Of a stretch of 64,000 bases of DNA, positions 1 to 64,000 are shown one piece after another. This DNA comes from Haloglomus litoreum (GTDB taxonomy: Archaea; Halobacteriota; Halobacteria; Halobacteriales; Haloarculaceae). The stretch spans positions 1,922,001-1,986,000 of the forward strand of contig NZ_CP119988.1 in the NCBI RefSeq assembly GCF_029338515.1, in the 5' to 3' direction. Made by a program: the position numbers and the translations under genes. The notes beneath the pieces are model-generated. The model was not told where the DNA came from, did no database searches, and saw only the letters and a list, made by a program, of their open reading frames with translations. Each line of letters opens with the position of its first letter. The first letter of the stretch is position 1.

Positions 1-1
1 G

Positions 2-382
2 GCGGAGGTGCTGGTCTACCGCGAGCGGGGCATCGCACAGGCCGACATCGCCGCGGAGCTGGGCACCTCCCGGGCGAACGTCTCCTCGGTCGAGGCCAGC
101 GCTCGCGAGAACGTCGCGAAGGCCAGAGAGACCGTCGCCTTCGCCGAGGCGCTCGACGCACCCGTTCGCATCGCCATCGACGCGGGAACCGACCTCTACG
201 ACGTTCCGAACCGGGTCTACACCGCGTGCGACGAGGCCGGAGTGAAGGTGACGCGCACCGCGCCCGAGCTGATGAAACTGGTCGGTGACGCCGCCGGCGA
301 CGCCGTACAGGGCCGGCAGGTCCGCACGGACATCACGGTCGCCGTCACGAACGACGGACAGGTGACGGTCCGGCGCTCCTGA
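2..382 (+). CDS. Tfx family DNA-binding protein (5' end outside window)
   Basis: The frame is open to the window edge, so the true start lies upstream and the GTG at position 8 is internal. The visible part opens with a helix-turn-helix (RERGIAQADIAAELGTSRA) followed by NVSSVEASARENVAKARET. This is the hallmark of the archaeal Tfx family, first described as a regulator binding downstream of a molybdenum formylmethanofuran dehydrogenase promoter in methanogens. The rest, about 80 residues, matches the C-terminal domain found in haloarchaeal members, whose ligand and targets are not known to me. It ends 75 nt before the FIST gene, so no tight operon link is evident. Role inferred: transcription regulator. 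Confidence 0.85.
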   Translation, partial: AEVLVYRERGIAQADIAAELGTSRANVSSVEASARENVAKARETVAFAEALDAPVRIAIDAGTDLYDVPNRVYTACDEAGVKVTRTAPELMKLVGDAAGDAVQGRQVRTDITVAVTNDGQVTVRRS

Positions 383-457
383 ACGCCCCTCGCGTGGGGG
401 GCTGTGGGGTCGTGACCGCCGACGGAGTTATTCCGGTCGGGCACAACGGCTAGCCAG

Positions 458-1660
458 ATGAGTGACCGGTTCGTGGTGGGACTGGGAGCCGGGGCCGACG
501 GTAGAGCGGCCGTCCGCGCTGCGCTGGCTCGGGCCACGGGGGAGACCGACAGCGAGCCCCGAGACGCATCGTTCGCCGTCGTGTTCGCCTCCCCGGAGTA
601 CGACCCCGGTGAGGTGGCACGGACGGTGCGGGAGGCCACCGATGCCCCGTTGCTGGGGAGCACCTCGGCCGGGGAGTTCACACACCGGGAGTGGGCCTCG
701 GGGAGCGTCGGTGTGGCGCTCTCGATGGGCGACGGCCACCGGGTCCACACCGGGCTTGGCCACGGCGTGACCGAGGACGAGGAGGCGGCCGTCCGCGAGG
801 CCACGGGGGCGTTCCCGGACCGATCGGGCAGCCCGACGTCACACCCGTACCGGTCCGTCCTCAACCTGCACGACGGGCTGGCCGGGAAGGGTGAGGAGGT
901 GACGCTGGCCAGCAAGGTCGAACTCGGTCCGGACGTGCGCATCGCCGGGGGGTCGGCCGGCGACGACCTCCGCCTGGAGGCGACGCACGTGATGGCCGAC
1001 GACACCGTGGCGACCGACGGGGTGGCACTGGGGCTGGTCGAATCGCGGCAGGAACCGGCGATCAGCGTCGCGCACGGGCACAGCCCGGTGTCACCGCCGC
1101 TCAGGGTCACCGAGAGCGACGGGGCGGTCGTCCACGAGCTGGACGGGCGACCCGCCTTCGAGGTGTGGCGCGAGCAGATCCGCGACCGCGCCGCCGCGGA
1201 CGGTATCGACGTGGACGCGTTCGAGGCCGGCGGCGAGGACCTCTCGACGGCGCTGACCAACTACGCCTTCGGACTCGTGACGGGCGATGGGCTGAAGATC
1301 CGCTGGCCGGGGCTGACGGACGAACCGGGGGAGTCGCTCCGGTTCGCCTGCTCGATGCCAGAGGGTGTCGTCCTCCGGGTGACCGCGGGGTCGCGCGAGG
1401 CACAGGTGGCCTCCGCCCGGCGGGCGGCCCGCGAGGCTCGCGAGTCACTGGACGGCGAGCCCGCGGGTGCACTCGTGTTCGACTGCATCTGCCGGTCGAC
1501 CGCCCTCGGGGACGGGTTCTCGGCGGCGGTCGACGCGATGGCAGCGGAGCTCGACGCGCCGCTGCTCGGGTTCGAGACGTACGGCGAGGTGGCGATGGAC
1601 CGCGACCAGTTGAGTGGCTACCACAACACCACGACGGTCATCTACCTCCTCCCACGATGA
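458..1660 (+). CDS. FIST domain signal-transduction protein
   Basis: A 400-residue cytoplasmic protein with no signal peptide or membrane segment. The N-terminal half (about residues 5-215) has FIST_N features (PLLGSTSAGEFT, then GGSAGDD). The C-terminal half (about 225-395) has FIST_C features (AFEVWREQI, GALVFDCICRS, PLLGFETYGEV). FIST domains are predicted small-ligand sensors, possibly for amino acids, that usually feed two-component or cyclic-nucleotide signalling. Its stop codon overlaps the start of the next gene, a histidine kinase, in ATGA. That implies translational coupling and suggests the FIST protein is the soluble sensor for that kinase. The partnership is inferred from gene order only. 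Confidence 0.87.
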   Translation: MSDRFVVGLGAGADGRAAVRAALARATGETDSEPRDASFAVVFASPEYDPGEVARTVREATDAPLLGSTSAGEFTHREWASGSVGVALSMGDGHRVHTGLGHGVTEDEEAAVREATGAFPDRSGSPTSHPYRSVLNLHDGLAGKGEEVTLASKVELGPDVRIAGGSAGDDLRLEATHVMADDTVATDGVALGLVESRQEPAISVAHGHSPVSPPLRVTESDGAVVHELDGRPAFEVWREQIRDRAAADGIDVDAFEAGGEDLSTALTNYAFGLVTGDGLKIRWPGLTDEPGESLRFACSMPEGVVLRVTAGSREAQVASARRAAREARESLDGEPAGALVFDCICRSTALGDGFSAAVDAMAAELDAPLLGFETYGEVAMDRDQLSGYHNTTTVIYLLPR

Positions 1661-3054
1661 CCCGGGTCGACTTCGGCGAACTGGTGACGGGACTGAGTGA
1701 GACCGTCGGCTACCGCCGGGCTCGCGAGGTGGTGGAGGCCAGCGTCGCGACCGTGGGCCCGGGCCAGCAGAGCGACTACTCCGTCGACGACGCCCTCCGG
1801 ATCTGTGACGACATCGCCGCGACCCACGAGGCGCCGCTGTCGCTGGCCGCCCGCGCGCTACGCAACCGGCTCCGCGTCCGCCGGATCGACCGCTCGGCGA
1901 CCGACGCCACCTCACTGTTCGAGAACGCGGTCGACCCAGCGGTCGAGGTGGCGTTCACCGGCGAAGGGGCCGTGGTCCGTCGGACGAACGGGCGGTTCGC
2001 CGACGCCTTCGGTGTCGACGCTGCCGCGGCGACCGGGTCGACGCTCTCCGAGTTGCCGGTTCCCCCGGACGACCCCGGCGAACTCGAGTCACTCCTCACC
2101 TCGCTCCGGGGCGGGGAGACGCTCGACGTGGAGGTGACGGGCGGCACCGACGGAGACGGGGACAGCGAACGGGTGTACCGGTTGCGTGGCATCGGCGCCC
2201 TCCAGGGCGAGGAGGTGACGAGTGCCTACCTCGTCTACACGGACATCACCGAGCGGCGCCGACGCCAGCGAGAACTGGAGCGGCGCAACGAGCACCTGGA
2301 GGCGTTCGCCAGCATCGTCAGCCACGACCTCCAGAACCCCCTTAGCATCGCGAAGGGCTACCTCGAGATCGCGCGCGACGAGGCGGACGTGCCACACGGC
2401 GAGGATATCGACGAGGCGCTGGACCGGATGGAGGAGATCATCCAGGAGATGCTGGTGCTGGCACGAAGCAGTCAGACCATCGAGGACCCCAGTCCCATCG
2501 ATATCGAGCAGGTTGCGCTGGAGGCCTGGCGCCACGTCCCGACCGGCGATGCGAGGCTCGAACTCGGCGACCTGGGGCGGGTCCGCTCGGACTACACCCG
2601 CCTCCTCCACGTCTTCGAGAACCTCTACCGGAACGCCGTGGAGCACAGTTCGACAGGTGATCGTCCGGAGGCCGGCGATGCTGGGGGCGAAGCCTCCGAG
2701 CCATCGGTCGGCGACGCTCCCGACGACGCCGGCGAGCCGGTCGAGCCCCGGGCCGGAACGGCGGGCACCGAGGGCAGCGGAGAGGCGGCCGCCGCCGCCG
2801 GCGCTGGCGCTCCCGTCACCGTCCGCGTGTGGCTCGATGGGGACCGGCTCCACATCGCCGACGACGGGCCGGGGATGTCGGTCGAGCAGCGCGAGCAGGC
2901 CCTGGAGGCCGGCTACAGCACTCGGTCAGCTGGAACCGGGCTCGGCCTGTTCATCGTGAAGGAGATCGCCGAGGCCCACGACTGGGGCATCGAACTCGGC
3001 GAGAGCGAGGGCGGCGGGCTCCAGGTGACGATCCACGGCCTCGAGCGGGTGTAG
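1657..3054 (+). CDS. PAS-domain sensor histidine kinase, partner of FIST protein
   Basis: A 465-residue soluble kinase beginning at an ATG that overlaps the FIST stop. Order: an N-terminal alpha-helical region (1-75), a PAS domain (about 90-200, ending in TDITERRRRQ), and HisKA with phospho-acceptor His223 in VSHDLQNPL. The ATPase domain has an N box (ENLYRNAVEHS), a G1 box (DDGPGM) and a G2 box (GTGLGLFIV). An insertion of about 55 residues rich in Ala, Gly, Glu and Asp (about 332-386) separates the N box from the catalytic core. It is acidic and low-complexity and probably disordered. No response regulator is adjacent, which is common in haloarchaea. The family assignment is firm; the signal is inferred to arrive through the FIST protein. 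Confidence 0.92.
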   Translation: MTRVDFGELVTGLSETVGYRRAREVVEASVATVGPGQQSDYSVDDALRICDDIAATHEAPLSLAARALRNRLRVRRIDRSATDATSLFENAVDPAVEVAFTGEGAVVRRTNGRFADAFGVDAAAATGSTLSELPVPPDDPGELESLLTSLRGGETLDVEVTGGTDGDGDSERVYRLRGIGALQGEEVTSAYLVYTDITERRRRQRELERRNEHLEAFASIVSHDLQNPLSIAKGYLEIARDEADVPHGEDIDEALDRMEEIIQEMLVLARSSQTIEDPSPIDIEQVALEAWRHVPTGDARLELGDLGRVRSDYTRLLHVFENLYRNAVEHSSTGDRPEAGDAGGEASEPSVGDAPDDAGEPVEPRAGTAGTEGSGEAAAAAGAGAPVTVRVWLDGDRLHIADDGPGMSVEQREQALEAGYSTRSAGTGLGLFIVKEIAEAHDWGIELGESEGGGLQVTIHGLERV

Positions 3055-3078
3055 TCGCGTCGACCCCCGCGACGGGGA

Positions 3079-3087
3079 AGGTTTACC
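3079..3087 (+). promoter_or_regulatory. TATA-like element of the SDR gene
   Basis: GGTTTACCG is centred about 28 nt before the ATG at 3111. Transcription would therefore begin at or beside the start codon, giving a leaderless mRNA as is usual in haloarchaea. The spacing is observed; promoter function is inferred. Confidence 0.45.
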
Positions 3088-3110
3088 GCGCCACCGGTCG
3101 AGCCGTCGGT

Positions 3111-3914
3111 ATGGACCTCGAACTCGACGGCGACGCGGCACTGGTGACCGCCGGTAGCGCCGGCCTCGGACGCGCGAGCGCACTCGCACTCGCCGAGGCC
3201 GGGGCCGACGTGGCGGTCTGTGGCCGGACGGCCGAGCACCTCGACGACACCCGAGAGGTGTTGCGCGCGGCGGGCACGGGTTCCGTGCTCGCGGCCGAGG
3301 CCGACATCACGGAGAAGGAGGCGGTCGAGGGGTTCGTCGAGCGGACCGTCGACGAGTTCGGCCGCCTCGACCACGTCGTCACCTCGGCGGGTGGTCCGCC
3401 CTCCGGGCCGTTCCTCGACACGGACGACGGGGACTGGTACCGCGCCTACGACCTGCTCGTGATGTCGGCTGTCTGGACCACCCGGGCGGCGTACCCGCAC
3501 CTCGCGGCCGCGAGCGAGGATCGCGACGGCGCCAGCACCATCGTCAACATCACCTCCCGCTCGGTGCAGGAGGTCATCGACGGCCTCGTCCTCTCGAACA
3601 GCGTCCGGCGTGCGGTCATCGGCCTGATGAAGACGCAGGCCCGCGAGTTCGCGCCCGAGGTCCGGGTCAACGCGGTCCTCCCGGGCGCCCACGAGACGGA
3701 CCGCATCGGCGACCTCATCGAGCAGTCCGTCGAGCGCGGCGAGTTCGCCGACTACGAGGACGGCCGCGACTCCTGGAGCGAGGGCATCCCCCTCGACCGG
3801 ATCGGACGGCCCGAGGAACTCGGCGAGGCCGTCGCGTGGCTCTCCAGCCCCGCGTCCTCGTACGTGAACGGGACCGCGCTGCCCGTGGATGGCGGGAGCC
3901 TCCGGAGCGCGTAG
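3111..3914 (+). CDS. SDR family protein lacking the canonical YxxxK catalytic pair
   Basis: A 267-residue protein with a Rossmann fold. The nucleotide-binding glycine motif TAGSAGLG lies at about residues 13-20, an SAGG in place of NAG at about 88-91, and the C-terminal PVDGGSLRSA is typical of short-chain dehydrogenases/reductases. The segment normally carrying Tyr-x-x-x-Lys reads VLSNSVRRAV, so Tyr aligns with Leu161 and Lys with Val165. Ser residues in NITSRS near 147-150 remain. Subfamilies with the LSNSV variant exist among archaeal and bacterial SDRs, so this is not a sequencing artefact. The substrate is unknown. It may use a different proton-transfer arrangement or act non-catalytically. 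The start is supported by the upstream TATA-like element. Confidence 0.82.
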   Translation: MDLELDGDAALVTAGSAGLGRASALALAEAGADVAVCGRTAEHLDDTREVLRAAGTGSVLAAEADITEKEAVEGFVERTVDEFGRLDHVVTSAGGPPSGPFLDTDDGDWYRAYDLLVMSAVWTTRAAYPHLAAASEDRDGASTIVNITSRSVQEVIDGLVLSNSVRRAVIGLMKTQAREFAPEVRVNAVLPGAHETDRIGDLIEQSVERGEFADYEDGRDSWSEGIPLDRIGRPEELGEAVAWLSSPASSYVNGTALPVDGGSLRSA

Positions 3915-4366
3915 CGACCACGGGACACGCCACGAATTCGGTTTACCGCCGTCAGTCGAACTGGCGCGCGCTGGCGGCTGTGCCGCAGGCCAGCCGCCGC
4001 GCACGTGCGAGGGGCGAGAAGCGCAACGAGCGGAGCGAGTGAGCACCGCAGGCGGTTGGGGAGGCGTGAGGCTCACGCCACCCGACTGACCGGCTCGCGG
4101 TCACTGGTGGATTCGAAGGGGGAGCGCTCTGGACTCTCGCGCCTCGCTGTGCGCTTCCCTCGCTCCCTTCGGTCACTCGGTCCAGTGCTTACGTCGGCGT
4201 GCTTCGTCCAGAGCGTGAGGGCTTCCGAGGAGGTTCGGTTGTAGCACACTCGAGAGAATGCGAGGGATTCGAAGCCACACCAGAAGCAGCCATCGTGGCG
4301 AACGAGACGGCCTCGATACGGAACCCGTGGCCTTTTGCTGACCCACCCGCAATCCCCCACAACCAG
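3915..4366. other. Intergenic region with imperfect GAGCG/GCGAG inverted elements
   Basis: 452 nt without a convincing gene. It contains a GAGCGGAGCGAGTGAG-type element near 4028-4043 and a reverse-oriented relative (CTCGCTCCCTTCGGTCACTC) near 4159-4178. These resemble the GAGCG/GCGAG-rich short repeats often found between haloarchaeal genes. The last 30 nt hold a T-rich box (CCTTTTGC, about 4331-4338) suitably placed to start transcription just before the ATG at 4367. The upstream reading frame that continues into this region has no family-like sequence, so I regard it as non-coding. Confidence 0.4.
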
Positions 4367-5665
4367 ATGGCCCGCTACCACATCGAGACGTACGGCTGTA
4401 CGTCCAACCGGGGTGAGAGCCGCGAGATCGAGCGGCGCCTCCGTGACGCCGGCCACCACCCCGTCGACGGGCCCGAGGAAGCCGACGTGGCCATCCTCAA
4501 CACCTGTACCGTCGTCGAGAAGACCGAACGCAACATGCTCCGGCGGGCCGAGGAGCTCGAGTCCGAGGTCGCGGACCTCATCGTCACCGGGTGCATGGCG
4601 CTGGCCCAGGGCGAGGAGTTCGCGGACGCGGATGTGGACGCGCAGGTCCTCCACTGGGAGGAGGTCCCGCAGGCGGTCACGAACGGGGAGTGCCCGACGA
4701 CGACACCCGACGCCGAACCCGTCCTCGACGGCGTCGTCGGCATCCTCCCCATCGCACGGGGCTGCATGAGCAACTGCTCGTACTGCATCACGAAGTTCGC
4801 CACCGGGCGCATCGACAGCCCGAGCGTCGCGGAGAACGTCCGGAAGGCGGAGGCGCTGGTCCACGCCGGCGCGAAGGAACTCCGCGTCACCGGACAGGAC
4901 ACCGGCGTCTACGGCTGGGACGAGGGCGAGCGCAAGCTCCCCGAACTCCTCGACCGCATCTGCGACATCGAGGGCGAGTTCCGCGTCCGGGTCGGGATGG
5001 CCAACCCCGGCGGCGTCCACGGCATCCGCGAGGAACTCGCCGACACCTTCGCGCGCAACGAGGAACTGTACGACTTCATCCACCTCCCGGTCCAGTCCGG
5101 GAGCGACGACGTACTGGAGGAGATGCGCCGCCAGCACCGCGTCGAGAAGTTCCGCGACATCGTCGAGACGTTCGACGACCGACTCGAGCACTGGACGCTC
5201 TCGACGGACTTCATCGTCGGCTTCCCGACCGAGAGCGAGGGCGACCACGAGGCGTCGATGGAGCTGCTCCGCGAGGTCCGCCCGGAGAAGGTGAACGTCA
5301 CGCGGTTCTCGAAGCGACCCGGAACGGACGCCGCCGACCTGAAGGGCCTCGGCGGGACCGTCAAGAAGGAGCGCTCGAAGGCGATGAGCGAACTCAAGCG
5401 CGAGGTCGTCCTCGAGGCCCACCGCGAGATGGTGGGCGACCGCCGGCGCGTCCTCTGCGTGGAGCAGGGCACCGGTGACTCCGTGAAGTGCCGTGACTCG
5501 GCCTACCGGCAGGTCATCGTCCAGGGCGCCACCGAACACGGCGTCGAACCGGGCGACTTCCTGGAGGTGGAGGTGACGGCCGCGGAGACGGTCTACTGCT
5601 TCGGCGAGCCGGTCCGGTCGGCCGCGGAGCGAGGCGACGGCGCGCGGACGCCAGCGGACGATTGA
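4367..5665 (+). CDS. tRNA N6-threonylcarbamoyladenosine(37) methylthiotransferase (MtaB/CDKAL1-like)
   Basis: A 432-residue radical-SAM methylthiotransferase. The N-terminal MTTase domain carries the first cluster cysteines (YGCTSN at Cys11, LNTCTVVE, GCMAL). The radical-SAM motif C133-x3-C137-x2-C140 (CMSNCSYC) follows, and the C-terminal TRAM-like region (about 370-432) binds tRNA. Archaeal and eukaryotic members add a methylthio group to t6A37, giving ms2t6A in ANN-decoding tRNAs. The ATG at 4367 is chosen because MARYHIETYGCTSN matches the family N-terminus; an in-frame upstream extension to 4199 has no conserved sequence. It stands alone, flanked by intergenic DNA. Confidence 0.93.
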   Translation: MARYHIETYGCTSNRGESREIERRLRDAGHHPVDGPEEADVAILNTCTVVEKTERNMLRRAEELESEVADLIVTGCMALAQGEEFADADVDAQVLHWEEVPQAVTNGECPTTTPDAEPVLDGVVGILPIARGCMSNCSYCITKFATGRIDSPSVAENVRKAEALVHAGAKELRVTGQDTGVYGWDEGERKLPELLDRICDIEGEFRVRVGMANPGGVHGIREELADTFARNEELYDFIHLPVQSGSDDVLEEMRRQHRVEKFRDIVETFDDRLEHWTLSTDFIVGFPTESEGDHEASMELLREVRPEKVNVTRFSKRPGTDAADLKGLGGTVKKERSKAMSELKREVVLEAHREMVGDRRRVLCVEQGTGDSVKCRDSAYRQVIVQGATEHGVEPGDFLEVEVTAAETVYCFGEPVRSAAERGDGARTPADD

Positions 5666-5790
5666 GGCCGCGATTCGCTCCGAATACTCGGCGTTCATCG
5701 GATATCGGCGGGTCTGTTCAGTAATCCGTCATTCAAAGGTCTCTTTGTGCCTCCAAGAGGCGTTTATCCCTCCCGGATGGAGCGACATCC

Positions 5791-6792
5791 ATGACGGACG
5801 AGCCCTCCACGCGAGACTCACGACCGCATCGTTCCCGGCGTGCAGTCCTCGGCCTGACGGCCGGGGCCCTCGCGGGCGTCGCGGGCTGTATCGACCTCGG
5901 AAGCGGTGCCGGCGACGACGAGCCCTCACCCGCCGATCCAACGGCCACGCCGACGCCGACCGACCAGCACACGCCGACGGGCACGGGGCCGGGCGGATCA
6001 CCGACGCCGGTCGACCCCGAGGACCTGACCTTGACCGGCACGTCGGTCCAGTCCTCGGTGCTGGGCGAGCACGTCATGGGCGGGTTCCTCGACCTGCGGA
6101 CGAGCGAGGGCTGGCTGGTGTGCGTCGCCATCGGGGCCGAGAGCGGGCACAGACCCGATGGAACCGCGCGAACGTTCCAGCGCGCGCCGGGCTACCCGCC
6201 GCGTGGTGCGCTCGAACTCCGGCTGGAGGGCGGCACCGAGACCGCCCACGAGGAGTCGCGGCGGCGGAACTACGCGCTCGTCGGCGACGCGGCAGCCGCC
6301 TGGACCGTGTTCGAGCTCTCGGCCGGGGTCGACCCGGACTCGGCCACCGTCGCGTGGCCCGCGGCGGAGCAGACGCTGGGGAGCCTCCCGAGCGCGGCGC
6401 TGGACCGCATCGCTGGGGAACCGCCCGCGTTCACGCTCGAATCGTTCGTCGCGGGCGAGCCTGGGACGACGCCCGGGCCGACGCCACACCAGTCGCCGAC
6501 CCCGGGCCACGACGACTTCCCGACCACGACCGTCGAGTACGAACTCGCGGTCCGCAACGAGGGCGGTGCGGGCAGCTTCCGCGGAGTGCTCGACCACGAG
6601 ACCCCCAGAGAGGGGTTCATCGCGGACTACAGCCAGGGCGACGTGCGCGTCGCCGCGCCGTTCGAGGCGGGCGAGCGCCGCACGCTCACGGGCGAGTACA
6701 CCCTCTACCACCGTCAGGAGCAGGCGACCGTGCAGGTCCGAGCGGCGACGGCCGGGGGCGAGGCCACGTCCCGGGTGGCGACGGACGACTGA
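5791..6792 (+). CDS. Secreted Tat-type lipoprotein of unknown function
   Basis: 333 residues. The N-terminus has a twin-arginine stretch (SRRAVLGLTAGALAGVAGC) ending in a lipobox, with the lipidated cysteine at position 33. A Pro/Thr/Asp-rich linker follows, as in many haloarchaeal lipoproteins. The mature part shows no catalytic motif I recognise; its later portion looks like a beta-sandwich (TVEYELAVRNEG, then TLTGEYTLYHR). The protein is expected on the outer face of the membrane. A TATA-like GTTTATCCC at about 5761-5769 precedes the gene. It converges on the minus-strand protease gene 21 nt downstream. Confidence 0.8.
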   Translation: MTDEPSTRDSRPHRSRRAVLGLTAGALAGVAGCIDLGSGAGDDEPSPADPTATPTPTDQHTPTGTGPGGSPTPVDPEDLTLTGTSVQSSVLGEHVMGGFLDLRTSEGWLVCVAIGAESGHRPDGTARTFQRAPGYPPRGALELRLEGGTETAHEESRRRNYALVGDAAAAWTVFELSAGVDPDSATVAWPAAEQTLGSLPSAALDRIAGEPPAFTLESFVAGEPGTTPGPTPHQSPTPGHDDFPTTTVEYELAVRNEGGAGSFRGVLDHETPREGFIADYSQGDVRVAAPFEAGERRTLTGEYTLYHRQEQATVQVRAATAGGEATSRVATDD

Positions 6793-6813
6793 GGGAATCC
6801 TCGTCGTCCGCGC

Positions 6814-8625
6814 TCAGAGCGCGATGCTCACCACGAGGAGCAGCCCCAGCACCGACAGCATCGCCAGCGTCGTGCCGAGCATCACGCGCTCGCCCAGTTC
6901 GACCGGGTCGGCCACCCCGTACCGACCGCCGAGCCACTCCGTCCCGACGCGGACGAGGCGGCCGCCGTCCAGCGGGTACGCGGGGATGCAGTTGAACGCC
7001 GCCAGCTGGACGTTCAGCCACACGAGCCAGAACAGGCCGTTCGCCAGCGCGAACCCGGCGTCCCCGAACGCGGCGAGCGGGCCCGTCAGCTCGTACAGCG
7101 ACCGTGCGGGGCCGACGAAGCCGGCGAAGTTGTAGCGTGCGAGCCCGGTCACGCCAGCGAGCGGCAGCAGGAGGAAGGCGAAGGCCCGCCCGAGGAGGCC
7201 ATCGGCGCCCGTCGCCGGGATGCCCCCGCCGCGGAGCGCCGTGAGGTACGTCCCCGTGTCGTGGACGCCGACCCCGAAGTCGGAGACGACCAGCCCGGAG
7301 ATGCCCGCCTCCGGGACGATACCGACGACCGGCTCCGAATCGCCACCGAGAGTGACCGGCAGTTCACGACGGGTGCCCGCGCCCCGGGAGCCTTCCGTGG
7401 GGACGTAGGCCACGACCCGTATCTCGTCGCCCGGGTCGCGGTCGGCGAGCGCGTCCGCCAGCGCCGCCAGGTCCAGCGTCCGGTCGCCGTCGACCCGGAC
7501 CAGGACCACCCGCTCCCCGGCCGGGAGGCCGGCCGCGGCAAGCGCCCCGCCCTCGGCGACCCGGCCCGACAGTCCCATGGCCGCGACGACCGTCCGGGTG
7601 CGGTCGTCGCCGTAGCTCGGCGACGAGGGGTCGAAGCCGGGGTCGATGGTCCCGGCCCGGACACGGAGCGTGGCCACCTCGCGGCCGTCGAGGGCAGCCC
7701 GGAACGCGTCGTCGCTGGAGACGTTCGTCCCGTTGACCGCCACCACCGTCTCCGGCGTCGTCAACGGCGCGCCGTCGGCTGCCTGGACGACCGTCGGCTC
7801 CGGCCGAACCTCCACTGGTGGCCCGTCGGCCCGTTCGACCCGGACCGTCCCGGAAACGTTCGCGAGCGCGGCGTCGAGGTCCGCTTCCGACCGGACGGGT
7901 GTCCCGCTGACGCTCGTCAGCACGTCGCCGTGGTCGATGCCGGCATCCGCGGCCGGTGCGCCAGCGAAGGCCCCGCCGACCGCGACCCCCGGGACGGGCT
8001 GGACGCTCCCGAGGACCAGCACCAGCGCGAGGAACGCGACCACGGTGAGGACAACGTTGTTGACCGGGCCGGCGGCGAACATCCGCGCCCAGCCCGGCAG
8101 GTTCTCGCGCTCGTCGCTGGCCTCGTCCGGGAGGACGTACGCCCCGGCGGGAATCACCGTGAGCAGGAAGAGGCCGACGCTGTCGACCTCTATCTCCTCG
8201 ACGCGGCAGTAGATGCCATGGCCGCCCTCGTGGACGACGAGCCCCGCGAGGACGGCAAACAGGATCTCCGGCGCGGCCGCCGGCGGCAGGAAGCGGTTGA
8301 CACCCGGGATGACGAGGACGCTCCCCGGCGAGTCGATGGGCGAGGCCCCGGGGTCGGCGAGCGCGGCCGCCCCCACCAGCAGCACGCCGACCGCCGCGAA
8401 CGCCATCGCCACACCCACCCCCGCGAGCCCCAGGGTGCCGACGCCACGCCACAGCCGCCGGGGGCGAGCGAGCCGGCCGAGCAGCGCCCGCCCGCGGGTC
8501 GACGAGAGCGTCACGAAGGGGCCGGTGACGCTGACGCCCTCCGGGAGCCGCCCCGTCCGTTCCAGGAGTTCCGCGACGGCTGCGAAGGCGACGACGGCGA
8601 CCGCGACCGGGAGGGCGTCGACCAT
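6814..8625 (-). CDS. Site-2 protease family (M50) membrane metalloprotease with PDZ domains
   Basis: A 603-residue polytopic membrane protein. The zinc-binding HEGGH (His132, Glu133, His136) sits in a transmembrane helix. The second signature NCIPAYPLDGG, with Asp553, sits in a late helix. Both are diagnostic of site-2 intramembrane proteases. Between them lie one clear PDZ-like module (about 220-290: GIDHGDVLTSVSG) and a second, longer periplasm-side region with repeated PDZ-like strands. Members cleave membrane-bound regulators after a first cut. The ATG at 8625 gives a hydrophobic N-terminus; an in-frame extension upstream is low-complexity. No obvious substrate gene lies nearby. Confidence 0.92.
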   Translation of the reverse strand: MVDALPVAVAVVAFAAVAELLERTGRLPEGVSVTGPFVTLSSTRGRALLGRLARPRRLWRGVGTLGLAGVGVAMAFAAVGVLLVGAAALADPGASPIDSPGSVLVIPGVNRFLPPAAAPEILFAVLAGLVVHEGGHGIYCRVEEIEVDSVGLFLLTVIPAGAYVLPDEASDERENLPGWARMFAAGPVNNVVLTVVAFLALVLVLGSVQPVPGVAVGGAFAGAPAADAGIDHGDVLTSVSGTPVRSEADLDAALANVSGTVRVERADGPPVEVRPEPTVVQAADGAPLTTPETVVAVNGTNVSSDDAFRAALDGREVATLRVRAGTIDPGFDPSSPSYGDDRTRTVVAAMGLSGRVAEGGALAAAGLPAGERVVLVRVDGDRTLDLAALADALADRDPGDEIRVVAYVPTEGSRGAGTRRELPVTLGGDSEPVVGIVPEAGISGLVVSDFGVGVHDTGTYLTALRGGGIPATGADGLLGRAFAFLLLPLAGVTGLARYNFAGFVGPARSLYELTGPLAAFGDAGFALANGLFWLVWLNVQLAAFNCIPAYPLDGGRLVRVGTEWLGGRYGVADPVELGERVMLGTTLAMLSVLGLLLVVSIAL

Positions 8626-8719
8626 CGCACGGGGGGTCTCACCGGGTCGCCAAGAAGTGTCTGGGTTTCCACGTGGGGAAGGCGATCGCCGTCGATGGTC
8701 GGGCACGACCGGGGCCGTG

Positions 8720-9247
8720 TCAGGGCCGTTCCAATCCGTCGAGGTTCGCGGTGCCGTCGGGAGCACGGGTCGCTCGCCCCGTCGCGCCGCACGCACCACA
8801 TCGGTACTCGACCCAGCGCCCGTCGCCCCGCCCCGGCTCCTCGACGGCCGAGGCCGTGATGGGCGTGACGTGGCCGCCGCAGTCGCAGTTGACCGGCCCG
8901 ACCGCCTCGGCCGTCGCCGTCGTCACCACCGCCGCGTGGACCATCCACTCCCAGGACCAGAACCGCGTGTTGCCGAGGACGTGCCAGTCGAGCACCCAGT
9001 CCAGCCACTGGCCGAGGTCCCAGACGGACTCGGCGCCGGCGGTCGCGAGGAACGCGTCGAGGTCCGGGAAGTCGGTCGTCTCCTCGATGAACGCCGGCGT
9101 GAACAGGGTCGACACGACGGCCTCCGGGGTCGCAGCGAGCCCACGCAGGGCCTCACGGTCGACCGTCACGAGTGCCGTCTCGACGGACTCACGGTGGTCG
9201 CGGATCAGCGACCCCACCTCAGCCGCCGGCTCCTGCTCGGGCCCCAT
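8720..9247 (-). CDS. Conserved haloarchaeal protein with C-terminal zinc ribbon
   Basis: A 175-residue cytoplasmic protein I cannot assign to a named family. The N-terminal 110 residues are helical and rich in Trp (WDLGQWLDWVLDWHVLGN). The C-terminus has paired Cys motifs (CDCGGH and CGACG) that would form a zinc ribbon. The ATG at 9247 is preferred over the immediately preceding GTG. It lies 94 nt downstream of the site-2 protease start and 59 nt from the CDF transporter gene, all on the minus strand, so co-transcription is possible. Confidence 0.65.
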   Translation of the reverse strand: MGPEQEPAAEVGSLIRDHRESVETALVTVDREALRGLAATPEAVVSTLFTPAFIEETTDFPDLDAFLATAGAESVWDLGQWLDWVLDWHVLGNTRFWSWEWMVHAAVVTTATAEAVGPVNCDCGGHVTPITASAVEEPGRGDGRWVEYRCGACGATGRATRAPDGTANLDGLERP

Positions 9248-9309
9248 CACGTGATCCGAGGGCCTCCGTCGGGTTGTGCCTTCCGTCCCGCGGTCCCAGC
9301 GACCGATCC

Positions 9310-10371
9310 TCAGCCCCGTCCGGGGTCCGAGCTGGACCGTGATTCCGCGTTGGAGCCCCCTTCAGTCCCCCCGGCGTCACTCGCCAGCCGGTCCACGTCG
9401 GGGTCGTCCTTCCACTCGCCCAGCTCCTTCGGGTCGACGTGGACGAACACGTCGTCGACCTCCGGCAGCTCCCGGATGGCCTCCATCACGGCCGTCTCGA
9501 TGTCGTGGGCCTCGTTGAGCGTCCGCTCGCCGGCCACCTCGATGTGGAGCGAGACGTCGACCTCCGGGCCGACGTAGTGGGCGATGACGTCGTGGGCACC
9601 CTCCACGTCGGGATGGTCGAGCGCCCGTCGGACGATCTGCGCCCGGAGGTCCTCCGGGGGAGCGCGGCCGACGAGGTAGGTGACGTTGTCACGCACGATC
9701 TCGACGCCGGTGTAGGCGATGGCCGCGGCCACCAGCAGCGCGGCCGCGGGGTCGAGCCACGGGTGGCCGGCGGCCGCCCCCAGCACGCCGAGAAGTGCCG
9801 CACCGGCGGCGAGGATGTCGTTGCGGTTGTCCAGCGCGGTGGCGCGGAGCGCGGGCGACCGGCGCCGCTGCGCGACCCCGAGGACGTAGCGGTAGAGCCC
9901 GAACTTGACGACGGCCGTCATGGCCAGCACCGCGATGGCCGGCGCCCCGCCCGAGACCGCCACGTCACCGGACAGCAACGCCCCGAGGGCGTTCCGGGCG
10001 ACGACGCCGGCGGCCAGGAAGACGCCGAGCGCGACGACCAGCGAGACGAACGGCTCGATGCGCTCGTGGCCGTGGGGATGCTCGAAGTCCGGCGGCTGCG
10101 TGGTGAGGTAGAGCCCGCCCAGCACCACCACGGAGTAGACGGCGTCGGCGAGGCTGTTGACCGCCTCGCCGCCGACCGCGAGGCTGCCGGTGAGGTACCA
10201 GACGGCACCCTTCGCGGCCGCGAGAACGAGGTTGACACCGAGGACGAGCAGGCCCACCCGCCGGAGCACGTCACTCCGGCGTCGGTCCGCGGCCCCCCCC
10301 TCGCCGCCGTGCCCGCCGCTCCGGGAGTGCGTCCCCGTCTCGGGGGTCGTGCCTGCCTCGGCGTCGGACAT
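9310..10371 (-). CDS. Cation diffusion facilitator (CDF) family transporter
   Basis: A 353-residue membrane protein with about six transmembrane helices. The acidic metal-site motifs are NSLADAVYS in the second helix and DNRND in the fifth. A C-terminal cytoplasmic ferredoxin-like domain follows (about 225-330: VEGAHDVIAHYVG). CDF proteins export divalent metals (Zn, Mn, Fe, Co) in exchange for protons. Asn replaces the first His of the Zn-type HxxxD motif, which would fit Mn or Fe specificity, though that is inference. The ATG at 10371 is chosen over a GTG one codon earlier. Both termini are Gly/Ser/Asp-rich. Confidence 0.92.
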   Translation of the reverse strand: MSDAEAGTTPETGTHSRSGGHGGEGGAADRRRSDVLRRVGLLVLGVNLVLAAAKGAVWYLTGSLAVGGEAVNSLADAVYSVVVLGGLYLTTQPPDFEHPHGHERIEPFVSLVVALGVFLAAGVVARNALGALLSGDVAVSGGAPAIAVLAMTAVVKFGLYRYVLGVAQRRRSPALRATALDNRNDILAAGAALLGVLGAAAGHPWLDPAAALLVAAAIAYTGVEIVRDNVTYLVGRAPPEDLRAQIVRRALDHPDVEGAHDVIAHYVGPEVDVSLHIEVAGERTLNEAHDIETAVMEAIRELPEVDDVFVHVDPKELGEWKDDPDVDRLASDAGGTEGGSNAESRSSSDPGRG

Positions 10372-10466
10372 CACCGGTGGTGGTCTCCCCTCGCACTAAC
10401 CCCTGTCGGGTGCCGGCGGCGCTGGGGTCGGGGGCCGGGTCGAGGATCCGAAGCCATCGCCGTGGG

Positions 10467-11018
10467 TCACTCGAGGTCGAGGCGGACCGCCCGGTCCGGA
10501 CCGGGGTCCTCGGCACCGTCCTGGGCGGCGAAGGCGTCGTGGAGTCGGTCGTACGTGTCCTCGAGGGCCTCGACGATGACCTTCGTGTCGGAGACGACCG
10601 GCATGAAGTTGGTGTCGCCGCTCCAGCGTGGGACGACGTGCGTGTGGAGGTGGTCGTCGATGGAACCGCCGGCGGCGTCGCCGCCGAGGTTCTCGCCGGT
10701 GTTGACGCCGTCGGGTCCGAACGCAGCGTCCAGCGCGTCCAGCGTCCGTGCCTTGAGTTTCGCGTGGTCGAGGAGGGCCTCGTCCGACAGGGCGCCGAAG
10801 TCGCCGCCGTGTTCGAGCGGGATGACCATCGCGTGCCCCGGGTTGTACGGGTAGTTGTTGAGCAGGACGAACGCGTGGGCCGAGCGCGCGACGACCCGGG
10901 CCTCGCGGGCGTCCTCGCGCCCGGGGAGCGCACAGAACGGGCAGCCCATCTCCGGGTTCTGGTCGTCGGGGTCGCGCTCGACCCACTCGATGCGCCACGG
11001 GGCGAACACCTGGTCCAT
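10467..11018 (-). CDS. HIT family nucleotide hydrolase/transferase
   Basis: 183 residues with the histidine triad HLHTHVVPRW (about 140-149). The upstream segment MGCPFCALPG places CPFC cysteines where many HIT proteins bind zinc, followed by NNYPYNPGHAMV. HIT proteins hydrolyse or transfer nucleoside monophosphates from substrates such as adenosine 5'-phosphoramidate or dinucleoside polyphosphates. The start MDQVFAPWRIEW is typical of haloarchaeal members; the in-frame upstream extension is not conserved-looking. It sits 95 nt upstream of the CDF gene on the same strand. Confidence 0.93.
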   Translation of the reverse strand: MDQVFAPWRIEWVERDPDDQNPEMGCPFCALPGREDAREARVVARSAHAFVLLNNYPYNPGHAMVIPLEHGGDFGALSDEALLDHAKLKARTLDALDAAFGPDGVNTGENLGGDAAGGSIDDHLHTHVVPRWSGDTNFMPVVSDTKVIVEALEDTYDRLHDAFAAQDGAEDPGPDRAVRLDLE

Positions 11019-11190
11019 GCCGGCGGGAGGGCCAGGAGGGGTATCAGTCTCCCGGCGGCCGTCCAGCTGTCGGGGGTGATACCCACGGGAACGCAGGGCC
11101 ACTACCTTCCGGTTGGGTGGACGGCGAACCCACTCGCCCGCTCGCACGGCGACTCGGACGGCACACCAGCAGGCCCGCTCGACGCATGGA

Positions 11191-11284
11191 CTGAACGTTC
11201 AGTTCAGAGCTAGAATAAAAGGTTGTTGGCCGTTCAACGGTTTGAACGGTCGAAACGCCCCGGTCGAACGGGGCCAGAACGTTC
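11191..11284. promoter_or_regulatory. Cluster of inverted repeats around a TATA-like box (candidate operator)
   Basis: Within the 380-nt gap 11019-11398, four symmetric elements crowd into 94 nt. CTGAACGTTCAG (11191-11202) is a perfect 12-nt palindrome. CCGTTCAA-4-TTGAACGG (11230-11249) has 8-nt arms. CCCCG-6-CGGGG lies near 11258-11273. A second GAACGTTC occurs at 11277-11284. The two GAACGTTC cores are 84 nt apart, close to eight helical turns. Between them is AGAATAAAAGG (11212-11222), which looks like a TATA box. Another T-rich box (GGGTTCTTACG) lies about 28 nt before the gene starting at 11399. Operator function is inferred. Confidence 0.45.
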
Positions 11285-11398
11285 ATCCACGCCTGTCCTG
11301 CCGCTTCCGGCTTCATGACCCGTATCCGGGCCGTGAACGGTCCGAACTCCCCGAACCGTCTGGGGTTCTTACGATGCTCTCGGTCCTGCATATCGGTG

Positions 11399-11602
11399 AT
11401 GTCAGTGAATGTGCGGTCGGACGACGGGGACATGGTCGAGGAGTGCGCGGCCTGCGGCCGCGAGACGGCCCACCGGGTCTCGGTGGAGATCCGAACGGAG
11501 AGCACGAAGGCGGAGAACGCGGAGTTCTCCCGCGAGCCGTACCGGGTCGCGACCTGTCTGGTGTGCGGTGACGAGGACGCGGTACGGATGAACAACGCGT
11601 AG
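11399..11602 (+). CDS. Small haloarchaeal zinc-ribbon protein
   Basis: 67 residues with two Cys pairs (CAACG and CLVCG) about 35 residues apart, the pattern of a zinc beta-ribbon. The body (TAHRVSVEIRTES, then EFSREPYRVATC) resembles a small family widespread in haloarchaea with no assigned function. The start at 11399 is supported by the T-rich promoter-like box about 28 nt upstream; an internal ATG 12 codons in is an alternative. Ribosomal-type or nucleic-acid-binding roles are possible but unproven. Confidence 0.72.
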   Translation: MSVNVRSDDGDMVEECAACGRETAHRVSVEIRTESTKAENAEFSREPYRVATCLVCGDEDAVRMNNA

Positions 11603-11665
11603 ACGCTCCGGCGTCGCTTCTGCTGCCCAGGTGATGCGGAGGCCGCTCGCTGCCGCGAGTGTCGC

Positions 11666-12556
11666 CTACCGCGAGCGCGTCGTGACCTCGCAACCGTCCT
11701 CGGTGACGATGACGGTGTGCTCCTTCTGGCTCACCAGATAGCCGTCCTCCTCCTTCAGGACGGGATACCCGTGGACGACACCGTTCTGCTCCAGCCGCCG
11801 GAGCGCCATCTCCGCGCGGGAGGTGTCGAGCCAGCGGGTGGCGAACGGGAGGGTCTTGAACTCCTCGACGATCTGCTCCAGCGCCTGCCGGGCCTGTCGG
11901 TTCCGGACGGAGGCCTCGCGCTCCAGGGCGAAGATCTCCTCCTCGCTGCCCTCCTTGACCTTCCCACTCCCGTCGGTCGCGAACGGTTCGATGGCGACCA
12001 CGTCGCCCGCCTCCAGGGTCGCCCCCTGCGAGACCGCGCGGTTCGGGATGTTGGGGCTGGTGTGTTGCTCCCAGTGCCCCAGGCCGTGGCCGGTCAGGTT
12101 GACGACGGGGTTGAACCCGTACCCCTCGATGACGTCCTCGACCTCGGCACCGATCTCGCCCGTGGAGACGCCGGCCTCGACGACATCCAGGGCGGCCTCC
12201 AGGGCCTGCTCGGAGGCCTCCGCGAGTTCGGCGTTCCCGGAGAGGTCGACCGTCACGGCGGTGTCGGCCAGCCAGCCGTCGACGTGGACGCCGATGTCGA
12301 GGTTGATCATCTCCTCGCCGAACGTGGAGTCGTCGTCGACGGAGGGGGTCGCGTGGGCGGCCTCCTCGTCGATGCTGATGTTGACGGGGAAGGCCGGTTC
12401 CCCCCCGAGGTCGCGGATGCGGTCCTCGGCCCACTCCGCGATCTCGAGGTGGCTCCCCCCGACCTCGACCTTCTCGGCCGCCTCGTCGCGCACCTGGGCG
12501 AGGATCTTCCCCGCCTCTCTGTGCTTCTCGTACTTCTCGTCGTCGAGCACACTCAT
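11666..12556 (-). CDS. map: Methionine aminopeptidase, type II
   Basis: 296 residues with the pita-bread fold. Metal ligands are visible: the Asp pair in LDIGVHVDGWLADTA, His in GHGLGHW, Glu in IEPFATDG, and a C-terminal Glu in SQKEHTVIV. The insert between the GHG motif and the end (about 60 residues) and the overall length place it in the archaeal/eukaryotic type II class. It removes the initiator methionine from nascent proteins. The start MSVLDDEKYEKHREAG matches archaeal homologues; the frame upstream of it is unrelated. Confidence 0.95.
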   Translation of the reverse strand: MSVLDDEKYEKHREAGKILAQVRDEAAEKVEVGGSHLEIAEWAEDRIRDLGGEPAFPVNISIDEEAAHATPSVDDDSTFGEEMINLDIGVHVDGWLADTAVTVDLSGNAELAEASEQALEAALDVVEAGVSTGEIGAEVEDVIEGYGFNPVVNLTGHGLGHWEQHTSPNIPNRAVSQGATLEAGDVVAIEPFATDGSGKVKEGSEEEIFALEREASVRNRQARQALEQIVEEFKTLPFATRWLDTSRAEMALRRLEQNGVVHGYPVLKEEDGYLVSQKEHTVIVTEDGCEVTTRSR

Positions 12557-12755
12557 GGGTCCGGATTCGCCGGAACCCCTCAAAGGGGTTGCGCTCGTGT
12601 GGGCCCAGCGAGGCGTGGCCGGCGGGCGATTCGAGCGCGCGACCGGCGAGGAGGCCACCGAGTGACCACGCGGTGCGACGCGAGGGGGCTACCGAGTAGG
12701 TATGTTATCTGTTGTCTCTATAGATTATTCTAACTATTGTCGTATTGTGTGCCAA

Positions 12756-12766
12756 AATTATATATT
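12756..12766 (+). promoter_or_regulatory. TATA box of the metallophosphoesterase gene
   Basis: AATTATATATT lies in an AT-rich patch (about 12700-12770), unusual for this GC-rich window. Its centre is about 27 nt before the ATG at 12788, so the mRNA is probably leaderless. Confidence 0.6.
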
Positions 12767-12787
12767 TCTCCTCCGCGTTGACCGTGC

Positions 12788-13576
12788 ATGGACGATGCCT
12801 CGACGCCGGCGCCGGAGGCAGTAGATGGGCCACCCGTCATGACAGGACCAGACGCAGGGGACGCCCGCATCGGGCGCGGCGACCTCTCCCCCACGGTGGC
12901 GCCGTATCATCTCCGCCTCGACGAAGCAGCGTACGACAACATCTACCTCGTGGGCGATGTCCACGGTTGCCTCGCCGAGCTGGAGGCGCTCGTCTCCGAC
13001 ATCGACCCCGGGCCCCACGACCTGCTGCTGTTCGTGGGGGACCTCGTGCGCAAAGGGCCCGACAGCGACGGCGTGGTGGAGTACGTCCGGCAGTTGCCGA
13101 ACGCCTACAGCGTCCGTGGCAACAACGAGGACAAACTCATCGAGGGCCGGAAGGAACTCGACGCACTCGACGACTCTACCGTCGAGGGCTACCTGGGCTC
13201 GCTGCCGGTCGTCATCAGCTTCGGGGACGCGATGGTGGTCCACGGCGGCGTCGACCCCCGGCAGGACCTCGCGGACCACGACATCGAGGAGCTGCTCAAC
13301 TTCCGTGCGGTCCCGCCGGAGAACGGCTACGACGGTCCGTTCTGGTGGGAGACCTACGACGGCCCGACCACGGTGTTCTTCGGGCACACGGTCCTGGACG
13401 ACCCCGTCGTGACCGACCACGCGGTCGGTCTCGACACCGGCTGTGTCTACGGCGGCCAGCTGACGGCCTACAACTACCGGACCGGCGAGTTCCACAGCGT
13501 CGAGGCGTTCGACACCTACCAGAGTCGACCGGACCGCAAGTTCCTGGACCCGACCGACCCCGCCATCTCGGAGTGA
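12788..13576 (+). CDS. Calcineurin-like metallophosphoesterase (PPP-type)
   Basis: 262 residues carrying the full PPP-family signature: GDVHG (about 56-60), GDLVRKGP, RGNNE, HGGVDP and GHTVLDDP. The two metal-binding clusters and the catalytic His are intact. Relatives include bacterial-type Ser/Thr phosphatases and ApaH-like dinucleoside tetraphosphatases; the sequence alone does not decide between them. A 40-residue N-terminal extension without a known motif precedes the domain, and an internal ATG at 12839 is an alternative start. The TATA box favours 12788. Confidence 0.9.
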   Translation: MDDASTPAPEAVDGPPVMTGPDAGDARIGRGDLSPTVAPYHLRLDEAAYDNIYLVGDVHGCLAELEALVSDIDPGPHDLLLFVGDLVRKGPDSDGVVEYVRQLPNAYSVRGNNEDKLIEGRKELDALDDSTVEGYLGSLPVVISFGDAMVVHGGVDPRQDLADHDIEELLNFRAVPPENGYDGPFWWETYDGPTTVFFGHTVLDDPVVTDHAVGLDTGCVYGGQLTAYNYRTGEFHSVEAFDTYQSRPDRKFLDPTDPAISE

Positions 13577-13661
13577 CTATCCGGGACCCCGGGACCGTGT
13601 CGCGCCGGCGACCCGTCCACCCGACCCGAATCGTTTTGCGGCAGAGCGCGGTGGGTTCACC

Positions 13662-16139
13662 ATGAGCGAGCAGGAGTCCTCCGAGCCCGAAGCGACCGAA
13701 GAGACCGACGACCCCGGTGGGACGGGGGAGACACGGAACGCTACGGCGGACGCCGACGCCGACCGGGACGGCACAGCAGGGACCGAGAACGGGGCCGACG
13801 TGGCGGCTGTCGACGGTCGGACGCCGGTCACGGCCGCACACACGGAGGACGACTCGGACGGTCCGCCCTACGGCCTCGCGCGATACGGCGGTGCGGTCCC
13901 GGACCCCCCCGTCGGAGACGACGTGGACCTCTCGGACCAGGCGTTCTACCTCAACCGCGAGCTGGCGGAGCTCTCCTTCCACGAGCGGGTGCTGAACGAG
14001 GCGCTCGACGACCGGAACCCGCCGCTGGAACGCGCGAAGTTCCTCTCTATCATCACCCGCAACCTCGACGAGTTCTTCATGAAGCGGGTCGGCGGGCTGA
14101 AAGAGCAGCTCGACGCCGGTGTCGCGGAGACGTTCCCGGACGGCCGGAACCCCCACGAGACGTGGCTCGATGCGCTCTCGACCGCGCGCGATCTCTTCGA
14201 GGCGGCCGCCCGGTGCTGGCGCGAGGACGTCCGTGATACGCTGGCCGAGGCCGGCGTCCACGTCCACGACCACGACGACCTCGACGGCGACGAGCAGGCT
14301 GCGCTGCGGTCGTACTTCGAGGCGGCCGTCCTCCCGACGCTGACACCGCTGACGTACGACGCCAGCAAGTCGTTCCCGTTCATCTCCAACCTCTCGCTCT
14401 CGCTCGCGGTCCGTACGCGGGAGGGCGATGGGGACCCGCGGTTCTCCCGCGTGAAGATCCCCGAGAACCGCCCCCGACTGGTCGACCTCGACGACGTACT
14501 GGCGACCCACGGCGACGGCACGACCGGCGCGTTGCAGGACGACACGAGCATCCACCGGCCGGCACGGTTCGTCCCGCTGGAGCAGGTGGTGGCGGCGAAC
14601 CTCGACCTGCTGTTCCCGAACGTCGAGGTGCTGGACGCGGCCCCGTTCCGGGTCACCCGGAACGCCGAGGTCCGCCGCAACGAGGACGTGGCTGAGGGGC
14701 TCATCCAGAGCATCGAAGGGGTCCTCCGGGACCGCCGGTTCGCGACCGTCGTCCGCCTCGAGGTGGACGAACGGATGGACGAGTCCACGCGCCGGCTCCT
14801 GCTCGACCAGCTCGAACTCGAGGAGCGCGAACTGTTCGAGCGCGAGGGGCCGCTCGACTTCCGGGACCTCTCGCGACTGACCGACCTCGACCGGCCGGAC
14901 CTCAAGCTGCCGGGCTGGCAGCCCCAGCCACACCCCCGGTTCGCCGACCACGAGGGGTCGGAGCTGTTCGCCGCCATCCGCCAGGGCGACGTGCTCGCAC
15001 ACCACCCGTACCACTCGTTCGAGGGGACCGTCCAGGCGTTCCTGGGAGCCGCCGCGAGGGACGACGACGTGCTCGCCATCAAGTGCGCCATCTACCGGAC
15101 CGCACAGGACTCGAAGGTCATCGAGTCGCTCATCGAGGCCGCGCGCAACGGGAAGCAGGTCGCGGTGATGGTCGAGTTGAAGGCCCGCTTCGACGAGGCG
15201 AACAACCTCCGCTGGGTCCGCCGGCTCGAGGAGGAGGGCATCCACGTCGCCTACGGGAGCATCGGGCTGAAGGCCCACGCGAAGTGCGCGCTCGTCGTCC
15301 GTGACGAGGGCGTGAACGGCGAGAGCGGGACCGGCCAGACCGGCGACGGCCCGGCCGCGAACCGTGGCGTCGGGCTCTACTCCCACGTCGGTACCGGCAA
15401 CTACCACGCCGGGACCGCGAAGCTGTACGCCGACCTCGGACTCCTCACGGCCGACCGCCGCGTCGGAAACGACCTCGTCCGCCTGTTCAACTTCTTCACC
15501 GGTCACTCTCGCGAGAACGAGTACGAGCGCCTGCTCGTCGCGCCGACGGGGCTGCGCGACCGCGTGACCGACCTGATTCGGGCGGAGGCCGCCGCCGCAC
15601 GCGACGGCGAGGGTGCCCGCATCGTCGCGAAGCTGAACGCGCTGGAGGACCCCGCCATCGTCCGGGAGCTGTACGAGGCCTCGATGGCCGGCGTGGAGAT
15701 CGACCTCGTCGTCCGGGGCATCTGCCGGCTCCGCCCCGGCATCGAGGGCGTCAGCGAGACCGTCACGGTCCGCTCGGTCGTCGGGCGCTTCCTCGAACAC
15801 GCCCGGATCTACCACTTCGAGAACGCCGACCCCGCGTTCTACATCGGGAGCGCCGACTGGATGACCCGCAACCTCGACCGCCGCGTCGAGGCCGTCGTCC
15901 CGGTCGAGGAGCCGGCGCATCGCCGCGAACTCGCGTCCATCCTCGACCTCCAGCTGGCCGACACCCGCCGCGCCTGGGAGATGGGCCCCGACGGGGACTA
16001 CCGCCAGCACCGGCCGGACGGGACGGCCATCGACACCCATGAGACGCTGATGGCCCGGGCCAGCCAGGGAGCCGCCGTCGGCGACCCCGCCGGGTTCGAG
16101 GACGTACCGGTGGACGTGCGCGAGTCGCTGGAGGACTGA
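13662..16139 (+). CDS. ppk1: Polyphosphate kinase 1
   Basis: 825 residues, longer than the usual 690-730 because of an acidic Glu/Asp/Thr-rich N-terminal extension of about 80 residues. The body shows FYLNRELAELSFHERVL (N domain), FIKRVGG-type FFMKRVGGLK, and HHPYHSF. In the C1 domain AIYRTA is followed by the phosphorylated histidine region KAHAKCA (His539) and HVGTGNYH. The C2 domain contains IYIGSAD-like FYIGSADWM. PPK1 reversibly makes polyphosphate from ATP. It is patchily distributed in archaea, so horizontal acquisition is plausible, but base composition here matches the neighbours. Confidence 0.95.
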   Translation: MSEQESSEPEATEETDDPGGTGETRNATADADADRDGTAGTENGADVAAVDGRTPVTAAHTEDDSDGPPYGLARYGGAVPDPPVGDDVDLSDQAFYLNRELAELSFHERVLNEALDDRNPPLERAKFLSIITRNLDEFFMKRVGGLKEQLDAGVAETFPDGRNPHETWLDALSTARDLFEAAARCWREDVRDTLAEAGVHVHDHDDLDGDEQAALRSYFEAAVLPTLTPLTYDASKSFPFISNLSLSLAVRTREGDGDPRFSRVKIPENRPRLVDLDDVLATHGDGTTGALQDDTSIHRPARFVPLEQVVAANLDLLFPNVEVLDAAPFRVTRNAEVRRNEDVAEGLIQSIEGVLRDRRFATVVRLEVDERMDESTRRLLLDQLELEERELFEREGPLDFRDLSRLTDLDRPDLKLPGWQPQPHPRFADHEGSELFAAIRQGDVLAHHPYHSFEGTVQAFLGAAARDDDVLAIKCAIYRTAQDSKVIESLIEAARNGKQVAVMVELKARFDEANNLRWVRRLEEEGIHVAYGSIGLKAHAKCALVVRDEGVNGESGTGQTGDGPAANRGVGLYSHVGTGNYHAGTAKLYADLGLLTADRRVGNDLVRLFNFFTGHSRENEYERLLVAPTGLRDRVTDLIRAEAAAARDGEGARIVAKLNALEDPAIVRELYEASMAGVEIDLVVRGICRLRPGIEGVSETVTVRSVVGRFLEHARIYHFENADPAFYIGSADWMTRNLDRRVEAVVPVEEPAHRRELASILDLQLADTRRAWEMGPDGDYRQHRPDGTAIDTHETLMARASQGAAVGDPAGFEDVPVDVRESLED

Positions 16140-16148
16140 CCCGGTCGG

Positions 16149-16307
16149 ATGGAGGGGGCGTCCCCGGTCGCGGTCTGCTACAGCCTCACCGAGAAGGGCG
16201 CGTCGCTGGGTCCCGTCCTCGATGAACTCGGGGACTGGGCTGACGACCGGGTCGCGTTGCCCGACGACGTACCGGTCGAGGAGTCGGCCTCCCGTCCGGG
16301 ACCCTGA
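16149..16307 (+). pseudogene. C-terminal remnant of an HxlR-type winged-helix regulator
   Basis: A 52-codon open frame starting 9 nt after the ppk1 stop. Its middle, CYSLTEKGASLGPVLDELGDW, closely resembles the wing and last helix of HxlR-family regulators (typical form: EYSLTEKGRSLxPVLDxLxxW). The recognition helix and the rest of the DNA-binding domain are missing, because ppk1 occupies the place where they should be. I therefore call it a truncated remnant. It could instead be a short expressed peptide, but no ribosome-binding or promoter signal is evident. Confidence 0.6.
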
Positions 16308-16359
16308 CCCCGCGAGACCGGTGGGGAACCACTATGCCGCGGCCGGACGGAGTCGGGGT

Positions 16360-17331
16360 ATGAGCGATACCGAGGAGGAGCGCGGGCCGATGGCGGCCGC
16401 GGCGCGGACCGCCGTCCGGCAGTGTCTGGAACTCGATGCGGACGAGTCGCTGGCCGTCGTGACCGACGAGAAGCGCGAGGCCATCGGCGAGGAACTCTAC
16501 CTCGCGGGGAGCGAGGTCACCGACGACGTCTCGCTGGTGCGCTACCCGGTCGGCGACCAGCACGGCGAGGAGCCGGCGACGGGCGTCGCCGCGGCCATGG
16601 CGGGCTGTGACGCCTTCCTCGCCCCGACGAGCAAGAGCATCAGCCACACGAGGGCCCGCAAGGAGGCCTGCGGCGGCGGGGCCCGGGGCGCGACGCTCCC
16701 CGGCATCACCCCCGAGGTGTTCGAGACGGGGCTGGCCGCCGATTACGGCGCTATCGCCGAGGAGTGCGACCGGATGCTGGCGAAGGTGGCCGACGCCGAG
16801 ACGGTCCGCGTGACGACCGACCTCGGGACGGACATCACGTTCCGGCCCGGGAGCCGGGAGTGGCTGGCCGACACCGGGGATATCGCCGAGCCCGGGTCCT
16901 TCTCGAACCTCCCCGCTGGCGAGGTGTTCGTCGCGCCCGAGACCGCCGACGGCCGGTTCGTCGTCGACGGGACGATGGACCCGCACGGCCTGCTCGACGA
17001 GGGACAGACCATCACCTTCGAGGTGGAGGACGGGCAGGTGACGGACATCGACGACGAGACGATGCGCGGGGAGTTCGAGCGCGCGGCCGAGACGGCGGGC
17101 GATGCCGCCTACAACCTCGCGGAACTCGGCATCGGCACCAACACCGGTGTCACGGAACTCGTCGGCAGTGTGCTGCTCGACGAGAAGGCCGCCGGGACCG
17201 TCCACATCGCCGTCGGGGACGACTCCGGTATCGGTGGCGATACGGAGGCGCCCATCCACCAGGACGGTATCATCCGGAACCCGACGGTCGAGGTCGACGG
17301 CGAGGCCATCGACCTGCCCGAGGGGGTCTGA
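16360..17331 (+). CDS. M29-like aminopeptidase family protein
   Basis: 323 residues related to the AmpS/thermophilic aminopeptidase family (leucyl aminopeptidase T type). Features include the N-terminal Rossmann-like half (VVTDEKREAIGEEL, then APTSKSISHTRARKEA) and a C-terminal half with LAELGIGTN, GTVHIAVGDDSGIGG and HQDGII. The paired acidic and His residues there could bind two metal ions. Family members cleave N-terminal residues from peptides, although many archaeal paralogues are untested. The start at 16360 follows the HxlR remnant. The gene converges with the membrane-protein gene 33 nt downstream. Confidence 0.75.
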   Translation: MSDTEEERGPMAAAARTAVRQCLELDADESLAVVTDEKREAIGEELYLAGSEVTDDVSLVRYPVGDQHGEEPATGVAAAMAGCDAFLAPTSKSISHTRARKEACGGGARGATLPGITPEVFETGLAADYGAIAEECDRMLAKVADAETVRVTTDLGTDITFRPGSREWLADTGDIAEPGSFSNLPAGEVFVAPETADGRFVVDGTMDPHGLLDEGQTITFEVEDGQVTDIDDETMRGEFERAAETAGDAAYNLAELGIGTNTGVTELVGSVLLDEKAAGTVHIAVGDDSGIGGDTEAPIHQDGIIRNPTVEVDGEAIDLPEGV

Positions 17332-17364
17332 GCGGTCGCGGGGCGGTCCCGCCCTCCGCACCCA

Positions 17365-18189
17365 TCACGCTCCGCCGGCGAACCGCTCCAGTGCGGCGAC
17401 GACGGCCTCGGGGTCGTCGAGGTCGCTCGCGTCCATCGTCCGGGCGGGCCGCCAGCCGCGGTACGCGATGGTGACGGCGCCCTCGGCGTCGTGCTCGACA
17501 CCCGCGATATCGCCGGCATCGAGCAGGTACCGGACCTGTGGGTTCCCGTACACGAGCGTCGTGTCGCCGAGCCAGTACTGCGTCTCGTTGGCGCCCTGCG
17601 CCGCGAAGGCGAACGCCAGCCCGCCGGCACCCAGCAGCGACGGGTCGCGGAGCCACAGCACGGCCCCCAGGACGACGAGGCCGGAGAGCCCGCCCGCGGC
17701 GTACCAGACGTACCGCCGCCGTCGTGCGGGTCGTGCGCGCCAGGTCAGTGGCTCGGAGCCGGCCAGCCGTGCCCGCGCCTCGGCGTTCCGTCCCATGACA
17801 CGGAGGAACCAGCCCAGCACCGACGCGATGGCGCCGCCGACGAGGAGCGGCGCGGCCGGGCCGAGCGACCCGACCGCGACACCAGCGGCGACCAGTCCCA
17901 GGCCGCCGAGCGTCGGGAGCCACGACCGGCCCGCCGCGTACAGCGCCCGTGGGCGGAGCCAGCTGGGCGTCCCGAGGCGGGCGAGCGCGGCCGCCACGAG
18001 GACCGTGCTCCCGAGCCAGGACCCGACGGCCCCGACGGCCCCGAGGGCAGTGCTCGCGTCGCGGGCAGCGAGCGCCGACACGACGGCTGCCGCCACGACG
18101 GTGGCGGCGTACAGCGCGAGGACCAGCCGGTAGGTGGGGCCCGCGTCATCTCTCGGGGACACGAGCGGAGGGGGAGCGCCCCGTCGCAT
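17365..18189 (-). CDS. Membrane protein with C-terminal PH-like domain
   Basis: 274 residues. About six hydrophobic segments occupy the first 190 residues (for example VLALYAATVVAAAVVSAL and LVLGAVLWL). A soluble C-terminal region follows (QYWLGDTTLVYGNPQVRYLL, then GWRPARTMDASDLDDPEAVV), which resembles bacterial/archaeal PH-like domains appended to membrane anchors. I do not recognise a specific function. The ATG at 18187-18189 is chosen; further upstream the frame is Pro/Arg-rich non-coding. It is divergent from the guanylyltransferase gene with a 69-nt shared promoter region. Confidence 0.6.
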   Translation of the reverse strand: MRRGAPPPLVSPRDDAGPTYRLVLALYAATVVAAAVVSALAARDASTALGAVGAVGSWLGSTVLVAAALARLGTPSWLRPRALYAAGRSWLPTLGGLGLVAAGVAVGSLGPAAPLLVGGAIASVLGWFLRVMGRNAEARARLAGSEPLTWRARPARRRRYVWYAAGGLSGLVVLGAVLWLRDPSLLGAGGLAFAFAAQGANETQYWLGDTTLVYGNPQVRYLLDAGDIAGVEHDAEGAVTIAYRGWRPARTMDASDLDDPEAVVAALERFAGGA

Positions 18190-18258
18190 AAGCCTTGCTG
18201 GCGGGGAGACGGCGACCCGACGGACTGGACTTTTCCCGGCCGCCGGCGTCGCTCGCAC

Positions 18259-19413
18259 ATGGACACCGACACCGGGGGCGGCTCCGGCGACGACGGAGCC
18301 CCGGACCGACCGCTCGTGGCGCTCGTGATGGCCGGCGGCACCGGAACGCGACTCTATCCGGCGAGCCGGCCGGGCCGCGAGAAGCAGTTCCTCGACTTCG
18401 GGACCGGTCGGTCGCTACTCGCCCGGACCGTCGAGCGCGCGGCGTTCGCCGACCGGACGTTCGTCCTCGCCTCGCCCGCGACGGCCGAGCGCGCCCGCGA
18501 GTCGGTCGCGGACCTCGACCACGAGGCGACCGTACTCGTCGAGCCAGCCGCCCGCGACACCGGCCCCGCGCTCGTCTACGCCGCTCACCGCGTCCGCGAG
18601 GCCGTCGGGGAGTGCGTGCTGTGCTGTCTTCCGAGCGACCACCACGTCGGCGACGGGTTCGCCGCGACGATGGAACGGGCGGCGGGCGTCGCCGTCGGTA
18701 CCGGTGGACTCGTGCTGCTCGGCATCGAGCCGGACAGCGCGGCGACGGGCTACGGCTACCTCAAGCCCGGCGACGCGCGCACCCTCGACCACGACAGCGA
18801 CGGCGACGACAGCGGCTACCACCCCGTCGAGCGGTTCTACGAGAAGCCCGACGCCGGAGCCGCGGCCCGCTACCGGCAGTCTGGCTACCTCTGGAACGCC
18901 GGCACGTTCGCGTGGACGCCCGAGGCGCTGCTCGCGGCCGCGCGGGACTCCCCCCTCGCGCCGCTGGTCGACGCCTGTGAGGAGGGCGTCCCCGAGGCCG
19001 GGTACGACGATGTCGACGACGTGAGCATCGACTACGCGGTGCTGGAGCGACACGGGGGCGCGGGCGGTGGCGGTGACGACGCGGGCGACGACGAGACGGG
19101 CGACGGGCACGACGTGTTCGTCGTCCCGGCCGACTTCGAGTGGGACGACCTCGGGACGTGGGACGCGCTGGACTCGCTCGTCGAGCGGGACGCAGACGAC
19201 AACGTCGTCGCCGGGGAGGGCCGCTCGCTCGCCATCGACAGCGAGAGCTGCACGCTGGCCACCGGCCCGGACGCCCACGTCACGGTCGTCGATGTCGACG
19301 ACCTCGTGGTGGCGACCTACGACGGGCGGACGCTGGTGATTCCGGAGCGGCGAGCAGACCGGGTGCGAGAGGTCGTCGACGCGCTCAGGGAACGGGGCGA
19401 GTACCCCGGGTGA
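18259..19413 (+). CDS. Mannose-1-phosphate guanylyltransferase
   Basis: 384 residues of the nucleotidyltransferase GT-A fold. The signature VMAGGTGTRLYPASRPGREKQ binds GTP. PSDHHV matches the usual metal-binding PADH. FYEKPD and LWNAGTFAW are the mannose-1-phosphate-specific motifs. An acidic Gly/Asp loop (GGAGGGGDDAGDDETGDGHD, about 275-295) is an insertion beside IDYAVLE. The enzyme makes GDP-mannose for glycan or S-layer glycosylation. No glycosyltransferase genes adjoin it, so the pathway context is not given by neighbours. Confidence 0.92.
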   Translation: MDTDTGGGSGDDGAPDRPLVALVMAGGTGTRLYPASRPGREKQFLDFGTGRSLLARTVERAAFADRTFVLASPATAERARESVADLDHEATVLVEPAARDTGPALVYAAHRVREAVGECVLCCLPSDHHVGDGFAATMERAAGVAVGTGGLVLLGIEPDSAATGYGYLKPGDARTLDHDSDGDDSGYHPVERFYEKPDAGAAARYRQSGYLWNAGTFAWTPEALLAAARDSPLAPLVDACEEGVPEAGYDDVDDVSIDYAVLERHGGAGGGGDDAGDDETGDGHDVFVVPADFEWDDLGTWDALDSLVERDADDNVVAGEGRSLAIDSESCTLATGPDAHVTVVDVDDLVVATYDGRTLVIPERRADRVREVVDALRERGEYPG

Positions 19414-19490
19414 GGGCGGCCAAGCACTGTCGCCACGCTCCCCGGGAACGAATCCGTCCGCGAGACCCGCTTGCAGGCGGACTGGCTACT

Positions 19491-19512
19491 CGGCCCCACG
19501 CGTGCGGGGCCG
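19491..19512. terminator. GC-rich hairpin between convergent genes
   Basis: CGGCCCC-8-GGGGCCG, a perfect 7-nt stem, lies between the guanylyltransferase stop (19413) and the lipoprotein stop (19544), which face each other. A second stem (GTCCGC/GCGGAC) lies just upstream. Archaeal termination usually relies on T-runs, which are absent here, so terminator function is tentative. Confidence 0.3.
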
Positions 19513-19543
19513 CAACTGCGGTCAGGCAGTCAGACGACGCGTC

Positions 19544-20839
19544 TCACTGATTGATCGCGGCGTCCAGCGAGTCGATGGCACCGCCCAGGGTCGCGATATG
19601 CTTGCGCAGGTTCTTCGCGATGGCATCGGCGGGCAGCTCGCCGCCCGAGATATCCTCGAAGAACCCACCAGCGGCGTTGGTGTAGCCGTCGAGGTTCTCG
19701 ATCGCCTCGGCCTGCCCCTGCCTGTCGTCGCCGGCGGTCGCGGCGGCGTAGTCGACGAAGAAGCCGATGTGGTCGCGCCACAGGCTCAGGAACGCGTCGC
19801 GGTTCTCCTCACCGGCCAGCTGACCGATCGCGTCGGCGAGCTCTACGGAGTTGGTGTCGAGCGTGCCCGCCGCCGCCTCGAACGCGCCGCTGTCGAGGCC
19901 CGCGGCGTAGCCGGTCTTGACAGTGATGCCGGCCAGGTACACGTGCTCCTGCAGTCCGGCAGTGAGGCCGACGCGCAGCCCCGCTGCCTCCGACTCGGTG
20001 TCGCCGTTCAGGTCGAGGGCCGCGGCCAACCCGCTGGACAGCACGCCGGCGCTTCCGACCACGTGGTCACCGGCGGCTTTCAGGTCATCGAACGCGCTGG
20101 CCTCACCCGCCGCGAACGCGTCGATCGCGGCCGACAGCGTGTCGATGTGGGCGTCGAGGTTCTCCGTCACGGCGCCGGCCGGCAGCTCGCCGCCCGAGAT
20201 GTCCTCGAAGAACTCGCCCGCGGCGTTGGTGTAGCCGTCCAGGTCGTCCAGCGCGGCCTGGCGACCCTCGTCGTCGTCCTCGGCGGCCGCGAGCGCGTAG
20301 TCGACGAAGAAGCCGATGTGGTCGCGCCACAGGCTGATGAACGCCTCGCGGTTGTCGGAGCCGGCAGCGTTGCCGATGACGTCGGCGAGCTCCACGGTGT
20401 TCTCGTCGAGCGATTTGGCAGCGAGGTCGAACTCCTTGCTGTCGGGGCCGAAGCTGTAGGCAGCGTCGACCGCGTAGCCGGCGAGGTAGACGTGCTCCTG
20501 CAGGAGCCCCGTCAGCGTCGCGCGAAGCCCTGCTGCTTCACTCGAGGCGTCACCGCCGAGGTCGGCGCCGGTGGCGATACCGCCTGCGAGCACTTTGGCC
20601 GACCCCTCGACGTGGCCAGCGGCCTTCTTGGTGTCGGCGTACGGGTTGCCGGTGCTGGTGGTTTCGACGGCGAACGATGCCTGCCCGCCCGACGACCCGG
20701 ACCCGGACCCGGACGAGTCCGGGGTCGGGGTCCCTCCGCTGTTGGAACTGGAACAGCCCGCGAGGGTCGCGAGCACTGCAGCGCTGCCTGTTTTCAGAAC
20801 GGTACGTCGATTGAATCGATCGGATACTCCGTTGGACAC
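19544..20839 (-). CDS. Tat lipoprotein with two tandem copies of a ~180-residue helical domain
   Basis: 431 residues from a GTG start. The N-terminus FNRRTVLKTG...LAGC is a Tat signal with lipobox Cys29, then a Ser/Gly linker. Two homologous halves follow (about 65-245 and 246-431). Each contains LQEHVYLAG, SLWRDHIGFFVDYA, LDGYTNAAG, FFEDISGGELPA and a final HI-TL-AID helix. The domain is predicted all-helical with conserved His residues (HVY, DHIGFF, HI-TL). I recall similar LWRxHI-type repeats in bacterial secreted proteins, but no function. The halves differ throughout, so the duplication is old. GTG is chosen because it gives the complete signal peptide. Confidence 0.75.
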   Translation of the reverse strand: MSNGVSDRFNRRTVLKTGSAAVLATLAGCSSSNSGGTPTPDSSGSGSGSSGGQASFAVETTSTGNPYADTKKAAGHVEGSAKVLAGGIATGADLGGDASSEAAGLRATLTGLLQEHVYLAGYAVDAAYSFGPDSKEFDLAAKSLDENTVELADVIGNAAGSDNREAFISLWRDHIGFFVDYALAAAEDDDEGRQAALDDLDGYTNAAGEFFEDISGGELPAGAVTENLDAHIDTLSAAIDAFAAGEASAFDDLKAAGDHVVGSAGVLSSGLAAALDLNGDTESEAAGLRVGLTAGLQEHVYLAGITVKTGYAAGLDSGAFEAAAGTLDTNSVELADAIGQLAGEENRDAFLSLWRDHIGFFVDYAAATAGDDRQGQAEAIENLDGYTNAAGGFFEDISGGELPADAIAKNLRKHIATLGGAIDSLDAAINQ

Positions 20840-21239
20840 ATACTGGTCAATACCGGACCAACCTATGCGTCTTCGCCGAACTGCACCCGGACTCTCTCCC
20901 AAATGTGTACCACACAGCACCCCTGTGTGTGATGTTCTCTGGGCGGAACGCCACGACCAGCGACGGCCAGTGCTCCCCTCGAGCGAGAGACTCGCGGACG
21001 AGGATATCGGTTACCCTCGCCTCCGAGCTGGCCTTCTACCCTCATCTTTGTTCAAAATAGCACAACTATCGGTATTAGTCGACTAAATTGGAACTACGCT
21101 TTGAAACGACAATATTATCTATTTTTACAGGCGTGAACAGCTCTCGACGAGATCGGCGCGGGATACCGACCAGACGCGCCGACCGCCAGCCCTGCCCGGA
21201 ACGCACCACCTAAATGCGACCACCTCACACGGTTCGGTA
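20840..21239. other. 400-nt divergent intergenic region with aroC promoter
   Basis: This separates the minus-strand lipoprotein from aroC. Its middle (about 21045-21135) is AT-rich, with a T-run (TATCTATTTTTACAGG) and AAAATAGC, and no coding signal. Close to aroC, ACCTAAATG (about 21207-21215) is centred about 28 nt before the ATG at 21240, matching a leaderless TATA position. I see no RNA gene or repeat here. Confidence 0.5.
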
Positions 21240-22484
21240 ATGAACGGTAACAGTTTCGGGCGGCTCTTCCGGTTCACGACGTTCGGCGAGAGTCACGGCG
21301 AGGCGATGGGGTGTACCGTGTCGGGGTGTCCCGCCGGCGTACCCATCGACGAGGAGACGGTCCAGCGCGAACTCGACCGGCGCAAGCCCGGCCAGTCGAT
21401 GATCACCACCTCGCGGGGCGAACCCGACGAGGTGTCCATCAAGTCCGGCGTACAGGACGGTTACACCACGGGCACGCCCATCGGGATGGTCATCCAGAAC
21501 AAGGACGCCCGCTCGGGCAAGTACGAGCCGTTCGTCACGGCGCCCCGGCCCTCACACGGCGACTACACCTACTCGTCGAAGTTCGGGACGCGCAACTGGG
21601 GCGGCGGCGGACGCTCCTCGGCCCGCGAGACGGTGAACTGGGTCGCGGCGGGCGCCGTGGCGAAGGCCGTCCTCGAGGCGAGCGACCACGACGTGCAGAT
21701 CAAGGCCCACGTCAACCAGATCGGCGACATCGAGGCCCCCGAGGTGACGTTCGAGGAGATTCTCGAACACAGCGAGGCGAACGAGGTCCGCTGTGCTCAC
21801 CCCGAGACGGCCGAGGAGATGCGCGACGCCATCGACCGGTACCAGGAGGAGGGCGACTCCATCGGCGGCTCCATCTACTTCGAGGCACGTGGCGTGCCAC
21901 GCGGGCTGGGTGCGCCGCGGTTCGACGCGTTCCCCGCGCGGCTCGGGCAGGCGATGATGGCCATCCCCGCGACCACCGCGTTCGAGTTCGGCCTCGGACG
22001 CGAGGCGCGCTCGGTGCGCGGTATCGACCGCAACGAGGACTGGACCCGGATGGGCGACGACGACGCCCCCGACGCCGACGAGGTCGTGGCCGACGAGGGC
22101 GACCCCGTCCCCGTGGGCAACGACCACGGCGGCCTGCAGGGCGGCATCACGACCGGCGAGCCCATCTACGGCGAGGTGACGTGGCACGCCCCGACGAGCA
22201 TCCCGAAGGAGCAGACGACCTACGACTGGGAGACCGAGGAGCACAAGCGCATCCAGGTCGTCGGCCGCCACGACCCGTCGCTCCCGCCGCGCGCGGTGCC
22301 CGTCGTCGAGGCGATGCTGTACTGCACGGTGCTGGACTACATGCTGCTCGGCGGGCGCATCAATCCGGACCGTGTCGACAACAGCCCCGGCGAGTACGAG
22401 ACCGACTACCACCCCTCCTCGCCGCAGAACGACCCCGACGACGCCGATACCGCGGCGACACCGGTCGACCCCGACGACGACTGA
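21240..22484 (+). CDS. aroC: Chorismate synthase
   Basis: 414 residues. The N-terminus MNGNSFGRLFRFTTFGESHG is the classic signature. TGTPIGMVI, GGGRSSARET and RHDPSLPPRAVPV are also present. The enzyme uses reduced FMN to convert EPSP to chorismate, the last step of the shikimate pathway to aromatic amino acids. Compared with the usual 360-390 residues it has a short inserted acidic loop (DDDAPDADEVVADEGD, about 278-293) and an acidic C-terminal tail, both common halophilic adaptations. No other aro gene adjoins it. Confidence 0.97.
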   Translation: MNGNSFGRLFRFTTFGESHGEAMGCTVSGCPAGVPIDEETVQRELDRRKPGQSMITTSRGEPDEVSIKSGVQDGYTTGTPIGMVIQNKDARSGKYEPFVTAPRPSHGDYTYSSKFGTRNWGGGGRSSARETVNWVAAGAVAKAVLEASDHDVQIKAHVNQIGDIEAPEVTFEEILEHSEANEVRCAHPETAEEMRDAIDRYQEEGDSIGGSIYFEARGVPRGLGAPRFDAFPARLGQAMMAIPATTAFEFGLGREARSVRGIDRNEDWTRMGDDDAPDADEVVADEGDPVPVGNDHGGLQGGITTGEPIYGEVTWHAPTSIPKEQTTYDWETEEHKRIQVVGRHDPSLPPRAVPVVEAMLYCTVLDYMLLGGRINPDRVDNSPGEYETDYHPSSPQNDPDDADTAATPVDPDDD

Positions 22485-22493
22485 CGCCCCGTC

Positions 22494-24086
22494 TCACTCC
22501 GACCCTGTTCTCGTGGCGGTCCCCTCCGACGTGCCGACCGGCTCCCGGGTGCTCTCGACGGTGACGCGGAAGTCGCCGTCGCCGAAGCGGAAGCGCCGGC
22601 CGCCGGTCCGGAACTCGACACGCCGGAGCGCCCCCCGCGTCACGCCGTCGTTCGTCCGGAGGCGGACCTGTTCGACGCCCTCGACGAAGGGGAGCGTGTT
22701 CCGGAGCCCCCGCGAGCGCATCGCCTGCTCCGGCAGGAGGCGGGGGAGCCCACCGCCCACCTCGGTCACCGTCGGCCGAGGGGTGGCCGTCCGGTCGCCG
22801 AGCGGGAGCCGGTCGAGGACCAGCGTCCGCGGCTCGTCGTCCGCGTCGTCGCGGGGCGGATCGGTCTCGACCACGACCCGGTCGCCGTCGCGGGTCGCCG
22901 TGGCGTCGGCGGTCGGCCGTACGGTCGTCGCCGGCGCGACCAGTTCGACCAGCGCCGCCGGGCGATCCTCGTCGTCGGTCGCCCCCGCCGCGATACCGTA
23001 GCGGCCGCCGCCGAGGAAGCCCAGCCGATGATCGAAGGGCTCGAACCCTCCGGGAACCTCGCTCGCCGGGCCGTGTGCCAGCCCGAACCGCCACCGATGC
23101 TGGCCGCCGGGCGGAACGAACCGCGCGGTCGCGTCCCTGAACAGCGGTCCCACCTCGTACCAGTCGCCGTCGAAGAGCCGGTAGACCGCCCAGTCGCTCG
23201 CGCGGACCGCCTCGCGGGAGTGGTTGACCAGCGTCAGCGTCACGGCGGCCGGCGGGTCGACCCGCTCGACGTCCGGGCGGAGGTAGACGTCCGCTCGCGG
23301 GGAGAGCTGGTGGTACCAGAGCGTCGCCCGGCCCTGGGGGAGCGGCGGGGTGGACCCCTCGAAGCGGGAGTCCACCGTCGGTCCAGGTGCATCCCGGTCC
23401 CAGGCCGACAGCGAGAGGCCGGCAGGGGCACTCGCCTCACTCACGTACCGGCCGGCCAGCGGCGCGGTCGCGTCCGGCCCCGCGACCAGGCGGAACTCCC
23501 CGAGGAGCGTCGCGTCGGCGGGTATCTCCCCCCGGTCCGGGAGCCAGTCGCGGGGGGGCTCGGCCAGCCGCCAGAACCGGCCGGCCGACCCACTCGCCAG
23601 TTCCACGTCCGGCACGCGCTCGGCGAAGGCCGACCCCGGTGCCGGCACGAGATAGCACGCTGTCGTGCCGGTCGCGGAGTCCGTCTCGGACCCGTCCTGT
23701 CGGGTCAACCGGGATCGGGGCGCGAACGGCGGGAGGTCGAACGGGGCCGTCACGGGTCCTGGCGCGCGCAGACTGAGGCGAGCACCGACCCGGGCGGGTT
23801 CCTCGGCCGTCGCCTCGCGGGCGAACCGCACCCGGACAGTGAGGCCTCCCCGAGAATATCCGGGTGGGTTGAGGGCGAGGGTCCGACCCGTGAGTGCGTC
23901 GAACCCGAACACGGCGGCCGCGAGACCCAGCTCGCGCTCGAACGGGTCGGGCGTCGGACGCGGCGTGTCCGTCGGGACGGGTGCCGGCGTCAGCGTCCGC
24001 CCCGACTGGTCCGGATCACCGTCGCCGGAGAGCCCGGAACAGCCCGCCAGCCCGGCGAGTCCGGCGAGGAGTGCACGTCGTCGCAC
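22494..24086 (-). CDS. Secreted lipoprotein of unknown function
   Basis: 530 residues from a GTG start. MRRRALLAGLAGLAGC is a short Tat-like signal with lipobox Cys16, followed by a Pro/Thr linker. The mature protein is beta-rich with several sandwich-like segments (for example AAVTLTLVNHSREAV, then HRWRFGLAHG) and is unusually rich in Arg, Pro and Gly. I cannot name a family. It converges on aroC with only 9 nt between stops. No binding or catalytic motif is evident; an exported structural or ligand-binding role is likely. Confidence 0.65.
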   Translation of the reverse strand: MRRRALLAGLAGLAGCSGLSGDGDPDQSGRTLTPAPVPTDTPRPTPDPFERELGLAAAVFGFDALTGRTLALNPPGYSRGGLTVRVRFAREATAEEPARVGARLSLRAPGPVTAPFDLPPFAPRSRLTRQDGSETDSATGTTACYLVPAPGSAFAERVPDVELASGSAGRFWRLAEPPRDWLPDRGEIPADATLLGEFRLVAGPDATAPLAGRYVSEASAPAGLSLSAWDRDAPGPTVDSRFEGSTPPLPQGRATLWYHQLSPRADVYLRPDVERVDPPAAVTLTLVNHSREAVRASDWAVYRLFDGDWYEVGPLFRDATARFVPPGGQHRWRFGLAHGPASEVPGGFEPFDHRLGFLGGGRYGIAAGATDDEDRPAALVELVAPATTVRPTADATATRDGDRVVVETDPPRDDADDEPRTLVLDRLPLGDRTATPRPTVTEVGGGLPRLLPEQAMRSRGLRNTLPFVEGVEQVRLRTNDGVTRGALRRVEFRTGGRRFRFGDGDFRVTVESTREPVGTSEGTATRTGSE

Positions 24087-24212
24087 ACCCGCACCTCCGG
24101 ACGGCCGGGATAAATCCCTTCAGGTGACGCAGGCACCCGGGCGCCCCGGACCCGGTGTGGCGCTGTGGCCCCGCCGCGATGTCCCGCGAGCGAACGGCGT
24201 CCTCCTGTGCGC

Positions 24213-24788
24213 CTACCCGTCGAGGTCGTCCTCGTCCCGCTCCCCGTCCGACGCGGGGCCGTCCCACTCCGACCGCAACAGCCCGTAGATGGCGATATCG
24301 TGGTAGTCGGCCTCCCGGTAGTACGCCTCCCGCCGGGTCCCCTCGCGGGTGAAGCCCACCTTCTCGACGACCCGGCGGCTGGGGTCGTTGTCCGCCCGGA
24401 GGCGTGCCAGAACGGAGTTGGCGTGCAGTTCCGCGAACGCGAAGGCGACGAGTGTCCGGACGGCGTCGGTCGCGTACCCCTTCCCCTGGCCCCCCGGGAG
24501 GACGTAGTAGGCTACCTCGGCGACGCGTGCGCGGTCGTCCGTGACGGTGACCCCCGCCCAGCCCAGCACCTCGCCCTCGGCGCGGATGGCACAGGGGACG
24601 CCGTCGCTGTCCCCGGAGCGCCGCTCCCGGATCCGCTCGCGGGCCTCCTCGGTCGTCAGCCCGGTCTCGTACGCGCCGGTGGCCCGCATCGCCGGGTGAT
24701 TGCGCGACTCCCGGTAGGCGTCGACGTGGGTCAGGTCGGAGGGGTCGAGCGGTTCGAGTTCGACGCGCTCGCCCGAGAGGAAGGTCAT
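24213..24788 (-). CDS. GNAT family N-acetyltransferase (RimJ/RimL-like)
   Basis: 191 residues. MTFLSGERVELEPLDPSDL is typical of RimJ/RimL-type acetyltransferases. The acetyl-CoA pyrophosphate loop appears as GQGKGYATDA, and NDPSRRVVEKVGFTREGTRREAYY closes the fold. The acceptor is unknown; protein N-termini or small amines are possible. Its start lies 2 nt after the GGPP synthase stop, so the two genes are almost certainly co-transcribed. Confidence 0.9.
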   Translation of the reverse strand: MTFLSGERVELEPLDPSDLTHVDAYRESRNHPAMRATGAYETGLTTEEARERIRERRSGDSDGVPCAIRAEGEVLGWAGVTVTDDRARVAEVAYYVLPGGQGKGYATDAVRTLVAFAFAELHANSVLARLRADNDPSRRVVEKVGFTREGTRREAYYREADYHDIAIYGLLRSEWDGPASDGERDEDDLDG

Positions 24789-24790
24789 CG

Positions 24791-25843
24791 TCAGTACTCC
24801 CGCTCGACCAGGTAGTCCGCGATGGCGGCCAGCAGTGCCTTCGGCTCGCCGTCGGGGAGCACCTCGAGGTTCGCCTTGCCCGAGGCGACCAGGTCCAGCG
24901 CCGTCTCGCGTGCGTACTGGATGGACCCGGCGGACTCCAGCCGGGCGACCGCCTCGTCCACGTCGGCCTCGCTCACCTCGTCCACCTCGTCCGGAAGGAG
25001 GCTCTCCACGTCCACCCCCTGCTCGCGGGCGTGCAGGGTGACGAGCGTCCGCTTGCCCTCGACGAGGTCCGAGCCGCGCTGCTTGCCCAGCTGCTCGGAC
25101 GGCGTCGTCAGGTCGAGGAGGTCGTCCTGGATCTGGAAGGCGCGGCCGACATCCAGTCCGTAGCCGGCCAGCGATTCGACGGTCTCGTCGTCGGCACCGA
25201 GCAGTATCGCCGGAATCGCGGCCGCAGCAGCGTACAGCACGGCGGTCTTGAGCTCGACCATCTCCAGGTACTCGTCCGTGTTCACGTCCTCGCGGCCCTC
25301 GAACTCCACGTCGAACGCCTGCCCCTCGCAGATCTCCGTACAGGTCGTGGCCAGGCGGTCGAGGGCCCGGACGGCGCGCTCGGGCGGTGCGCCGGTCTCC
25401 AGCATATACTCGAACGCCTTCGAGTAGAGGGTATCGCCGGCGAGGATGGCCGTCTCGAGGTCGAACTCGCGGTGGACGGCCGGCACCCCCCGACGGAGGT
25501 CGTCGTCGTCCATGATGTCGTCGTGGATGAGCGTGAACGACTGGATGACCTCGATGGAGACGGCAGCGCTCATCACGTCCACCGGCTCGCCCTCGAGGTC
25601 GGGGAGGGCGTCGTAGTCCGTGGCCATCGGCTCGGTGCCGGTGACGGCTTCGGCGACGAGCAGGAGCATCGTGGGCCGGAGTCGCTTCCCACCGGCGTCG
25701 AGGAGGTAGCGCGACGCCTCGTAGAGCCGTTCGGGCTCCTGCACGGGGAGTCGGTCGACGATGGCGTCGTTGACCAGCTCACGGCGGTCGTGGATAGCCC
25801 GGTCCACATCCACGTCATCGCCGCCTGCGTCCGGGTCGGTCAT
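24791..25843 (-). CDS. idsA: Geranylgeranyl/farnesyl diphosphate synthase
   Basis: 350 residues of the trans-isoprenyl diphosphate synthase family. The first Asp-rich motif DDIMDDDDLRRG and the second QDDLLDLTTP bind magnesium and diphosphate; GGKRLRP and KTAVLYAAA are further family markers. It makes the C20 (or C15) precursor of archaeal membrane lipids and carotenoids. Residue size before the first Asp motif, which sets chain length, was not resolved. Haloarchaeal idsA genes often neighbour RNase J, as here, with one small membrane-protein gene between. Confidence 0.94.
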   Translation of the reverse strand: MTDPDAGGDDVDVDRAIHDRRELVNDAIVDRLPVQEPERLYEASRYLLDAGGKRLRPTMLLLVAEAVTGTEPMATDYDALPDLEGEPVDVMSAAVSIEVIQSFTLIHDDIMDDDDLRRGVPAVHREFDLETAILAGDTLYSKAFEYMLETGAPPERAVRALDRLATTCTEICEGQAFDVEFEGREDVNTDEYLEMVELKTAVLYAAAAAIPAILLGADDETVESLAGYGLDVGRAFQIQDDLLDLTTPSEQLGKQRGSDLVEGKRTLVTLHAREQGVDVESLLPDEVDEVSEADVDEAVARLESAGSIQYARETALDLVASGKANLEVLPDGEPKALLAAIADYLVEREY

Positions 25844-25970
25844 GGTGGTCGCTCATCGCCGACACTCAAAAGCCCCGCGGGTCTCGTCGGTAGCGTCGCT
25901 CGGCTACCGAACCGAGCCCGAGAGGGGTGCCGGAAGGACCGTCGAACGGCGGCCGAGCCCGACCGGGCCG

Positions 25971-26207
25971 CTACAGCGGCCCCGGGGCGAAGGCGTACAC
26001 GATGACGAAGAACGCCAGGAGGCCGATGCCGGCGAGCAGCGAGGCGACGGGGACGGCGGCCCCCGCGGCCGCACCCGCGATGAGGGTTCCGACGTAGGCC
26101 AGCGTGGCGACGAACACCGCGCCGAGGAGGAGCTTGATGGCCGGACCGATGGCACCGGGGCGTGCCGGTCCGGTCGCACCGCGACGTGAGCGGGGTGGCG
26201 TGCTCAT
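25971..26207 (-). CDS. Small two-helix membrane protein
   Basis: 78 residues: a basic N-terminus (STPPRSRRGATGPARPG) and two hydrophobic segments (LLLGAVFVATLAYVGTLIAG and LLAGIGLLAFFVIVYAF). It lies between RNase J and GGPP synthase on the same strand. No function is known to me. The ATG at 26207 is preferred to one three codons upstream. Confidence 0.55.
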   Translation of the reverse strand: MSTPPRSRRGATGPARPGAIGPAIKLLLGAVFVATLAYVGTLIAGAAAGAAVPVASLLAGIGLLAFFVIVYAFAPGPL

Positions 26208-26328
26208 GCATGACACACGCTACCGGAGCTACTAAAACTACGGGGCGGTCGACGGACGGCTCCGGGGCAGGAATGGGGCCGCACGGCTCCGGGGCGCGGC
26301 ATCGCAGGGATGCCCGCCCGCGGTGGCG

Positions 26329-27681
26329 TTACTCGGTCAGCTGGATGGTGTTGCCGTTGGACGTGACGTGGAGGTCACGGCCCAGCTTGTAGCCCTCGGA
26401 CTTGCAGAGGTCCGCGTACGGCGCGAACCCCTTCATGTTCTGGTGGGCCGGGATGACGTTCTGGGGCTGGAGCGCGTCCAGCATCGCGTAGTGGCCCTCG
26501 CTGTTCAGGTGGCCCGAGACGTGGATGTCGTCGTAGATGCGGGCACCCTGCATCCGGAGCAGCTGCTCGGACTGGTAGCGCTGGCCCTCGTTGGTCGGCT
26601 CCGGGATGACCCGTGCCGAGAAGATGACCTTGTCGCCCTGGTCCAGTTCGTAGGGGGTCTCGCCGCGGCCCATCCGGGTGAGCATCGCGCGCGGCTCGCC
26701 CTGGTGGCCCGTGACGACGGGGAGGTAGTCCTCCTTGCCCTCGTTCATGATGCGCTTGAACGTGCGGTCCACGCTCTTGCGGTGGCCGTACATGCCGACG
26801 TCGTCGAGGAAGTCGACGAAGCCGAGGCGCTCGGCCGTCCCGCTGTACTTCTCCATCGACCGGCCCAGCAGGACCGGCTGGCGCCCGATGTCGCGGGCGA
26901 ACTCGACGAGGCTCTTCACACGTGCGACGTGGCTGGAGAACGTGGTGGCGACGATGCCGCCGTCGTAGTCCTCGATGGAGGTCATCACGTCCTTCAGGTG
27001 GCGCCGGGCGACGGATTCGGAGGGCGTGCGGCCCTTCTTGCCCGCGTTGGTGCAGTCCTCGATGTAACAGAGGACCCCCTCGCCCTCGCGGCCGATCTCG
27101 CGGAACCGCTTCATGTCGATGGGGTCGCCGATGACCGGCGTGTGGTCCATGCGCTTGTCGAGGCCGTAGACAACGGCGCCCTCGGGCGTGTGGAGGACGG
27201 GGTTGATGGCGTCGATGATGGAGTGGGTGACGTTGACGAACTCGAGCTGGACCTGCCCGGAGTCGCCGATCTGCATCTGCTCGCCGGCCTCCATCTTCTG
27301 GAGGTCGTTCTTGACGCCGAACTTCTCCTCGCTCTGGATCTGCTGTTTGACCAGTTCGATGGTAAAGGGCGTCGCCACGATGGGCGCGTCGTACCGGTGG
27401 GCGAGCTTGGAGATGGCGCCGATGTGGTCGAGGTGGCCGTGCGTGGGCACGATGGCCTGCACGTCGCCCTCGATGTCGCTCATGACGCGGTCGTCCGGGA
27501 TGGCCCCCATGTCGATGAGGTCCAGGCTGTGCATCCGCTCGGTCTCGACGTTGTCGTGAATGAGGACCTTCGACAGGTTGAGCCCCATGTCGAAGACGAC
27601 GACATCGTCGCCAGCTCGGACGGCAGTCATCTGCCGACCGACCTCCTCGTAGCCGCCGATTGTCGCGATTTCTACTTCCAT
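26329..27681 (-). CDS. rnj: Ribonuclease J
   Basis: 450 residues of the metallo-beta-lactamase/beta-CASP family. The zinc motif HGHLDH (His81, His83, Asp85, His86) is intact, followed by further ligands and the beta-CASP portion (SRSMEKY, then [11 protein letters not shown] near the end). Archaeal RNase J is a 5'-to-3' exonuclease in RNA turnover and processing. The start [15 protein letters not shown] matches archaeal RNase J. The long in-frame upstream extension is low-complexity. It is divergent from the DUF357 gene across a 387-nt GC-rich gap. Confidence 0.95.
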
Positions 27682-28068
27682 GGTTCTGTGCCGAGTGGCC
27701 GCCCCGGACGACGGGGGGACCGGCGAGACCGCATAGCTGCGCGGCCGACGACGGGTGGGCGTCCCGCGACCGCAGGGCCCGAACGCGGGCCCGGAGGCCG
27801 GTCCAGCGGCTCCAAGCGGAGCCGTGGCCGGGGCGTGCCGACCGTCGGCGGGTCGTCGGGCGGATTCCGGTCGGCCCCACGAACCGTGGAGCCGGCCCGG
27901 ATCGTTCCCGACGACGCTGCCGGTCGCCCCCCGTACGCGTTCCCGGGGCGACCGATGCTCGGTTACCTGCAGGTCCGGAGCGCAGGCGTATAAGTTCGGG
28001 GGTTCGACCTCGGAGGGGGGTTCAGCCCGGGCGACACGCCTTAGCCCCTCGGTGCCGCACGAGTCGGT
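27682..28068. other. GC-rich 387-nt divergent intergenic region
   Basis: This lies between RNase J and the DUF357 gene. I see a short GGCTCC-5-GGAGCC hairpin near 27807-27823 and an isolated CGTATAAGTTC (about 27986-27996) that could be a promoter on either strand. No coding frame looks protein-like. Its length could reflect a structured 5' region for rnj, but no riboswitch is recognisable. Confidence 0.35.
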
Positions 28069-28353
28069 ATGTCCGCCGACCTCGCCGAGAAGACCGACCG
28101 CTACGAGCGACTGCTCGCCGAGGCGCTCGACGCCGCCGAGCCGGTCGCGCCCGCCGACACACCGCTCGATGCGGCCGCGGCAGAGTTCGAGGAGATGGCC
28201 CACTCGTACCTCGAGGACGGACGGCACTTCCGGGAGGAGGAGGACCTCGTGAACGCGCTGGCGGCGTTCTCGTACGGCCACGCGTGGCTCGATGCGGGCG
28301 CCCGCATCGGCCTGTTCGACGTGCCCGACGAGGGGCATCTGTTCACAGTCTGA
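28069..28353 (+). CDS. DUF357 family protein
   Basis: A 94-residue all-helical acidic protein. [34 protein letters not shown] and [18 protein letters not shown] are characteristic of the archaeal DUF357 family (COG1849), whose function is unknown. The [11 protein letters not shown] segment is the most conserved part. The gene is monocistronic, divergent from RNase J. Confidence 0.85.
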
Positions 28354-28477
28354 GCCCCGGGACGAACCTCCACCCGGGCTGGCGGCCACGCCACCGCGGA
28401 GCCGTCCGCGTCATGGCGCAGTCCCTGGACGGAATTGGGTGAGAGTGTGAACCGAGCGGGGCGGAAACTCGGAATAT

Positions 28478-28487
28478 CGCTTTACAG
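28478..28487 (+). promoter_or_regulatory. TATA-like element of the surface repeat protein
   Basis: CGCTTTACAG is centred about 27 nt before the ATG at 28510, the spacing expected for a leaderless transcript. Confidence 0.45.
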
Positions 28488-28509
28488 GGCCTCTCCATCG
28501 TTGAGGTGT

Positions 28510-31302
28510 ATGCATCGACGGATATCCGTGCTGATGATCGCCGCGGCACTCGTCCTCTCCGGGATGACGATGGGTGTCGGGGCGGTCGGTGCGACAGCCA
28601 CCGACGCCGAGTCGGGCGGCTCACAGGCAGTATCGACGACGACAGATTCGGCCGCGCTCTCGCACGTCGCGAGCGCGACCCTGGACAACCAGACCAGTGG
28701 CGGCACCACCGTCACGGTCCGGCAGGTCTACGTCCCGGACGGCGGGTTCGTGACCATCCACGACGCCTCCGTCAACGACGGCGGCGCGAAGGTCCTCTCC
28801 AGCGTTCGCGGGAGCTCGAACTACCTCTCGCCGGGTAACCACACGAACGTCACCGTTCGGCTGGACGACCCCATCGAGAACACCACGACGCTCGTCGCGA
28901 TGCCCCACAAGGACACCGACGGCGACCGCATCTACGAGTTCGTCTCGGGGAACGCCGAGATCGACGGCCCGTACACGGCCGACGGCGAGATCGTCGTCGA
29001 CGTGGGGACGGTCACCGCGTCCGCGACGGTCTCGATCTCCGACCAGCCGACCGACGGCTCCAGCGTCGTCGTCGACCGGACGGAGATGGCCAACGGCGGC
29101 TTCGTCGCCATCCACGACTCGTCGCTCCTCGACGGGGCGACCTTCGAGAGCGTCCGTGGCGTGAGCCCGAAGCTGGGCGCCGGCGTCCACGAGGACGTCC
29201 GCGTCACGCTCGACGAGCCGCTACAGAACGACGACACAGTCATCCCGATGCCGCACCGTGACACGGACGACGACGGGTCGTACGACTTCGTCACGAGCAA
29301 CGGCGAGGACGACGGTCCCTACACGGACAAGGACGGGAACATCGTCCTCGACTCCGCGAGCGCGGAGCTGACCGACACGGCGAACGTCACGATGGCCGAC
29401 GAGGTCAGTGGTGGGAACCTCGTGACGGTCGATTCCGTCTTCCTCCCCGAGGGCGGCTTCGTCACCGCACACGACGGGAACGTCTCGGACGACGCGTTCG
29501 GCTCCGTCCGGGGTACCTCCGAGTACCTCGGCCCGGGCTACCACGAGAACGTCCACATCGTGCTGGACGAGCCGTTCACGGACGACAACGCGACCGTCGT
29601 CCCGATGGCCCACAAGGACACGAACGACAACGAGCGCTACGACTTCGTCCGTAGCGAGGGCAACAACGACGGCCCGTACACGGACGATAACGGCGCGGTC
29701 ATCGACCAGGCGACGCTGGACATCGCGGCCAACTTCCACATCGAGAACCAGCCCTCCGACGGTCGGACGGTCGTCGTCGAGCACGTCGACCTCTCCGAGG
29801 ACGGCTACGTCACCATCCACGACGCCTCGCTCAACGCGGGCGCCGTGACCGGCAGCGTCCGGGGCTCTTCGGAGTACCTGGAGGCCGGCTACTACGACAA
29901 CGTCACGGTCACGCTGGACGACCCGCTCCGCCAGTCGACGACGGTGGTCCCGATGGCCCACCGAGAGACGGACGGCGACGAGTCGTACGACTTCGTCACC
30001 AGCGGCGGGAACGACGACGGGCCCGTGACGACGAACGACGGCGGTCTCGTCATCGACCTGGCGAAGGCGACGGTGGACTCCCAGGTCACCTTCGAGGCAC
30101 AGACCACCTCTGACACGAACGTCACCGTGCAGTCCGCGACGCTCCACGACGGCGGCTTCGTCACCATCCACGACGCGAGCCTGCTGGAGGGCGCGGTCTT
30201 CGACAGCGTCCGGGGTACCTCCGCGTACCTCGGTCCCGGCACGCACGAGAACGTGAGCGTCTCCCTCGACTCGCTCGAGGAGTCGACCACGCTCATCGCG
30301 ATGCCCCACTACGACACGAACGACAACCAGCAGTACGACTTCGTCACCAGCGAGGGCGCCGCCGACGGTCCCTACGTGGCGAAGGACATCGTCGTGGCGC
30401 CCGCCACGGTGAACGTCTCCGACGTGGGGATGGGCGCCGGGAACGCGAGCGCGACGGTCACGCTGAACGACCAGACCGCCAACGGGCAGGCCTCCTCCGT
30501 GGACGTGGCGAGCGCGACCCTCTCGCAGGGTGGCTTCGTCACCATCCACGACGGGAGCCTCCTCGACGGTGACGTCTTCGACTCCGTGCGGGGCACCTCC
30601 GACTACCTGGAGGCTGGCTCGCACGAGGATATCAGCGTCTCCCTCGACGACCCGTACACCGAGTCCGGATCCATCATCGCGATGCCGCACACGGACTCGA
30701 ACGACAACGAGGCGTACGACTTCGTCAGCTCCGAAGGTGGCGCTGACGGGCCGTACACGAGCGGCGGCGACGCAGTCGTCGCCCCCGCGAGCCTCACGGT
30801 CCGGTCGGCGTCGGTCACCTTCGAGGACCAGGAGACCGAGGGTGACTCCCTGACGGTCGCCTCGGTCACGATGTCTCAGGGCGGCTTCGTCACCATCCAC
30901 GACGCGACGGTCGGCGACGACGCCATCGGCTCCGTGCGCGGTACCTCCAGCTACCTGGAGGCCGGCACGAGCGAGGACGTCGAGGTCTCGCTGGACACCC
31001 CCGTCGAGGCGTCGGGGCAGTTCTTCGCGATGCCGCACCTCGACACCGACGGCGACGAGACGTACGACTTCGTCTCCAGCGAGGGCGCCGCCGACGGCCC
31101 CTACGTGACCGCCGAGAGCGAGATCGTCCTCGCGCCCGCGCAGGTCACGCTGGCCGACGGCGCGACCGACACCGAGATGGGTGGCGACGGCGGGAGCGAC
31201 GACACGCCCGAGACCACTGAATCCGGCGGTCAGCCCGGCTTCGGCGTGGTCGTCGCGGTGCTCGCCCTGCTGGGCGCGGCACTGCTCGCCCGTCGGAGCT
31301 GA
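28510..31302 (+). CDS. Cell-surface protein: seven DUF7282-like repeats plus PGF-CTERM-type anchor
   Basis: 930 residues with a Sec signal peptide (RISVLMIAAALVLSGMTMGVGAVGA). Seven tandem domains of about 115-120 residues begin near 54, 167, 283, 401, 518, 640 and 766. Each carries DQ-(x)n-V, GGFVTIHD, SVRGxSxYL, VxLDxP, AMPHxDTN and YDFVxSxGxxDGPY. The repeat resembles the haloarchaeal DUF7282 domain. The C-terminus is an acidic Ser/Thr linker, then GQPGFGVVVAVLALLGAALL and ARRS. This is a PGF-CTERM-like signal, processed by archaeosortase A and linked to lipid. A surface or adhesive role is inferred. Many Asn-x-Ser/Thr sites would allow N-glycosylation. Confidence 0.85.
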   Translation: MHRRISVLMIAAALVLSGMTMGVGAVGATATDAESGGSQAVSTTTDSAALSHVASATLDNQTSGGTTVTVRQVYVPDGGFVTIHDASVNDGGAKVLSSVRGSSNYLSPGNHTNVTVRLDDPIENTTTLVAMPHKDTDGDRIYEFVSGNAEIDGPYTADGEIVVDVGTVTASATVSISDQPTDGSSVVVDRTEMANGGFVAIHDSSLLDGATFESVRGVSPKLGAGVHEDVRVTLDEPLQNDDTVIPMPHRDTDDDGSYDFVTSNGEDDGPYTDKDGNIVLDSASAELTDTANVTMADEVSGGNLVTVDSVFLPEGGFVTAHDGNVSDDAFGSVRGTSEYLGPGYHENVHIVLDEPFTDDNATVVPMAHKDTNDNERYDFVRSEGNNDGPYTDDNGAVIDQATLDIAANFHIENQPSDGRTVVVEHVDLSEDGYVTIHDASLNAGAVTGSVRGSSEYLEAGYYDNVTVTLDDPLRQSTTVVPMAHRETDGDESYDFVTSGGNDDGPVTTNDGGLVIDLAKATVDSQVTFEAQTTSDTNVTVQSATLHDGGFVTIHDASLLEGAVFDSVRGTSAYLGPGTHENVSVSLDSLEESTTLIAMPHYDTNDNQQYDFVTSEGAADGPYVAKDIVVAPATVNVSDVGMGAGNASATVTLNDQTANGQASSVDVASATLSQGGFVTIHDGSLLDGDVFDSVRGTSDYLEAGSHEDISVSLDDPYTESGSIIAMPHTDSNDNEAYDFVSSEGGADGPYTSGGDAVVAPASLTVRSASVTFEDQETEGDSLTVASVTMSQGGFVTIHDATVGDDAIGSVRGTSSYLEAGTSEDVEVSLDTPVEASGQFFAMPHLDTDGDETYDFVSSEGAADGPYVTAESEIVLAPAQVTLADGATDTEMGGDGGSDDTPETTESGGQPGFGVVVAVLALLGAALLARRS

Positions 31303-31345
31303 ACCACCGGGACGCCCCGGTAGCTTCAAGAACCTGCTTCCGACA

Positions 31346-31364
31346 TTCTTTTATATCATTATTT
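31346..31364 (+). terminator. T-rich tract downstream of the surface protein gene
   Basis: TTCTTTTATATCATTATTT starts about 43 nt after the stop codon. T-rich stretches are the usual archaeal transcription termination signal. It could alternatively contain a TATA box for a short upstream transcript of tfb. Confidence 0.4.
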
Positions 31365-31458
31365 CACATGGCCGGTGCACCGTCCTGTTCCTGAATGGAC
31401 GAATTCGGCGGTTAGGAGCCACCAGGGTCGTGGTAACGGCTCACACGAGAGCGAAATG

Positions 31459-31466
31459 TTTAAGTA
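31459..31466 (+). promoter_or_regulatory. TATA box of tfb
   Basis: TTTAAGTA, preceded by a purine-rich BRE-like GCGAAATG. It lies about 93 nt before the ATG at 31555, so this mRNA would have a leader of about 65 nt, unlike most genes here. The leader begins around the 5-nt inverted repeat CTTAC-5-GTAAG (31476-31490), a possible regulatory site. Confidence 0.5.
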
Positions 31467-31554
31467 GATTTCGGCCTTACTGTGGGTAAGGAGTCGTCCC
31501 GCCGGATTTCTTTCGTCTACCCGGCCCGGCAGAGGGGCGTCTCTCGCACCCACA

Positions 31555-32523
31555 ATGAGTGATACCACGACACTCCGAACACAGGAGCACACCAGCGAGG
31601 CAGAGCGGACGCGCGAGGCCGAGGAGGAGACGGTCTGCCCCGAGTGCGGCGGCCGGCTCGAGACGGACAGCGAGCACGGCGAGGTCGTCTGCAGCGACTG
31701 CGGTCTCGTCGTAGAGGAGGACGCCGTCGACCGCGGGCCCGAGTGGCGCGCGTTCGACGCCAGCGAGCGCGACAGCAAGAGCCGCGTCGGCGCCCCGACG
31801 ACGAAGATGATGCACGACAAGGGGCTCTCGACCAACATCGGCTGGCAGGACAAGGACGCCTACGGCAACAGCCTGTCCTCGCGCCAGCGCCAGAAGATGC
31901 AGCGCCTGCGGACCTGGAACGAGCGGTTCCGGACCCGCGACTCGAAGGAGCGTAACCTCAAGCAGGCGCTCGGCGAGATCGACCGGATGTCCAGCGCGCT
32001 GGGCCTCCCCGAGAACGTCCGCGAGACCGCGAGCGTCATCTACCGCCGCGCGCTCGCGGAGAACCTGCTGCCCGGGCGCTCCATCGAGGGCGTCGCCACC
32101 GCCGCGGTGTACGCTGCGGCCCGGCAGGCTGGCGTCCCGCGGAGCCTCGACGAGATCAGCGTGGTCTCGCGTGTCGACCGCATGGAGCTCACCCGGACCT
32201 ACCGCTACATCGTGCGGGAGCTGAACCTCGAGATCGCCCCGGCGGACCCGGAGAGCTACATCCCCCGGTTCGCGAGCGACCTCGAGCTGAGCGACGAGGT
32301 CGAGCGCCGCGCCCGGGACCTCGTCGAGGACGGCCGCGAGGCCGGCCTCCTCTCGGGCAAGTCGCCCGTCGGACTCGCTGCCGCCGCGGTGTACGCCGCG
32401 GCCCTGCTCTGCAACGAGAAGGTCACCCAGAGCGAGGTCAGCGAGGTCGCCAGCATCTCCGAGGTCACCATCCGCAACCGGTACAAGGAGCTGCTCGAAG
32501 CGGCCGAGGTCATCACGGCCTGA
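31555..32523 (+). CDS. tfb: Transcription initiation factor TFB (TFIIB homologue)
   Basis: 322 residues. The N-terminal zinc ribbon has Cys28, Cys31, Cys46 and Cys49 (CPECGG, CSDCG), followed by the B-finger/linker region (EWRAFDASERDSKSRVG). Two cyclin-like repeats follow (about 125-215 and 220-320), ending with a helix-turn-helix (SEVTIRNRYKEL) that contacts the BRE. TFB bridges TBP, promoter DNA and RNA polymerase. Haloarchaea carry several TFB paralogues with overlapping promoter preferences; which one this is cannot be told from sequence alone. Confidence 0.97.
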   Translation: MSDTTTLRTQEHTSEAERTREAEEETVCPECGGRLETDSEHGEVVCSDCGLVVEEDAVDRGPEWRAFDASERDSKSRVGAPTTKMMHDKGLSTNIGWQDKDAYGNSLSSRQRQKMQRLRTWNERFRTRDSKERNLKQALGEIDRMSSALGLPENVRETASVIYRRALAENLLPGRSIEGVATAAVYAAARQAGVPRSLDEISVVSRVDRMELTRTYRYIVRELNLEIAPADPESYIPRFASDLELSDEVERRARDLVEDGREAGLLSGKSPVGLAAAAVYAAALLCNEKVTQSEVSEVASISEVTIRNRYKELLEAAEVITA

Positions 32524-32642
32524 TCGCCGCGTGGGTGCTCGTCGCGGGCCCACCCGGCTCGCGACAGCGACCGAACCGGTCCGCCGACACATCGTCGGAC
32601 CGGTGACAACGTTTTTGCGTCCCCTGCTCGTTCAGCGACGGT

Positions 32643-32819
32643 ATGGAAGAGACGTACGCACGATTGCTCTGCCCCGAGTGTGGCAAGAACTGGGAGTCCT
32701 CGCCCAGCGACCTCCCCGAGGTCTCGACCACGTTCCACTGCCCGGCCTGCCACGCCACGCGCCGTCTCTCCGAGTTCGCCCGGACCGAGCACGACCTGAA
32801 GACGATGAAGCAGTTCTGA
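32643..32819 (+). CDS. Small two-CxxC zinc protein
   Basis: 58 residues, too short for many gene callers. MEETYARLLCPECGKNW and FHCPACHATRRLSEF give two CPxC knuckles about 23 residues apart, a zinc ribbon. The rest is charged. A T-rich box (CGTTTTTGCG, about 32610-32619) is centred about 28 nt upstream of the ATG. Function unknown; conserved small zinc proteins of this kind are common in haloarchaea. It follows tfb by 119 nt. Confidence 0.7.
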   Translation: MEETYARLLCPECGKNWESSPSDLPEVSTTFHCPACHATRRLSEFARTEHDLKTMKQF

Positions 32820-32942
32820 TAGGGCAATTGTACACTCCGTATCGGTAGTATTGCAGTATTGTGGTGAGATTTCCTCTCCAAATCTGCGGATAAATCGAGA
32901 GGGTCGCTTAGAGGGGTCCGTACTGGAGACCGTGCGGGCGCG

Positions 32943-33347
32943 TCAGCTCCCCGTGGCGGACCGCGCCCCGCAGGCGTCGCACTGGAGCAGTTCCGCGCCG
33001 CCCTCGCGGACGATGTTGGTGTCGGGGAGGCCACACTCCGGACAGCGGACGTAGGCCTCGGCGTACTCCTCGATGGCGTCCTGGACACGGGCCTGTCGGA
33101 AGTCGCCGGTGAGCCGCAGGCGGCCCCGTTCGTCGATGGACGCGCTGGTCCCGAGCTCGTTCTGGACGTACTTCATCACGTGGTCCGCCTCGCGGTCGAG
33201 CCGGTCGATGGTGTCCTGGAAGTTCTCGAACACCGTGGCGTTCCCCTCCTGCCGGACCTCGACATCGGGCACCTGGAAGCGGTCGCCGCTCCCCTCGATG
33301 TCGGGGGTCTCCTCGAGCGCGCGGTCGAGGTGGTCGTCGTAGCTCAT
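32943..33347 (-). CDS. Translation initiation factor aIF2 beta subunit
   Basis: 134 residues. The central alpha-beta domain (RLRLTGDFRQARVQDAIEEYAEAYV) is followed by the C-terminal zinc ribbon with Cys102, Cys105, Cys123 and Cys126 (CPECGLPDTNIV, then CDACGARS). This pattern is specific to archaeal aIF2-beta and eukaryotic eIF2-beta/eIF5. The subunit helps aIF2 deliver initiator Met-tRNA. The start MSYDDHLDRALEE matches haloarchaeal homologues. Both flanking genes are on the plus strand. Confidence 0.95.
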   Translation of the reverse strand: MSYDDHLDRALEETPDIEGSGDRFQVPDVEVRQEGNATVFENFQDTIDRLDREADHVMKYVQNELGTSASIDERGRLRLTGDFRQARVQDAIEEYAEAYVRCPECGLPDTNIVREGGAELLQCDACGARSATGS

Positions 33348-33566
33348 ATGCCGCCGTATCGGGCCGGTCCCCATAGGTTTCACGTTGCCCGCGGCCCAGC
33401 GCGGACGACCCCGGTGGCCCCAACCCCGGGTCACCGATGTCGCCGACGGGAGACGACCACCGGCAGTAGTTGCCACCAAGCACGTGGGGTGTTCCCAAGC
33501 CGAATCGGCCGTTCACAGCCCGTAGCGCCCCCGAAATGACACTCCATGTTAACGTCACTCAGGATA

Positions 33567-33575
33567 ATACTATAA
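33567..33575 (+). promoter_or_regulatory. TATA box of the UPF0058 gene
   Basis: ATACTATAA is centred about 31 nt before the ATG at 33603, inside a short AT-rich patch. It is consistent with a leaderless or nearly leaderless mRNA. Confidence 0.5.
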
Positions 33576-33602
33576 CCATCCAGTGGTAAGGCGCGGGTGG
33601 CT

Positions 33603-33833
33603 ATGAAGAAGCAGGAACTCATCCATCTCCACGGCCTGCTTGCAGAGGTACGCAATCACTACGAGCAGCGCACAGGCGACGACGTCGCCGCCACCGAGTA
33701 CCAGAACCTCGGCGTGCGACCGACGTCCATCCACAAGTCCAAGACCGACCACAAGGCCGCGGTCTTCGCGCTTGCCGATGGTATCACCGAGGAAATGACC
33801 GAAGAGGTCGCGGAACCGGTCGCCGCCGACTGA
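33603..33833 (+). CDS. UPF0058 family protein
   Basis: 76 residues: MKKQELIHLHGLLAEVRNHYE, then YQNLGVRPTSIHKSKTDHKAAVFAL. The His residues and the GVRPTSIHKSK motif identify UPF0058, a small archaeal family of unknown function, possibly metal-binding. ATG at 33603 is preferred over a GTG two codons earlier. The gene is very well conserved in haloarchaea and is transcribed from its own TATA box. Confidence 0.85.
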   Translation: MKKQELIHLHGLLAEVRNHYEQRTGDDVAATEYQNLGVRPTSIHKSKTDHKAAVFALADGITEEMTEEVAEPVAAD

Positions 33834-33926
33834 ACGCGACCAGCGCGTTATCCAGTCCATCACCCCCTCCAGCGGCGGCTCCGTCACGCGGGCGACGGAC
33901 CCCGCGAGTGTCGGCTACCGGTTGAG

Positions 33927-34424
33927 TCAGTCCTCGATGAGCTCCTCGAACTCCGGGAGGACATCGTCATCGTCGTCATCGAGCCCGACATCGAGGTCGA
34001 GCTGGTCCTCGATGGCCTCCTCGTCGCCCGATTCCGGCTCCGCCTCCTCGCCCTCCGTCCCCGAGTCCGACTCGTCCTCGTCCGCGTCCTCGATGACCTC
34101 CACCTCCAGCACCTCCAGGGGGATGTTCTCGAGTCGCTGGCCGATCTCCTTGCGCGCGATGCGCGCGGCGTGCTCGTCGCGCTCGACGTTGAAGACGGTC
34201 ATCTCCAGTTCCAGCGCCACCAGTCCCTCGTCGGCGGCGATGAACGCGGGCTCCAGCTCGTCGCCGCAGTGCGGGCACGACCGCTCGCCCATCTCGATCT
34301 CGACGTAGTTGAGGTCCGGGTTGAGCATCTCACCCGTCTTCGAGATGGCGATCCGAACCGCCTCGTCGGCACTCCCGACGTCGTAGACGGGCACCGCCGC
34401 CTCCACGACAACGCGACAATCCAT
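33927..34424 (-). CDS. UPF0212 (DUF555) family protein
   Basis: 165 residues. The first 110 match the archaeal UPF0212 family: MDCRVVVEAAVPVYDV, a CPHCG knuckle at 50-53, and NVERDEHAARIARKEIG. The last 55 residues are almost entirely Asp and Glu with a few Ser and Gly, a halophile-specific tail. The family function is unknown. The start is set by MDCRVVVEAAVPVYDV, the usual N-terminus; upstream codons are not conserved-looking. Confidence 0.87.
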   Translation of the reverse strand: MDCRVVVEAAVPVYDVGSADEAVRIAISKTGEMLNPDLNYVEIEMGERSCPHCGDELEPAFIAADEGLVALELEMTVFNVERDEHAARIARKEIGQRLENIPLEVLEVEVIEDADEDESDSGTEGEEAEPESGDEEAIEDQLDLDVGLDDDDDDVLPEFEELIED

Positions 34425-34513
34425 ACCCAGACAACGATTCGCACGCAGGCGACAAGAAGTTTGCCCGGGTACGGAAACGCAAGCCGGATGCCACCCCCGC
34501 ACCGAGTCGGGGT

Positions 34514-35431
34514 ATGCACAGTGGCCGTCTCCCCGTCTCCGAGTTCGCCGGGGGGTTCGACCTCCAGTCGACGCTCGAGAGCGGGCAGACCTACGTCTGG
34601 GGCCGCCCCGACGGCGGGATGTTCACGGACGAGGTCGCCTGGGGCGGCGACGCCTGGTACCACACCGTCCTGCCGGCGACCGAGACGGGGACGAACGAGC
34701 CGGAGGTGCTCCGATGCCGGCTCACCGGCGGGGCGCTGGAGTGGGAGGCCTCGACACCCGAGGCACCCCGGCACCTGACGCGCCTGCTCCGGCTGGACGA
34801 CGACCTCGATGCCATCGTCGAGTCGACGCCCGACCTTCCGCTCCTCCGGCGGGCGTACGAGGCGTACGGCGGGATGCGACTGGTCGAGGACCCCTCGTTC
34901 GCCTGCCTCATCTCGTTCATCTGCTCGGCCCAGATGCGCGTCTCGCGCATCCACGGGATGCAGCGACGGCTCGCACGCGAGTACGGCGACACCGTCGAGT
35001 TCGACGGGCGGACCTACCACGCCTTCCCCACCCCGGACCAGCTCGCCGCCGCCAGCGAGGCCGACCTCCGCGACCTGTCGCTGGGCTACCGCGCGCCGTA
35101 CGTCCAGCGGACCGCCGAGATGGTCGCCGAGGGCGAGGCCCACCCCGACGAGGCCCGGGAGCTGGAGTACGAGGCCGCGCGCGACTACCTCACCCAGTTC
35201 GTCGGCGTCGGCGAGAAGGTCGCCGACTGCGTGCTGCTGTTCTCGCTGGACTTCCTCGAGGCGGTCCCTCTCGATACGTGGATCCGCACCGCCATCGAGG
35301 AGTACTACCCGGAATGTGACCGCGGCAACTACGCCGAGACCTCACGCGCCATCCGCGACCGCTTCGGCGGCGAGTACGCGGGGTACGCGCAGACGTACGT
35401 CTTCTTCTACCTCCGTACCGGCGGCGAGTAG
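34514..35431 (+). CDS. 8-oxoguanine DNA glycosylase (OGG/AlkA-type HhH-GPD)
   Basis: 305 residues. An N-terminal OGG-like domain (FDLQSTLESGQTYVWG) is followed by the helix-hairpin-helix and the glycine/proline-rich catalytic loop. Lys235 (FVGVGEKVADC) is the Schiff-base lysine and Asp254 (VPLDTW) the catalytic aspartate, both present, so it should be a bifunctional glycosylase/AP lyase acting on 8-oxoguanine. Base-excision repair of oxidative damage is the expected role. The gene is separated from its divergent UPF0212 neighbour by 89 nt. Confidence 0.9.
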   Translation: MHSGRLPVSEFAGGFDLQSTLESGQTYVWGRPDGGMFTDEVAWGGDAWYHTVLPATETGTNEPEVLRCRLTGGALEWEASTPEAPRHLTRLLRLDDDLDAIVESTPDLPLLRRAYEAYGGMRLVEDPSFACLISFICSAQMRVSRIHGMQRRLAREYGDTVEFDGRTYHAFPTPDQLAAASEADLRDLSLGYRAPYVQRTAEMVAEGEAHPDEARELEYEAARDYLTQFVGVGEKVADCVLLFSLDFLEAVPLDTWIRTAIEEYYPECDRGNYAETSRAIRDRFGGEYAGYAQTYVFFYLRTGGE

Positions 35432-35582
35432 CCCGGACCACCGCCCCCCGAAGTTCAAATACCGGTCCGCACCAGCCCCGCCGTGACCTGACGAGCCAGG
35501 ACACGGTGGGACGAGCGGCGCGACGCCGACACCGTGTCAGCGGGGCCAGGGGCGTCGCCTGTCAGCCATGCCAGCGTGACCG

Positions 35583-36431
35583 TCACTCCGTCGTCTCCAG
35601 CCACCGGCGGACCCGTTCCGCGACCGTCCCCCGGAAGGCACCCCAGTCGATGTCGACCGCACCCGTGTCGGTGACGCCCCGGAACAGCGCGCCGTGGTTC
35701 GCGCGCGTCACGCGGTCGAGCACCGCCTCGAACAGCGGGTCGAACGCGACCGACTCTCCACGCTCCTCCAGCGCCGCTGCCCGCGTCGCGACGAGGTCGT
35801 CCGTGACGAACTGCTCGGCCAGCCCCGTCGCGCCGTCGGTCTCCACGCGGACCGTCGGTGGTTCGTCTGGAACGTCCGCCGCCATCAGTCGCACCCGGTG
35901 GCCGCGCTTGTCGACGAAGGTCACGCCCGCCGCGGGGCCGTCGTACCACGCCGACGCGGGCAGGTCGTACCCGGCGAGCGGCCGCTGGTCGACCGACCGC
36001 TCGCGTTCGACGACGGTGACCGGCGGGGGGCCGAGCCGCTCGAAGACCTGCTGGGCGCGGTCCGGCGGCAGCCATCGCTCCTCGTGGCCGTCCCAGATGG
36101 CCGTCCCCATGACGGCCGGGAGCCGGTCCCAGTCGTAGTCGATGCTCCGGTGGTGTGTCGCCGCCCCGGCGAAGGTGTAGCGCGCCGGCTCGTCGACCGT
36201 ATCGAGGTAGGCCCCGAGGTCGAAGGCCCGCTCGATGAAGCGACCGGCGTACCCCAGGGTCGGTGGCACCTCCTCGAAGGTCCGCTCGGCGTCGCCGAAC
36301 CGGAGGTAGCCGGCCGACGCGACCGCGAACCGGACCGCGGCCGCGTCGAGCCACTCGTGGACCCAGACGTGCCCCTGCAGGTGGTCCGACGCGACGTCCG
36401 CGAGCGACGGTACCGGCGGGTAGTCTCGCAC
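35583..36431 (-). CDS. RNA ligase-like protein with substituted active site (probable pseudoenzyme)
   Basis: 282 residues. The order of segments follows haloarchaeal proteins of the covalent nucleotidyltransferase (RNA ligase) superfamily as I recall them: HVWVHEWLDAAAVRF where EKVDGAN-RF is expected, then FAGAATHHRSIDYDWDR, LPAVMGTAIWDG, ASAWYDGPAAGV and RGHRVRL. The catalytic Lys of motif I is Trp27. The motif III Glu is Ala90, the motif IV Glu is Ala168 and the motif V Lys is Arg181. Asp29, the DYDWDR motif and SAWYDGP remain. Fold retention with loss of every catalytic residue suggests a non-ligating nucleic-acid-binding protein. Family assignment is from memory, not a search. It is adjacent to the HMGS-like operon but separated by 55 nt. 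Confidence 0.55.
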   Translation of the reverse strand: MRDYPPVPSLADVASDHLQGHVWVHEWLDAAAVRFAVASAGYLRFGDAERTFEEVPPTLGYAGRFIERAFDLGAYLDTVDEPARYTFAGAATHHRSIDYDWDRLPAVMGTAIWDGHEERWLPPDRAQQVFERLGPPPVTVVERERSVDQRPLAGYDLPASAWYDGPAAGVTFVDKRGHRVRLMAADVPDEPPTVRVETDGATGLAEQFVTDDLVATRAAALEERGESVAFDPLFEAVLDRVTRANHGALFRGVTDTGAVDIDWGAFRGTVAERVRRWLETTE

Positions 36432-36486
36432 GGCTCCCGGTGCCGCCGCCGCGAGGATAAGTCCTCGTGCCGAGTGACGCCGCCGG

Positions 36487-37920
36487 TCAGTCGTCCGCGG
36501 GGCGGACCTTGAACCCGTAGCGGGTCACGTTCTCCTGCGTGTACACCCGGCGGACGACCGCCTCGACACGGTCCCCCACGGCGAGTTCCCCGTCCGCCTC
36601 GGGGTCGTGGTCTGTCACCTGTGCGGGTGCGCTGACGACCCCGCCGTCCGGGCCGTCGAACGCGACGACGACGACGCCGAACGCGCCGCTGCGGACCTGC
36701 TGGGTGGCAAACTCCGGCGGCGCTCCGCCACGGCCGATCCGGGTGACGGCCTCGACGGTGCCGTGACCGGGGAGCGTGACGGCGTCGTACTGGACCAGGG
36801 CACCACAGTCCGTGCAGGCCCCCTCCGGCGGGAACGCGAGAGCCCCGCACTCCGGGCAGCGACCGGCGACGAGTCGGTGGCGCTGCGCCAGCGAGCGCTT
36901 CCAAGTCGGGACGGGGACGTACGCGCCGCCGCCCTCCGGGTCCTGGCCGTCGAGGTCCCCACGCCGGCGGAGGTACTCGGGGTACGAGAGGTCCAGGTCG
37001 CCCTCGATGGCCAGCTCGGCAGCGACGGGTGTCTCGGTCTCGACGAGGAACACGTCGGCGCCGGCACCGCTCCCGTAGGCGGCCGCGAGGACGCGGTCGT
37101 GGTCGTCGGCGAGCGCCCGCGCGAGCGACAGCGGGACGCTCGCTGCGCCCGTGTCACCGAGGTCCTGGACCGTCGCGCACGTCTGGATGGCCTCGCTGTC
37201 GACACCCAGCGGGCCCGTCGCGCGGTACGGCCGCTTGCCGTCGGGAGCCTGCACCGCGGCGGCCGATACGTCCGGCTCGTCGATGCCCGCATCAGCGGCC
37301 GCGCCGGCCAGCGCGTCGTGGAACACCGCACGGTCGTAGCTGGTCACGCCGAGGCCCTGCACGCGGTCGTCACCCGATTCGCGGAATCGCTCGCCGGGCC
37401 GCGGTGTCGTGTACTCCCCGTGTGCGACGACTCGTGCGCCCTCGCCGGGGGTCAGCACGAACGCTGCCGCGCCCGCGCCCGCGGCGTGCTCGCGCTCGTC
37501 GGGTGGCTCCGCGCGCGGGCAATCCGCGGCCACCACGAGCATGGGCGACCGTTCGGCGTCCAGCGCGGCAGCCAGCGCCCGCATCCCGGCGCGGGTACTC
37601 GCCGTGAACTGATGATGGGTCGCCGTCCCCGGCGCACCGAGCATCGACCCGAGCCGGACCACGAGTTCCTCCTCGGCGAGCGGTGGCGTGGTGGTCGCGA
37701 GCGACAGCCCTGCGAGTTCGTCGCCGTCGATGCCGGCCGCGTCCAGTGCTCGGCCGGCGGCCGCAGCAGCCATCGTGAGCGTGTCCTCGTCGGCCTCCGC
37801 GACGGCCTTCCGCTCGACGCCGGACGCTTCGAAGCGGCCCCAGGCCTCGGCGAACGCGTCCGCGTCGATGCGGAGGCGGGGCGCGTACGCACCGACACCC
37901 GTGATGGCGAGGTCGCTCAT
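36487..37920 (-). CDS. HMG-CoA synthase-like/DUF35 OB-fold fusion protein
   Basis: 477 residues. The N-terminal 330 residues are a thiolase-fold protein related to HMG-CoA synthase and ketoacyl synthase III (ITGVGAYAPRLRID, then VAADCPRAEPP, AAYGSGAGADVF). The expected nucleophilic Cys region reads QFTASTRAGM (104-113), so Cys is replaced by Ser or Thr. The C-terminal 130 residues are a DUF35 module: the zinc ribbon CPECG/CTDCG and an OB-fold (GHGTVEAVTRIG, then VVVAFDGPDGG). In archaea a separate DUF35 protein scaffolds thiolase and HMGS into one complex; here it is fused. The gene overlaps the thiolase stop by 4 nt (ATGA), so they are translated together. Confidence 0.82.
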   Translation of the reverse strand: MSDLAITGVGAYAPRLRIDADAFAEAWGRFEASGVERKAVAEADEDTLTMAAAAAGRALDAAGIDGDELAGLSLATTTPPLAEEELVVRLGSMLGAPGTATHHQFTASTRAGMRALAAALDAERSPMLVVAADCPRAEPPDEREHAAGAGAAAFVLTPGEGARVVAHGEYTTPRPGERFRESGDDRVQGLGVTSYDRAVFHDALAGAAADAGIDEPDVSAAAVQAPDGKRPYRATGPLGVDSEAIQTCATVQDLGDTGAASVPLSLARALADDHDRVLAAAYGSGAGADVFLVETETPVAAELAIEGDLDLSYPEYLRRRGDLDGQDPEGGGAYVPVPTWKRSLAQRHRLVAGRCPECGALAFPPEGACTDCGALVQYDAVTLPGHGTVEAVTRIGRGGAPPEFATQQVRSGAFGVVVVAFDGPDGGVVSAPAQVTDHDPEADGELAVGDRVEAVVRRVYTQENVTRYGFKVRPADD

Positions 37921-39113
37921 GCCGTCACCTCCCCGTCCTCGACATCCGACCAGTCGTGTTCGCGCTCGAGGAGGTGGACGACGGCGGCGCCGCCCGAACC
38001 GCCGACGTTGTGGGTGAGCCCGACCTCCGGCGCGTCGAGCTGGCGGTCGCCCGCGCCGCCGGTGAGCTGGTCGAACGCCTCCACCACCTGCCCGGCGCCG
38101 GTCGCGCCGATGGGGTGGCCCTTCGATTTGAGGCCACCTGACGTGTTGACCGGCGTCTCGCCGTCCGGTCGCGTCGCGCCGCTGGCGATGTACGGGCCGG
38201 CCTCGCCGCGCTCGCAGAGGCCGATGTCCTCGTAGGCCATCAGCTCAGCGATGGCGAAGCAGTCGTGGACCTCCGCGAAGTCGAGGTCCTCCGGGCCGGC
38301 GCCGGCCCGCTCGTAGGCGGTGTCGGCCGCCCGTCGGGAGGCGGGTACCCCCGAGTAGGTGTCCCGCTGGAACAGCCCGACACGGTCCGACCCCGCACCG
38401 ACGCCAGCCACGCGGACCCGGGCGTCGGTGAACCGGTCGACGGCGTCCTCGCTGGCGAGCAGCACCGCGGCCGCCCCGTCCGTCGTCGGACAGCAGTGGT
38501 ACAGCGTCAGCGGGTCGGCCACGGTGGGGGCCGAGGAGGCGTCCTCCAGCGAGCACTCGAAGCCCAGTTGCGCGTGCGGGTTCTTCGCGCCGTTGGCGTG
38601 GTTCTTGACGGCGACGTGCGAGAGCTGGTCGACCGTGGTACCGTACTCGCGCATATGCGCCGATGCCATCTGGGCGTAGACGCCCGCGAACGTCGTCCCC
38701 GAGAGGCGCTCCCACTCCGTCTCGCCGCTGACGCCGAGCCAGTACCGGACGGCGTCGGAGGAGACGTCGGTCATCACCTCCACGCCGCCCGCGAGGACGA
38801 GGTCCGCCATCCCCGACCGGATGGCCTGGACGCCCTGGCGGACGGCGTAGCCCGAAGCGGCGCAGGCGTTCTCGACTCGCGTGGTCGGGATGCCGTCGAG
38901 CCCGACGTGCTCGGTGACGGCCGGGCCCGGCAGCCCGAGCTGACGGCCGCCGACACCGAGCGTGCCGATCGTGGCCTCGTCGACGTCGTCGGGTTCGACG
39001 GCGGTCCCGTCGAGGGCGTGTTCGAACGCGCTGCGGAACAGCGAGCGGTAGGACTCGTCGGGGAACGACCCGAAGTCGGACTGGCCGGCTCCGACGACGT
39101 AGGCATCGCGCAT
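37917..39113 (-). CDS. Thiolase family protein (SCP2/acetyl-CoA acetyltransferase-like)
   Basis: 398 residues. MRDAYVVGAGQSDFG is the typical thiolase start. The acyl-binding Cys84 sits in ENACAASGYA. EVHDCFAIAE, SKGHPIGATG (catalytic His) and HNVGGSGGAAVV are present, but Asn occupies the position of the second active-site Cys in biosynthetic thiolases. This matches the SCP2-type branch. Together with the overlapping HMGS-like/DUF35 gene it forms a two-gene operon likely acting on CoA thioesters. It is divergent from hyuA with an 86-nt shared promoter region. Confidence 0.88.
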   Translation of the reverse strand: MRDAYVVGAGQSDFGSFPDESYRSLFRSAFEHALDGTAVEPDDVDEATIGTLGVGGRQLGLPGPAVTEHVGLDGIPTTRVENACAASGYAVRQGVQAIRSGMADLVLAGGVEVMTDVSSDAVRYWLGVSGETEWERLSGTTFAGVYAQMASAHMREYGTTVDQLSHVAVKNHANGAKNPHAQLGFECSLEDASSAPTVADPLTLYHCCPTTDGAAAVLLASEDAVDRFTDARVRVAGVGAGSDRVGLFQRDTYSGVPASRRAADTAYERAGAGPEDLDFAEVHDCFAIAELMAYEDIGLCERGEAGPYIASGATRPDGETPVNTSGGLKSKGHPIGATGAGQVVEAFDQLTGGAGDRQLDAPEVGLTHNVGGSGGAAVVHLLEREHDWSDVEDGEVTA

Positions 39114-39199
39114 ACCGGGGGCGCGGGGGCGGGCGAGGAAAGCGTTCCGACGCCCGCCCGGAGGGGAACTTTCACGCCGCACCGCGGCGACCGCCCGCC

Positions 39200-41239
39200 A
39201 TGAGCGATAGCGAGACGGCACCCCGCGTCGGGGTCGACGTCGGCGGCACGTTCACCGACGTGGTGGCGGTGACCGACGGTCGGGTCCGGGTCCACAAGGT
39301 CGCCTCGACGCCCGATGCCCCCGACCGTGGTGTCGCGAACGGGCTGGACGAGGCGGCGGCTGCGGGCCTCTCGCTCCCCGACGTGGGCACGCTCGCGCAC
39401 GGAACGACCGTCGCGACCAACGCCGTCCTCGAGGGCGACTGGGCCGAGACGGCCCTCCTGACGACCGAGGGCTTCCGCGACGTACTGGAGATCGGCCGTC
39501 AGGACCGTCCCGACCTGTACGACCTCCACGGCTCGAAGCCCGAGCCGGTCGTACCACGGGACCGCCGGTACGAGGTGAGCGGGCGGCTGGACGAGCGCGG
39601 CGTCGAGCTGGAACCGCTCGACGAGGACGCCGTCCGGGCCCTCGCGGCCGATATCGACGCCGACAGCGTGGCGGTGACGCTGCTGTTCGCCTTCGAGAAC
39701 GCCGACCACGAGGAACAGGTCCGGGCGGTGCTCCGCGATGCCGGGTACGAGGGGTCGATATCCCTGTCCAGCGAGGTGCTCCCCGAGATCCGCGAGTACG
39801 AGCGGACGCTCGCGACGGCGCTGAACGCCGGCCTCCGTCCCGTGATGGACCGCTACCTCGGGCGGCTCGACGAGCGAGTCCGGGAGGCGGGTGTCGGTGC
39901 CGACCTCCGGGTGATGGCGTCGAACGGCGGGCTGATGGACGCCGACGCGGCCCGGGAGGCGCCGGTCCGGACGCTCCTCTCCGGCCCCGCGGCCGGCGTC
40001 CGGGGGGCGGCACACGTCGCCGCCCGACACGGCCACGAGGACCTCCTGACGATGGATATGGGCGGCACCTCGTGCGACGTCTCGCTCGTCCGCGACGGCG
40101 AGCCGCTCGTGACGACCGACGTGGAGGTCGGGGACTATCCGGTCGCGACCCCGATGGTCGACGTCCACACGGTCGGCTCGGGTGGCGGCTCCATCGCCCG
40201 CATCGACGAGGGTGGCGCGCTCCGCGTCGGCCCTGAATCGGCCGGCGCCGAGCCAGGGCCGGTCTGCTACGGTCGCGGGGGCGACCGCCCGACCGTCACC
40301 GACGCGGCGTTCGCGCTCGGGCGCATCGACCCCGGCACCTTCCTCGGTGACATCGGGGGCGCTGGCGAGGCGGCGCACGAGGCCATCGAGCGCGAGGTAG
40401 CCGACCCCCTTGGCGCGAGCGTTCGCGAGGCCGCCGCCGGCATCCTGTCGGTCGCAGAGGCCGACACCGCCCGAGCGCTCCGTGTCGTCTCGGTCGAGCG
40501 GGGGCACGACCCCCGTGACCTGGCGCTGGTCGCGTTCGGCGGCGCGGGCCCGCTCATCGCGAGCGCCGTCGCGTCCGAGCTCTCGGTGCCGGAGGTCGTC
40601 GTCCCCCGTGCCGCGGGGGTGCTCTCGGCGCTCGGGCTGCTGGTGTCGGACCGCTCGTACGACGAGTCCGTCTCGCGGGTCCGGCCCTGGGACGCCGTCG
40701 ACGTGGTCGACCTCGACGCCGTCTTCGCGGACCTGGAGGAACGCGGCCGTGAGCGCCTCGCGGACGTGCCCGCCGGGCGTCGCCGGCTGGAGCGGGCGCT
40801 CGACCTCCGCTACCGAGGGCAGACCTACGACATCACCGTCCGGGCGCCGGATGACCTCGACAGCGAGGCGCTCGACGCGGTGGCCGAGCGGTTCCACGAG
40901 GCCCATCGCGAGCGGTACGGACACGCCTCGCCGGACGAGCCGCTGGAGCTGGTGACGGTCCGACTGCGGGCCCGGGGCGTGGTCGACCCCCCGGACCCGG
41001 AACCGCCCAGCACGGGTGGCACGGGCGCCGACGCCGTCTCCGCGGAGCGCCCGGTCACCTTCGACGGCCGCACGCGTGACGTGCGGGTGTACGACCGCTC
41101 GCGGCTCCCGGCCGGCGAGCGCTTCGAAGGACCCGCCATCGTCGCCGGGAGCGAGTCGACGCTCGTGGTCCGCCCGCCCGACCGCGTCCGGGTGGCCGAC
41201 GACGGCAGCCTCGTCGTGGAGGTGGGCGCCGATGCCTGA
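39200..41239 (+). CDS. hyuA: Hydantoinase/oxoprolinase subunit A
   Basis: 679 residues of the ASKHA-fold HyuA family. GVDVGGTFTDVV (phosphate 1), HGTTVATNAVLEG, MDMGGTSCDVSLV (phosphate 2) and GSGGGSIARIDEGG are all present. The family couples ATP hydrolysis to opening of 5-oxoproline, hydantoins or related rings, or to acetone carboxylation when a third subunit is present. No such third gene exists here, so a 5-oxoprolinase or hydantoinase activity is likelier. It overlaps hyuB by 8 nt. Confidence 0.92.
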   Translation: MSDSETAPRVGVDVGGTFTDVVAVTDGRVRVHKVASTPDAPDRGVANGLDEAAAAGLSLPDVGTLAHGTTVATNAVLEGDWAETALLTTEGFRDVLEIGRQDRPDLYDLHGSKPEPVVPRDRRYEVSGRLDERGVELEPLDEDAVRALAADIDADSVAVTLLFAFENADHEEQVRAVLRDAGYEGSISLSSEVLPEIREYERTLATALNAGLRPVMDRYLGRLDERVREAGVGADLRVMASNGGLMDADAAREAPVRTLLSGPAAGVRGAAHVAARHGHEDLLTMDMGGTSCDVSLVRDGEPLVTTDVEVGDYPVATPMVDVHTVGSGGGSIARIDEGGALRVGPESAGAEPGPVCYGRGGDRPTVTDAAFALGRIDPGTFLGDIGGAGEAAHEAIEREVADPLGASVREAAAGILSVAEADTARALRVVSVERGHDPRDLALVAFGGAGPLIASAVASELSVPEVVVPRAAGVLSALGLLVSDRSYDESVSRVRPWDAVDVVDLDAVFADLEERGRERLADVPAGRRRLERALDLRYRGQTYDITVRAPDDLDSEALDAVAERFHEAHRERYGHASPDEPLELVTVRLRARGVVDPPDPEPPSTGGTGADAVSAERPVTFDGRTRDVRVYDRSRLPAGERFEGPAIVAGSESTLVVRPPDRVRVADDGSLVVEVGADA

Positions 41240-43007
41240 TGGCGACACCGACGGTGGGTCGGAGACAGGTGTCGATGTCGACCCGGTGACGCTGGAGGTT
41301 GCCCGGAACGCCTGTGCGGCGGTCGCCGAGGAGATGAACGCCACCCTCGTCCGCACCGCGTACTCCCCGAACGTGACCGAGCGCCGGGACTGCTCGTGTG
41401 CACTGTTCGACGCCGGCGGTTCGCTCGTCGCGCAGGCAGAGAACATCCCCGTCCACCTCGGCGCGATGCCGTTCTCCGTCACGGCCGCGCTGGAGGCGTT
41501 CCCGCCGTCGGAACTGGAACCGGGTGACGCCGTCCTGCTCAACGACCCCTTCCGCGGGGGCGCACACCTGCCCGACCTGACGCTCGTCACGCCGGTATTC
41601 ACCGACGATGCGGCCGGCGGCGACGACCCCATCGCGTTCGTCGCCAACCGCGCCCACCACGCTGACGTGGGGGGCTCCCGGGCGGGCGGCGTGGCCGCCG
41701 ACTCGACCGAGATCTACCAGGAGGGGCTGCGCATCCCGCCGGTCAAGCTGTACGAGGGCGGCGAGCCGAACGAGGGCGTCTTCGACACCATCCTGGCGAA
41801 CGTCCGGACACCGGACGAGCGCCGGGGCGACCTCCGCGCGCAGGTCGCGGCCAACGAGACCGGCGCCGAGCGCTACCGGGAACTCCACGTGCGCTACGGC
41901 GGTGACCTGCCCGCCATCACCGCGGCCATCCAGGACTACGCCGAGCGCCGGACCCGGGCCGAGATACGGGAGCTACCCGACGGCGAGTACGCGTTCGCGG
42001 ACGCGCTCGACGACGATGGTCGCGGGACCGAGGACGTGCGCATCGAGGCGACCGTGGCGGTCGACGACGACGGCATCACGGTCGACTTCGATGGGACGGC
42101 CCCACAGACGCGCGGCCCCATCAACGCCGTGTTCGCCGTGACGGCCTCCGCGACCTACTACGCGGTCCGGTGCGTGACCGACCCCGACGTGCCGCCGAAC
42201 GCCGGGGCGTATCGACCGGTCGAGGTGCGCGCGCCCGAGGGGACCGTCGTGAACCCCGACCCGCCTGCGGCCGTGGTCGGCGGGAACCTCGAAACGTCAC
42301 AGCGCGTGACCGACGTGGTGCTGGGCGCGCTCGCGGCGTGTGCGCCCGAGCGCGCCGCCGCGGCCGGCCAGGGGACCATGAACAACGTCACCTTCGGCGG
42401 CACCGACCCACGGGAGGTCCGCGAGGACGACGGGAGCGGCCGACAGTGGGCCTTCTACGAGACGGGCGGCGGCGGCGCGGGCGCCCACGCCGCGGGTGAT
42501 GGGATGGACGGCGTCCACGTCCACATGAGCAACACCCTCAACACGCCGGTCGAGGTGCTGGAGACGGCCTACCCGCTCCGCGTGCGTCGGTACACGCTCC
42601 GGCCTGACTCGGGCGGCGCCGGGGCGTATCGGGGTGGTCTCGGCCTCCGACGTGACATCGAGGTCCGCGGGGAGACACAGTTCTCGCTGCTCGCGGACCG
42701 GCATCGGCACCGGCCGTACGGCCTCGCCGGCGGCGAACCGGGAGCCTCGGGCGCGGCGTTCCACACGCCTGGCGATGCGGGTGCCGGTGGTGACGAAGTG
42801 ACCGAACGGCTCCCGCCGAAGACCACGCTCGACCTCGACCCGGGCGACGTGGTGAGCGTCCGGTCGCCCGGCGGCGGCGGGTACGGGGACCCTGCCGACC
42901 GCGCGGCAGCCGGCATCAAGCGCGACCTGCGGCTGGGGAAACTCTCGGCCGAGGCTGCGCGCGAGCGGTACGGGTACGAGGCCGCTGACGGCGAGAATCC
43001 AGAATAA
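41232..43007 (+). CDS. hyuB: Hydantoinase/oxoprolinase subunit B
   Basis: 591 residues. DPVTLEVARNACAAVAEEMNATLVRTAYS is the family N-terminus. LNDPFRGGAHLPDL, FDGTAPQTRGPIN and VRSPGGGGYGDP near the C-terminus complete the signature. It forms a complex with HyuA and completes hydrolysis of the phosphorylated ring. The ATG at 41232 overlaps the hyuA stop, giving coupled translation. The gene ends in an AT-rich stretch that probably terminates the operon. Confidence 0.93.
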   Translation: MPDGDTDGGSETGVDVDPVTLEVARNACAAVAEEMNATLVRTAYSPNVTERRDCSCALFDAGGSLVAQAENIPVHLGAMPFSVTAALEAFPPSELEPGDAVLLNDPFRGGAHLPDLTLVTPVFTDDAAGGDDPIAFVANRAHHADVGGSRAGGVAADSTEIYQEGLRIPPVKLYEGGEPNEGVFDTILANVRTPDERRGDLRAQVAANETGAERYRELHVRYGGDLPAITAAIQDYAERRTRAEIRELPDGEYAFADALDDDGRGTEDVRIEATVAVDDDGITVDFDGTAPQTRGPINAVFAVTASATYYAVRCVTDPDVPPNAGAYRPVEVRAPEGTVVNPDPPAAVVGGNLETSQRVTDVVLGALAACAPERAAAAGQGTMNNVTFGGTDPREVREDDGSGRQWAFYETGGGGAGAHAAGDGMDGVHVHMSNTLNTPVEVLETAYPLRVRRYTLRPDSGGAGAYRGGLGLRRDIEVRGETQFSLLADRHRHRPYGLAGGEPGASGAAFHTPGDAGAGGDEVTERLPPKTTLDLDPGDVVSVRSPGGGGYGDPADRAAAGIKRDLRLGKLSAEAARERYGYEAADGENPE

Positions 43008-43083
43008 CGTGAGAAGTTGCCACTCTTATCAACAATATTCTCCTTATACACTTTACTTCCGTGATTCAGAACTTACGCTCCAG

Positions 43084-43761
43084 TCACGCGAACTCCCCGA
43101 GGCCCGACTGCTCGGTGTCGTCCCGCTCGATGATGCCCGGATGGTCGTTCGTCGGGCTGTTGACCGCGGTCCCGATGCGGTACGCCTCGAGGTCGTCGTC
43201 CGGGTAGGGCCGGCACAGCGCGGCCCGCTCCTCGGGATCGCCGTGGAGCCACGTCTCCTCCTCGTCGGGTCGCAGGAGCACCGGCATCCGGTCGTGGAGG
43301 TCCGCCATCAGGTCGTTCGGCTCCGTCGTGAGGACGGTGACGCTCCGGAGCGTCCGGTCCACACCGTCCCACTCGCGCCAGACGCCACCCAGCAGCAGCA
43401 GGTCGTCCGGTCGGTGGACGCGGTACGGCTCCTTCCCGTGGCCCGTCTCCTGCCACTCGTAGAACCCGGAGGAGGGGACGAGACAGGGGCGCTCGGCCCA
43501 GGATTCCCGGAACGCGGGTTTCTCCGCGACGGTCTCGGCGCGGGCGTTGATGAACCCGTCACCGGGGCCCTCCGACCACTCGGGCAGCAGGCCCCAGTGG
43601 TGCCGGTCGATGGTGTCCGGGTCGGCGCCCGTGACGACCTCGATGTCGTCGGCCGGGGCGACGTTGTAGCGGGGCCCGTACGCGTCCGGGCGGCTGTGGG
43701 TGGCGCAGAGTCGGGCCTCCAGGTCGGCGAGCGGGGGGAACAGCGAGGTGCGGCCGCACAT
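43084..43761 (-). CDS. SRAP domain protein (YedK/HMCES family)
   Basis: 225 residues starting MCGRTSLF, so Cys2 becomes the N-terminal nucleophile after Met removal. RYNVAPADD (active-site Asn), GFYEWQ (catalytic Glu) and LHDRMPVLL (His and Arg) are all intact. SRAP proteins form a stable thiazolidine crosslink with abasic sites in single-stranded DNA and protect them during replication. The ATG at 43761 is forced by the need for Cys2; the longer in-frame extension would destroy activity. It follows the sensor-kinase gene by convergent-free spacing of 67 nt on the same strand. Confidence 0.94.
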   Translation of the reverse strand: MCGRTSLFPPLADLEARLCATHSRPDAYGPRYNVAPADDIEVVTGADPDTIDRHHWGLLPEWSEGPGDGFINARAETVAEKPAFRESWAERPCLVPSSGFYEWQETGHGKEPYRVHRPDDLLLLGGVWREWDGVDRTLRSVTVLTTEPNDLMADLHDRMPVLLRPDEEETWLHGDPEERAALCRPYPDDDLEAYRIGTAVNSPTNDHPGIIERDDTEQSGLGEFA

Positions 43762-43828
43762 ACCCGAGTGCAGGGCGGCCCGGAACGTGGTTCTGTCGGC
43801 GCCGGTGAGTGGGACGGGCTCGACTCGA

Positions 43829-45328
43829 CTACTCCATCGGCTCGACACCGGTCACGTCGAAGCGGGCGCCGCCGGACGCGCTCTCGCCGACGGTGATGGT
43901 CCAGCCGTGTGCCTGGACGACCTCGCTGACGATGGCCATCCCGATGCCGGAGCCCTCGTCGTCGGTGGTGTAGCCCATCCTGAGGACCTTCTCTCGCTCC
44001 TCGGGCGGGATACCGGGGCCGTCGTCGGCGACGGAGAAGCCCTCGTCGGTCGTGCGGACCGTCACGTGGACACCGTCGTCCCCGTGTTCGACCGAGTTCT
44101 TGAACAGGTTCTCCAGCACCTGCTGCAGTCGGCTCTCGTCGGCGTACAGCGTGCAGTCGGCTTCGTACTCCAGTGACGCCGTGCCGGTCGGGACCGCGGT
44201 CCAGGCGCCCTCGACGACCGACGACAGGTCGACCGCGCTCCGCTCGTCGATGACATCGCCCTGGCGGGCGAGCGTCGTGAGGTCGTCGATGAGGCCCTCG
44301 ATGCGGTCCAGCGAGTCACTGATGGCCTCGACGTGTTCGTCGGGTGCGTCGTCGGCGATGAAGTCGGTGCGGGCCTTCGCGATGGTGAGCGGGTTCCGGA
44401 GGTCGTGGCTCACGACCGACGCGAGGTTCTCCAGGCGCTCGTTCTTCCGTTCGAGCGCCCGGCGGTCGGCCCGCCGGGAGAACTCGTAGGTCAGCCACTG
44501 GGTCAGGAGCTCGACGACCGTCTCCTCGGTGTCGGTGAACGACCCCTCGCGGGGCTCCGGCCCGGCGAAGCAGAGCGTTCGGTCGACGTCGTCGCCGACC
44601 CTGATGCGTCCGCCGATGTAGCAGCCCAGGCCGTGGACCTCGTAGGCCGGGTCGTCGCCCCAGCCCGCCTCGACGGCGTCGACGATGGCCAGCAGGTCGT
44701 CCGTCTCGACGGTCTCCTTGCAGTAGGCCTCGTCACGCGGCATCGTCGCCCCCGGCTGGAGCCCCTCGGGGGTTCCATGGGCGAAGGCGACGGTCTGGCC
44801 CGTCTCGTCCAGTTCGTTGACCATCCCGAACGGGACGTCGAGGTAGTCACACCCCAGGCGGAGGACGCTGTCGACCTTCTCCTCGAACGAGCGGTCGGTG
44901 TCGGCCGCGATGCGGTAGAGCGACTGGAGGGCCAGCCGGTCGCGTTCGCGCTGGGCCTCTCGCCGCTTCCGCTCGGTGATGTCGCGGAAGTAGACGGAGA
45001 GGCCGGTGTCCGACGGGTACGCGTGGACCTCGAACCAGGTGTCTATCGGCTCGTACTCGGCCTCGAAGTTGACGGGTTCGCCCGTCTCGACGGCGGTCCG
45101 GTAGCGCTCGGCGAACACCGAGTCGGCGGCGGCCGGAACCACGTCCCAGATGCGCCGGCCCCGCATCTCGTCGGCGGTCGACCCCTCGGGGGCGGCCTTG
45201 GCGACGAGCGTGTGCGCACGCTCGTTGAGGTACGTGAACCGCCAGTCGTCGTCGAGGGCGAAGAAGGCGTCCGTCATCCGGTCGAGGACCTCTGCGGCCT
45301 CCGGGACCTCCACCCCCTCCCGGCTCAC
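43829..45328 (-). CDS. PAS/GAF sensor histidine kinase
   Basis: 499 residues from a GTG start. Order: PAS (about 10-120, ending RDITERKRREAQ), GAF (about 140-280: LGCDYLDVPFGMVNELD, then GLGCYIGGRIRV), and HisKA with VVSHDLRNPL. The ATPase has FKNSVEHG, DDGPGIPPEE and GSGIGMAIV. It is soluble, with no membrane helix. The GAF part resembles the light/redox-sensing haloarchaeal kinases only generally; no ligand Cys is clear. The start is uncertain: GTG at 45328 gives a natural N-terminus. A TATA-like GTTTTACAAACG (minus strand, about 45393-45404) lies about 70 nt upstream. Confidence 0.88.
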   Translation of the reverse strand: MSREGVEVPEAAEVLDRMTDAFFALDDDWRFTYLNERAHTLVAKAAPEGSTADEMRGRRIWDVVPAAADSVFAERYRTAVETGEPVNFEAEYEPIDTWFEVHAYPSDTGLSVYFRDITERKRREAQRERDRLALQSLYRIAADTDRSFEEKVDSVLRLGCDYLDVPFGMVNELDETGQTVAFAHGTPEGLQPGATMPRDEAYCKETVETDDLLAIVDAVEAGWGDDPAYEVHGLGCYIGGRIRVGDDVDRTLCFAGPEPREGSFTDTEETVVELLTQWLTYEFSRRADRRALERKNERLENLASVVSHDLRNPLTIAKARTDFIADDAPDEHVEAISDSLDRIEGLIDDLTTLARQGDVIDERSAVDLSSVVEGAWTAVPTGTASLEYEADCTLYADESRLQQVLENLFKNSVEHGDDGVHVTVRTTDEGFSVADDGPGIPPEEREKVLRMGYTTDDEGSGIGMAIVSEVVQAHGWTITVGESASGGARFDVTGVEPME

Positions 45329-45468
45329 TGCGGGCCCCCCGCCGTGGATGTGCTCGCGGACCAGTCCATATGGTCGGTTGCGCTGCCACGTTTGTAAAAC
45401 GAGGAGTATCGTCCCCGCCGTGCAGGTCATCGGTGCCCCGCCGCCCGCGTTCTGTGGTACGTGTCTCG

Positions 45469-45546
45469 TACGGAACGGTGTCGCGGAACGTCGATACGGA
45501 GTCACGATACGGAACGGTGACACGGGGTCGCGATACGGAACGCTCG
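45469..45546. repeat. Six contiguous 13-nt imperfect tandem repeats
   Basis: Units in order: TACGGAACGGTGT, CGCGGAACGTCGA, TACGGAGTCACGA, TACGGAACGGTGA, CACGGGGTCGCGA, TACGGAACGCTCG. The CGGAACG core recurs in four units and every unit keeps position 4 as G. The period is exactly 13 nt throughout. A seventh, poorer unit may follow at 45547. It lies about 70 nt upstream of the kinase promoter-like box, so binding sites for a regulator are possible. An alternative is random tandem duplication without function. Confidence 0.7.
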
Positions 45547-45624
45547 TACCGGCCGGCAGCTCGTACAGTCACCTGCCGCACCGCTCTGGGATACGCTTGA
45601 GGGTAACGCGTTCCGTTCCGCGAA

Positions 45625-45645
45625 GGGGTGGGGGGTGGGGGTGGG
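45625..45645 (+). other. G-quadruplex motif
   Basis: Four G-tracts of 4, 6, 5 and 3 residues separated by single T residues. This fits the canonical intramolecular quadruplex pattern with the shortest, most stable loops. It lies on the strand that is template for the flanking minus-strand genes, about 190 nt before the end of the HTH-10 gene and 300 nt before the kinase start. Function is unknown. Confidence 0.65.
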
Positions 45646-45838
45646 TCGAAGACAGATATCTCAACCCACATCCCAAGTTAATTCTTCTCTCTTGTAAATG
45701 TATTCACTGGATGGGGTTGACGGATTGATCGGTCGGCGAACGTCACTCCACCGCTATCCGAGGTCGGGCCGGTCACCGTTCGGGCGTCGGACCGCGGAGC
45801 GGGGATCGAACGAGCGGTCCGACGACCCGCTGGCCCGC

Positions 45839-46480
45839 TCACTCGTTCCCGAACAGTTGCGTGAACAGCGATCCCTGGCCGCGGCGGAGTCGCTCCAGGA
45901 ACGCCGACTTCGAGATGCCGAGCGTCTCGGCCACCTCGGCGGCGGTCACGTCCCGGGGAACGGAGAAGTACCCCGCGGCGAGCGCCGCGCGGACGGCCTT
46001 CTCCTGGGCCGGGGTGAGGTCCCACCGCTGTGCGATCGGGGCGTCGCCCTCCTCGCCGAGTGTGGTCACGCGCTCCAGCGAGACGCCGACCCGGTCGCCG
46101 GCCGCCTCCAGCACGCTGTCGAGGACATCGTAGCCGACGACGGCCCCGACGTGACGCTCGGTGCCCTCGCGGTGGTGGACGGACTCGACCAGGAAGCCCA
46201 CGTCGACGAGGTCGTGGACGACGCAGGGCTGTTTCGAGAGGCAGCGGTAGTTCCAGCGCCCGTCGATCTGCGACCCGTGGAGGTAGCGCACCCGGTCGTC
46301 CGTGTCGAGGAGTCGACCGACCGCCTCGGCCGGCGTGCTCGCCCGGAGGAGCGTGTTCCCGTCGCTCCGGACGAGCGGCGGCGCGGCGTCGATGGTCGCG
46401 CTCGCGGCCCGCGAGGCATCCGCCAGCGGGCAGTCGTCGCCGGTGACCTGGAACTCGACGACGAGGCACTCCGACCGCAT
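45839..46480 (-). CDS. HTH-10 (bacterio-opsin-activator-like) transcription regulator
   Basis: 213 residues. The N-terminal 155 residues form a ligand-type domain (MRSECLVVEFQVTGDDCPL) characteristic of haloarchaeal Bat-like regulators. The C-terminal HTH-10 reads WDLTPAQEKAVRAALAAGYFSVPRDVTAAEVAETLGISKSAFLERLRRG with the usual region-4-like helix pair. It is divergent from paaA with an 85-nt shared promoter region, so control of the phenylacetyl-CoA epoxidase operon is likely, though inferred from position. The ATG at 46480 fits a leaderless transcript. Confidence 0.9.
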   Translation of the reverse strand: MRSECLVVEFQVTGDDCPLADASRAASATIDAAPPLVRSDGNTLLRASTPAEAVGRLLDTDDRVRYLHGSQIDGRWNYRCLSKQPCVVHDLVDVGFLVESVHHREGTERHVGAVVGYDVLDSVLEAAGDRVGVSLERVTTLGEEGDAPIAQRWDLTPAQEKAVRAALAAGYFSVPRDVTAAEVAETLGISKSAFLERLRRGQGSLFTQLFGNE

Positions 46481-46501
46481 GACAGTGAGTAACGCGCCGT
46501 C

Positions 46502-46512
46502 CTTACTTAAAC
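46502..46512. promoter_or_regulatory. TATA-like element between HTH-10 regulator and paaA
   Basis: CTTACTTAAAC reads as GTTTAAGTAAG on the minus strand, centred about 27 nt before the regulator start at 46480. It could also serve paaA on the plus strand with a 30-nt leader. A CATAAATAG at 46549-46557 is too close to the paaA ATG to act as its TATA box. Confidence 0.4.
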
Positions 46513-46565
46513 CCGCCCCATGGACGGGCCAATCGGTTCCCCATCCCGCATAAATAGCTACCGGT

Positions 46566-47504
46566 ATGGACCTGTCCACTGTCAAAGAACGGGCGGGCCC
46601 CCGGCAGTTCGGCCCCACCGACGAGATGCCCCGGGAGTACCGCGAGGCGGCGACGCGGATGATACAGTTCCACGCCAACAGCGAGATCATGGGCGCCTAC
46701 ATCGAGCGGCCGTTCATCCGGCAGGCGCCCAGCCTCGACCGCAAACTGGCGGTCAGCGCGCAGGTGCAGGACGAGATCGGCCACGGACAGTTGCTGTACC
46801 GCGCGGCCGAGAACCTCGGCGTGAAGACGCGCGAGGAGATGCTGGACGAACTCGCCGCGGGCGAGGGGAAGTTCCTCAACTGCTTCCACTACCCGCTGGA
46901 TTCGTGGTACGAGCTGCCGATGATCATGTTCTTCGTCGACGGCGCGGCGATGCGCCGGCAGGCCTCGCTGAAGCGCACGAGCTGGGAGCCGTACGCCCAC
47001 GCCATCGACAAGATCTGCTTCGAGGAGGGGTTCCACATCAAGCACGGCGAGGACATCCTCCGCGAACTGGCGACCGGCACCCGCCGGGACCAGGAGCAAC
47101 TGCAGGAGGCCTTCGAGACGTGGTGGCCCCGCATCCTCCAGTTCTTCGGGCCGACCGACGACCAGTCGACGCACAACGACTTCTCGCAGGAGGTGGGGCT
47201 GAAGACGATGAGCAACGACCAGCTCCGGAACGCCTTCCTCAACGCCTACCTCCCGAAGGCCGAGAAGTACGGCCTCAAGATTCCCGAGTACCCCCGTGTG
47301 GAGTACCACGAGAACCGGGATCACTACGAGGTGTACGAGGAGGACCTCGACTGGGACGAGTTCTTCACCGTCGCGCGCAACGAGCTGCCGACGGGTCGGG
47401 GCCAGATCGAGAAGCGCCGACGGAGTCAGGATGCCGTCGAGTGGGTCCGCAGCGCCATCGAGAGTACCCCGTCGGGCGGGGAGACGCCCGCAGCGGCCGA
47501 CTGA
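46566..47504 (+). CDS. paaA: 1,2-phenylacetyl-CoA epoxidase, catalytic subunit A
   Basis: 312 residues of the ferritin-like di-iron fold. Metal-binding motifs are AQVQDEIGHGQLL (ExxH) and KICFEEGFHIKHG, with a further Glu in the first helices. PaaA inserts oxygen into the ring of phenylacetyl-CoA, opening the aerobic phenylacetate pathway. N-terminal KERAGPRQFGPTDEMP is close to bacterial PaaA. The gene heads a five-gene run with spacings of +2, -1, -4 and -4 nt. No paaE reductase or downstream paaF/G/Z genes lie in the window. Confidence 0.94.
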   Translation: MDLSTVKERAGPRQFGPTDEMPREYREAATRMIQFHANSEIMGAYIERPFIRQAPSLDRKLAVSAQVQDEIGHGQLLYRAAENLGVKTREEMLDELAAGEGKFLNCFHYPLDSWYELPMIMFFVDGAAMRRQASLKRTSWEPYAHAIDKICFEEGFHIKHGEDILRELATGTRRDQEQLQEAFETWWPRILQFFGPTDDQSTHNDFSQEVGLKTMSNDQLRNAFLNAYLPKAEKYGLKIPEYPRVEYHENRDHYEVYEEDLDWDEFFTVARNELPTGRGQIEKRRRSQDAVEWVRSAIESTPSGGETPAAAD

Positions 47505-47506
47505 CC

Positions 47507-47857
47507 ATGATATTCGAAGTGTTCCGCCAGGAGACGGAGAAGGACTACCACACCCACGTCGGCAACGTCCACGCGCCCGACGCGGAGATGGCCCGTCTGT
47601 TCGCGCAGGTGGCCCACGCGCGCCGGAAGCCCGCGAAGTCGCTGTGGGTGGTGCCGAAGGCGGAGATCGCGGAGGTCGACGCCGACGACCCCGGGGTGGC
47701 GATGGGCGGCACGACCCAGAAGGAGTACCGCTGGGCAACGAACTACTCGACCGGGCAGATGGCCGAGGAGATCGAGGCCAGCGAGGCCGAGCAGGCCGAG
47801 GCCGAGTCCACCCGCCGTCGTGCCGGCGAGGACCGTCGCCGGGGAGGTGACGACTGA
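47507..47857 (+). CDS. paaB: 1,2-phenylacetyl-CoA epoxidase subunit B
   Basis: 116 residues. MIFEVFRQETEKDYHTHVGNVHAPDAEMA, then KSLWVVPKAEI, match PaaB, the small structural subunit that stabilises the PaaA-PaaC core. The last 40 residues are a charged, Glu/Arg-rich helix, longer than in bacterial PaaB (about 95 residues) and typical of haloarchaeal extensions. Its TGA shares one base with the paaC ATG. Confidence 0.93.
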   Translation: MIFEVFRQETEKDYHTHVGNVHAPDAEMARLFAQVAHARRKPAKSLWVVPKAEIAEVDADDPGVAMGGTTQKEYRWATNYSTGQMAEEIEASEAEQAEAESTRRRAGEDRRRGGDD

Positions 47858-48792
47858 TGGCCGCGGACGAGCAGCTGCCGTGGGACCGCGACTACGACCT
47901 CGGGATGCCGGACGAGCTGTCCGAGCGCGAGCGGGCGGCCGTCGAGGCGTGCCTGCGCTCGCTGGCCGACGACGAGTTCGTCCTCGCCGAGCGGTACACG
48001 GAGTGGCAGGTCCGGGGGCCGACCCTGGAGAGCGACCTCGCCGTGGCCAACATCGCGCAGGACGAACTCGGCCACGCGCGGCTCTGGTACGACCTGCTGG
48101 AGGACTTCGGCTACACCGAACCGGAGCTCATCTGGGAGCGGGCCCCGGACGACTTCCGCCACGCGACGCTGGTCGAGCAGCCGTTCGTGCGTGGTGACTG
48201 GGCCGACGCCGTCGTCCGTGGCTTCCTCTACGACGAGTTCGAGGCGCTGCGCCTCGACGCGCTGACCGACAGCGAGTACCCCCGCATCGCCGACCGGGTC
48301 GGCAAGGTCCAGGGCGAGGAGCACTACCACCGCGAGCACGCCCGCAACTGGCTCGAGCGGCTGGCCGAGGGCCGGGGGGACGGCGACCCCGAGAACGGCC
48401 ACCGGCGGGTCCAGGACGCCATCGACCGGCTGTTCCCACACGCGCTGACGCTGTTCACGCCGACCGAACGCGAGCCCGACATCGTCGGGCTGGGCGTGCG
48501 CCCGACCCCGCTCTCGGAGCTGCGCGAGGCGTGGCTCGACGAGGTGGTGCCCCGGCTCGACGAGCTGGGGTTCACCGTCCCCGTCTCGTCGGACGCCCAC
48601 CCGGAGGCCGTGGACCGGCAGCTCCCGAGCGAGCGGGGCCGTGACCGGGGCCACACCGACGCGTGGCGGGACCTCTACGACGAGTTCACGTTCACCTACC
48701 GGCAGCTCGACCGACGCGAGGCGCCGCGGCTGATGGCCGACCCGGACGACGCCGACGGCGAGGGCGGGGCCAGCGGAGGTGACCCGCGATGA
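47857..48792 (+). CDS. paaC: 1,2-phenylacetyl-CoA epoxidase subunit C
   Basis: 311 residues, ferritin-like. IAQDELGHARLWYDLLED and KVQGEEHYHREHARNWLERL are the PaaC counterparts of the di-iron motifs; in the family this subunit has lost catalysis and holds the complex together. Length exceeds E. coli PaaC (248) through acidic segments near residues 170-190 and at the C-terminus (DPDDADGEGGASGGD). It overlaps paaD by 4 nt. Confidence 0.93.
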   Translation: MAADEQLPWDRDYDLGMPDELSERERAAVEACLRSLADDEFVLAERYTEWQVRGPTLESDLAVANIAQDELGHARLWYDLLEDFGYTEPELIWERAPDDFRHATLVEQPFVRGDWADAVVRGFLYDEFEALRLDALTDSEYPRIADRVGKVQGEEHYHREHARNWLERLAEGRGDGDPENGHRRVQDAIDRLFPHALTLFTPTEREPDIVGLGVRPTPLSELREAWLDEVVPRLDELGFTVPVSSDAHPEAVDRQLPSERGRDRGHTDAWRDLYDEFTFTYRQLDRREAPRLMADPDDADGEGGASGGDPR

Positions 48793-49253
48793 GTGACGCC
48801 GGGCCGCCGGACTCCTCGCCCCCGGGGGACGCGCTCCCCGACGAGACCTTCGAGGACGAGCCGCGCTACTGCGGATACACCGAGTACGCGTCCGGACGCG
48901 GCCACCCCGACCTCCCGCGAACGGGCGAGGGCGCGAGCGGCATCGAGGCGCGTGTCTGGGACGCGCTGTACGAGGTCGAGGACCCCGAGATGCCCGTCTC
49001 CATCGTCGACCTGGGACTGATCTACAACGTCTACGTCGACAGCGCCAGCGGCGAGGCCCGCGTGGACATGACGCTGACGTACACCGGCTGCCCCGCGCGA
49101 GACTACCTGCTGAGCAGCGTCGAGCGGGCCGTCGAGCGCGTCGAGGGTGTCGATGACGCGCTGGTGAACCTCATGTGGTCGCCGGAGTGGAGCGTCGAGA
49201 TGGTGACCGAGGACGGCCGCGAGGCGCTCCGCGAGTTCGGGGTGTCGATATGA
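48789..49253 (+). CDS. paaD: PaaD-like MIP18-family iron-sulfur assembly factor
   Basis: 154 residues. After a 50-residue acidic leader, the MIP18 domain follows: DALYEVEDPEMPVSIVDLGLIYNVYV, then TLTYTGCPARDYL with the conserved Cys. In bacteria PaaD has this domain plus a C-terminal zinc ribbon in one chain and matures the iron-sulfur reductase PaaE. Here the chain ends at FGVSI before any zinc ribbon; the missing part is the next gene. Overlap with that gene is ATGA. Confidence 0.9.
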   Translation: MSDAGPPDSSPPGDALPDETFEDEPRYCGYTEYASGRGHPDLPRTGEGASGIEARVWDALYEVEDPEMPVSIVDLGLIYNVYVDSASGEARVDMTLTYTGCPARDYLLSSVERAVERVEGVDDALVNLMWSPEWSVEMVTEDGREALREFGVSI

Positions 49254-49414
49254 GGCGCCCCGACCCGAGCGTCGACGTCGAGGACGACGGACCCGCGACG
49301 TGCCCGTACTGCGGCTCCGTGGAGACGACGCGCGAGCATCCCCGGGGGCCCTCGCTCTGCAGGTCAATCCACTACTGCGACTCGTGCGAGGAGTCGTTCG
49401 AGGCGATGGGGTGA
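49250..49414 (+). CDS. PaaD C-terminal zinc-ribbon protein encoded separately
   Basis: 54 residues, too short for many gene callers. CPYCGSVETTRE, then PSLCRSIHYCDSCEESFEAMG, matches the C-terminal region of bacterial PaaD (CPxCxS-(x)n-CK-xxxCxxCxEPF). It therefore supplies in trans the domain missing from the overlapping paaD gene. Four Cys in two pairs, plus one extra (LCRS), would bind zinc or a cluster. It is the last gene of the paa operon. Confidence 0.85.
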   Translation: MRRPDPSVDVEDDGPATCPYCGSVETTREHPRGPSLCRSIHYCDSCEESFEAMG

Positions 49415-49487
49415 GGGCCGGGCCCGGATCTCCATCCGACACTTCGTACTGAAATAATATACATGACTCGCCCATATACGATGTGGT

Positions 49488-49555
49488 TGCCGAATAAACG
49501 AATTAGATCCTCCTCTATGAAATTATTCGGCAGGATCGAACAAACGCCCGTTTGT
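49488..49555. repeat. AT-rich inverted repeats downstream of the paa operon
   Basis: TGCCGAATAA (49488-49497) and its exact inverse TTATTCGGCA (49523-49532) flank 25 nt. Just after them ACAAACG-2-CGTTTGT (49540-49555) is a second perfect palindrome. The 185-nt gap is much poorer in GC than its surroundings and precedes the broken lipoprotein gene. Possible roles: operon terminator, regulatory site, or remains of a small mobile element. No transposase or target duplication was seen. Confidence 0.5.
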
Positions 49556-49599
49556 CCCTCCTGAAGGCCTTTTCCGGTCCGCCGCGAGGGACTCCGTGT

Positions 49600-50163
49600 A
49601 TGCCCTCCAGACTCCCGATCCTCGTGGTGCTCGTCGCAGTTGCGCTCGCGGGCTGTGTCGGTGGTCCGTTCGGTGCCGGTGCGCCCAGTTCGCCCGGGGA
49701 CACTCCGGACACAGCGCCGACGCCCACGCCGACCGAGTGCACCGAAGAGCGGCTGTCCATCACCGACCCGATCCGTGACGACGTGAATCCGAGCCCGTAC
49801 CCCGACCGCCCGGCGACCTGGAACGAGACGTCCGTCCGCGCGTACATCGTCGCGTTCGAGTAGGCGTGGAGCCGGAACCAGCAGCTCCGCGAGGCGACGA
49901 AGCGCGTGACCGTGGCCGTCTCGGATGTCTCCGTGACGGCGACCGGCGACGGCTACCGCGTCCGGCTCACGTCGCGGACGAACACCTGGTACGGCGGCCC
50001 CGCCGAGGGGAACGAGACCGCCACCATCGTCCACGGTGACGGCGCCCACATCCCGGTGGCCTACCACCTGACCGACGGCCGGCTCGTCCGGGCCGAGGGC
50101 GGGTACGACGCCACGCCCACGGTCGGGCCCGCGGCGGGACGGACCGTTCGGTGCTTCGATTGA
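49600..50163 (+). pseudogene. Lipoprotein gene interrupted by an in-frame amber codon
   Basis: Starting at ATG 49600, MPSRLPILVVLVAVALAGC gives a signal with lipobox Cys19 and then a Pro/Thr linker. After YIVAFE, TAG at 49861-49863 stops the frame at 87 residues. The same frame continues as AWSRNQQLREATKRVTVAVSDVSV and ends FD at 50163, a coherent 99-residue remainder with strands like many haloarchaeal lipoproteins. One base change explains the break, so inactivation looks recent. A sequencing error, or read-through, is possible. Haloarchaea are not known to insert pyrrolysine. Confidence 0.75.
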
Positions 50164-50248
50164 CCGGGACCGATTCTAGAGGCTCTCGGGTCAGAATCTG
50201 CACACAGCCCGGAAAACTGGTTTGGGTACCCCCGACCCATACCGCGAT

Positions 50249-50698
50249 ATGACGGTCTCGCAGCCTGGCCCCGACGCGGTGTCCGAGACGCTCCCGGTCG
50301 ATGATCCCGAGCTCGAAACGGTGCTGCGTGCCGTCTTCGACCTCAAGCGGAGCGAGAGCAGCGCCTACCTGGGCCTCCTCCGGGTCCCCGATAGCTCGGC
50401 CGCGGAGGTCGCCCGCGAACTCGACCGTGATCGCTCGAACGTGAACCGTTCGCTGCGGACCCTCCGGGAGCGTGGCCTCGCCGAACGCCGGCGCGTCCTC
50501 CTCGAGGAGGGGGGGCACGTCTACCGCTACACCCCGACGCCGCTCCCGGTGGTCCGCGAGCGGATGCACGAGTCGCTCGCGGCGTGGGCGGAGGCGGCCC
50601 ACGACTGCATCGAGGAGTTCGGTGAAGAGGTCGAGGCGGCACAGCCCACCGACGCCGAATCACCAGAGGGCGTCTACGCGGGCCGCGGCGAGGACTGA
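50249..50698 (+). CDS. Winged-helix transcription regulator (MarR/TrmB-like)
   Basis: 149 residues. ESSAYLGLLRVPDSSAAEVARELDRDRSNVNRSLRTLRERGLAERRRVLLEEGGHVYRYTPTPL is a winged helix with recognition helix SNVNRSLRTL and a beta wing. The acidic N- and C-terminal tails are low-complexity. Such small single-domain regulators are numerous in haloarchaea and their targets are usually unknown. The gene lies 85 nt after the lipoprotein remnant and may once have regulated it. Confidence 0.8.
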   Translation: MTVSQPGPDAVSETLPVDDPELETVLRAVFDLKRSESSAYLGLLRVPDSSAAEVARELDRDRSNVNRSLRTLRERGLAERRRVLLEEGGHVYRYTPTPLPVVRERMHESLAAWAEAAHDCIEEFGEEVEAAQPTDAESPEGVYAGRGED

Positions 50699-50789
50699 CG
50701 TCGATTCCCCGACCGCTCGCGCCACCCGGGGCCCGCCCCGACGGCGACCGAACCACAAGCTACACACGCGGGCGCCGGGCAGGGCCGGT

Positions 50790-51068
50790 ATGTCGCCCAC
50801 CGTCGACGAGTTGCGCGACGAGATCCGACTCGCCGTCGACCGTTTCGAGCGCGAGGTCTCGACCGACTTCACGAAGGAGACGCTCGCGGCCATCTGCGGT
50901 GCACTCGGGCACGATGTCGGTGGAAAACCGCTCCCACCGAAAGGAGAGATGCGCAGTATCATCCGTGAGCGAATCGAGGGGCTGGATGCCGACATCGACG
51001 GTGACCAGTCCTTCCGGAAGGCCGACCTGGAGGCCATCGCGGCCCACCTCCGCGACTCCGGGGAGTGA
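50790..51068 (+). CDS. Small haloarchaeal protein, possible SAP-like helical domain
   Basis: 92 residues, acidic and helical. The middle (TKETLAAICGALGHDVGGKPLPPKGEMRSIIRERI) resembles a SAP-type helix-extended loop-helix (L-x2-IC-x2-LG-x5-GK). That would suggest nucleic-acid contact, but the match is weak. It precedes the Nop5-fibrillarin pair by 75 nt on the same strand, which is compatible with an RNA-related role. I do not recognise a named family. Confidence 0.5.
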   Translation: MSPTVDELRDEIRLAVDRFEREVSTDFTKETLAAICGALGHDVGGKPLPPKGEMRSIIRERIEGLDADIDGDQSFRKADLEAIAAHLRDSGE

Positions 51069-51143
51069 GTTCGGCAGCGACCGTTCCCGCGGCCGGGACG
51101 CTGCACCGGGAGCCCTATGTGAGCCACCCGGCAACGGGGTGGT

Positions 51144-52019
51144 ATGGACGGAGACGACGCCTCGGCCGGCGGCTGGTTCGCGGGCGTCGGCCGCGACGAC
51201 ATCGACGCCGGAGCCACGGCCATCCGGGAGGGGACCGCCGACAGGCCGGCCGATTGGCCGGCACAGGCGGTCGCGTCGGGCTTCGTCGACGACGCGGCCG
51301 ACTACTACGACGCGCTCCACGCCGCGACGATGGCGGCCACCCGCGCCGCCGTCGGCGAGGCCGAGAGCGCCGGCGACCGGCAACTGGTCCACGCCGTGCG
51401 GGCGATGGACGACTGCGAGCGCGTCGCCAACGAACTGGCCGAGCGTGTCGCAGAGTGGGGGAGTGCGCTGACCGGTGAGTCGGGCGCGGGAATCGAGTTC
51501 GCCCGCGAACTGGCCGAGCGCGACCCCGCGCCCGACGAGCGCCGGGTCGTCGAACTGGCCCGGCGGGTGTGCGATCTGGACGACGAGGCCGCCGACCTCC
51601 GGGCGAGCATCGAGCGGACAGCGCCGGAGGTGGCGCCGAACCTCGCCGCACTCGCGGGGCCCGTCCTCGCGGCGCGCCTCATCGCCCTCGCCGGCGGACT
51701 GGAGACCCTGGCCCGCAAGCCCTCCGGGACGCTCCAGGTTCTCGGTGCGGAGGAGGCCCTGTTCGCGCACCTCCGCGGGCGGGCGCCCTCGCCCAAACAC
51801 GGCGTCATCTACACGCACGAGGCCGTGCGGAACACGCATCCCGACGACCGGGGGTCGGCGGCCCGGGCCCTCGCGGGAAAGCTGACCATCGCGGCCCGTG
51901 CCGACCACTACACTGGCGAGCGCCGGCCGGAACTGGACGAGCAACTTCGGGAGCGCATCGCCACCATCCGGGCACGGACGGACGACGGGGACGCGAGTGA
52001 CGGGGGTGGCGGCGCGTGA
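51144..52019 (+). CDS. nop5: Nop5 (NOP56/58) C/D-box RNP protein
   Basis: 291 residues. A variable N-terminal domain is followed by a coiled-coil (about 105-150) and the Nop domain (LAALAGPVLAARLIALAGGLETLARKPSGTLQVLGAEEALFAHLRG), then KHGVIYTHEAVRNT. Nop5 bridges L7Ae-bound C/D guide RNAs and fibrillarin in archaeal rRNA/tRNA 2'-O-methylation. The C-terminus is short and acidic rather than Lys-rich as in thermophiles. It overlaps fibrillarin by 4 nt (GTGA). Confidence 0.93.
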   Translation: MDGDDASAGGWFAGVGRDDIDAGATAIREGTADRPADWPAQAVASGFVDDAADYYDALHAATMAATRAAVGEAESAGDRQLVHAVRAMDDCERVANELAERVAEWGSALTGESGAGIEFARELAERDPAPDERRVVELARRVCDLDDEAADLRASIERTAPEVAPNLAALAGPVLAARLIALAGGLETLARKPSGTLQVLGAEEALFAHLRGRAPSPKHGVIYTHEAVRNTHPDDRGSAARALAGKLTIAARADHYTGERRPELDEQLRERIATIRARTDDGDASDGGGGA

Positions 52020-52654
52020 GTCCCGACCTGCCCGAAGGCGTCGAGCGCCGCCCCTTCGACGGCGAGGAACGGCTCGCAACGCGGGGCGACCCCGTGTACG
52101 GCGAGCCGACGGACGGCGAGTGGCGTGCCTGGGACGCCGGCCGCTCGAAGCTCGGCGCGATGCTGGAACGCGGTATGGACACCGGCCTCGGCGGTGGTGA
52201 GGCGGTCCTCTACCTCGGCGCGGCCGCGGGGACCACCGTCTCGCACGTCGCGGACTTCGCCGGCCCGACGTACGCCGTGGAGTTCGCCCCGCGACCGGCC
52301 CGGGACCTGCTCGACGCTGCCGAATCGCGCCCGAACCTGTTCCCGCTCCTGAAGGACGCCCGCGAGCCGGCGACGTACGCACACGTCGTGGAACCAGTGG
52401 ACGTACTGGTGCAGGATGTCGCTACCCGCGGGCAGGCGACGGTCGCGCTGCGGAACCGGCAGTTCCTCCGCGACGATGGCCGGCTCCTGCTCTCGGTCAA
52501 GGCACGGAGCGAGGACGTGGTGGCCGACCCGGACGACGTGTTCGAGCAGGTGCTCGGCGACCTTCGGGCGGGGTACGAGGTGCTGGCGACCGAACGGCTG
52601 GACCCGACGCACGACGACCACCTGGCCGTGGTGGCGCGTCCGCTGGATGGTTAA
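52016..52654 (+). CDS. flpA: Fibrillarin-like rRNA/tRNA 2'-O-methyltransferase
   Basis: 212 residues from a GTG start overlapping the nop5 stop. Conserved parts are WDAGRSKLGAML, the S-adenosylmethionine loop LYLGAAAGTTVSHVAD, YAVEFAPRPARDLL, DVLVQDVA and LLSVKAR. With Nop5, L7Ae and guide RNAs it methylates ribose 2'-OH groups. Length and order match archaeal FlpA. Confidence 0.95.
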   Translation: MSPDLPEGVERRPFDGEERLATRGDPVYGEPTDGEWRAWDAGRSKLGAMLERGMDTGLGGGEAVLYLGAAAGTTVSHVADFAGPTYAVEFAPRPARDLLDAAESRPNLFPLLKDAREPATYAHVVEPVDVLVQDVATRGQATVALRNRQFLRDDGRLLLSVKARSEDVVADPDDVFEQVLGDLRAGYEVLATERLDPTHDDHLAVVARPLDG

Positions 52655-52673
52655 TCAGTAATGGCAGATAGAT

Positions 52674-52688
52674 GGCCAGAATCTGGCC
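52674..52688. repeat. 15-nt palindrome after the nop5-flpA operon
   Basis: GGCCAGA-A-TCTGGCC lies 20 nt after the flpA stop, with T-rich sequence near 52709-52716. It could form a stem for transcript ending or bind a dimeric regulator. The remaining 230 nt to gshA contain no gene I can support. Confidence 0.4.
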
Positions 52689-52868
52689 CTTAGTTCTCCA
52701 ACCCCGATTTTCGTACAAAAGCGTCGATGGTTCTTGAGTACACTGCCGCCGACATCTGTCACTCCAGCCGGGGTACGCTGGCGGTGATGCCGAGGGTCGG
52801 CCGTCTCTCGGTGTGCGAGGACAACCGCCCCGGAACGGTCCCGTGCGTACCGCGTCGCCGACGGTGAG

Positions 52869-52876
52869 ATTTAACC
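52869..52876 (+). promoter_or_regulatory. TATA-like element of gshA
   Basis: ATTTAACC is centred about 28 nt before the ATG at 52901, giving a leaderless mRNA. Confidence 0.5.
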
Positions 52877-52900
52877 ACCAGGGTCGTCTCGGTTGATGCG

Positions 52901-54094
52901 ATGGAGACGGGCGACGACGCCGGGGCCGGCGAGGAGCAGGGAGCCACGGGCTCGGCCGACGCGTTCGACCGGCTCGGGACCCTCGGTATCGAGGAGGAGT
53001 TCTACGTCGTCGACGGCGACGGCCGCCCCACGTCGGGGACGGACACGCTCGTCTACGAGGCGGAGCCGCCGGAGATCCTCGACGGGCGGCTGGACCACGA
53101 GCTGTTCAAGTGTGTCATCGAGACGCAGACGCCGACCTGCGAGTCGCTGGCCGAGGCACGCGAGCAGCTCCACGCCGTCCGGTCGGCGCTCGTCGAACAC
53201 GCCGAGACGCATGGCTACCGCATCGCGGCGGCGGGCCTCCACCCGGCGGCGAAGTGGCGGGAACTGGAACACGCCGAGAAACCACGCTACCGCTCACAGC
53301 TCGACCGTATCCAGTACCCACAGCACCGCAACACGACCGCGGGCCTGCACGTCCACGTCGGCGTCGACGACGCCGACAAGGCGACCTGGATCGCCAACGA
53401 GCTACGGTGGTACCTGCCCGTGTTGCTGGCGCTGTCCGCGAACTCGCCGTACTGGAACGGGTTCGACACCGGGCTGGCCTCCGGGCGCGCGAAGATCTTC
53501 GAGGCACTCCCGAACACCGGCATCCCGACCGCGTTCGGGAGCTTCGACGAGTACCTCGACCTCGAACGCCGGATGGTCGAGCTCGGGAGCATCGAGGACC
53601 GTGGCGAACTCTGGTACGACGTGCGCCCCCACTCCGCGCACGGGACCGTCGAGGTCCGCACCCCGGACGGACAGGCCGACCCCGAGCGGGTGCTGGCGTT
53701 CGTCGAGGCCGTCCACGCGCTGGTGCTGGACCTCGCCGAGCGGTACGCCGACCGCTCGGACCCGTGGGCCGCGTACCGGGGCGGCGGTGGCGCGGTCGAC
53801 AGCGCGGGCAGCGCCGGTACGCGCGACGAGGCGCCGGGCCACCGCCGCGAGACCCTCGACGAGAACAAGTGGCGCGCCATCCGGCACGGCCACCGTGCGT
53901 CGTTCATCGACCGCCGGGGAACCGGGACCGTCGGGCTCGGCGAGGCGACCGACCGGCTGGCCGAACGCCTCGGTATCGCGGGCATCCGGGACCTGTACGC
54001 CGCCGAGAGCGGGGCCACACGCCAGCGCCGCCTGCGGGAGCGGACGGGGCTCGACGCGCTGTGTGAGTCGCTGGTCCTCGACCCTGACGGCTGA
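52901..54094 (+). CDS. gshA: Glutamate-cysteine ligase (GCS2 type)
   Basis: 397 residues. [12 protein letters not shown] is the glutamate-binding N-terminal motif of the GCS2 family. [33 protein letters not shown] and [14 protein letters not shown] are present. Haloarchaea make gamma-glutamylcysteine as their major low-molecular-weight thiol and do not continue to glutathione. An acidic 25-residue N-terminal extension and a short Gly/Ala/Ser insert ([13 protein letters not shown], near 290) are halophile-type additions. The TATA element supports the chosen start. Confidence 0.93.
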
Positions 54095-54219
54095 GTCGAC
54101 GGGGACCACGACCGCGAGGACGGCCCGGAGCCGGCGCCAGCGTGCGGGATTCTCGCACGCTACCCCGGCCAACGTTGGATTTTTATCCAGTGATTCCCTC
54201 GCCTCGCGCTAGGTTCGAT

Positions 54220-54726
54220 ATGTCCGCCGACGACACCTCCGAGGACGGCGACCTCACACAGGGGGAGGACGGGGAGGAGGTGACGGCCCGGGACGCGCTC
54301 GAGGAGCGGAGCGCCTCGTTCGACGACGGTATCGTCGATCTGCTGGCGTGGGTCCTCGACACCGAGACGCGTGCCCGGATCTACCTCTACCTCCGACAGC
54401 ATCCCGACAGCACCTCCGAGGAGATCGCGACCGGCACCGGTCTCTACCCCTCTACCGTCCGCGAGGCGCTCGCGGAGCTCCACGAGGAGGGGAAGGTCGA
54501 GCGCGGCAAGCGCGAGGCGAGCGGTGCCGGCAACAACCCATACGAGTACACCGCGCAGGCGCCCGCCGACCTCGTCACCAGCATCGTCGACGGCGTGCAG
54601 GACGAACTCAACACCGTGTTCAACCTGGACCGGCACCTCGGCCGCGGTGACGGCGACGACGGGCGCGGGCCCGTCACCATCAGCGTCGAGACCGAGGAGG
54701 CCGCCGGTGCCGAGGTCGACGACTGA
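54220..54726 (+). CDS. Winged-helix transcription regulator
   Basis: 168 residues. ETRARIYLYLRQHPDSTSEEIATGTGLYPSTVREALAELHEEGKVERGKREASGAGNNPYEYTA is an ArsR-like winged helix, flanked by acidic tails. The C-terminal part (DLVTSIVDGVQDELNTVFNLDRHLG) may mediate dimerisation. Similar genes are common in haloarchaea. A TTTTTATCC box (54179-54187) about 37 nt upstream is a plausible TATA. Targets unknown. Confidence 0.82.
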   Translation: MSADDTSEDGDLTQGEDGEEVTARDALEERSASFDDGIVDLLAWVLDTETRARIYLYLRQHPDSTSEEIATGTGLYPSTVREALAELHEEGKVERGKREASGAGNNPYEYTAQAPADLVTSIVDGVQDELNTVFNLDRHLGRGDGDDGRGPVTISVETEEAAGAEVDD

Positions 54727-54817
54727 CGCCGACGGTACTCTCGGTCGGCCGCGCGACGGGTGCGACTCCCGATACGGATGAGGAACGACTAAACCACCGG
54801 CACGTCTCCCGCGGGGT

Positions 54818-55327
54818 ATGCAGGTCGTGCTGGGCGGCACGTTCGACCCGATCCACGACGGCCACCGGGCACTGTTCGAGCGGGCGTTCGAACTCGGTGA
54901 CGTGACCGTCGGCCTCACCAGCGACGAGCTCGCGCCGAAGACCCGCTCGCAGGACCGTTACGTCCGCCCCTTCGACGAGCGCCGAGCCGACCTCGCCGCG
55001 GAACTCGCCTCCTTCGCCGCGGAGTACGACCGCGAGTACACCGTTCGCGAACTGACCGAACCGACCGGCGTCGCCACGGAGCCGGGCTTCGACGTGCTCA
55101 TCGTCTCGCCGGAGACCCGGGACGGCGGCGAGCGTGTCAACGAGATCCGCGCGGAGAAGGGCCTCGACCCGCTCGACATCGAGGTCGTCGACCACGTCCC
55201 CGCCGAGGACGGCGAGGCCATCTCCTCGACGCGGGTCGTGAGCGGCGAGATCGACGAACACGGGAACCTCACGCCCGAGCGGGACGGCCGCCCGAGCCCG
55301 GAGGACGCTGACGCGACCGACGACTGA
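54818..55327 (+). CDS. coaD: Phosphopantetheine adenylyltransferase (archaeal)
   Basis: 169 residues of the nucleotidyltransferase alpha/beta phosphodiesterase fold. GGTFDPIHDGHRALF holds the TxxH-like ATP motif and EAISSTRVVSG the ISSTR motif. It adenylates 4'-phosphopantetheine in coenzyme A synthesis. The archaeal form is shorter and diverges from bacterial CoaD; the acidic C-terminal tail (from about residue 150) is extra. A GACTAAACC box (54787-54795) suits a leaderless transcript. Confidence 0.93.
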   Translation: MQVVLGGTFDPIHDGHRALFERAFELGDVTVGLTSDELAPKTRSQDRYVRPFDERRADLAAELASFAAEYDREYTVRELTEPTGVATEPGFDVLIVSPETRDGGERVNEIRAEKGLDPLDIEVVDHVPAEDGEAISSTRVVSGEIDEHGNLTPERDGRPSPEDADATDD

Positions 55328-55354
55328 GCCCCTGCCGAGAGCCGAGCCGCCCGG

Positions 55355-55663
55355 CTACCAGCCCGGTGGTTCCAGTCCTGCCTCCTCCAGCAACGGCTTC
55401 CACCGGCCCTGGACCGTCAGCCGCGAGCAGCCGACCGCCTCGGCCACCGCCGACTGCGAACGCCGGTCGCCGGCCATCAACGCGCCGGCGTAGACCGCCG
55501 CGCCGAGCACCGCGCGCTTCGAGCGGTCGGTGTCGGGGTTGGCACTCAGGAACAGGTCCGCCGCACGGGACCGTGCGTCCGTGCCGAGGCCGAGCCGGTC
55601 GGCTGCCGTCTCCAGCTCCGCCAGCCACTCCTCGTTGTCCACCTCGTCCGACGCGCGGTACAT
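55355..55663 (-). CDS. Minimal TFB-like protein: single cyclin repeat, no zinc ribbon
   Basis: 102 residues. ADLFLSANPDTDRSKRAVLGAAVYAGALMAGDRRSQSAVAEAVGCSRLTVQGRWKPLLEEAGL resembles the second cyclin-like repeat and the BRE-reading helix-turn-helix of TFB (compare SEVTIRNRYKELLEAAEV in the TFB at 31.5 kb). No zinc ribbon, B-finger or first repeat is present. It could compete with TFB at promoters or act as a simple regulator. It is small but complete, with its own start, so not obviously a fragment. The start at 55663 is preferred to a longer form. Confidence 0.7.
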   Translation of the reverse strand: MYRASDEVDNEEWLAELETAADRLGLGTDARSRAADLFLSANPDTDRSKRAVLGAAVYAGALMAGDRRSQSAVAEAVGCSRLTVQGRWKPLLEEAGLEPPGW

Positions 55664-55781
55664 GGGTGCCGCTCCGTCGCCGGCATACTTGAATCTCCGG
55701 CCCGGGCCCTGCCCGGGACCCACTCCTCGCCGGTGAGAACGGGGACGGTGTTTTATCGATGGGGCGCGCAGTCACTCCTAC

Positions 55782-56129
55782 ATGAACGAGAAGACGCTCC
55801 CCGAACAGCCGTTCCAGCGGTTCGTACTGCTGGCGGTCGCCGATCTGACGCTCGATGGCCGCGAGCCGGTCCACTCATTCGACGTGCGCGAGCGGTGTAC
55901 GGCGCGTACGGCGGATGTGACCTGCGCAGAGGGCGGCGTCGAGCGGACGGCCGTCCTGCGCGCACTGGAATCGATGACCGGTGACGGCCCGCTGACGGAG
56001 GTGGAGGCGACCTCTCCTGTCGGCAAGGGCCGCCCGGGATACGAACTGGAACTCGACCCGGCCTCCATCGTCGACGAGCTCGTCAAGGACGGCTCGGTCG
56101 GGGCGTACGCCGCGTCGCTGCGGGACTGA
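55782..56129 (+). CDS. Probable winged-helix regulator
   Basis: 115 residues. FQRFVLLAVADLTLDGREPVHSFDVRERC, then GVERTAVLRALESMTGDGPLTEVEATSPVGKGRPGYEL, gives a helix-turn-helix-like core followed by a beta wing, the layout of haloarchaeal PhiH1-type or similar small regulators. No named family is certain. A GTTTTATCGA box (55749-55758) is centred about 28 nt upstream of the ATG. It is divergent from the TFB-like gene with 118 nt between. Confidence 0.65.
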   Translation: MNEKTLPEQPFQRFVLLAVADLTLDGREPVHSFDVRERCTARTADVTCAEGGVERTAVLRALESMTGDGPLTEVEATSPVGKGRPGYELELDPASIVDELVKDGSVGAYAASLRD

Positions 56130-56214
56130 ACGACCTGCCAGGAACCGTGGGGCCGGACCGATCCCGGCCGACTCGGCCGCGAAGGCTTTTGAACGCGTCC
56201 GCCCTCGACCGGGC

Positions 56215-56754
56215 ATGGACGGGCAGGTCGAGCGCATCCGCATCGCCGAGGAGGACTCGGCGCCGATGGAGTCGGTGGGATCGGTCGAAGCCCGACCGGG
56301 CGGCCTCGTCGGCGACCGCTACTACGAGGGAACCGGCTACTACTCACCGTTCGACGTCTGCGAGGTGACCTTCGTCGCGGCCGAGGCCCTGGAACGTATC
56401 CACGAGGAGTTCGGCATCGACCTCTCCGACGGTCGCCACCGCCGGAACGTCGTCACTCGGGGCGTCGACCTGCACGACCTGCTGGACCACCGCTTCGCCG
56501 TTGGTGAGGTGAGCTTCGAGGGGACCCGACCCCGCCCTCCCTGCGCGCACGTCGAGGAGGTCGCCGACGAGGACGGCGTCATGGAGGCGCTGACGGAGGG
56601 CCGCGGGGGAATCTGCGCGGATATCGTGGAGGGCGGCGAGCTGCGCGTCGGCGACGAGTTCGGCGCGCGCGAGACCGTGAACCCGGACCCCGCGAGCATC
56701 GCACGGGCGATGCGCGAGCGGGCCGACGAGCGGACCGAGCGCCGCATCGAGTGA
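56215..56754 (+). CDS. MOSC domain-containing protein
   Basis: 179 residues. GGLVGDRYYEGTGYYSP, HRRNVVTRGVDLHDLLDHRFAVGEV and GGICADIVEGGELRVGDEF are the MOSC beta-barrel with its conserved Cys (ICADIV). MOSC proteins of the YiiM/mARC class use molybdenum cofactor to reduce N-hydroxylated compounds or carry sulfur; stand-alone archaeal members are uncharacterised. A CTTTTGAAC box (56188-56196) is centred about 23 nt upstream. Confidence 0.88.
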   Translation: MDGQVERIRIAEEDSAPMESVGSVEARPGGLVGDRYYEGTGYYSPFDVCEVTFVAAEALERIHEEFGIDLSDGRHRRNVVTRGVDLHDLLDHRFAVGEVSFEGTRPRPPCAHVEEVADEDGVMEALTEGRGGICADIVEGGELRVGDEFGARETVNPDPASIARAMRERADERTERRIE

Positions 56755-56800
56755 CGGAGAACGTCAGGTTCTTGCCGCCCTCCGGTGGATGTGAGGACGC

Positions 56801-56884
56801 GCGCGGGTAGCCAAGCCAGGAAACGGCGCAGCGCTTAGGACGCTGTCTCGTAGGAGTCCGCCGGTTCAAATCCGGTCCCGCGCA
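56801..56884 (+). tRNA. tRNA-Leu (anticodon UAG)
   Basis: 84 nt. The acceptor stem GCGCGGG/CCCGCGC is fully paired with discriminator A. The anticodon stem CAGCG/CGCTG closes the loop CTTAGGA with anticodon TAG, reading CUA and other CUN leucine codons. The long variable arm (about TCTCGTAGGAGTC) is the class II feature of tRNA-Leu, and the T-loop is TTCAAAT. No intron is seen and CCA is not encoded. The 273 nt after it hold no gene, and no integrase adjoins it. Confidence 0.95.
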
Positions 56885-57157
56885 TCCCGCCTCGAACGGA
56901 CGTGAGAGGCGTGTCTCCGAAACGGCCGGATTCGAACCCTGGAGGTCGCAACTCGGCAGCGTAGCGAAGCGGACATCCGGGAACGTCTGGCTCCGTGTCA
57001 AATCCGATTCCGTCCCTTCCGCCTCGACTCCGTCGGCACCGCGGAGCCCCCCGTGGCGAGAGGTCGGGGACGGTACCCACTCGGCCCACTCTCCGTGTCG
57101 GGAGGGACCGGTGACAGGCACGGGATACTTTTCCTGCTGCCTGCTAACGTGACCCAT

Positions 57158-58342
57158 ATGGCAATCGCACGCCACGGTGTCGGTCCCACCGCGAACCTCC
57201 GTGCGCTGGGGTCGCAGGTCCATCCGGTGTTCATGCTGCCGCCGCTGGCCGCCAGTGCGTTCGGAGCCCTCCTGGCGGGGACGACACGGCTGGGGACCGC
57301 CGAGGCCGTCCTGGTGCCCCTGGCGATGGGTGTCCACCTCGTCGCGGTCTTCTTCGGCCTGTATACGGCCCACCTGAAGGACGGCTACGTCGATTTTCAT
57401 GTCCGTGACGAGGACGACGACCACCCCCTCACGGCGCGTGGCTGCCGGCTGGCGCTGGCCGGGTCGTCGGCGGGGTTCGCCCTCGCGCTCGGGGCCGTCG
57501 TCGTGCTCGCCGGCCCGGTGGCCGGGCTGTTGACCCTCCCGGGGTGGGCCATCGGCTACCTCCACGCGCCCCAGTTCGACACGAACCCGGTGACGGCAAC
57601 GGCGGGCTACCCTGCGGGCGTGGCGCTGGCGCTACTGGGTGGGTTCTACGTGCAGGCGGGGACGCTCTCGGCGGCCGTCATCGCGTTCGCCGTGGTCTTC
57701 CTCGTCGCCCTCTCCGGGGTGAAGGTGGTCGACGACGCCAAGGACGTGGTGTACGACCGCTCCATCGAGAAGCGGACCGTCGCCGTCGCGCTGGGCCCGC
57801 GCCGCGCCCGGGAGGTGGCGTTCGGGCTGATGGGACTCGGGATGTTCCTCGTGGTCGCGTTCGCCGTCGACGGCCTGTTCCCGGCCGGCGCCGCGCTGGC
57901 GGCGGTCCCGTTCGTCGCCGTCGCCGCGCTCGCGACGCGCGCGGACCCGGAACTCGCGACGATGCTGCTCATCCGGGGAGCCTACCTGTTCCTCGCAGTC
58001 CTCGTGGCGGCCGTCTGGTTCCGGCCGCTCGCGGGCGTTCCGCTCCCGGACATCGGCGTCCTCGGCCCCTACACCTACCTCGCGACTGAGGTGGCGTTCG
58101 GGGCCGGGGCACTCTTCTTGCTCCAGCGGACGGGCGCCTGGTGGGCCGCCGCGCGGACCGTCGCGGTGCTGTACCCGCTCGCGTACCTCTGGGACTGGTA
58201 CACGCTGGAGGTGGGCGTCTTCGCCATCCCCCTGCGGACGGGCGTCGAACTGCTCGGCATCCCGCTGGAGGAGCACCTGTTCATGCTCGTCGTGCCGGCG
58301 TTCACGGTCGCCGTCCACGAGCTGGTCAACGACCGCGCGTGA
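57158..58342 (+). CDS. UbiA-superfamily prenyltransferase/lycopene cyclase-domain fusion
   Basis: 394 residues, about ten transmembrane helices. The first 290 residues resemble UbiA prenyltransferases: VHPVFMLPPLAASAFGALLAG, a first Asp-rich region (HLKDGYVDFHVRDED) and a second, DDAKDVVYDRSIEKRTVAVALG. The last 100 residues resemble the membrane lycopene beta-cyclase (CrtY c/d-type) domain: LWDWYTLEVGVFAI, then GIPLEEHLFMLVVP with the diagnostic PxEE. Haloarchaeal lycopene elongase (UbiA family) and lycopene cyclase compete for lycopene, leading to bacterioruberin or beta-carotene. A fusion could channel one carotenoid step. Which half is active is unknown. A TATA-like GATACTTTTC (57124-57133) is centred about 30 nt upstream. 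Confidence 0.72.
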   Translation: MAIARHGVGPTANLRALGSQVHPVFMLPPLAASAFGALLAGTTRLGTAEAVLVPLAMGVHLVAVFFGLYTAHLKDGYVDFHVRDEDDDHPLTARGCRLALAGSSAGFALALGAVVVLAGPVAGLLTLPGWAIGYLHAPQFDTNPVTATAGYPAGVALALLGGFYVQAGTLSAAVIAFAVVFLVALSGVKVVDDAKDVVYDRSIEKRTVAVALGPRRAREVAFGLMGLGMFLVVAFAVDGLFPAGAALAAVPFVAVAALATRADPELATMLLIRGAYLFLAVLVAAVWFRPLAGVPLPDIGVLGPYTYLATEVAFGAGALFLLQRTGAWWAAARTVAVLYPLAYLWDWYTLEVGVFAIPLRTGVELLGIPLEEHLFMLVVPAFTVAVHELVNDRA

Positions 58343-58430
58343 GCCAACTCCGGCCGGCGATTTTTGCCACTAGAGTCCCAACCCACCGTGTGCAGCGTCA
58401 CCGAGCAACCAGCCGCGCCCCCCGACACCG

Positions 58431-58988
58431 ATGAGCGAGGGTGGCGCCGCCTCGGACAAGCCGGACGACGGCACGCAGCGCGGCGACACCGGCCCGTCCG
58501 ATACCGGTGGTGTGATCCCGACCGACAGCTCGTCCTCGCCGCTGGTCGACCGCTACGCCGACCTGACGGATACGTTCGTCCACGGCGTGGAGATGGCCGC
58601 CGCGACGGTGTTCGCCCTGCTGTTCGCCATCGGCGTGGTCGACCTGGCGCTCCAGATCGTCGCCGCCGCTCGGACCGGGGCCATCACCGACCCACTGGTC
58701 GTCATCGGGTTCATCGACACCGGCCTGCTGTTGCTCATCATCGTGGAGGTGTACCAGACGGTACTGGCGTACGTCCGGGAGAGCGACACCCGTCGCATCG
58801 TCCGCCTCGTCATCTACACGGGCGTCATCGCGATGGTCCGGAAGGCCATCATCTTCCGGACCGGGGAGTACGCCACCGAGGTACAGGCCCTGACGGCGGC
58901 GACGGCGTACACACTCATCATCCTCGGACTCGTGGGGCTCCTGTTCGTCGAGCAGGTGTACGGCGACCGGCTGCTGGCGAGGGGGTAG
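58431..58988 (+). CDS. PsiE-like phosphate-starvation-inducible membrane protein
   Basis: 185 residues: an acidic, Ser/Gly-rich 40-residue N-terminus and four transmembrane helices. IGVVDLALQIVAAARTG, LLLIIVEVYQTVLAYV, then VIAMVRKAIIF and LLFVEQVYG resemble the PsiE family, which is induced by phosphate shortage in E. coli and has no known biochemical role. It follows the fusion gene by 88 nt on the same strand. Regulation by phosphate is not visible in the sequence. Confidence 0.8.
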   Translation: MSEGGAASDKPDDGTQRGDTGPSDTGGVIPTDSSSSPLVDRYADLTDTFVHGVEMAAATVFALLFAIGVVDLALQIVAAARTGAITDPLVVIGFIDTGLLLLIIVEVYQTVLAYVRESDTRRIVRLVIYTGVIAMVRKAIIFRTGEYATEVQALTAATAYTLIILGLVGLLFVEQVYGDRLLARG

Positions 58989-59000
58989 CCGGCGTGTGGC

Positions 59001-59381
59001 TCAGGGCTCGGGGTCGACCATCTGCTTGGTGAACACGAGCGCGAACAGGACGACGCCGAGGCCGAACGCGCCCTCGACGAGCGAGAGCGCGGTGAACCGG
59101 TCCAGTGCCACCGCGAGGCCGAACCCGAGGAACACGACGACCGGGACGATCATGCCGCTGATGAGGAGCGGGAGTTCGGTCTCGCGCTTCAGCGCGACCA
59201 TCGTGAACAGCGACATGCCGAGCGAGACGGCTGCCGGGGCCGCCACGGGAAGCGGCACCTCCCGGACCACCGTCAGCAGCGGCGCCGGAATCACCAGCAA
59301 CCCCGCGAGGCTGGCCTCGCCCGCGATGCCGACGGCGAGACCGGTCAGGGCACAGACAACTGCCAGTGTGACCTTCCGCAT
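59001..59381 (-). CDS. Small four-helix membrane protein
   Basis: 126 residues with about four hydrophobic segments (LAVVCALTGLAVGIAG, LAGLLVIPAPLLTVV, LLISGMIVPVVVFLGFGLAVAL and LVEGAFGLGVVLFALVF). It is convergent with the PsiE gene, 12 nt between stops. I do not recognise a family. MRKVTLAVV is chosen as start because the frame before it is Pro-rich and not membrane-like. Confidence 0.6.
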   Translation of the reverse strand: MRKVTLAVVCALTGLAVGIAGEASLAGLLVIPAPLLTVVREVPLPVAAPAAVSLGMSLFTMVALKRETELPLLISGMIVPVVVFLGFGLAVALDRFTALSLVEGAFGLGVVLFALVFTKQMVDPEP

Positions 59382-59519
59382 ACGCGGGTCGTCTGGGCCG
59401 GGGGGATGTAATCGCTCGCACCACCTTGCCACCGCCCGGTGCCAGCCGACTCACCGGCTCGACGGCGGTCGCCGCAGCCACCGACACGCCCTTGACGGTG
59501 CCTCCCGTCCCCCGACTCG

Positions 59520-60371
59520 ATGACGGGCGACGACAGCGGCCGACCGACGTCCGACCCCGCGGTCGCGCCTGGAGCGGACTCCGCCGCCGGGACCGGGGTC
59601 GATACCGATGACGCCGCGACGGCGGGTCACGGTCCCTACGCGGCGGTGCACGCCCGGCCCGAGGGGGAGGCGACGGTCGCGCGGATGGCACTGACCGCGG
59701 CCGAATCCGGCTACGCGGGTGTCGTCGTCCGCAACCACGGCGACGCGGACGCCGAGCCGGTATCCGAGCCGCCCGAGGACCCCGCCGAGGGGGCGTACGT
59801 CCCCGGACGGGTCGCCGAGGCGTACGACATCGACGTGGTGCCGGCGGTGGAGATACGGACCGAGGACCGCAGCCAGGCCGCCGGGCTGCTGTCGCGCTAC
59901 CGGGACGAACGGGTCCTCGTCTGCGTCCACGGCGGGTCGCTGAACCGGTGGGCCGTCGAGGACCCGCGCGTGGACGTGCTGGCCCACCCGACGCGCGGCG
60001 ACGGCGACCTGAACCACGTCCTCGTGAAGGCGGCCGCACGCAACGGCGTGCGGCTGGAGTTCGACCTCTCCCGGGTCCTCCGCCGGACCGGCGGCGAGCG
60101 GGTGCAGGCGGTGCGGGGCCTCCGCAAGCAGCGCGAGATCGTCGCCCACTACGACGCCCCCTTCGTCGTGAGCGCCGACCCGACCTCCCATCTCCAGGTC
60201 CGGTCGCCGCGCGCACTGCGTGCGGTCGCCGAGGTCGTCGGGTTCCAGCCCGAGCAGGTCGCCGCCGGCCTCCGGGAGTGGGGCCGGCTCGCGGCGCGCA
60301 ACCGCGAGCGACTGGGCGAGGATTTCATAGCCCCCGGCGTCCACAGAGGTCGGTATGAAGAAGTCGATTGA
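59520..60371 (+). CDS. rnp3: Ribonuclease P protein component 3 (Rpp30)
   Basis: 283 residues. The body, from YAAVHARPEGEATVARM onward, matches the archaeal Rpp30 TIM-barrel: EIRTEDRSQAAGLLSRYRD, VDVLAHPTRGDGDLNHVLVKAAARNGVRLEFDL, VVSADPTSHLQVRSPRAL. Rpp30 with Pop5 activates the RNase P RNA in tRNA 5' maturation. A 38-residue Ala/Gly/Asp leader precedes the domain. It overlaps the methyltransferase gene by 17 nt. Confidence 0.92.
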   Translation: MTGDDSGRPTSDPAVAPGADSAAGTGVDTDDAATAGHGPYAAVHARPEGEATVARMALTAAESGYAGVVVRNHGDADAEPVSEPPEDPAEGAYVPGRVAEAYDIDVVPAVEIRTEDRSQAAGLLSRYRDERVLVCVHGGSLNRWAVEDPRVDVLAHPTRGDGDLNHVLVKAAARNGVRLEFDLSRVLRRTGGERVQAVRGLRKQREIVAHYDAPFVVSADPTSHLQVRSPRALRAVAEVVGFQPEQVAAGLREWGRLAARNRERLGEDFIAPGVHRGRYEEVD

Positions 60372-61053
60372 CGAGCACGCCGCGCGGTTCGACGAGGCGG
60401 CCGACTCCTACGATGCCGACAAGTCGGCCGAGTACGAGGCCTGCGCGGGGCTCGTCGTCGAGCACGCCCGCGGAACCGCCGAGAGCGCGATGCGCCCGGC
60501 GCGGCCGCTCCAGCCGGACGACCTGGTGCTCGACCTCGGGACCGGTACGGGCGCCATCGCGCTCGCGCTCGCCGGTGACGCCGGCCGGGTCGTCGGCCGC
60601 GATATCAGCGACGGGATGCTGGCGAAGGCACGCGAGAAGGCCGACGAACAGGGTGCCGAGAACGTCTCCTTCGGTAACGGCACCTTCCGCGACCCGGCGT
60701 ACGAGGGCCCGGTCGACGTGGTCGTCTCGAACTTCGCGATGCACCACCTCTCGGACGCCGAGAAGCGAGAGGCCATCGACGTCATCGCCGGCCTCGCCCC
60801 GCGCCGCATCGTTCTCGGCGACGTGATGTTCTTCGGCGAGCCCGACCCCGAGGAGCCGTTCTACAGCCCGGAGGTCGACGACCCGGCCACCGTGGGCATC
60901 CTCGTCGACGCGTTCACCGACGCCTCGTACGCCGTCACGGCGGTCGAGATGGTCCACGAGCAGGTGGGTGTCATCGTCGCCGACCGGCTGGAGACCAACG
61001 AGGCCTCGGACGAGGGGTTCGCCGACGAGCCCGTGGGGATGAACGAGGACTGA
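60355..61053 (+). CDS. SAM-dependent methyltransferase within the RNase P operon
   Basis: 232 residues. DLVLDLGTGTGAIALALAGDAGRVVGRDISDGMLAKAREKA is a class I methyltransferase motif I, with VDVVVSNFAMHHLSDAEKREAI as motif post-I. The substrate is unknown; the C-terminal region is not informative. It overlaps rnp3 by 17 nt, and rnp2 follows after 14 nt, so it is embedded in the RNase P/proteasome operon conserved in haloarchaea. Involvement in tRNA maturation is suggested by position only. Confidence 0.87.
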   Translation: MKKSIDEHAARFDEAADSYDADKSAEYEACAGLVVEHARGTAESAMRPARPLQPDDLVLDLGTGTGAIALALAGDAGRVVGRDISDGMLAKAREKADEQGAENVSFGNGTFRDPAYEGPVDVVVSNFAMHHLSDAEKREAIDVIAGLAPRRIVLGDVMFFGEPDPEEPFYSPEVDDPATVGILVDAFTDASYAVTAVEMVHEQVGVIVADRLETNEASDEGFADEPVGMNED

Positions 61054-61067
61054 GGGGGCGACCGAGC

Positions 61068-61628
61068 GTGAAACACCTCCCGAAGCACCTCCGGCCCCGG
61101 TGGCGCTACCTCGCCGTCGAACTGGAGTCGCCGCCGGACGCGACGTACGACCGCGACGCCCTCCAGCGGGCGATATGGTACGCCGCGGGCAACCTGCTCG
61201 GCGATCCCGGCAGTGCCGACACCGACCTGTCGGTGGTCCGGTTCCGACGCGGGGTGAGCGGCGAGGGTGAGCGCGATGGAGACGGGCGGACCGAGAGCGC
61301 CCCCAGCGGGGGGCGCGGTGGGAGCGCGGAGGCGACGGCGGCCGTCCGCGTCCGGCGCGACGAGGTGCAACGTGGCCGGGCGGTCATCGCCTGCCTCGAC
61401 GCCGTCGCGGGGTCACCGGTCCGGACGCGCGTCCGCGGTGTCAGCGGGACCGTGCGCGCCTGTGAAGAAAAGTATTTGAATGCGCCGCGAGCAGGACCAC
61501 GGGACCGAACGGTCGCCTTCGCGGGTGCCGACCGCCGGGCACTCGCCCGCGGGCGGCGGGTCGACGTCGAACTGGCGGACGGCCACGCGGGCGCGACGGC
61601 ACTCGACTACCGGACCCCCGACCGCTGA
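61068..61628 (+). CDS. rnp2: Ribonuclease P protein component 2 (Pop5/Rpp14)
   Basis: 186 residues from a GTG start. KHLPKHLRPRWRYLAVELESP is the typical Pop5 opening; then ALQRAIWYAAGNLLGDPGSA, VVRFRRG, AAVRVRRDEVQRGRAVIACLDAVAG and VRACEEKYL. A Gly/Ser/Glu insert (about residues 64-88) interrupts the usual fold between strands, and a C-terminal extension of about 45 residues follows the normal end. Partner of Rpp30 in archaeal RNase P. Confidence 0.88.
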   Translation: MKHLPKHLRPRWRYLAVELESPPDATYDRDALQRAIWYAAGNLLGDPGSADTDLSVVRFRRGVSGEGERDGDGRTESAPSGGRGGSAEATAAVRVRRDEVQRGRAVIACLDAVAGSPVRTRVRGVSGTVRACEEKYLNAPRAGPRDRTVAFAGADRRALARGRRVDVELADGHAGATALDYRTPDR

Positions 61629-61691
61629 GGCGACGCGCGGCATCTCCCGGAACCGACATCGGAGACGAGACACCACACACCGATACACACC

Positions 61692-62453
61692 ATGCAGGGA
61701 CAATCACAACAGCAGGCGTACGACCGCGGCATCACCATCTTCTCGCCGGACGGCCGGCTCTACCAGGTCGAGTACGCTCGCGAGGCCGTCAAGCGCGGCA
61801 CCGCGAGCATCGGCGTCCGGACGGAGGGCGGCGTCGTCCTCGCCGTCGACAAGCGCATCCGCTCGCCGCTGATGGAGCGCAACTCCGTCGAGAAGCTCCA
61901 CAAGGCCGACGACCACATCGGCATCGCCTCCGCGGGCCACGTCGCCGACGCCCGCCAGCTCATCGACATGGCGCGCCGGCAGGCGCAGGTCAACCAGCTG
62001 CGCTACGGCGAGCCCATCGGCGTCGAGACGCTGACCAAGGAGGTCACCGACTTCATCCAGCAGTACACGCAGGTCGGCGGTGCGCGCCCGTTCGGCGTCG
62101 CGCTCATCGTCGGCGGCGTCGAGGACGGCGAGCCCCGCCTCTTCGAGACGGACCCGTCCGGCACCCCCTACGAGTGGCAGGCGCTCGCCATCGGCGCCGA
62201 CCGCGGGGAGATCGAGGACTACCTCGAGGAGAACTACGACGAGACGGCCGACCTCGACGCCGGCATCGGGCTGGCGCTCGGCGCGCTCGCCTCGGTCAAC
62301 GACGGCAAACTGACCCCCGAGGGCATCGGCGTCGCCGTCATCCCGTCGGACACGGCCCAGTACGAGGACCTCGACGACGCGCAGGTCGAGTCGCATCTGG
62401 ACGAGCACGGACTGCTCGACACCGGCGAGGACGAGGAAGAGGACGAGGAGTAA
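61692..62453 (+). CDS. psmA: 20S proteasome alpha subunit
   Basis: 253 residues. QQAYDRGITIFSPDGRLYQVEYAREAVKRG is the N-terminal gate helix region. KRIRSPLMERNSVEKLHKADDHIG, PFGVALIVGG and GTPYEWQALAIGADRGEIEDYLEE follow, and the C-terminus is acidic. The alpha rings form the gate of the proteasome and dock AAA ATPases (PAN/Cdc48). It is placed after rnp2 as in other haloarchaea. Haloarchaea often have a second alpha paralogue elsewhere. Confidence 0.97.
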   Translation: MQGQSQQQAYDRGITIFSPDGRLYQVEYAREAVKRGTASIGVRTEGGVVLAVDKRIRSPLMERNSVEKLHKADDHIGIASAGHVADARQLIDMARRQAQVNQLRYGEPIGVETLTKEVTDFIQQYTQVGGARPFGVALIVGGVEDGEPRLFETDPSGTPYEWQALAIGADRGEIEDYLEENYDETADLDAGIGLALGALASVNDGKLTPEGIGVAVIPSDTAQYEDLDDAQVESHLDEHGLLDTGEDEEEDEE

Positions 62454-62491
62454 CGCGCTAGCCGCTCTGGTTCGCTGTTCGGTTCATCTGC

Positions 62492-62513
62492 CCAGGGAGT
62501 CGTCCGTCCCTGG
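62492..62513 (+). terminator. Hairpin downstream of psmA
   Basis: CCAGGGA-8-TCCCTGG is a perfect 7-nt stem 39 nt after the psmA stop, in the 262-nt gap before the convergent ribL gene. It may end or protect the operon transcript. A second near-palindrome (GTCAGT-C-ACTGAC, about 62612-62624) follows. Confidence 0.4.
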
Positions 62514-62715
62514 AGCTTGACGACTGATACACCTCGAAGGGGCGAGGGCTTCGTAGCGATCCCCGTCTCCACCCAGAGAATACCGGGGGCTTTGTGAGTG
62601 ATATCGTTCGTCAGTCACTGACATAACTGATAAAAGGTGCAATTCTATTCCGAAAGGTCTTCTTTGTCGGATAAAGTCCGGAATATTCAGATTATATGTG
62701 GACAAACAGCCCTCT

Positions 62716-63165
62716 CTAGCACCGTTCCTCACAGATGCGGTCGAAGATGCGGCCCGTCGAGAGGAGTTCGCCCTCGAAGCGCGCTTCCCGGCCGCTCGCC
62801 CGGCGCACGTCACAGTCCAGCCCGCGGCCCTCCAGCGCACCGCGGACACCGTCGATGTCGTGGTGCTGGTCGTGGCCCAGGAGGATGCAGTCCGGATCGA
62901 TGCGCTCGATGGGGACGAAGAAGTCCTCGAGATGCCCGAGGTGCGCCCCGGTCACGGGGTCGAGCGCGTCGACCATCTCGCGGCGCTGCTCGTCGTCGAG
63001 CACGGGTGGTCGCTTGTGGGTCACGTTCTCCGAGCGGGCGATGATGACGTGGACCTCCTCGCCCATCGCGGCGGCCTCGCGGAGGTAGTGAAGGTGGCCC
63101 GGGTGGAGGACGTCGAAGGTACCCTGGGCGACCACGCGCTCGTACTCGGCGTCGCCGCTCACCAT
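62716..63165 (-). CDS. ribL: FAD synthase (archaeal RibL-type)
   Basis: 149 residues. [21 protein letters not shown] is the cytidylyltransferase-like HxGH motif. [17 protein letters not shown], and [16 protein letters not shown] with a final Cys in EERC, match the archaeal RibL family. In M. jannaschii RibL transfers AMP to FMN to make FAD in an air-sensitive reaction that needs C-terminal cysteines. One C-terminal Cys pair is clearly present here (CEERC). It overlaps the upstream JAMM gene by 7 nt. Confidence 0.9.
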
Positions 63166-63686
63166 CCATCTCCCCCGTCGAAGCGGGTATCACGCTGGCC
63201 GGATTCCTCGCGCAGCTCCGCGTCGATGTCGGCCTGCGTGAAGTCGAAGAACTCGTCGTCGGGCAGGTCGACATCCAGCACCTCCAGGTCGCGGGGCTCG
63301 CCCTCGCGGTCGAACGCCTGCCAGTCGTGCCGGCCGTAGGGGTAGCCGATGATGATGTGGACCTTCCCCTTGCCGAAGGTCATCAGGTCGGCGTCGGAGG
63401 GTCGGAGGACGCCGTTCGGGTGGGAGTGGACCGACCCCGCGGATTCGAGGCTGTTCGGGACCATGTACTCCTGGACGGTGGCGCTCGTCGGGTTCGACTT
63501 CGTGCCCGGGATGACCAGCACGTCCGTGATGACGGTGCCGTCCCGGTCGAGACCCAGGCGCGAGGCGTCCTCGCCGCGCAGGAAGCCCATGTACTCGTTG
63601 GGGTGGGCGTCCTCGGAGGCCTCGAGGGCGAACTCGAGGGCGTCCTCGGCGATGCCGACGACCCCGCTCGACCGGAACAGGCGCAT
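63159..63686 (-). CDS. JAMM/MPN+ metalloprotease (Mov34/PAD-1 family)
   Basis: 175 residues. The complete JAMM motif is visible: Glu31 (NEYMGFL), His87 and His89 (SVHSHP), then Ser97 and Asp100 (LRPSDAD). This zinc site characterises MPN+ isopeptidases. In Haloferax such proteins (HvJAMM type) remove ubiquitin-like SAMPs from target proteins or precursors; the same role is likely but not shown here. Overlapping translation with ribL links them in one transcript. Confidence 0.88.
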
Positions 63687-63868
63687 ACCCGAAAGTGGGT
63701 TCGGCCGACGCTAAGGCGTTTCGATGCCCCGGACCCGGAGTCGCCGGACGATACGGGCGAGACACTCACGCCAGCGTCCGCCAGCGCCCGCCGCGGGCCG
63801 CGTCGGCGGAGGGTCGGGATTCACCAACTTGACAACTCTTAAACGGCAACGGAACCGAATCCCGCTAC

Positions 63869-64000
63869 ATGTCTCATTCGCCCGACGCCGACGAGAACGT
63901 CGGCGCCGATTCCGACGCTGACGGGGTCCCGGACCGGGGGACCGTCGTCTATCGGCTCGCGGACGCCTGTACCGCCGATGCCCTCGAAGAGGGCGAGCAC
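63869..64000 (+). CDS. Protein of unknown function (3' end outside window)
   Basis: 44 codons are visible. MSHSPDADENVGADSDAD is a typical acidic halophilic N-terminus; then VVYRLADACTADALEEGEH begins a structured part that I cannot assign. CTTAAACGG (63838-63846) is centred about 27 nt before the ATG, a good leaderless promoter. The stop lies beyond the window, so length and identity are unknown. Confidence 0.6.
   Translation, partial: MSHSPDADENVGADSDADGVPDRGTVVYRLADACTADALEEGEH

Follow-up and report, generated by a model that had tools for sequence, protein, structure and literature searches.

A ligase-fold protein of Haloglomus litoreum without ligase catalytic residues, and the recurrence of this state among its haloarchaeal relatives

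The window analyzed here is a stretch of 64,000 nucleotides from Haloglomus litoreum (contig NZ_CP119988.1, positions 1,922,001 to 1,986,000). It contains a gene for a protein of 282 amino acids (Table 1), at the position given in an initial annotation made from the sequence alone. The N-terminus of the deduced protein aligns with the conserved start of its family, M(K/R)xxPxxP, all five Haloglomus sequences aligned have the GTG start, and the gene was found in all four Haloglomus genomes examined; the nearest named match is from H. halophilum (78%). Within the 55-nt gap that separates the gene from its upstream neighbor lies GAGGACTTATCCTC, the TTAT of which is located 26–29 nt before the GTG. 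As this distance fits that of a leaderless haloarchaeal promoter, GAGGACTTATCCTC is probably a TATA-like promoter element that directs leaderless transcription, and the gene would, thus, be equipped with a promoter of its own (a scan for sigma-70 promoters and terminators is uninformative for archaea). In GAGGACTTATCCTC, the putative TATA-like element is flanked by an inverted repeat of 5 bp; this sequence is identical in four of the five Haloglomus sequences and might be an operator.

Table 1. Features at the pseudo-ligase locus (positions within the window).
Feature	Position	Strand	Remarks
HhH-GPD DNA glycosylase	34514-35431	plus	Convergent with pseudo-ligase gene
Pseudo-RNA-ligase gene, 282 aa	35583..36431	minus	GTG start; stop at 35583-35585
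Helical C-terminal domain, residues 190-282, conserved R243 and R267	35586..35864	minus	Predicted alone, pLDDT 82.9
Nucleotidyltransferase domain, residues 1-189	35865..36431	minus	AlphaFold2 pLDDT 96.1; VIA-align
Arg181 at motif V Lys position (weak marker)	35889..35891	minus	Alignment
Ala168 replacing motif IV Glu	35928..35930	minus	Ala in ~89% (weighted) of Lys-less copies
Glu144, invariant in intact and dead copies	36000..36002	minus	Column conservation
Ala90 replacing motif III Glu	36162..36164	minus	Alignment, column conservation
Trp27 (TGG) replacing motif I nucleophilic Lys	36351..36353	minus	Alignment with intact homologues
Glu26, invariant in intact and dead copies	36354..36356	minus	Kept in 100% of Lys-less copies
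GAGGACTTATCCTC, putative TATA-like element	36453..36466	minus	TTAT the same in all five Haloglomus sequences
ChsH2-type zinc-ribbon and OB domains, thiolase-fold C-terminal match	36487-37920	minus	55 nt upstream of pseudo-ligase gene

The neighbors named in the initial annotation, a DNA glycosylase and a metabolic operon, are indeed present, but neither offers a functional clue. The operon adjoins the gene only within Haloglomus. The glycosylase gene is oriented tail to tail with the pseudo-ligase gene and, the two being convergent, they do not share a transcript; a functional link was rejected, their shared position reflecting old synteny rather than an operon. The glycosylase–UPF0058–aIF2beta–TFB side is common to the window, G143, G066, and L037, and the HflX/MoaC/NnrDE side of G143 is also found in Halolamina and G207 (except for the glycosylase, the neighbors are named as read from their sequences). 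The orders MoaC–NnrDE–pseudo-ligase or pseudo-ligase–HhH-GPD–UPF0058–aIF2beta–TFB are kept in several genera, in all cases with copies devoid of the catalytic residues (hereafter, dead copies). Judged by these shared gene orders, the chromosomal position is old in Haloglomus and related genera. Elsewhere, the gene is found at unrelated sites, including megaplasmids of Haloferax, Haloterrigena, Haloarcula, Halomicrococcus, and Natronomonas. Clustering the neighbors across 108 loci yielded lineage-level synteny only and no conserved partner gene.

The three stretches initially taken as ligase-like (IDYDWDR, SAWYDGP, and KRGHR) all occur in the translated ORF, and alignment with intact homologues placed Trp27, Ala90, Ala168, and Arg181 exactly where the motif I lysine, the motif III and IV glutamates, and the motif V lysine are expected, as had been claimed. 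Motif I of the window protein reads WLDA, and the nucleophilic lysine of KxDG is absent; the registers of motifs I and IV agree with those of Pab1020 in a profile alignment. By this alignment, the protein lacks the residues on which lysine adenylylation and metal catalysis depend. The exchange in motif V (the region contains Arg179 and Arg181) is a weak marker of loss, since Q, T, M, or I occupies that position in some homologues in which K27, E90, and E168 are all intact (K/E/E). Among K/E/E-intact copies, L146, L148, L111, L117, L087, and others often carry Q, T, or M at position 181, which is why some of them may be impaired as well. That four residues were lost while the rest was kept proved accurate for much of the pocket region (E26, D29, R34, E144, D164–G165, G169, and K175), but not for the glycine of motif I, which is also exchanged (G30 to A) despite being nearly invariant even among the other dead copies (98%). 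The window copy is one of the more divergent members of the family, lacking the family residues R72 and F150 in addition to G30.

BLASTP of the window protein against intact ligases, which are often annotated as “RNA ligase family protein,” gave full-length alignments with E-values as low as about 1e-60, at ∼35–41% identity. Both have the same length and fold and share the stretches GHLW..E-x-x-DG, DYDW, SAWYDGP, and NKxG; unlike the intact members, the window protein has lost the motif I lysine and the motif III and IV glutamates and remains below the cut-off of the Pfam model RNA_ligase (PF09414; E 0.23, 12 bits versus 27). In contrast, 32 of 32 intact homologues, with the motifs K-V-D-G, F-G-E-A, and P-A-E-G, matched this model at E 0.001 or better (down to 6e-22). 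As its close intact homologues are true PF09414 RNA ligases, the window protein is a dead branch of this Rnl2-like, ATP-dependent family. None of the NCBIfam models (including TIGR02307 and TIGR01209) matched the window protein, and the intact relatives score far below the equivalog cut-off of TIGR02307. A direct search of PDB sequences gave no match for the window protein, and one weak match, Pab1020, when the intact-form profile was used. The idea of an inactive paralogue alongside an active family member was discarded as a general situation, as each of the 67 positive genomes of the window's family contained a single match. A viral origin of the dead form was rejected because viral contigs contained no match to it; the intact form gave three short weak matches there and has distant relatives (26–28%) in Halogranum tailed virus 1 and in Bacillus and Staphylococcus phages. 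Outside the Halobacteria, an even phylum sample yielded no family member except for one weak match (E 7e-9).

The AlphaFold2 model of the window protein, built from 117 family sequences, had a mean pLDDT of 96.1 and a pTM of 0.91. When residues 1–189 were compared with known structures using VIA-align, the best matches were all RNA ligases: the RNA ligase of Naegleria (6vt1_A; Z 17.5, 182 residues, rmsd 2.8) ranked first, and T4 Rnl2 (1s68) reached Z 17.3. The best E-values of Foldseek were obtained for archaeal Rnl3-type ligases (E 6e-8). The RNA ligase nucleotidyltransferase fold suspected from the beginning was, thus, recovered unambiguously, which, together with the full-length BLASTP E-values, excludes chance likeness. 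The situation is less clear for the C-terminal 93 residues. Modeled alone, they retrieved T4 Rnl2 entries at ranks 1 and 3 of 358 chains (Z 6.9 and 6.7; for 2hvr_B, Z 6.7 over 78 residues, model residues 8–93 aligned to chain residues 249–329), a level which common helical arrangements can reach by chance, and Foldseek with this domain alone gave nothing significant. For these reasons, an Rnl2-like architecture is likely for the whole protein, but less certain for its C-terminal part.

The distribution of the dead state was assessed in 292 haloarchaeal genomes, evenly drawn and at least 95% complete, using a profile of both forms; the 136 family members recovered were scored residue by residue at K27, E90, and E168. 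The motif I lysine was missing in 101 of them, 29 were K/E/E, and 6 were partial. All three residues were gone in 96 of the 136; the remaining losses concerned E168 only (five copies), K27 and E168 with E90 kept (five), or E90 and E168 with K27 kept (one). Not a single copy in this sample lacked K27 while retaining E168. Such nesting suggests that E168 was usually lost before, or along with, K27, but as a tendency rather than a rule, because L147 (from outside the 292 genomes) lacks E90 only, and L140, L112, and L157 have lysine instead of alanine at position 168. Nearly half of the sampled genomes are without the gene. Throughout Haloglomus, Halonotius, and a Haloferax-type clade, the copies are dead, but their reading frames are open. 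Family genes broken by stops or frameshifts were encountered in G058, G251, G351, G269, G153, and G368, some of them intact-type by identity; these split copies could represent either ongoing loss or assembly errors.

Whether the loss is confined to the catalytic residues was evident from 162 Lys-less sequences (∼92 effective lineages), in which the 49 columns conserved to at least 97% in the intact copies were compared; as the Lys-less copies had been picked on position 27 only, the remaining columns constitute a fair test. Only K27, E168, and E90 collapsed (0, 0, and 11% kept, respectively), followed at a distance by D29 (51%), P185 (52%), and F88 (53%). Retention was 100% for E26, E144, G169, and G20, 99% for H21, Y99, and P158, 97% for W23 and G41, 95% for R243, 92% for K175, and 91% for R34. 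Position 168 was alanine in 89% of the Lys-less copies, so the replacement itself appears to be constrained there. No new conserved polar catalytic residue emerged in the dead group, its only group-specific positions being T92 and L121. Pairwise dN/dS (NG86), which gives rough estimates only, ranged from 0.14 to 0.37 for dead pairs and from 0.08 to 0.22 for intact pairs; for the window gene versus two Haloglomus relatives it was 0.24 and 0.37, and for the neighboring glycosylase gene in the first of these pairs 0.19. The dead genes are under purifying selection. In one genome, that of Halorubrum californiense, two dead copies (L011 and L018) coexist, ∼89% identical to each other and with a dN/dS of about 0.2.

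The dead copies do not derive from a single event. In a careful tree of 40 rows, calculated without the motif columns, 8 changes between the intact and the degenerate state were required, at least 7 of which are forced by well supported branches, and one clade comprising all degenerate rows was rejected (AU p 3.6e-120); because the rows had been picked to include mixed clades, this tree indicates several changes but not their total number. A quick tree of 125 rows required 12 changes, at least 4 of them forced, and one of 80 rows required 8 for K27 alone, no more than one being forced by its starred branches. The deep branches among the dead copies are poorly resolved, and some losses are recent (L145/L013/L096/L147). 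Change from intact to dead is the likely direction, as the outgroup (tandem KFDGS paralogues, L137) consists of intact ligases. The initial annotation had considered that intact KxDG orthologues might expose the window gene as a single decayed copy. Such orthologues were found, but dead copies are common and arose repeatedly; a single decayed copy is ruled out by the 101 Lys-less members, the column conservation, and the tree.

Taken together, the initial claim of a pseudoenzyme is strongly supported by the ligase fold, the lost catalytic residues, purifying selection, and the similar condition of most haloarchaeal members. Binding of nucleic acid ends in the absence of sealing, as initially suggested, is plausible. 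We consider it probable that the gene encodes a pseudo-ligase of a conserved kind that evolved repeatedly from Rnl2-like, ATP-dependent RNA ligases of haloarchaea, that binding of nucleotide and/or RNA was kept while sealing was lost, and that the protein acts by occupancy. Judging from conservation, the edge of the pocket and the RNA-facing surface would be retained; the ligand would be a nucleotide and/or RNA at an end or a nick, and the protein could thereby protect or sequester broken RNA, or serve another protein as a partner that binds RNA or nucleotides. The recurrent change of Glu168 to alanine suggests that binding remained useful in proteins in which sealing had been turned off. Chances seem even for the more specific proposal that one RNA ligase was repeatedly and convergently made into a dedicated non-catalytic protein binding RNA ends or nucleotides; the exchange of the motif IV glutamate for alanine would then be an early step that recurred. 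Against a binding function counts that no partner gene or conserved operon points to it; the broken copies in some genomes and a dN/dS somewhat above that of the intact copies are likewise unfavorable to a conserved pseudo-ligase. In Haloglomus itself, function may be reduced, given the divergence of the window copy and its loss of G30, R72, and F150.

The main rival is that the dead copies are dispensable ligases under relaxed selection, in which the catalytic residues are lost first and the gene is broken or deleted later. The patchy presence of the gene, which its absence from nearly half of the genomes marks as dispensable, agrees with this, as do the broken copies, the frequent and partly recent losses, and the slightly raised dN/dS, and some lineages may fit it. 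However, relaxed selection should erode all conserved columns to a similar degree, whereas only catalytic columns vanished and E26, E144, G169, and H21 stayed invariant over ∼92 effective lineages; nor would it be expected to leave dead open frames across Haloglomus, Halonotius, and the Haloferax-type clade at an old locus. As it leaves the selective pattern of loss unexplained, we regard it as unlikely overall. As a special case of action by occupancy, the protein could join an active ligase such as Rnl3 or RtcB in a heteromeric RNA-repair complex, itself being a subunit without activity. A separate Rnl3-type ligase, its motifs intact, is encoded in the genome of the window, and the RtcB-like gene and second ligase next to an intact relative (L142) hint at an RNA-repair setting for the family, but neither neighborhood nor co-occurrence supports this for the dead copies, which lack a conserved partner cluster, making it very unlikely. 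Residual or different enzymatic activity, such as a reaction of a nucleotide bound noncovalently in which E26, E144, K175, and R34 take part, would be in keeping with the several polar motif-flanking residues invariant in both groups, but is highly improbable with the nucleophilic lysine and both motif glutamates lost in 96 of the 136 sampled copies and only T92 and L121 specific to the dead group.

Pseudoenzymes are well known for kinases and phosphatases, but we know of no described family of the DNA/RNA ligase superfamily in which the dead form is the majority, and targeted full-text searches retrieved none. Should the pseudo-ligase reading be true, dead ligases are the commonest form of this family, in which naturally occurring intermediates then mark the passage from enzyme to pseudoenzyme. 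As most genomes with the gene carry a single orthologue, and this can be intact, partly dead, or fully dead, the order of loss and the retained features are directly testable. The annotation “RNA ligase family protein” often wrongly implies activity in haloarchaea. Compared with known ligases, the window protein resembles T4 RNA ligase 2 in its nucleotidyltransferase domain and probably in its helical C-terminal domain, but is only ∼8% identical to it and lacks the catalytic residues. The Naegleria gruberi RNA ligase, of the Rnl5 type, differs by a further N-terminal domain before residue 139 and by its catalytic residues. Archaeal Rnl3 (Pab1020/MthRnl, TIGR01209) belongs to the same superfamily, but its chains are longer (about 375–389 amino acids). 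The Rnl3-type ligase in the window's genome (L178, G000:C1:113138-113647) retains its KLDG, E, and EG motifs; the cell therefore does have an RNA ligase. Targeted full-text searches with partial coverage returned no published description of this family but only papers on Rnl3 (PMC12153264, PMC4606414), in which Pab1020 is a homodimer (PMC4606414) and archaeal Rnl3 is linked with the protein-only RNase P HARP (PMC12153264).

Some intact family members are found in a two-ligase arrangement, in which a second, distant RNA ligase with intact motifs (motif I, EKFDGS) follows directly or is encoded a few kb away (L105:6789-7937, L107:6000-7736, L141:6850-7944, and L142:2208-3311). At L142, an RtcB-like gene recognized by eye (MPDAHPGAGCVIGF; L142:7027-8529, minus strand) adjoins the intact ligase gene and is near the second one, which together form an apparent RNA-repair cluster.
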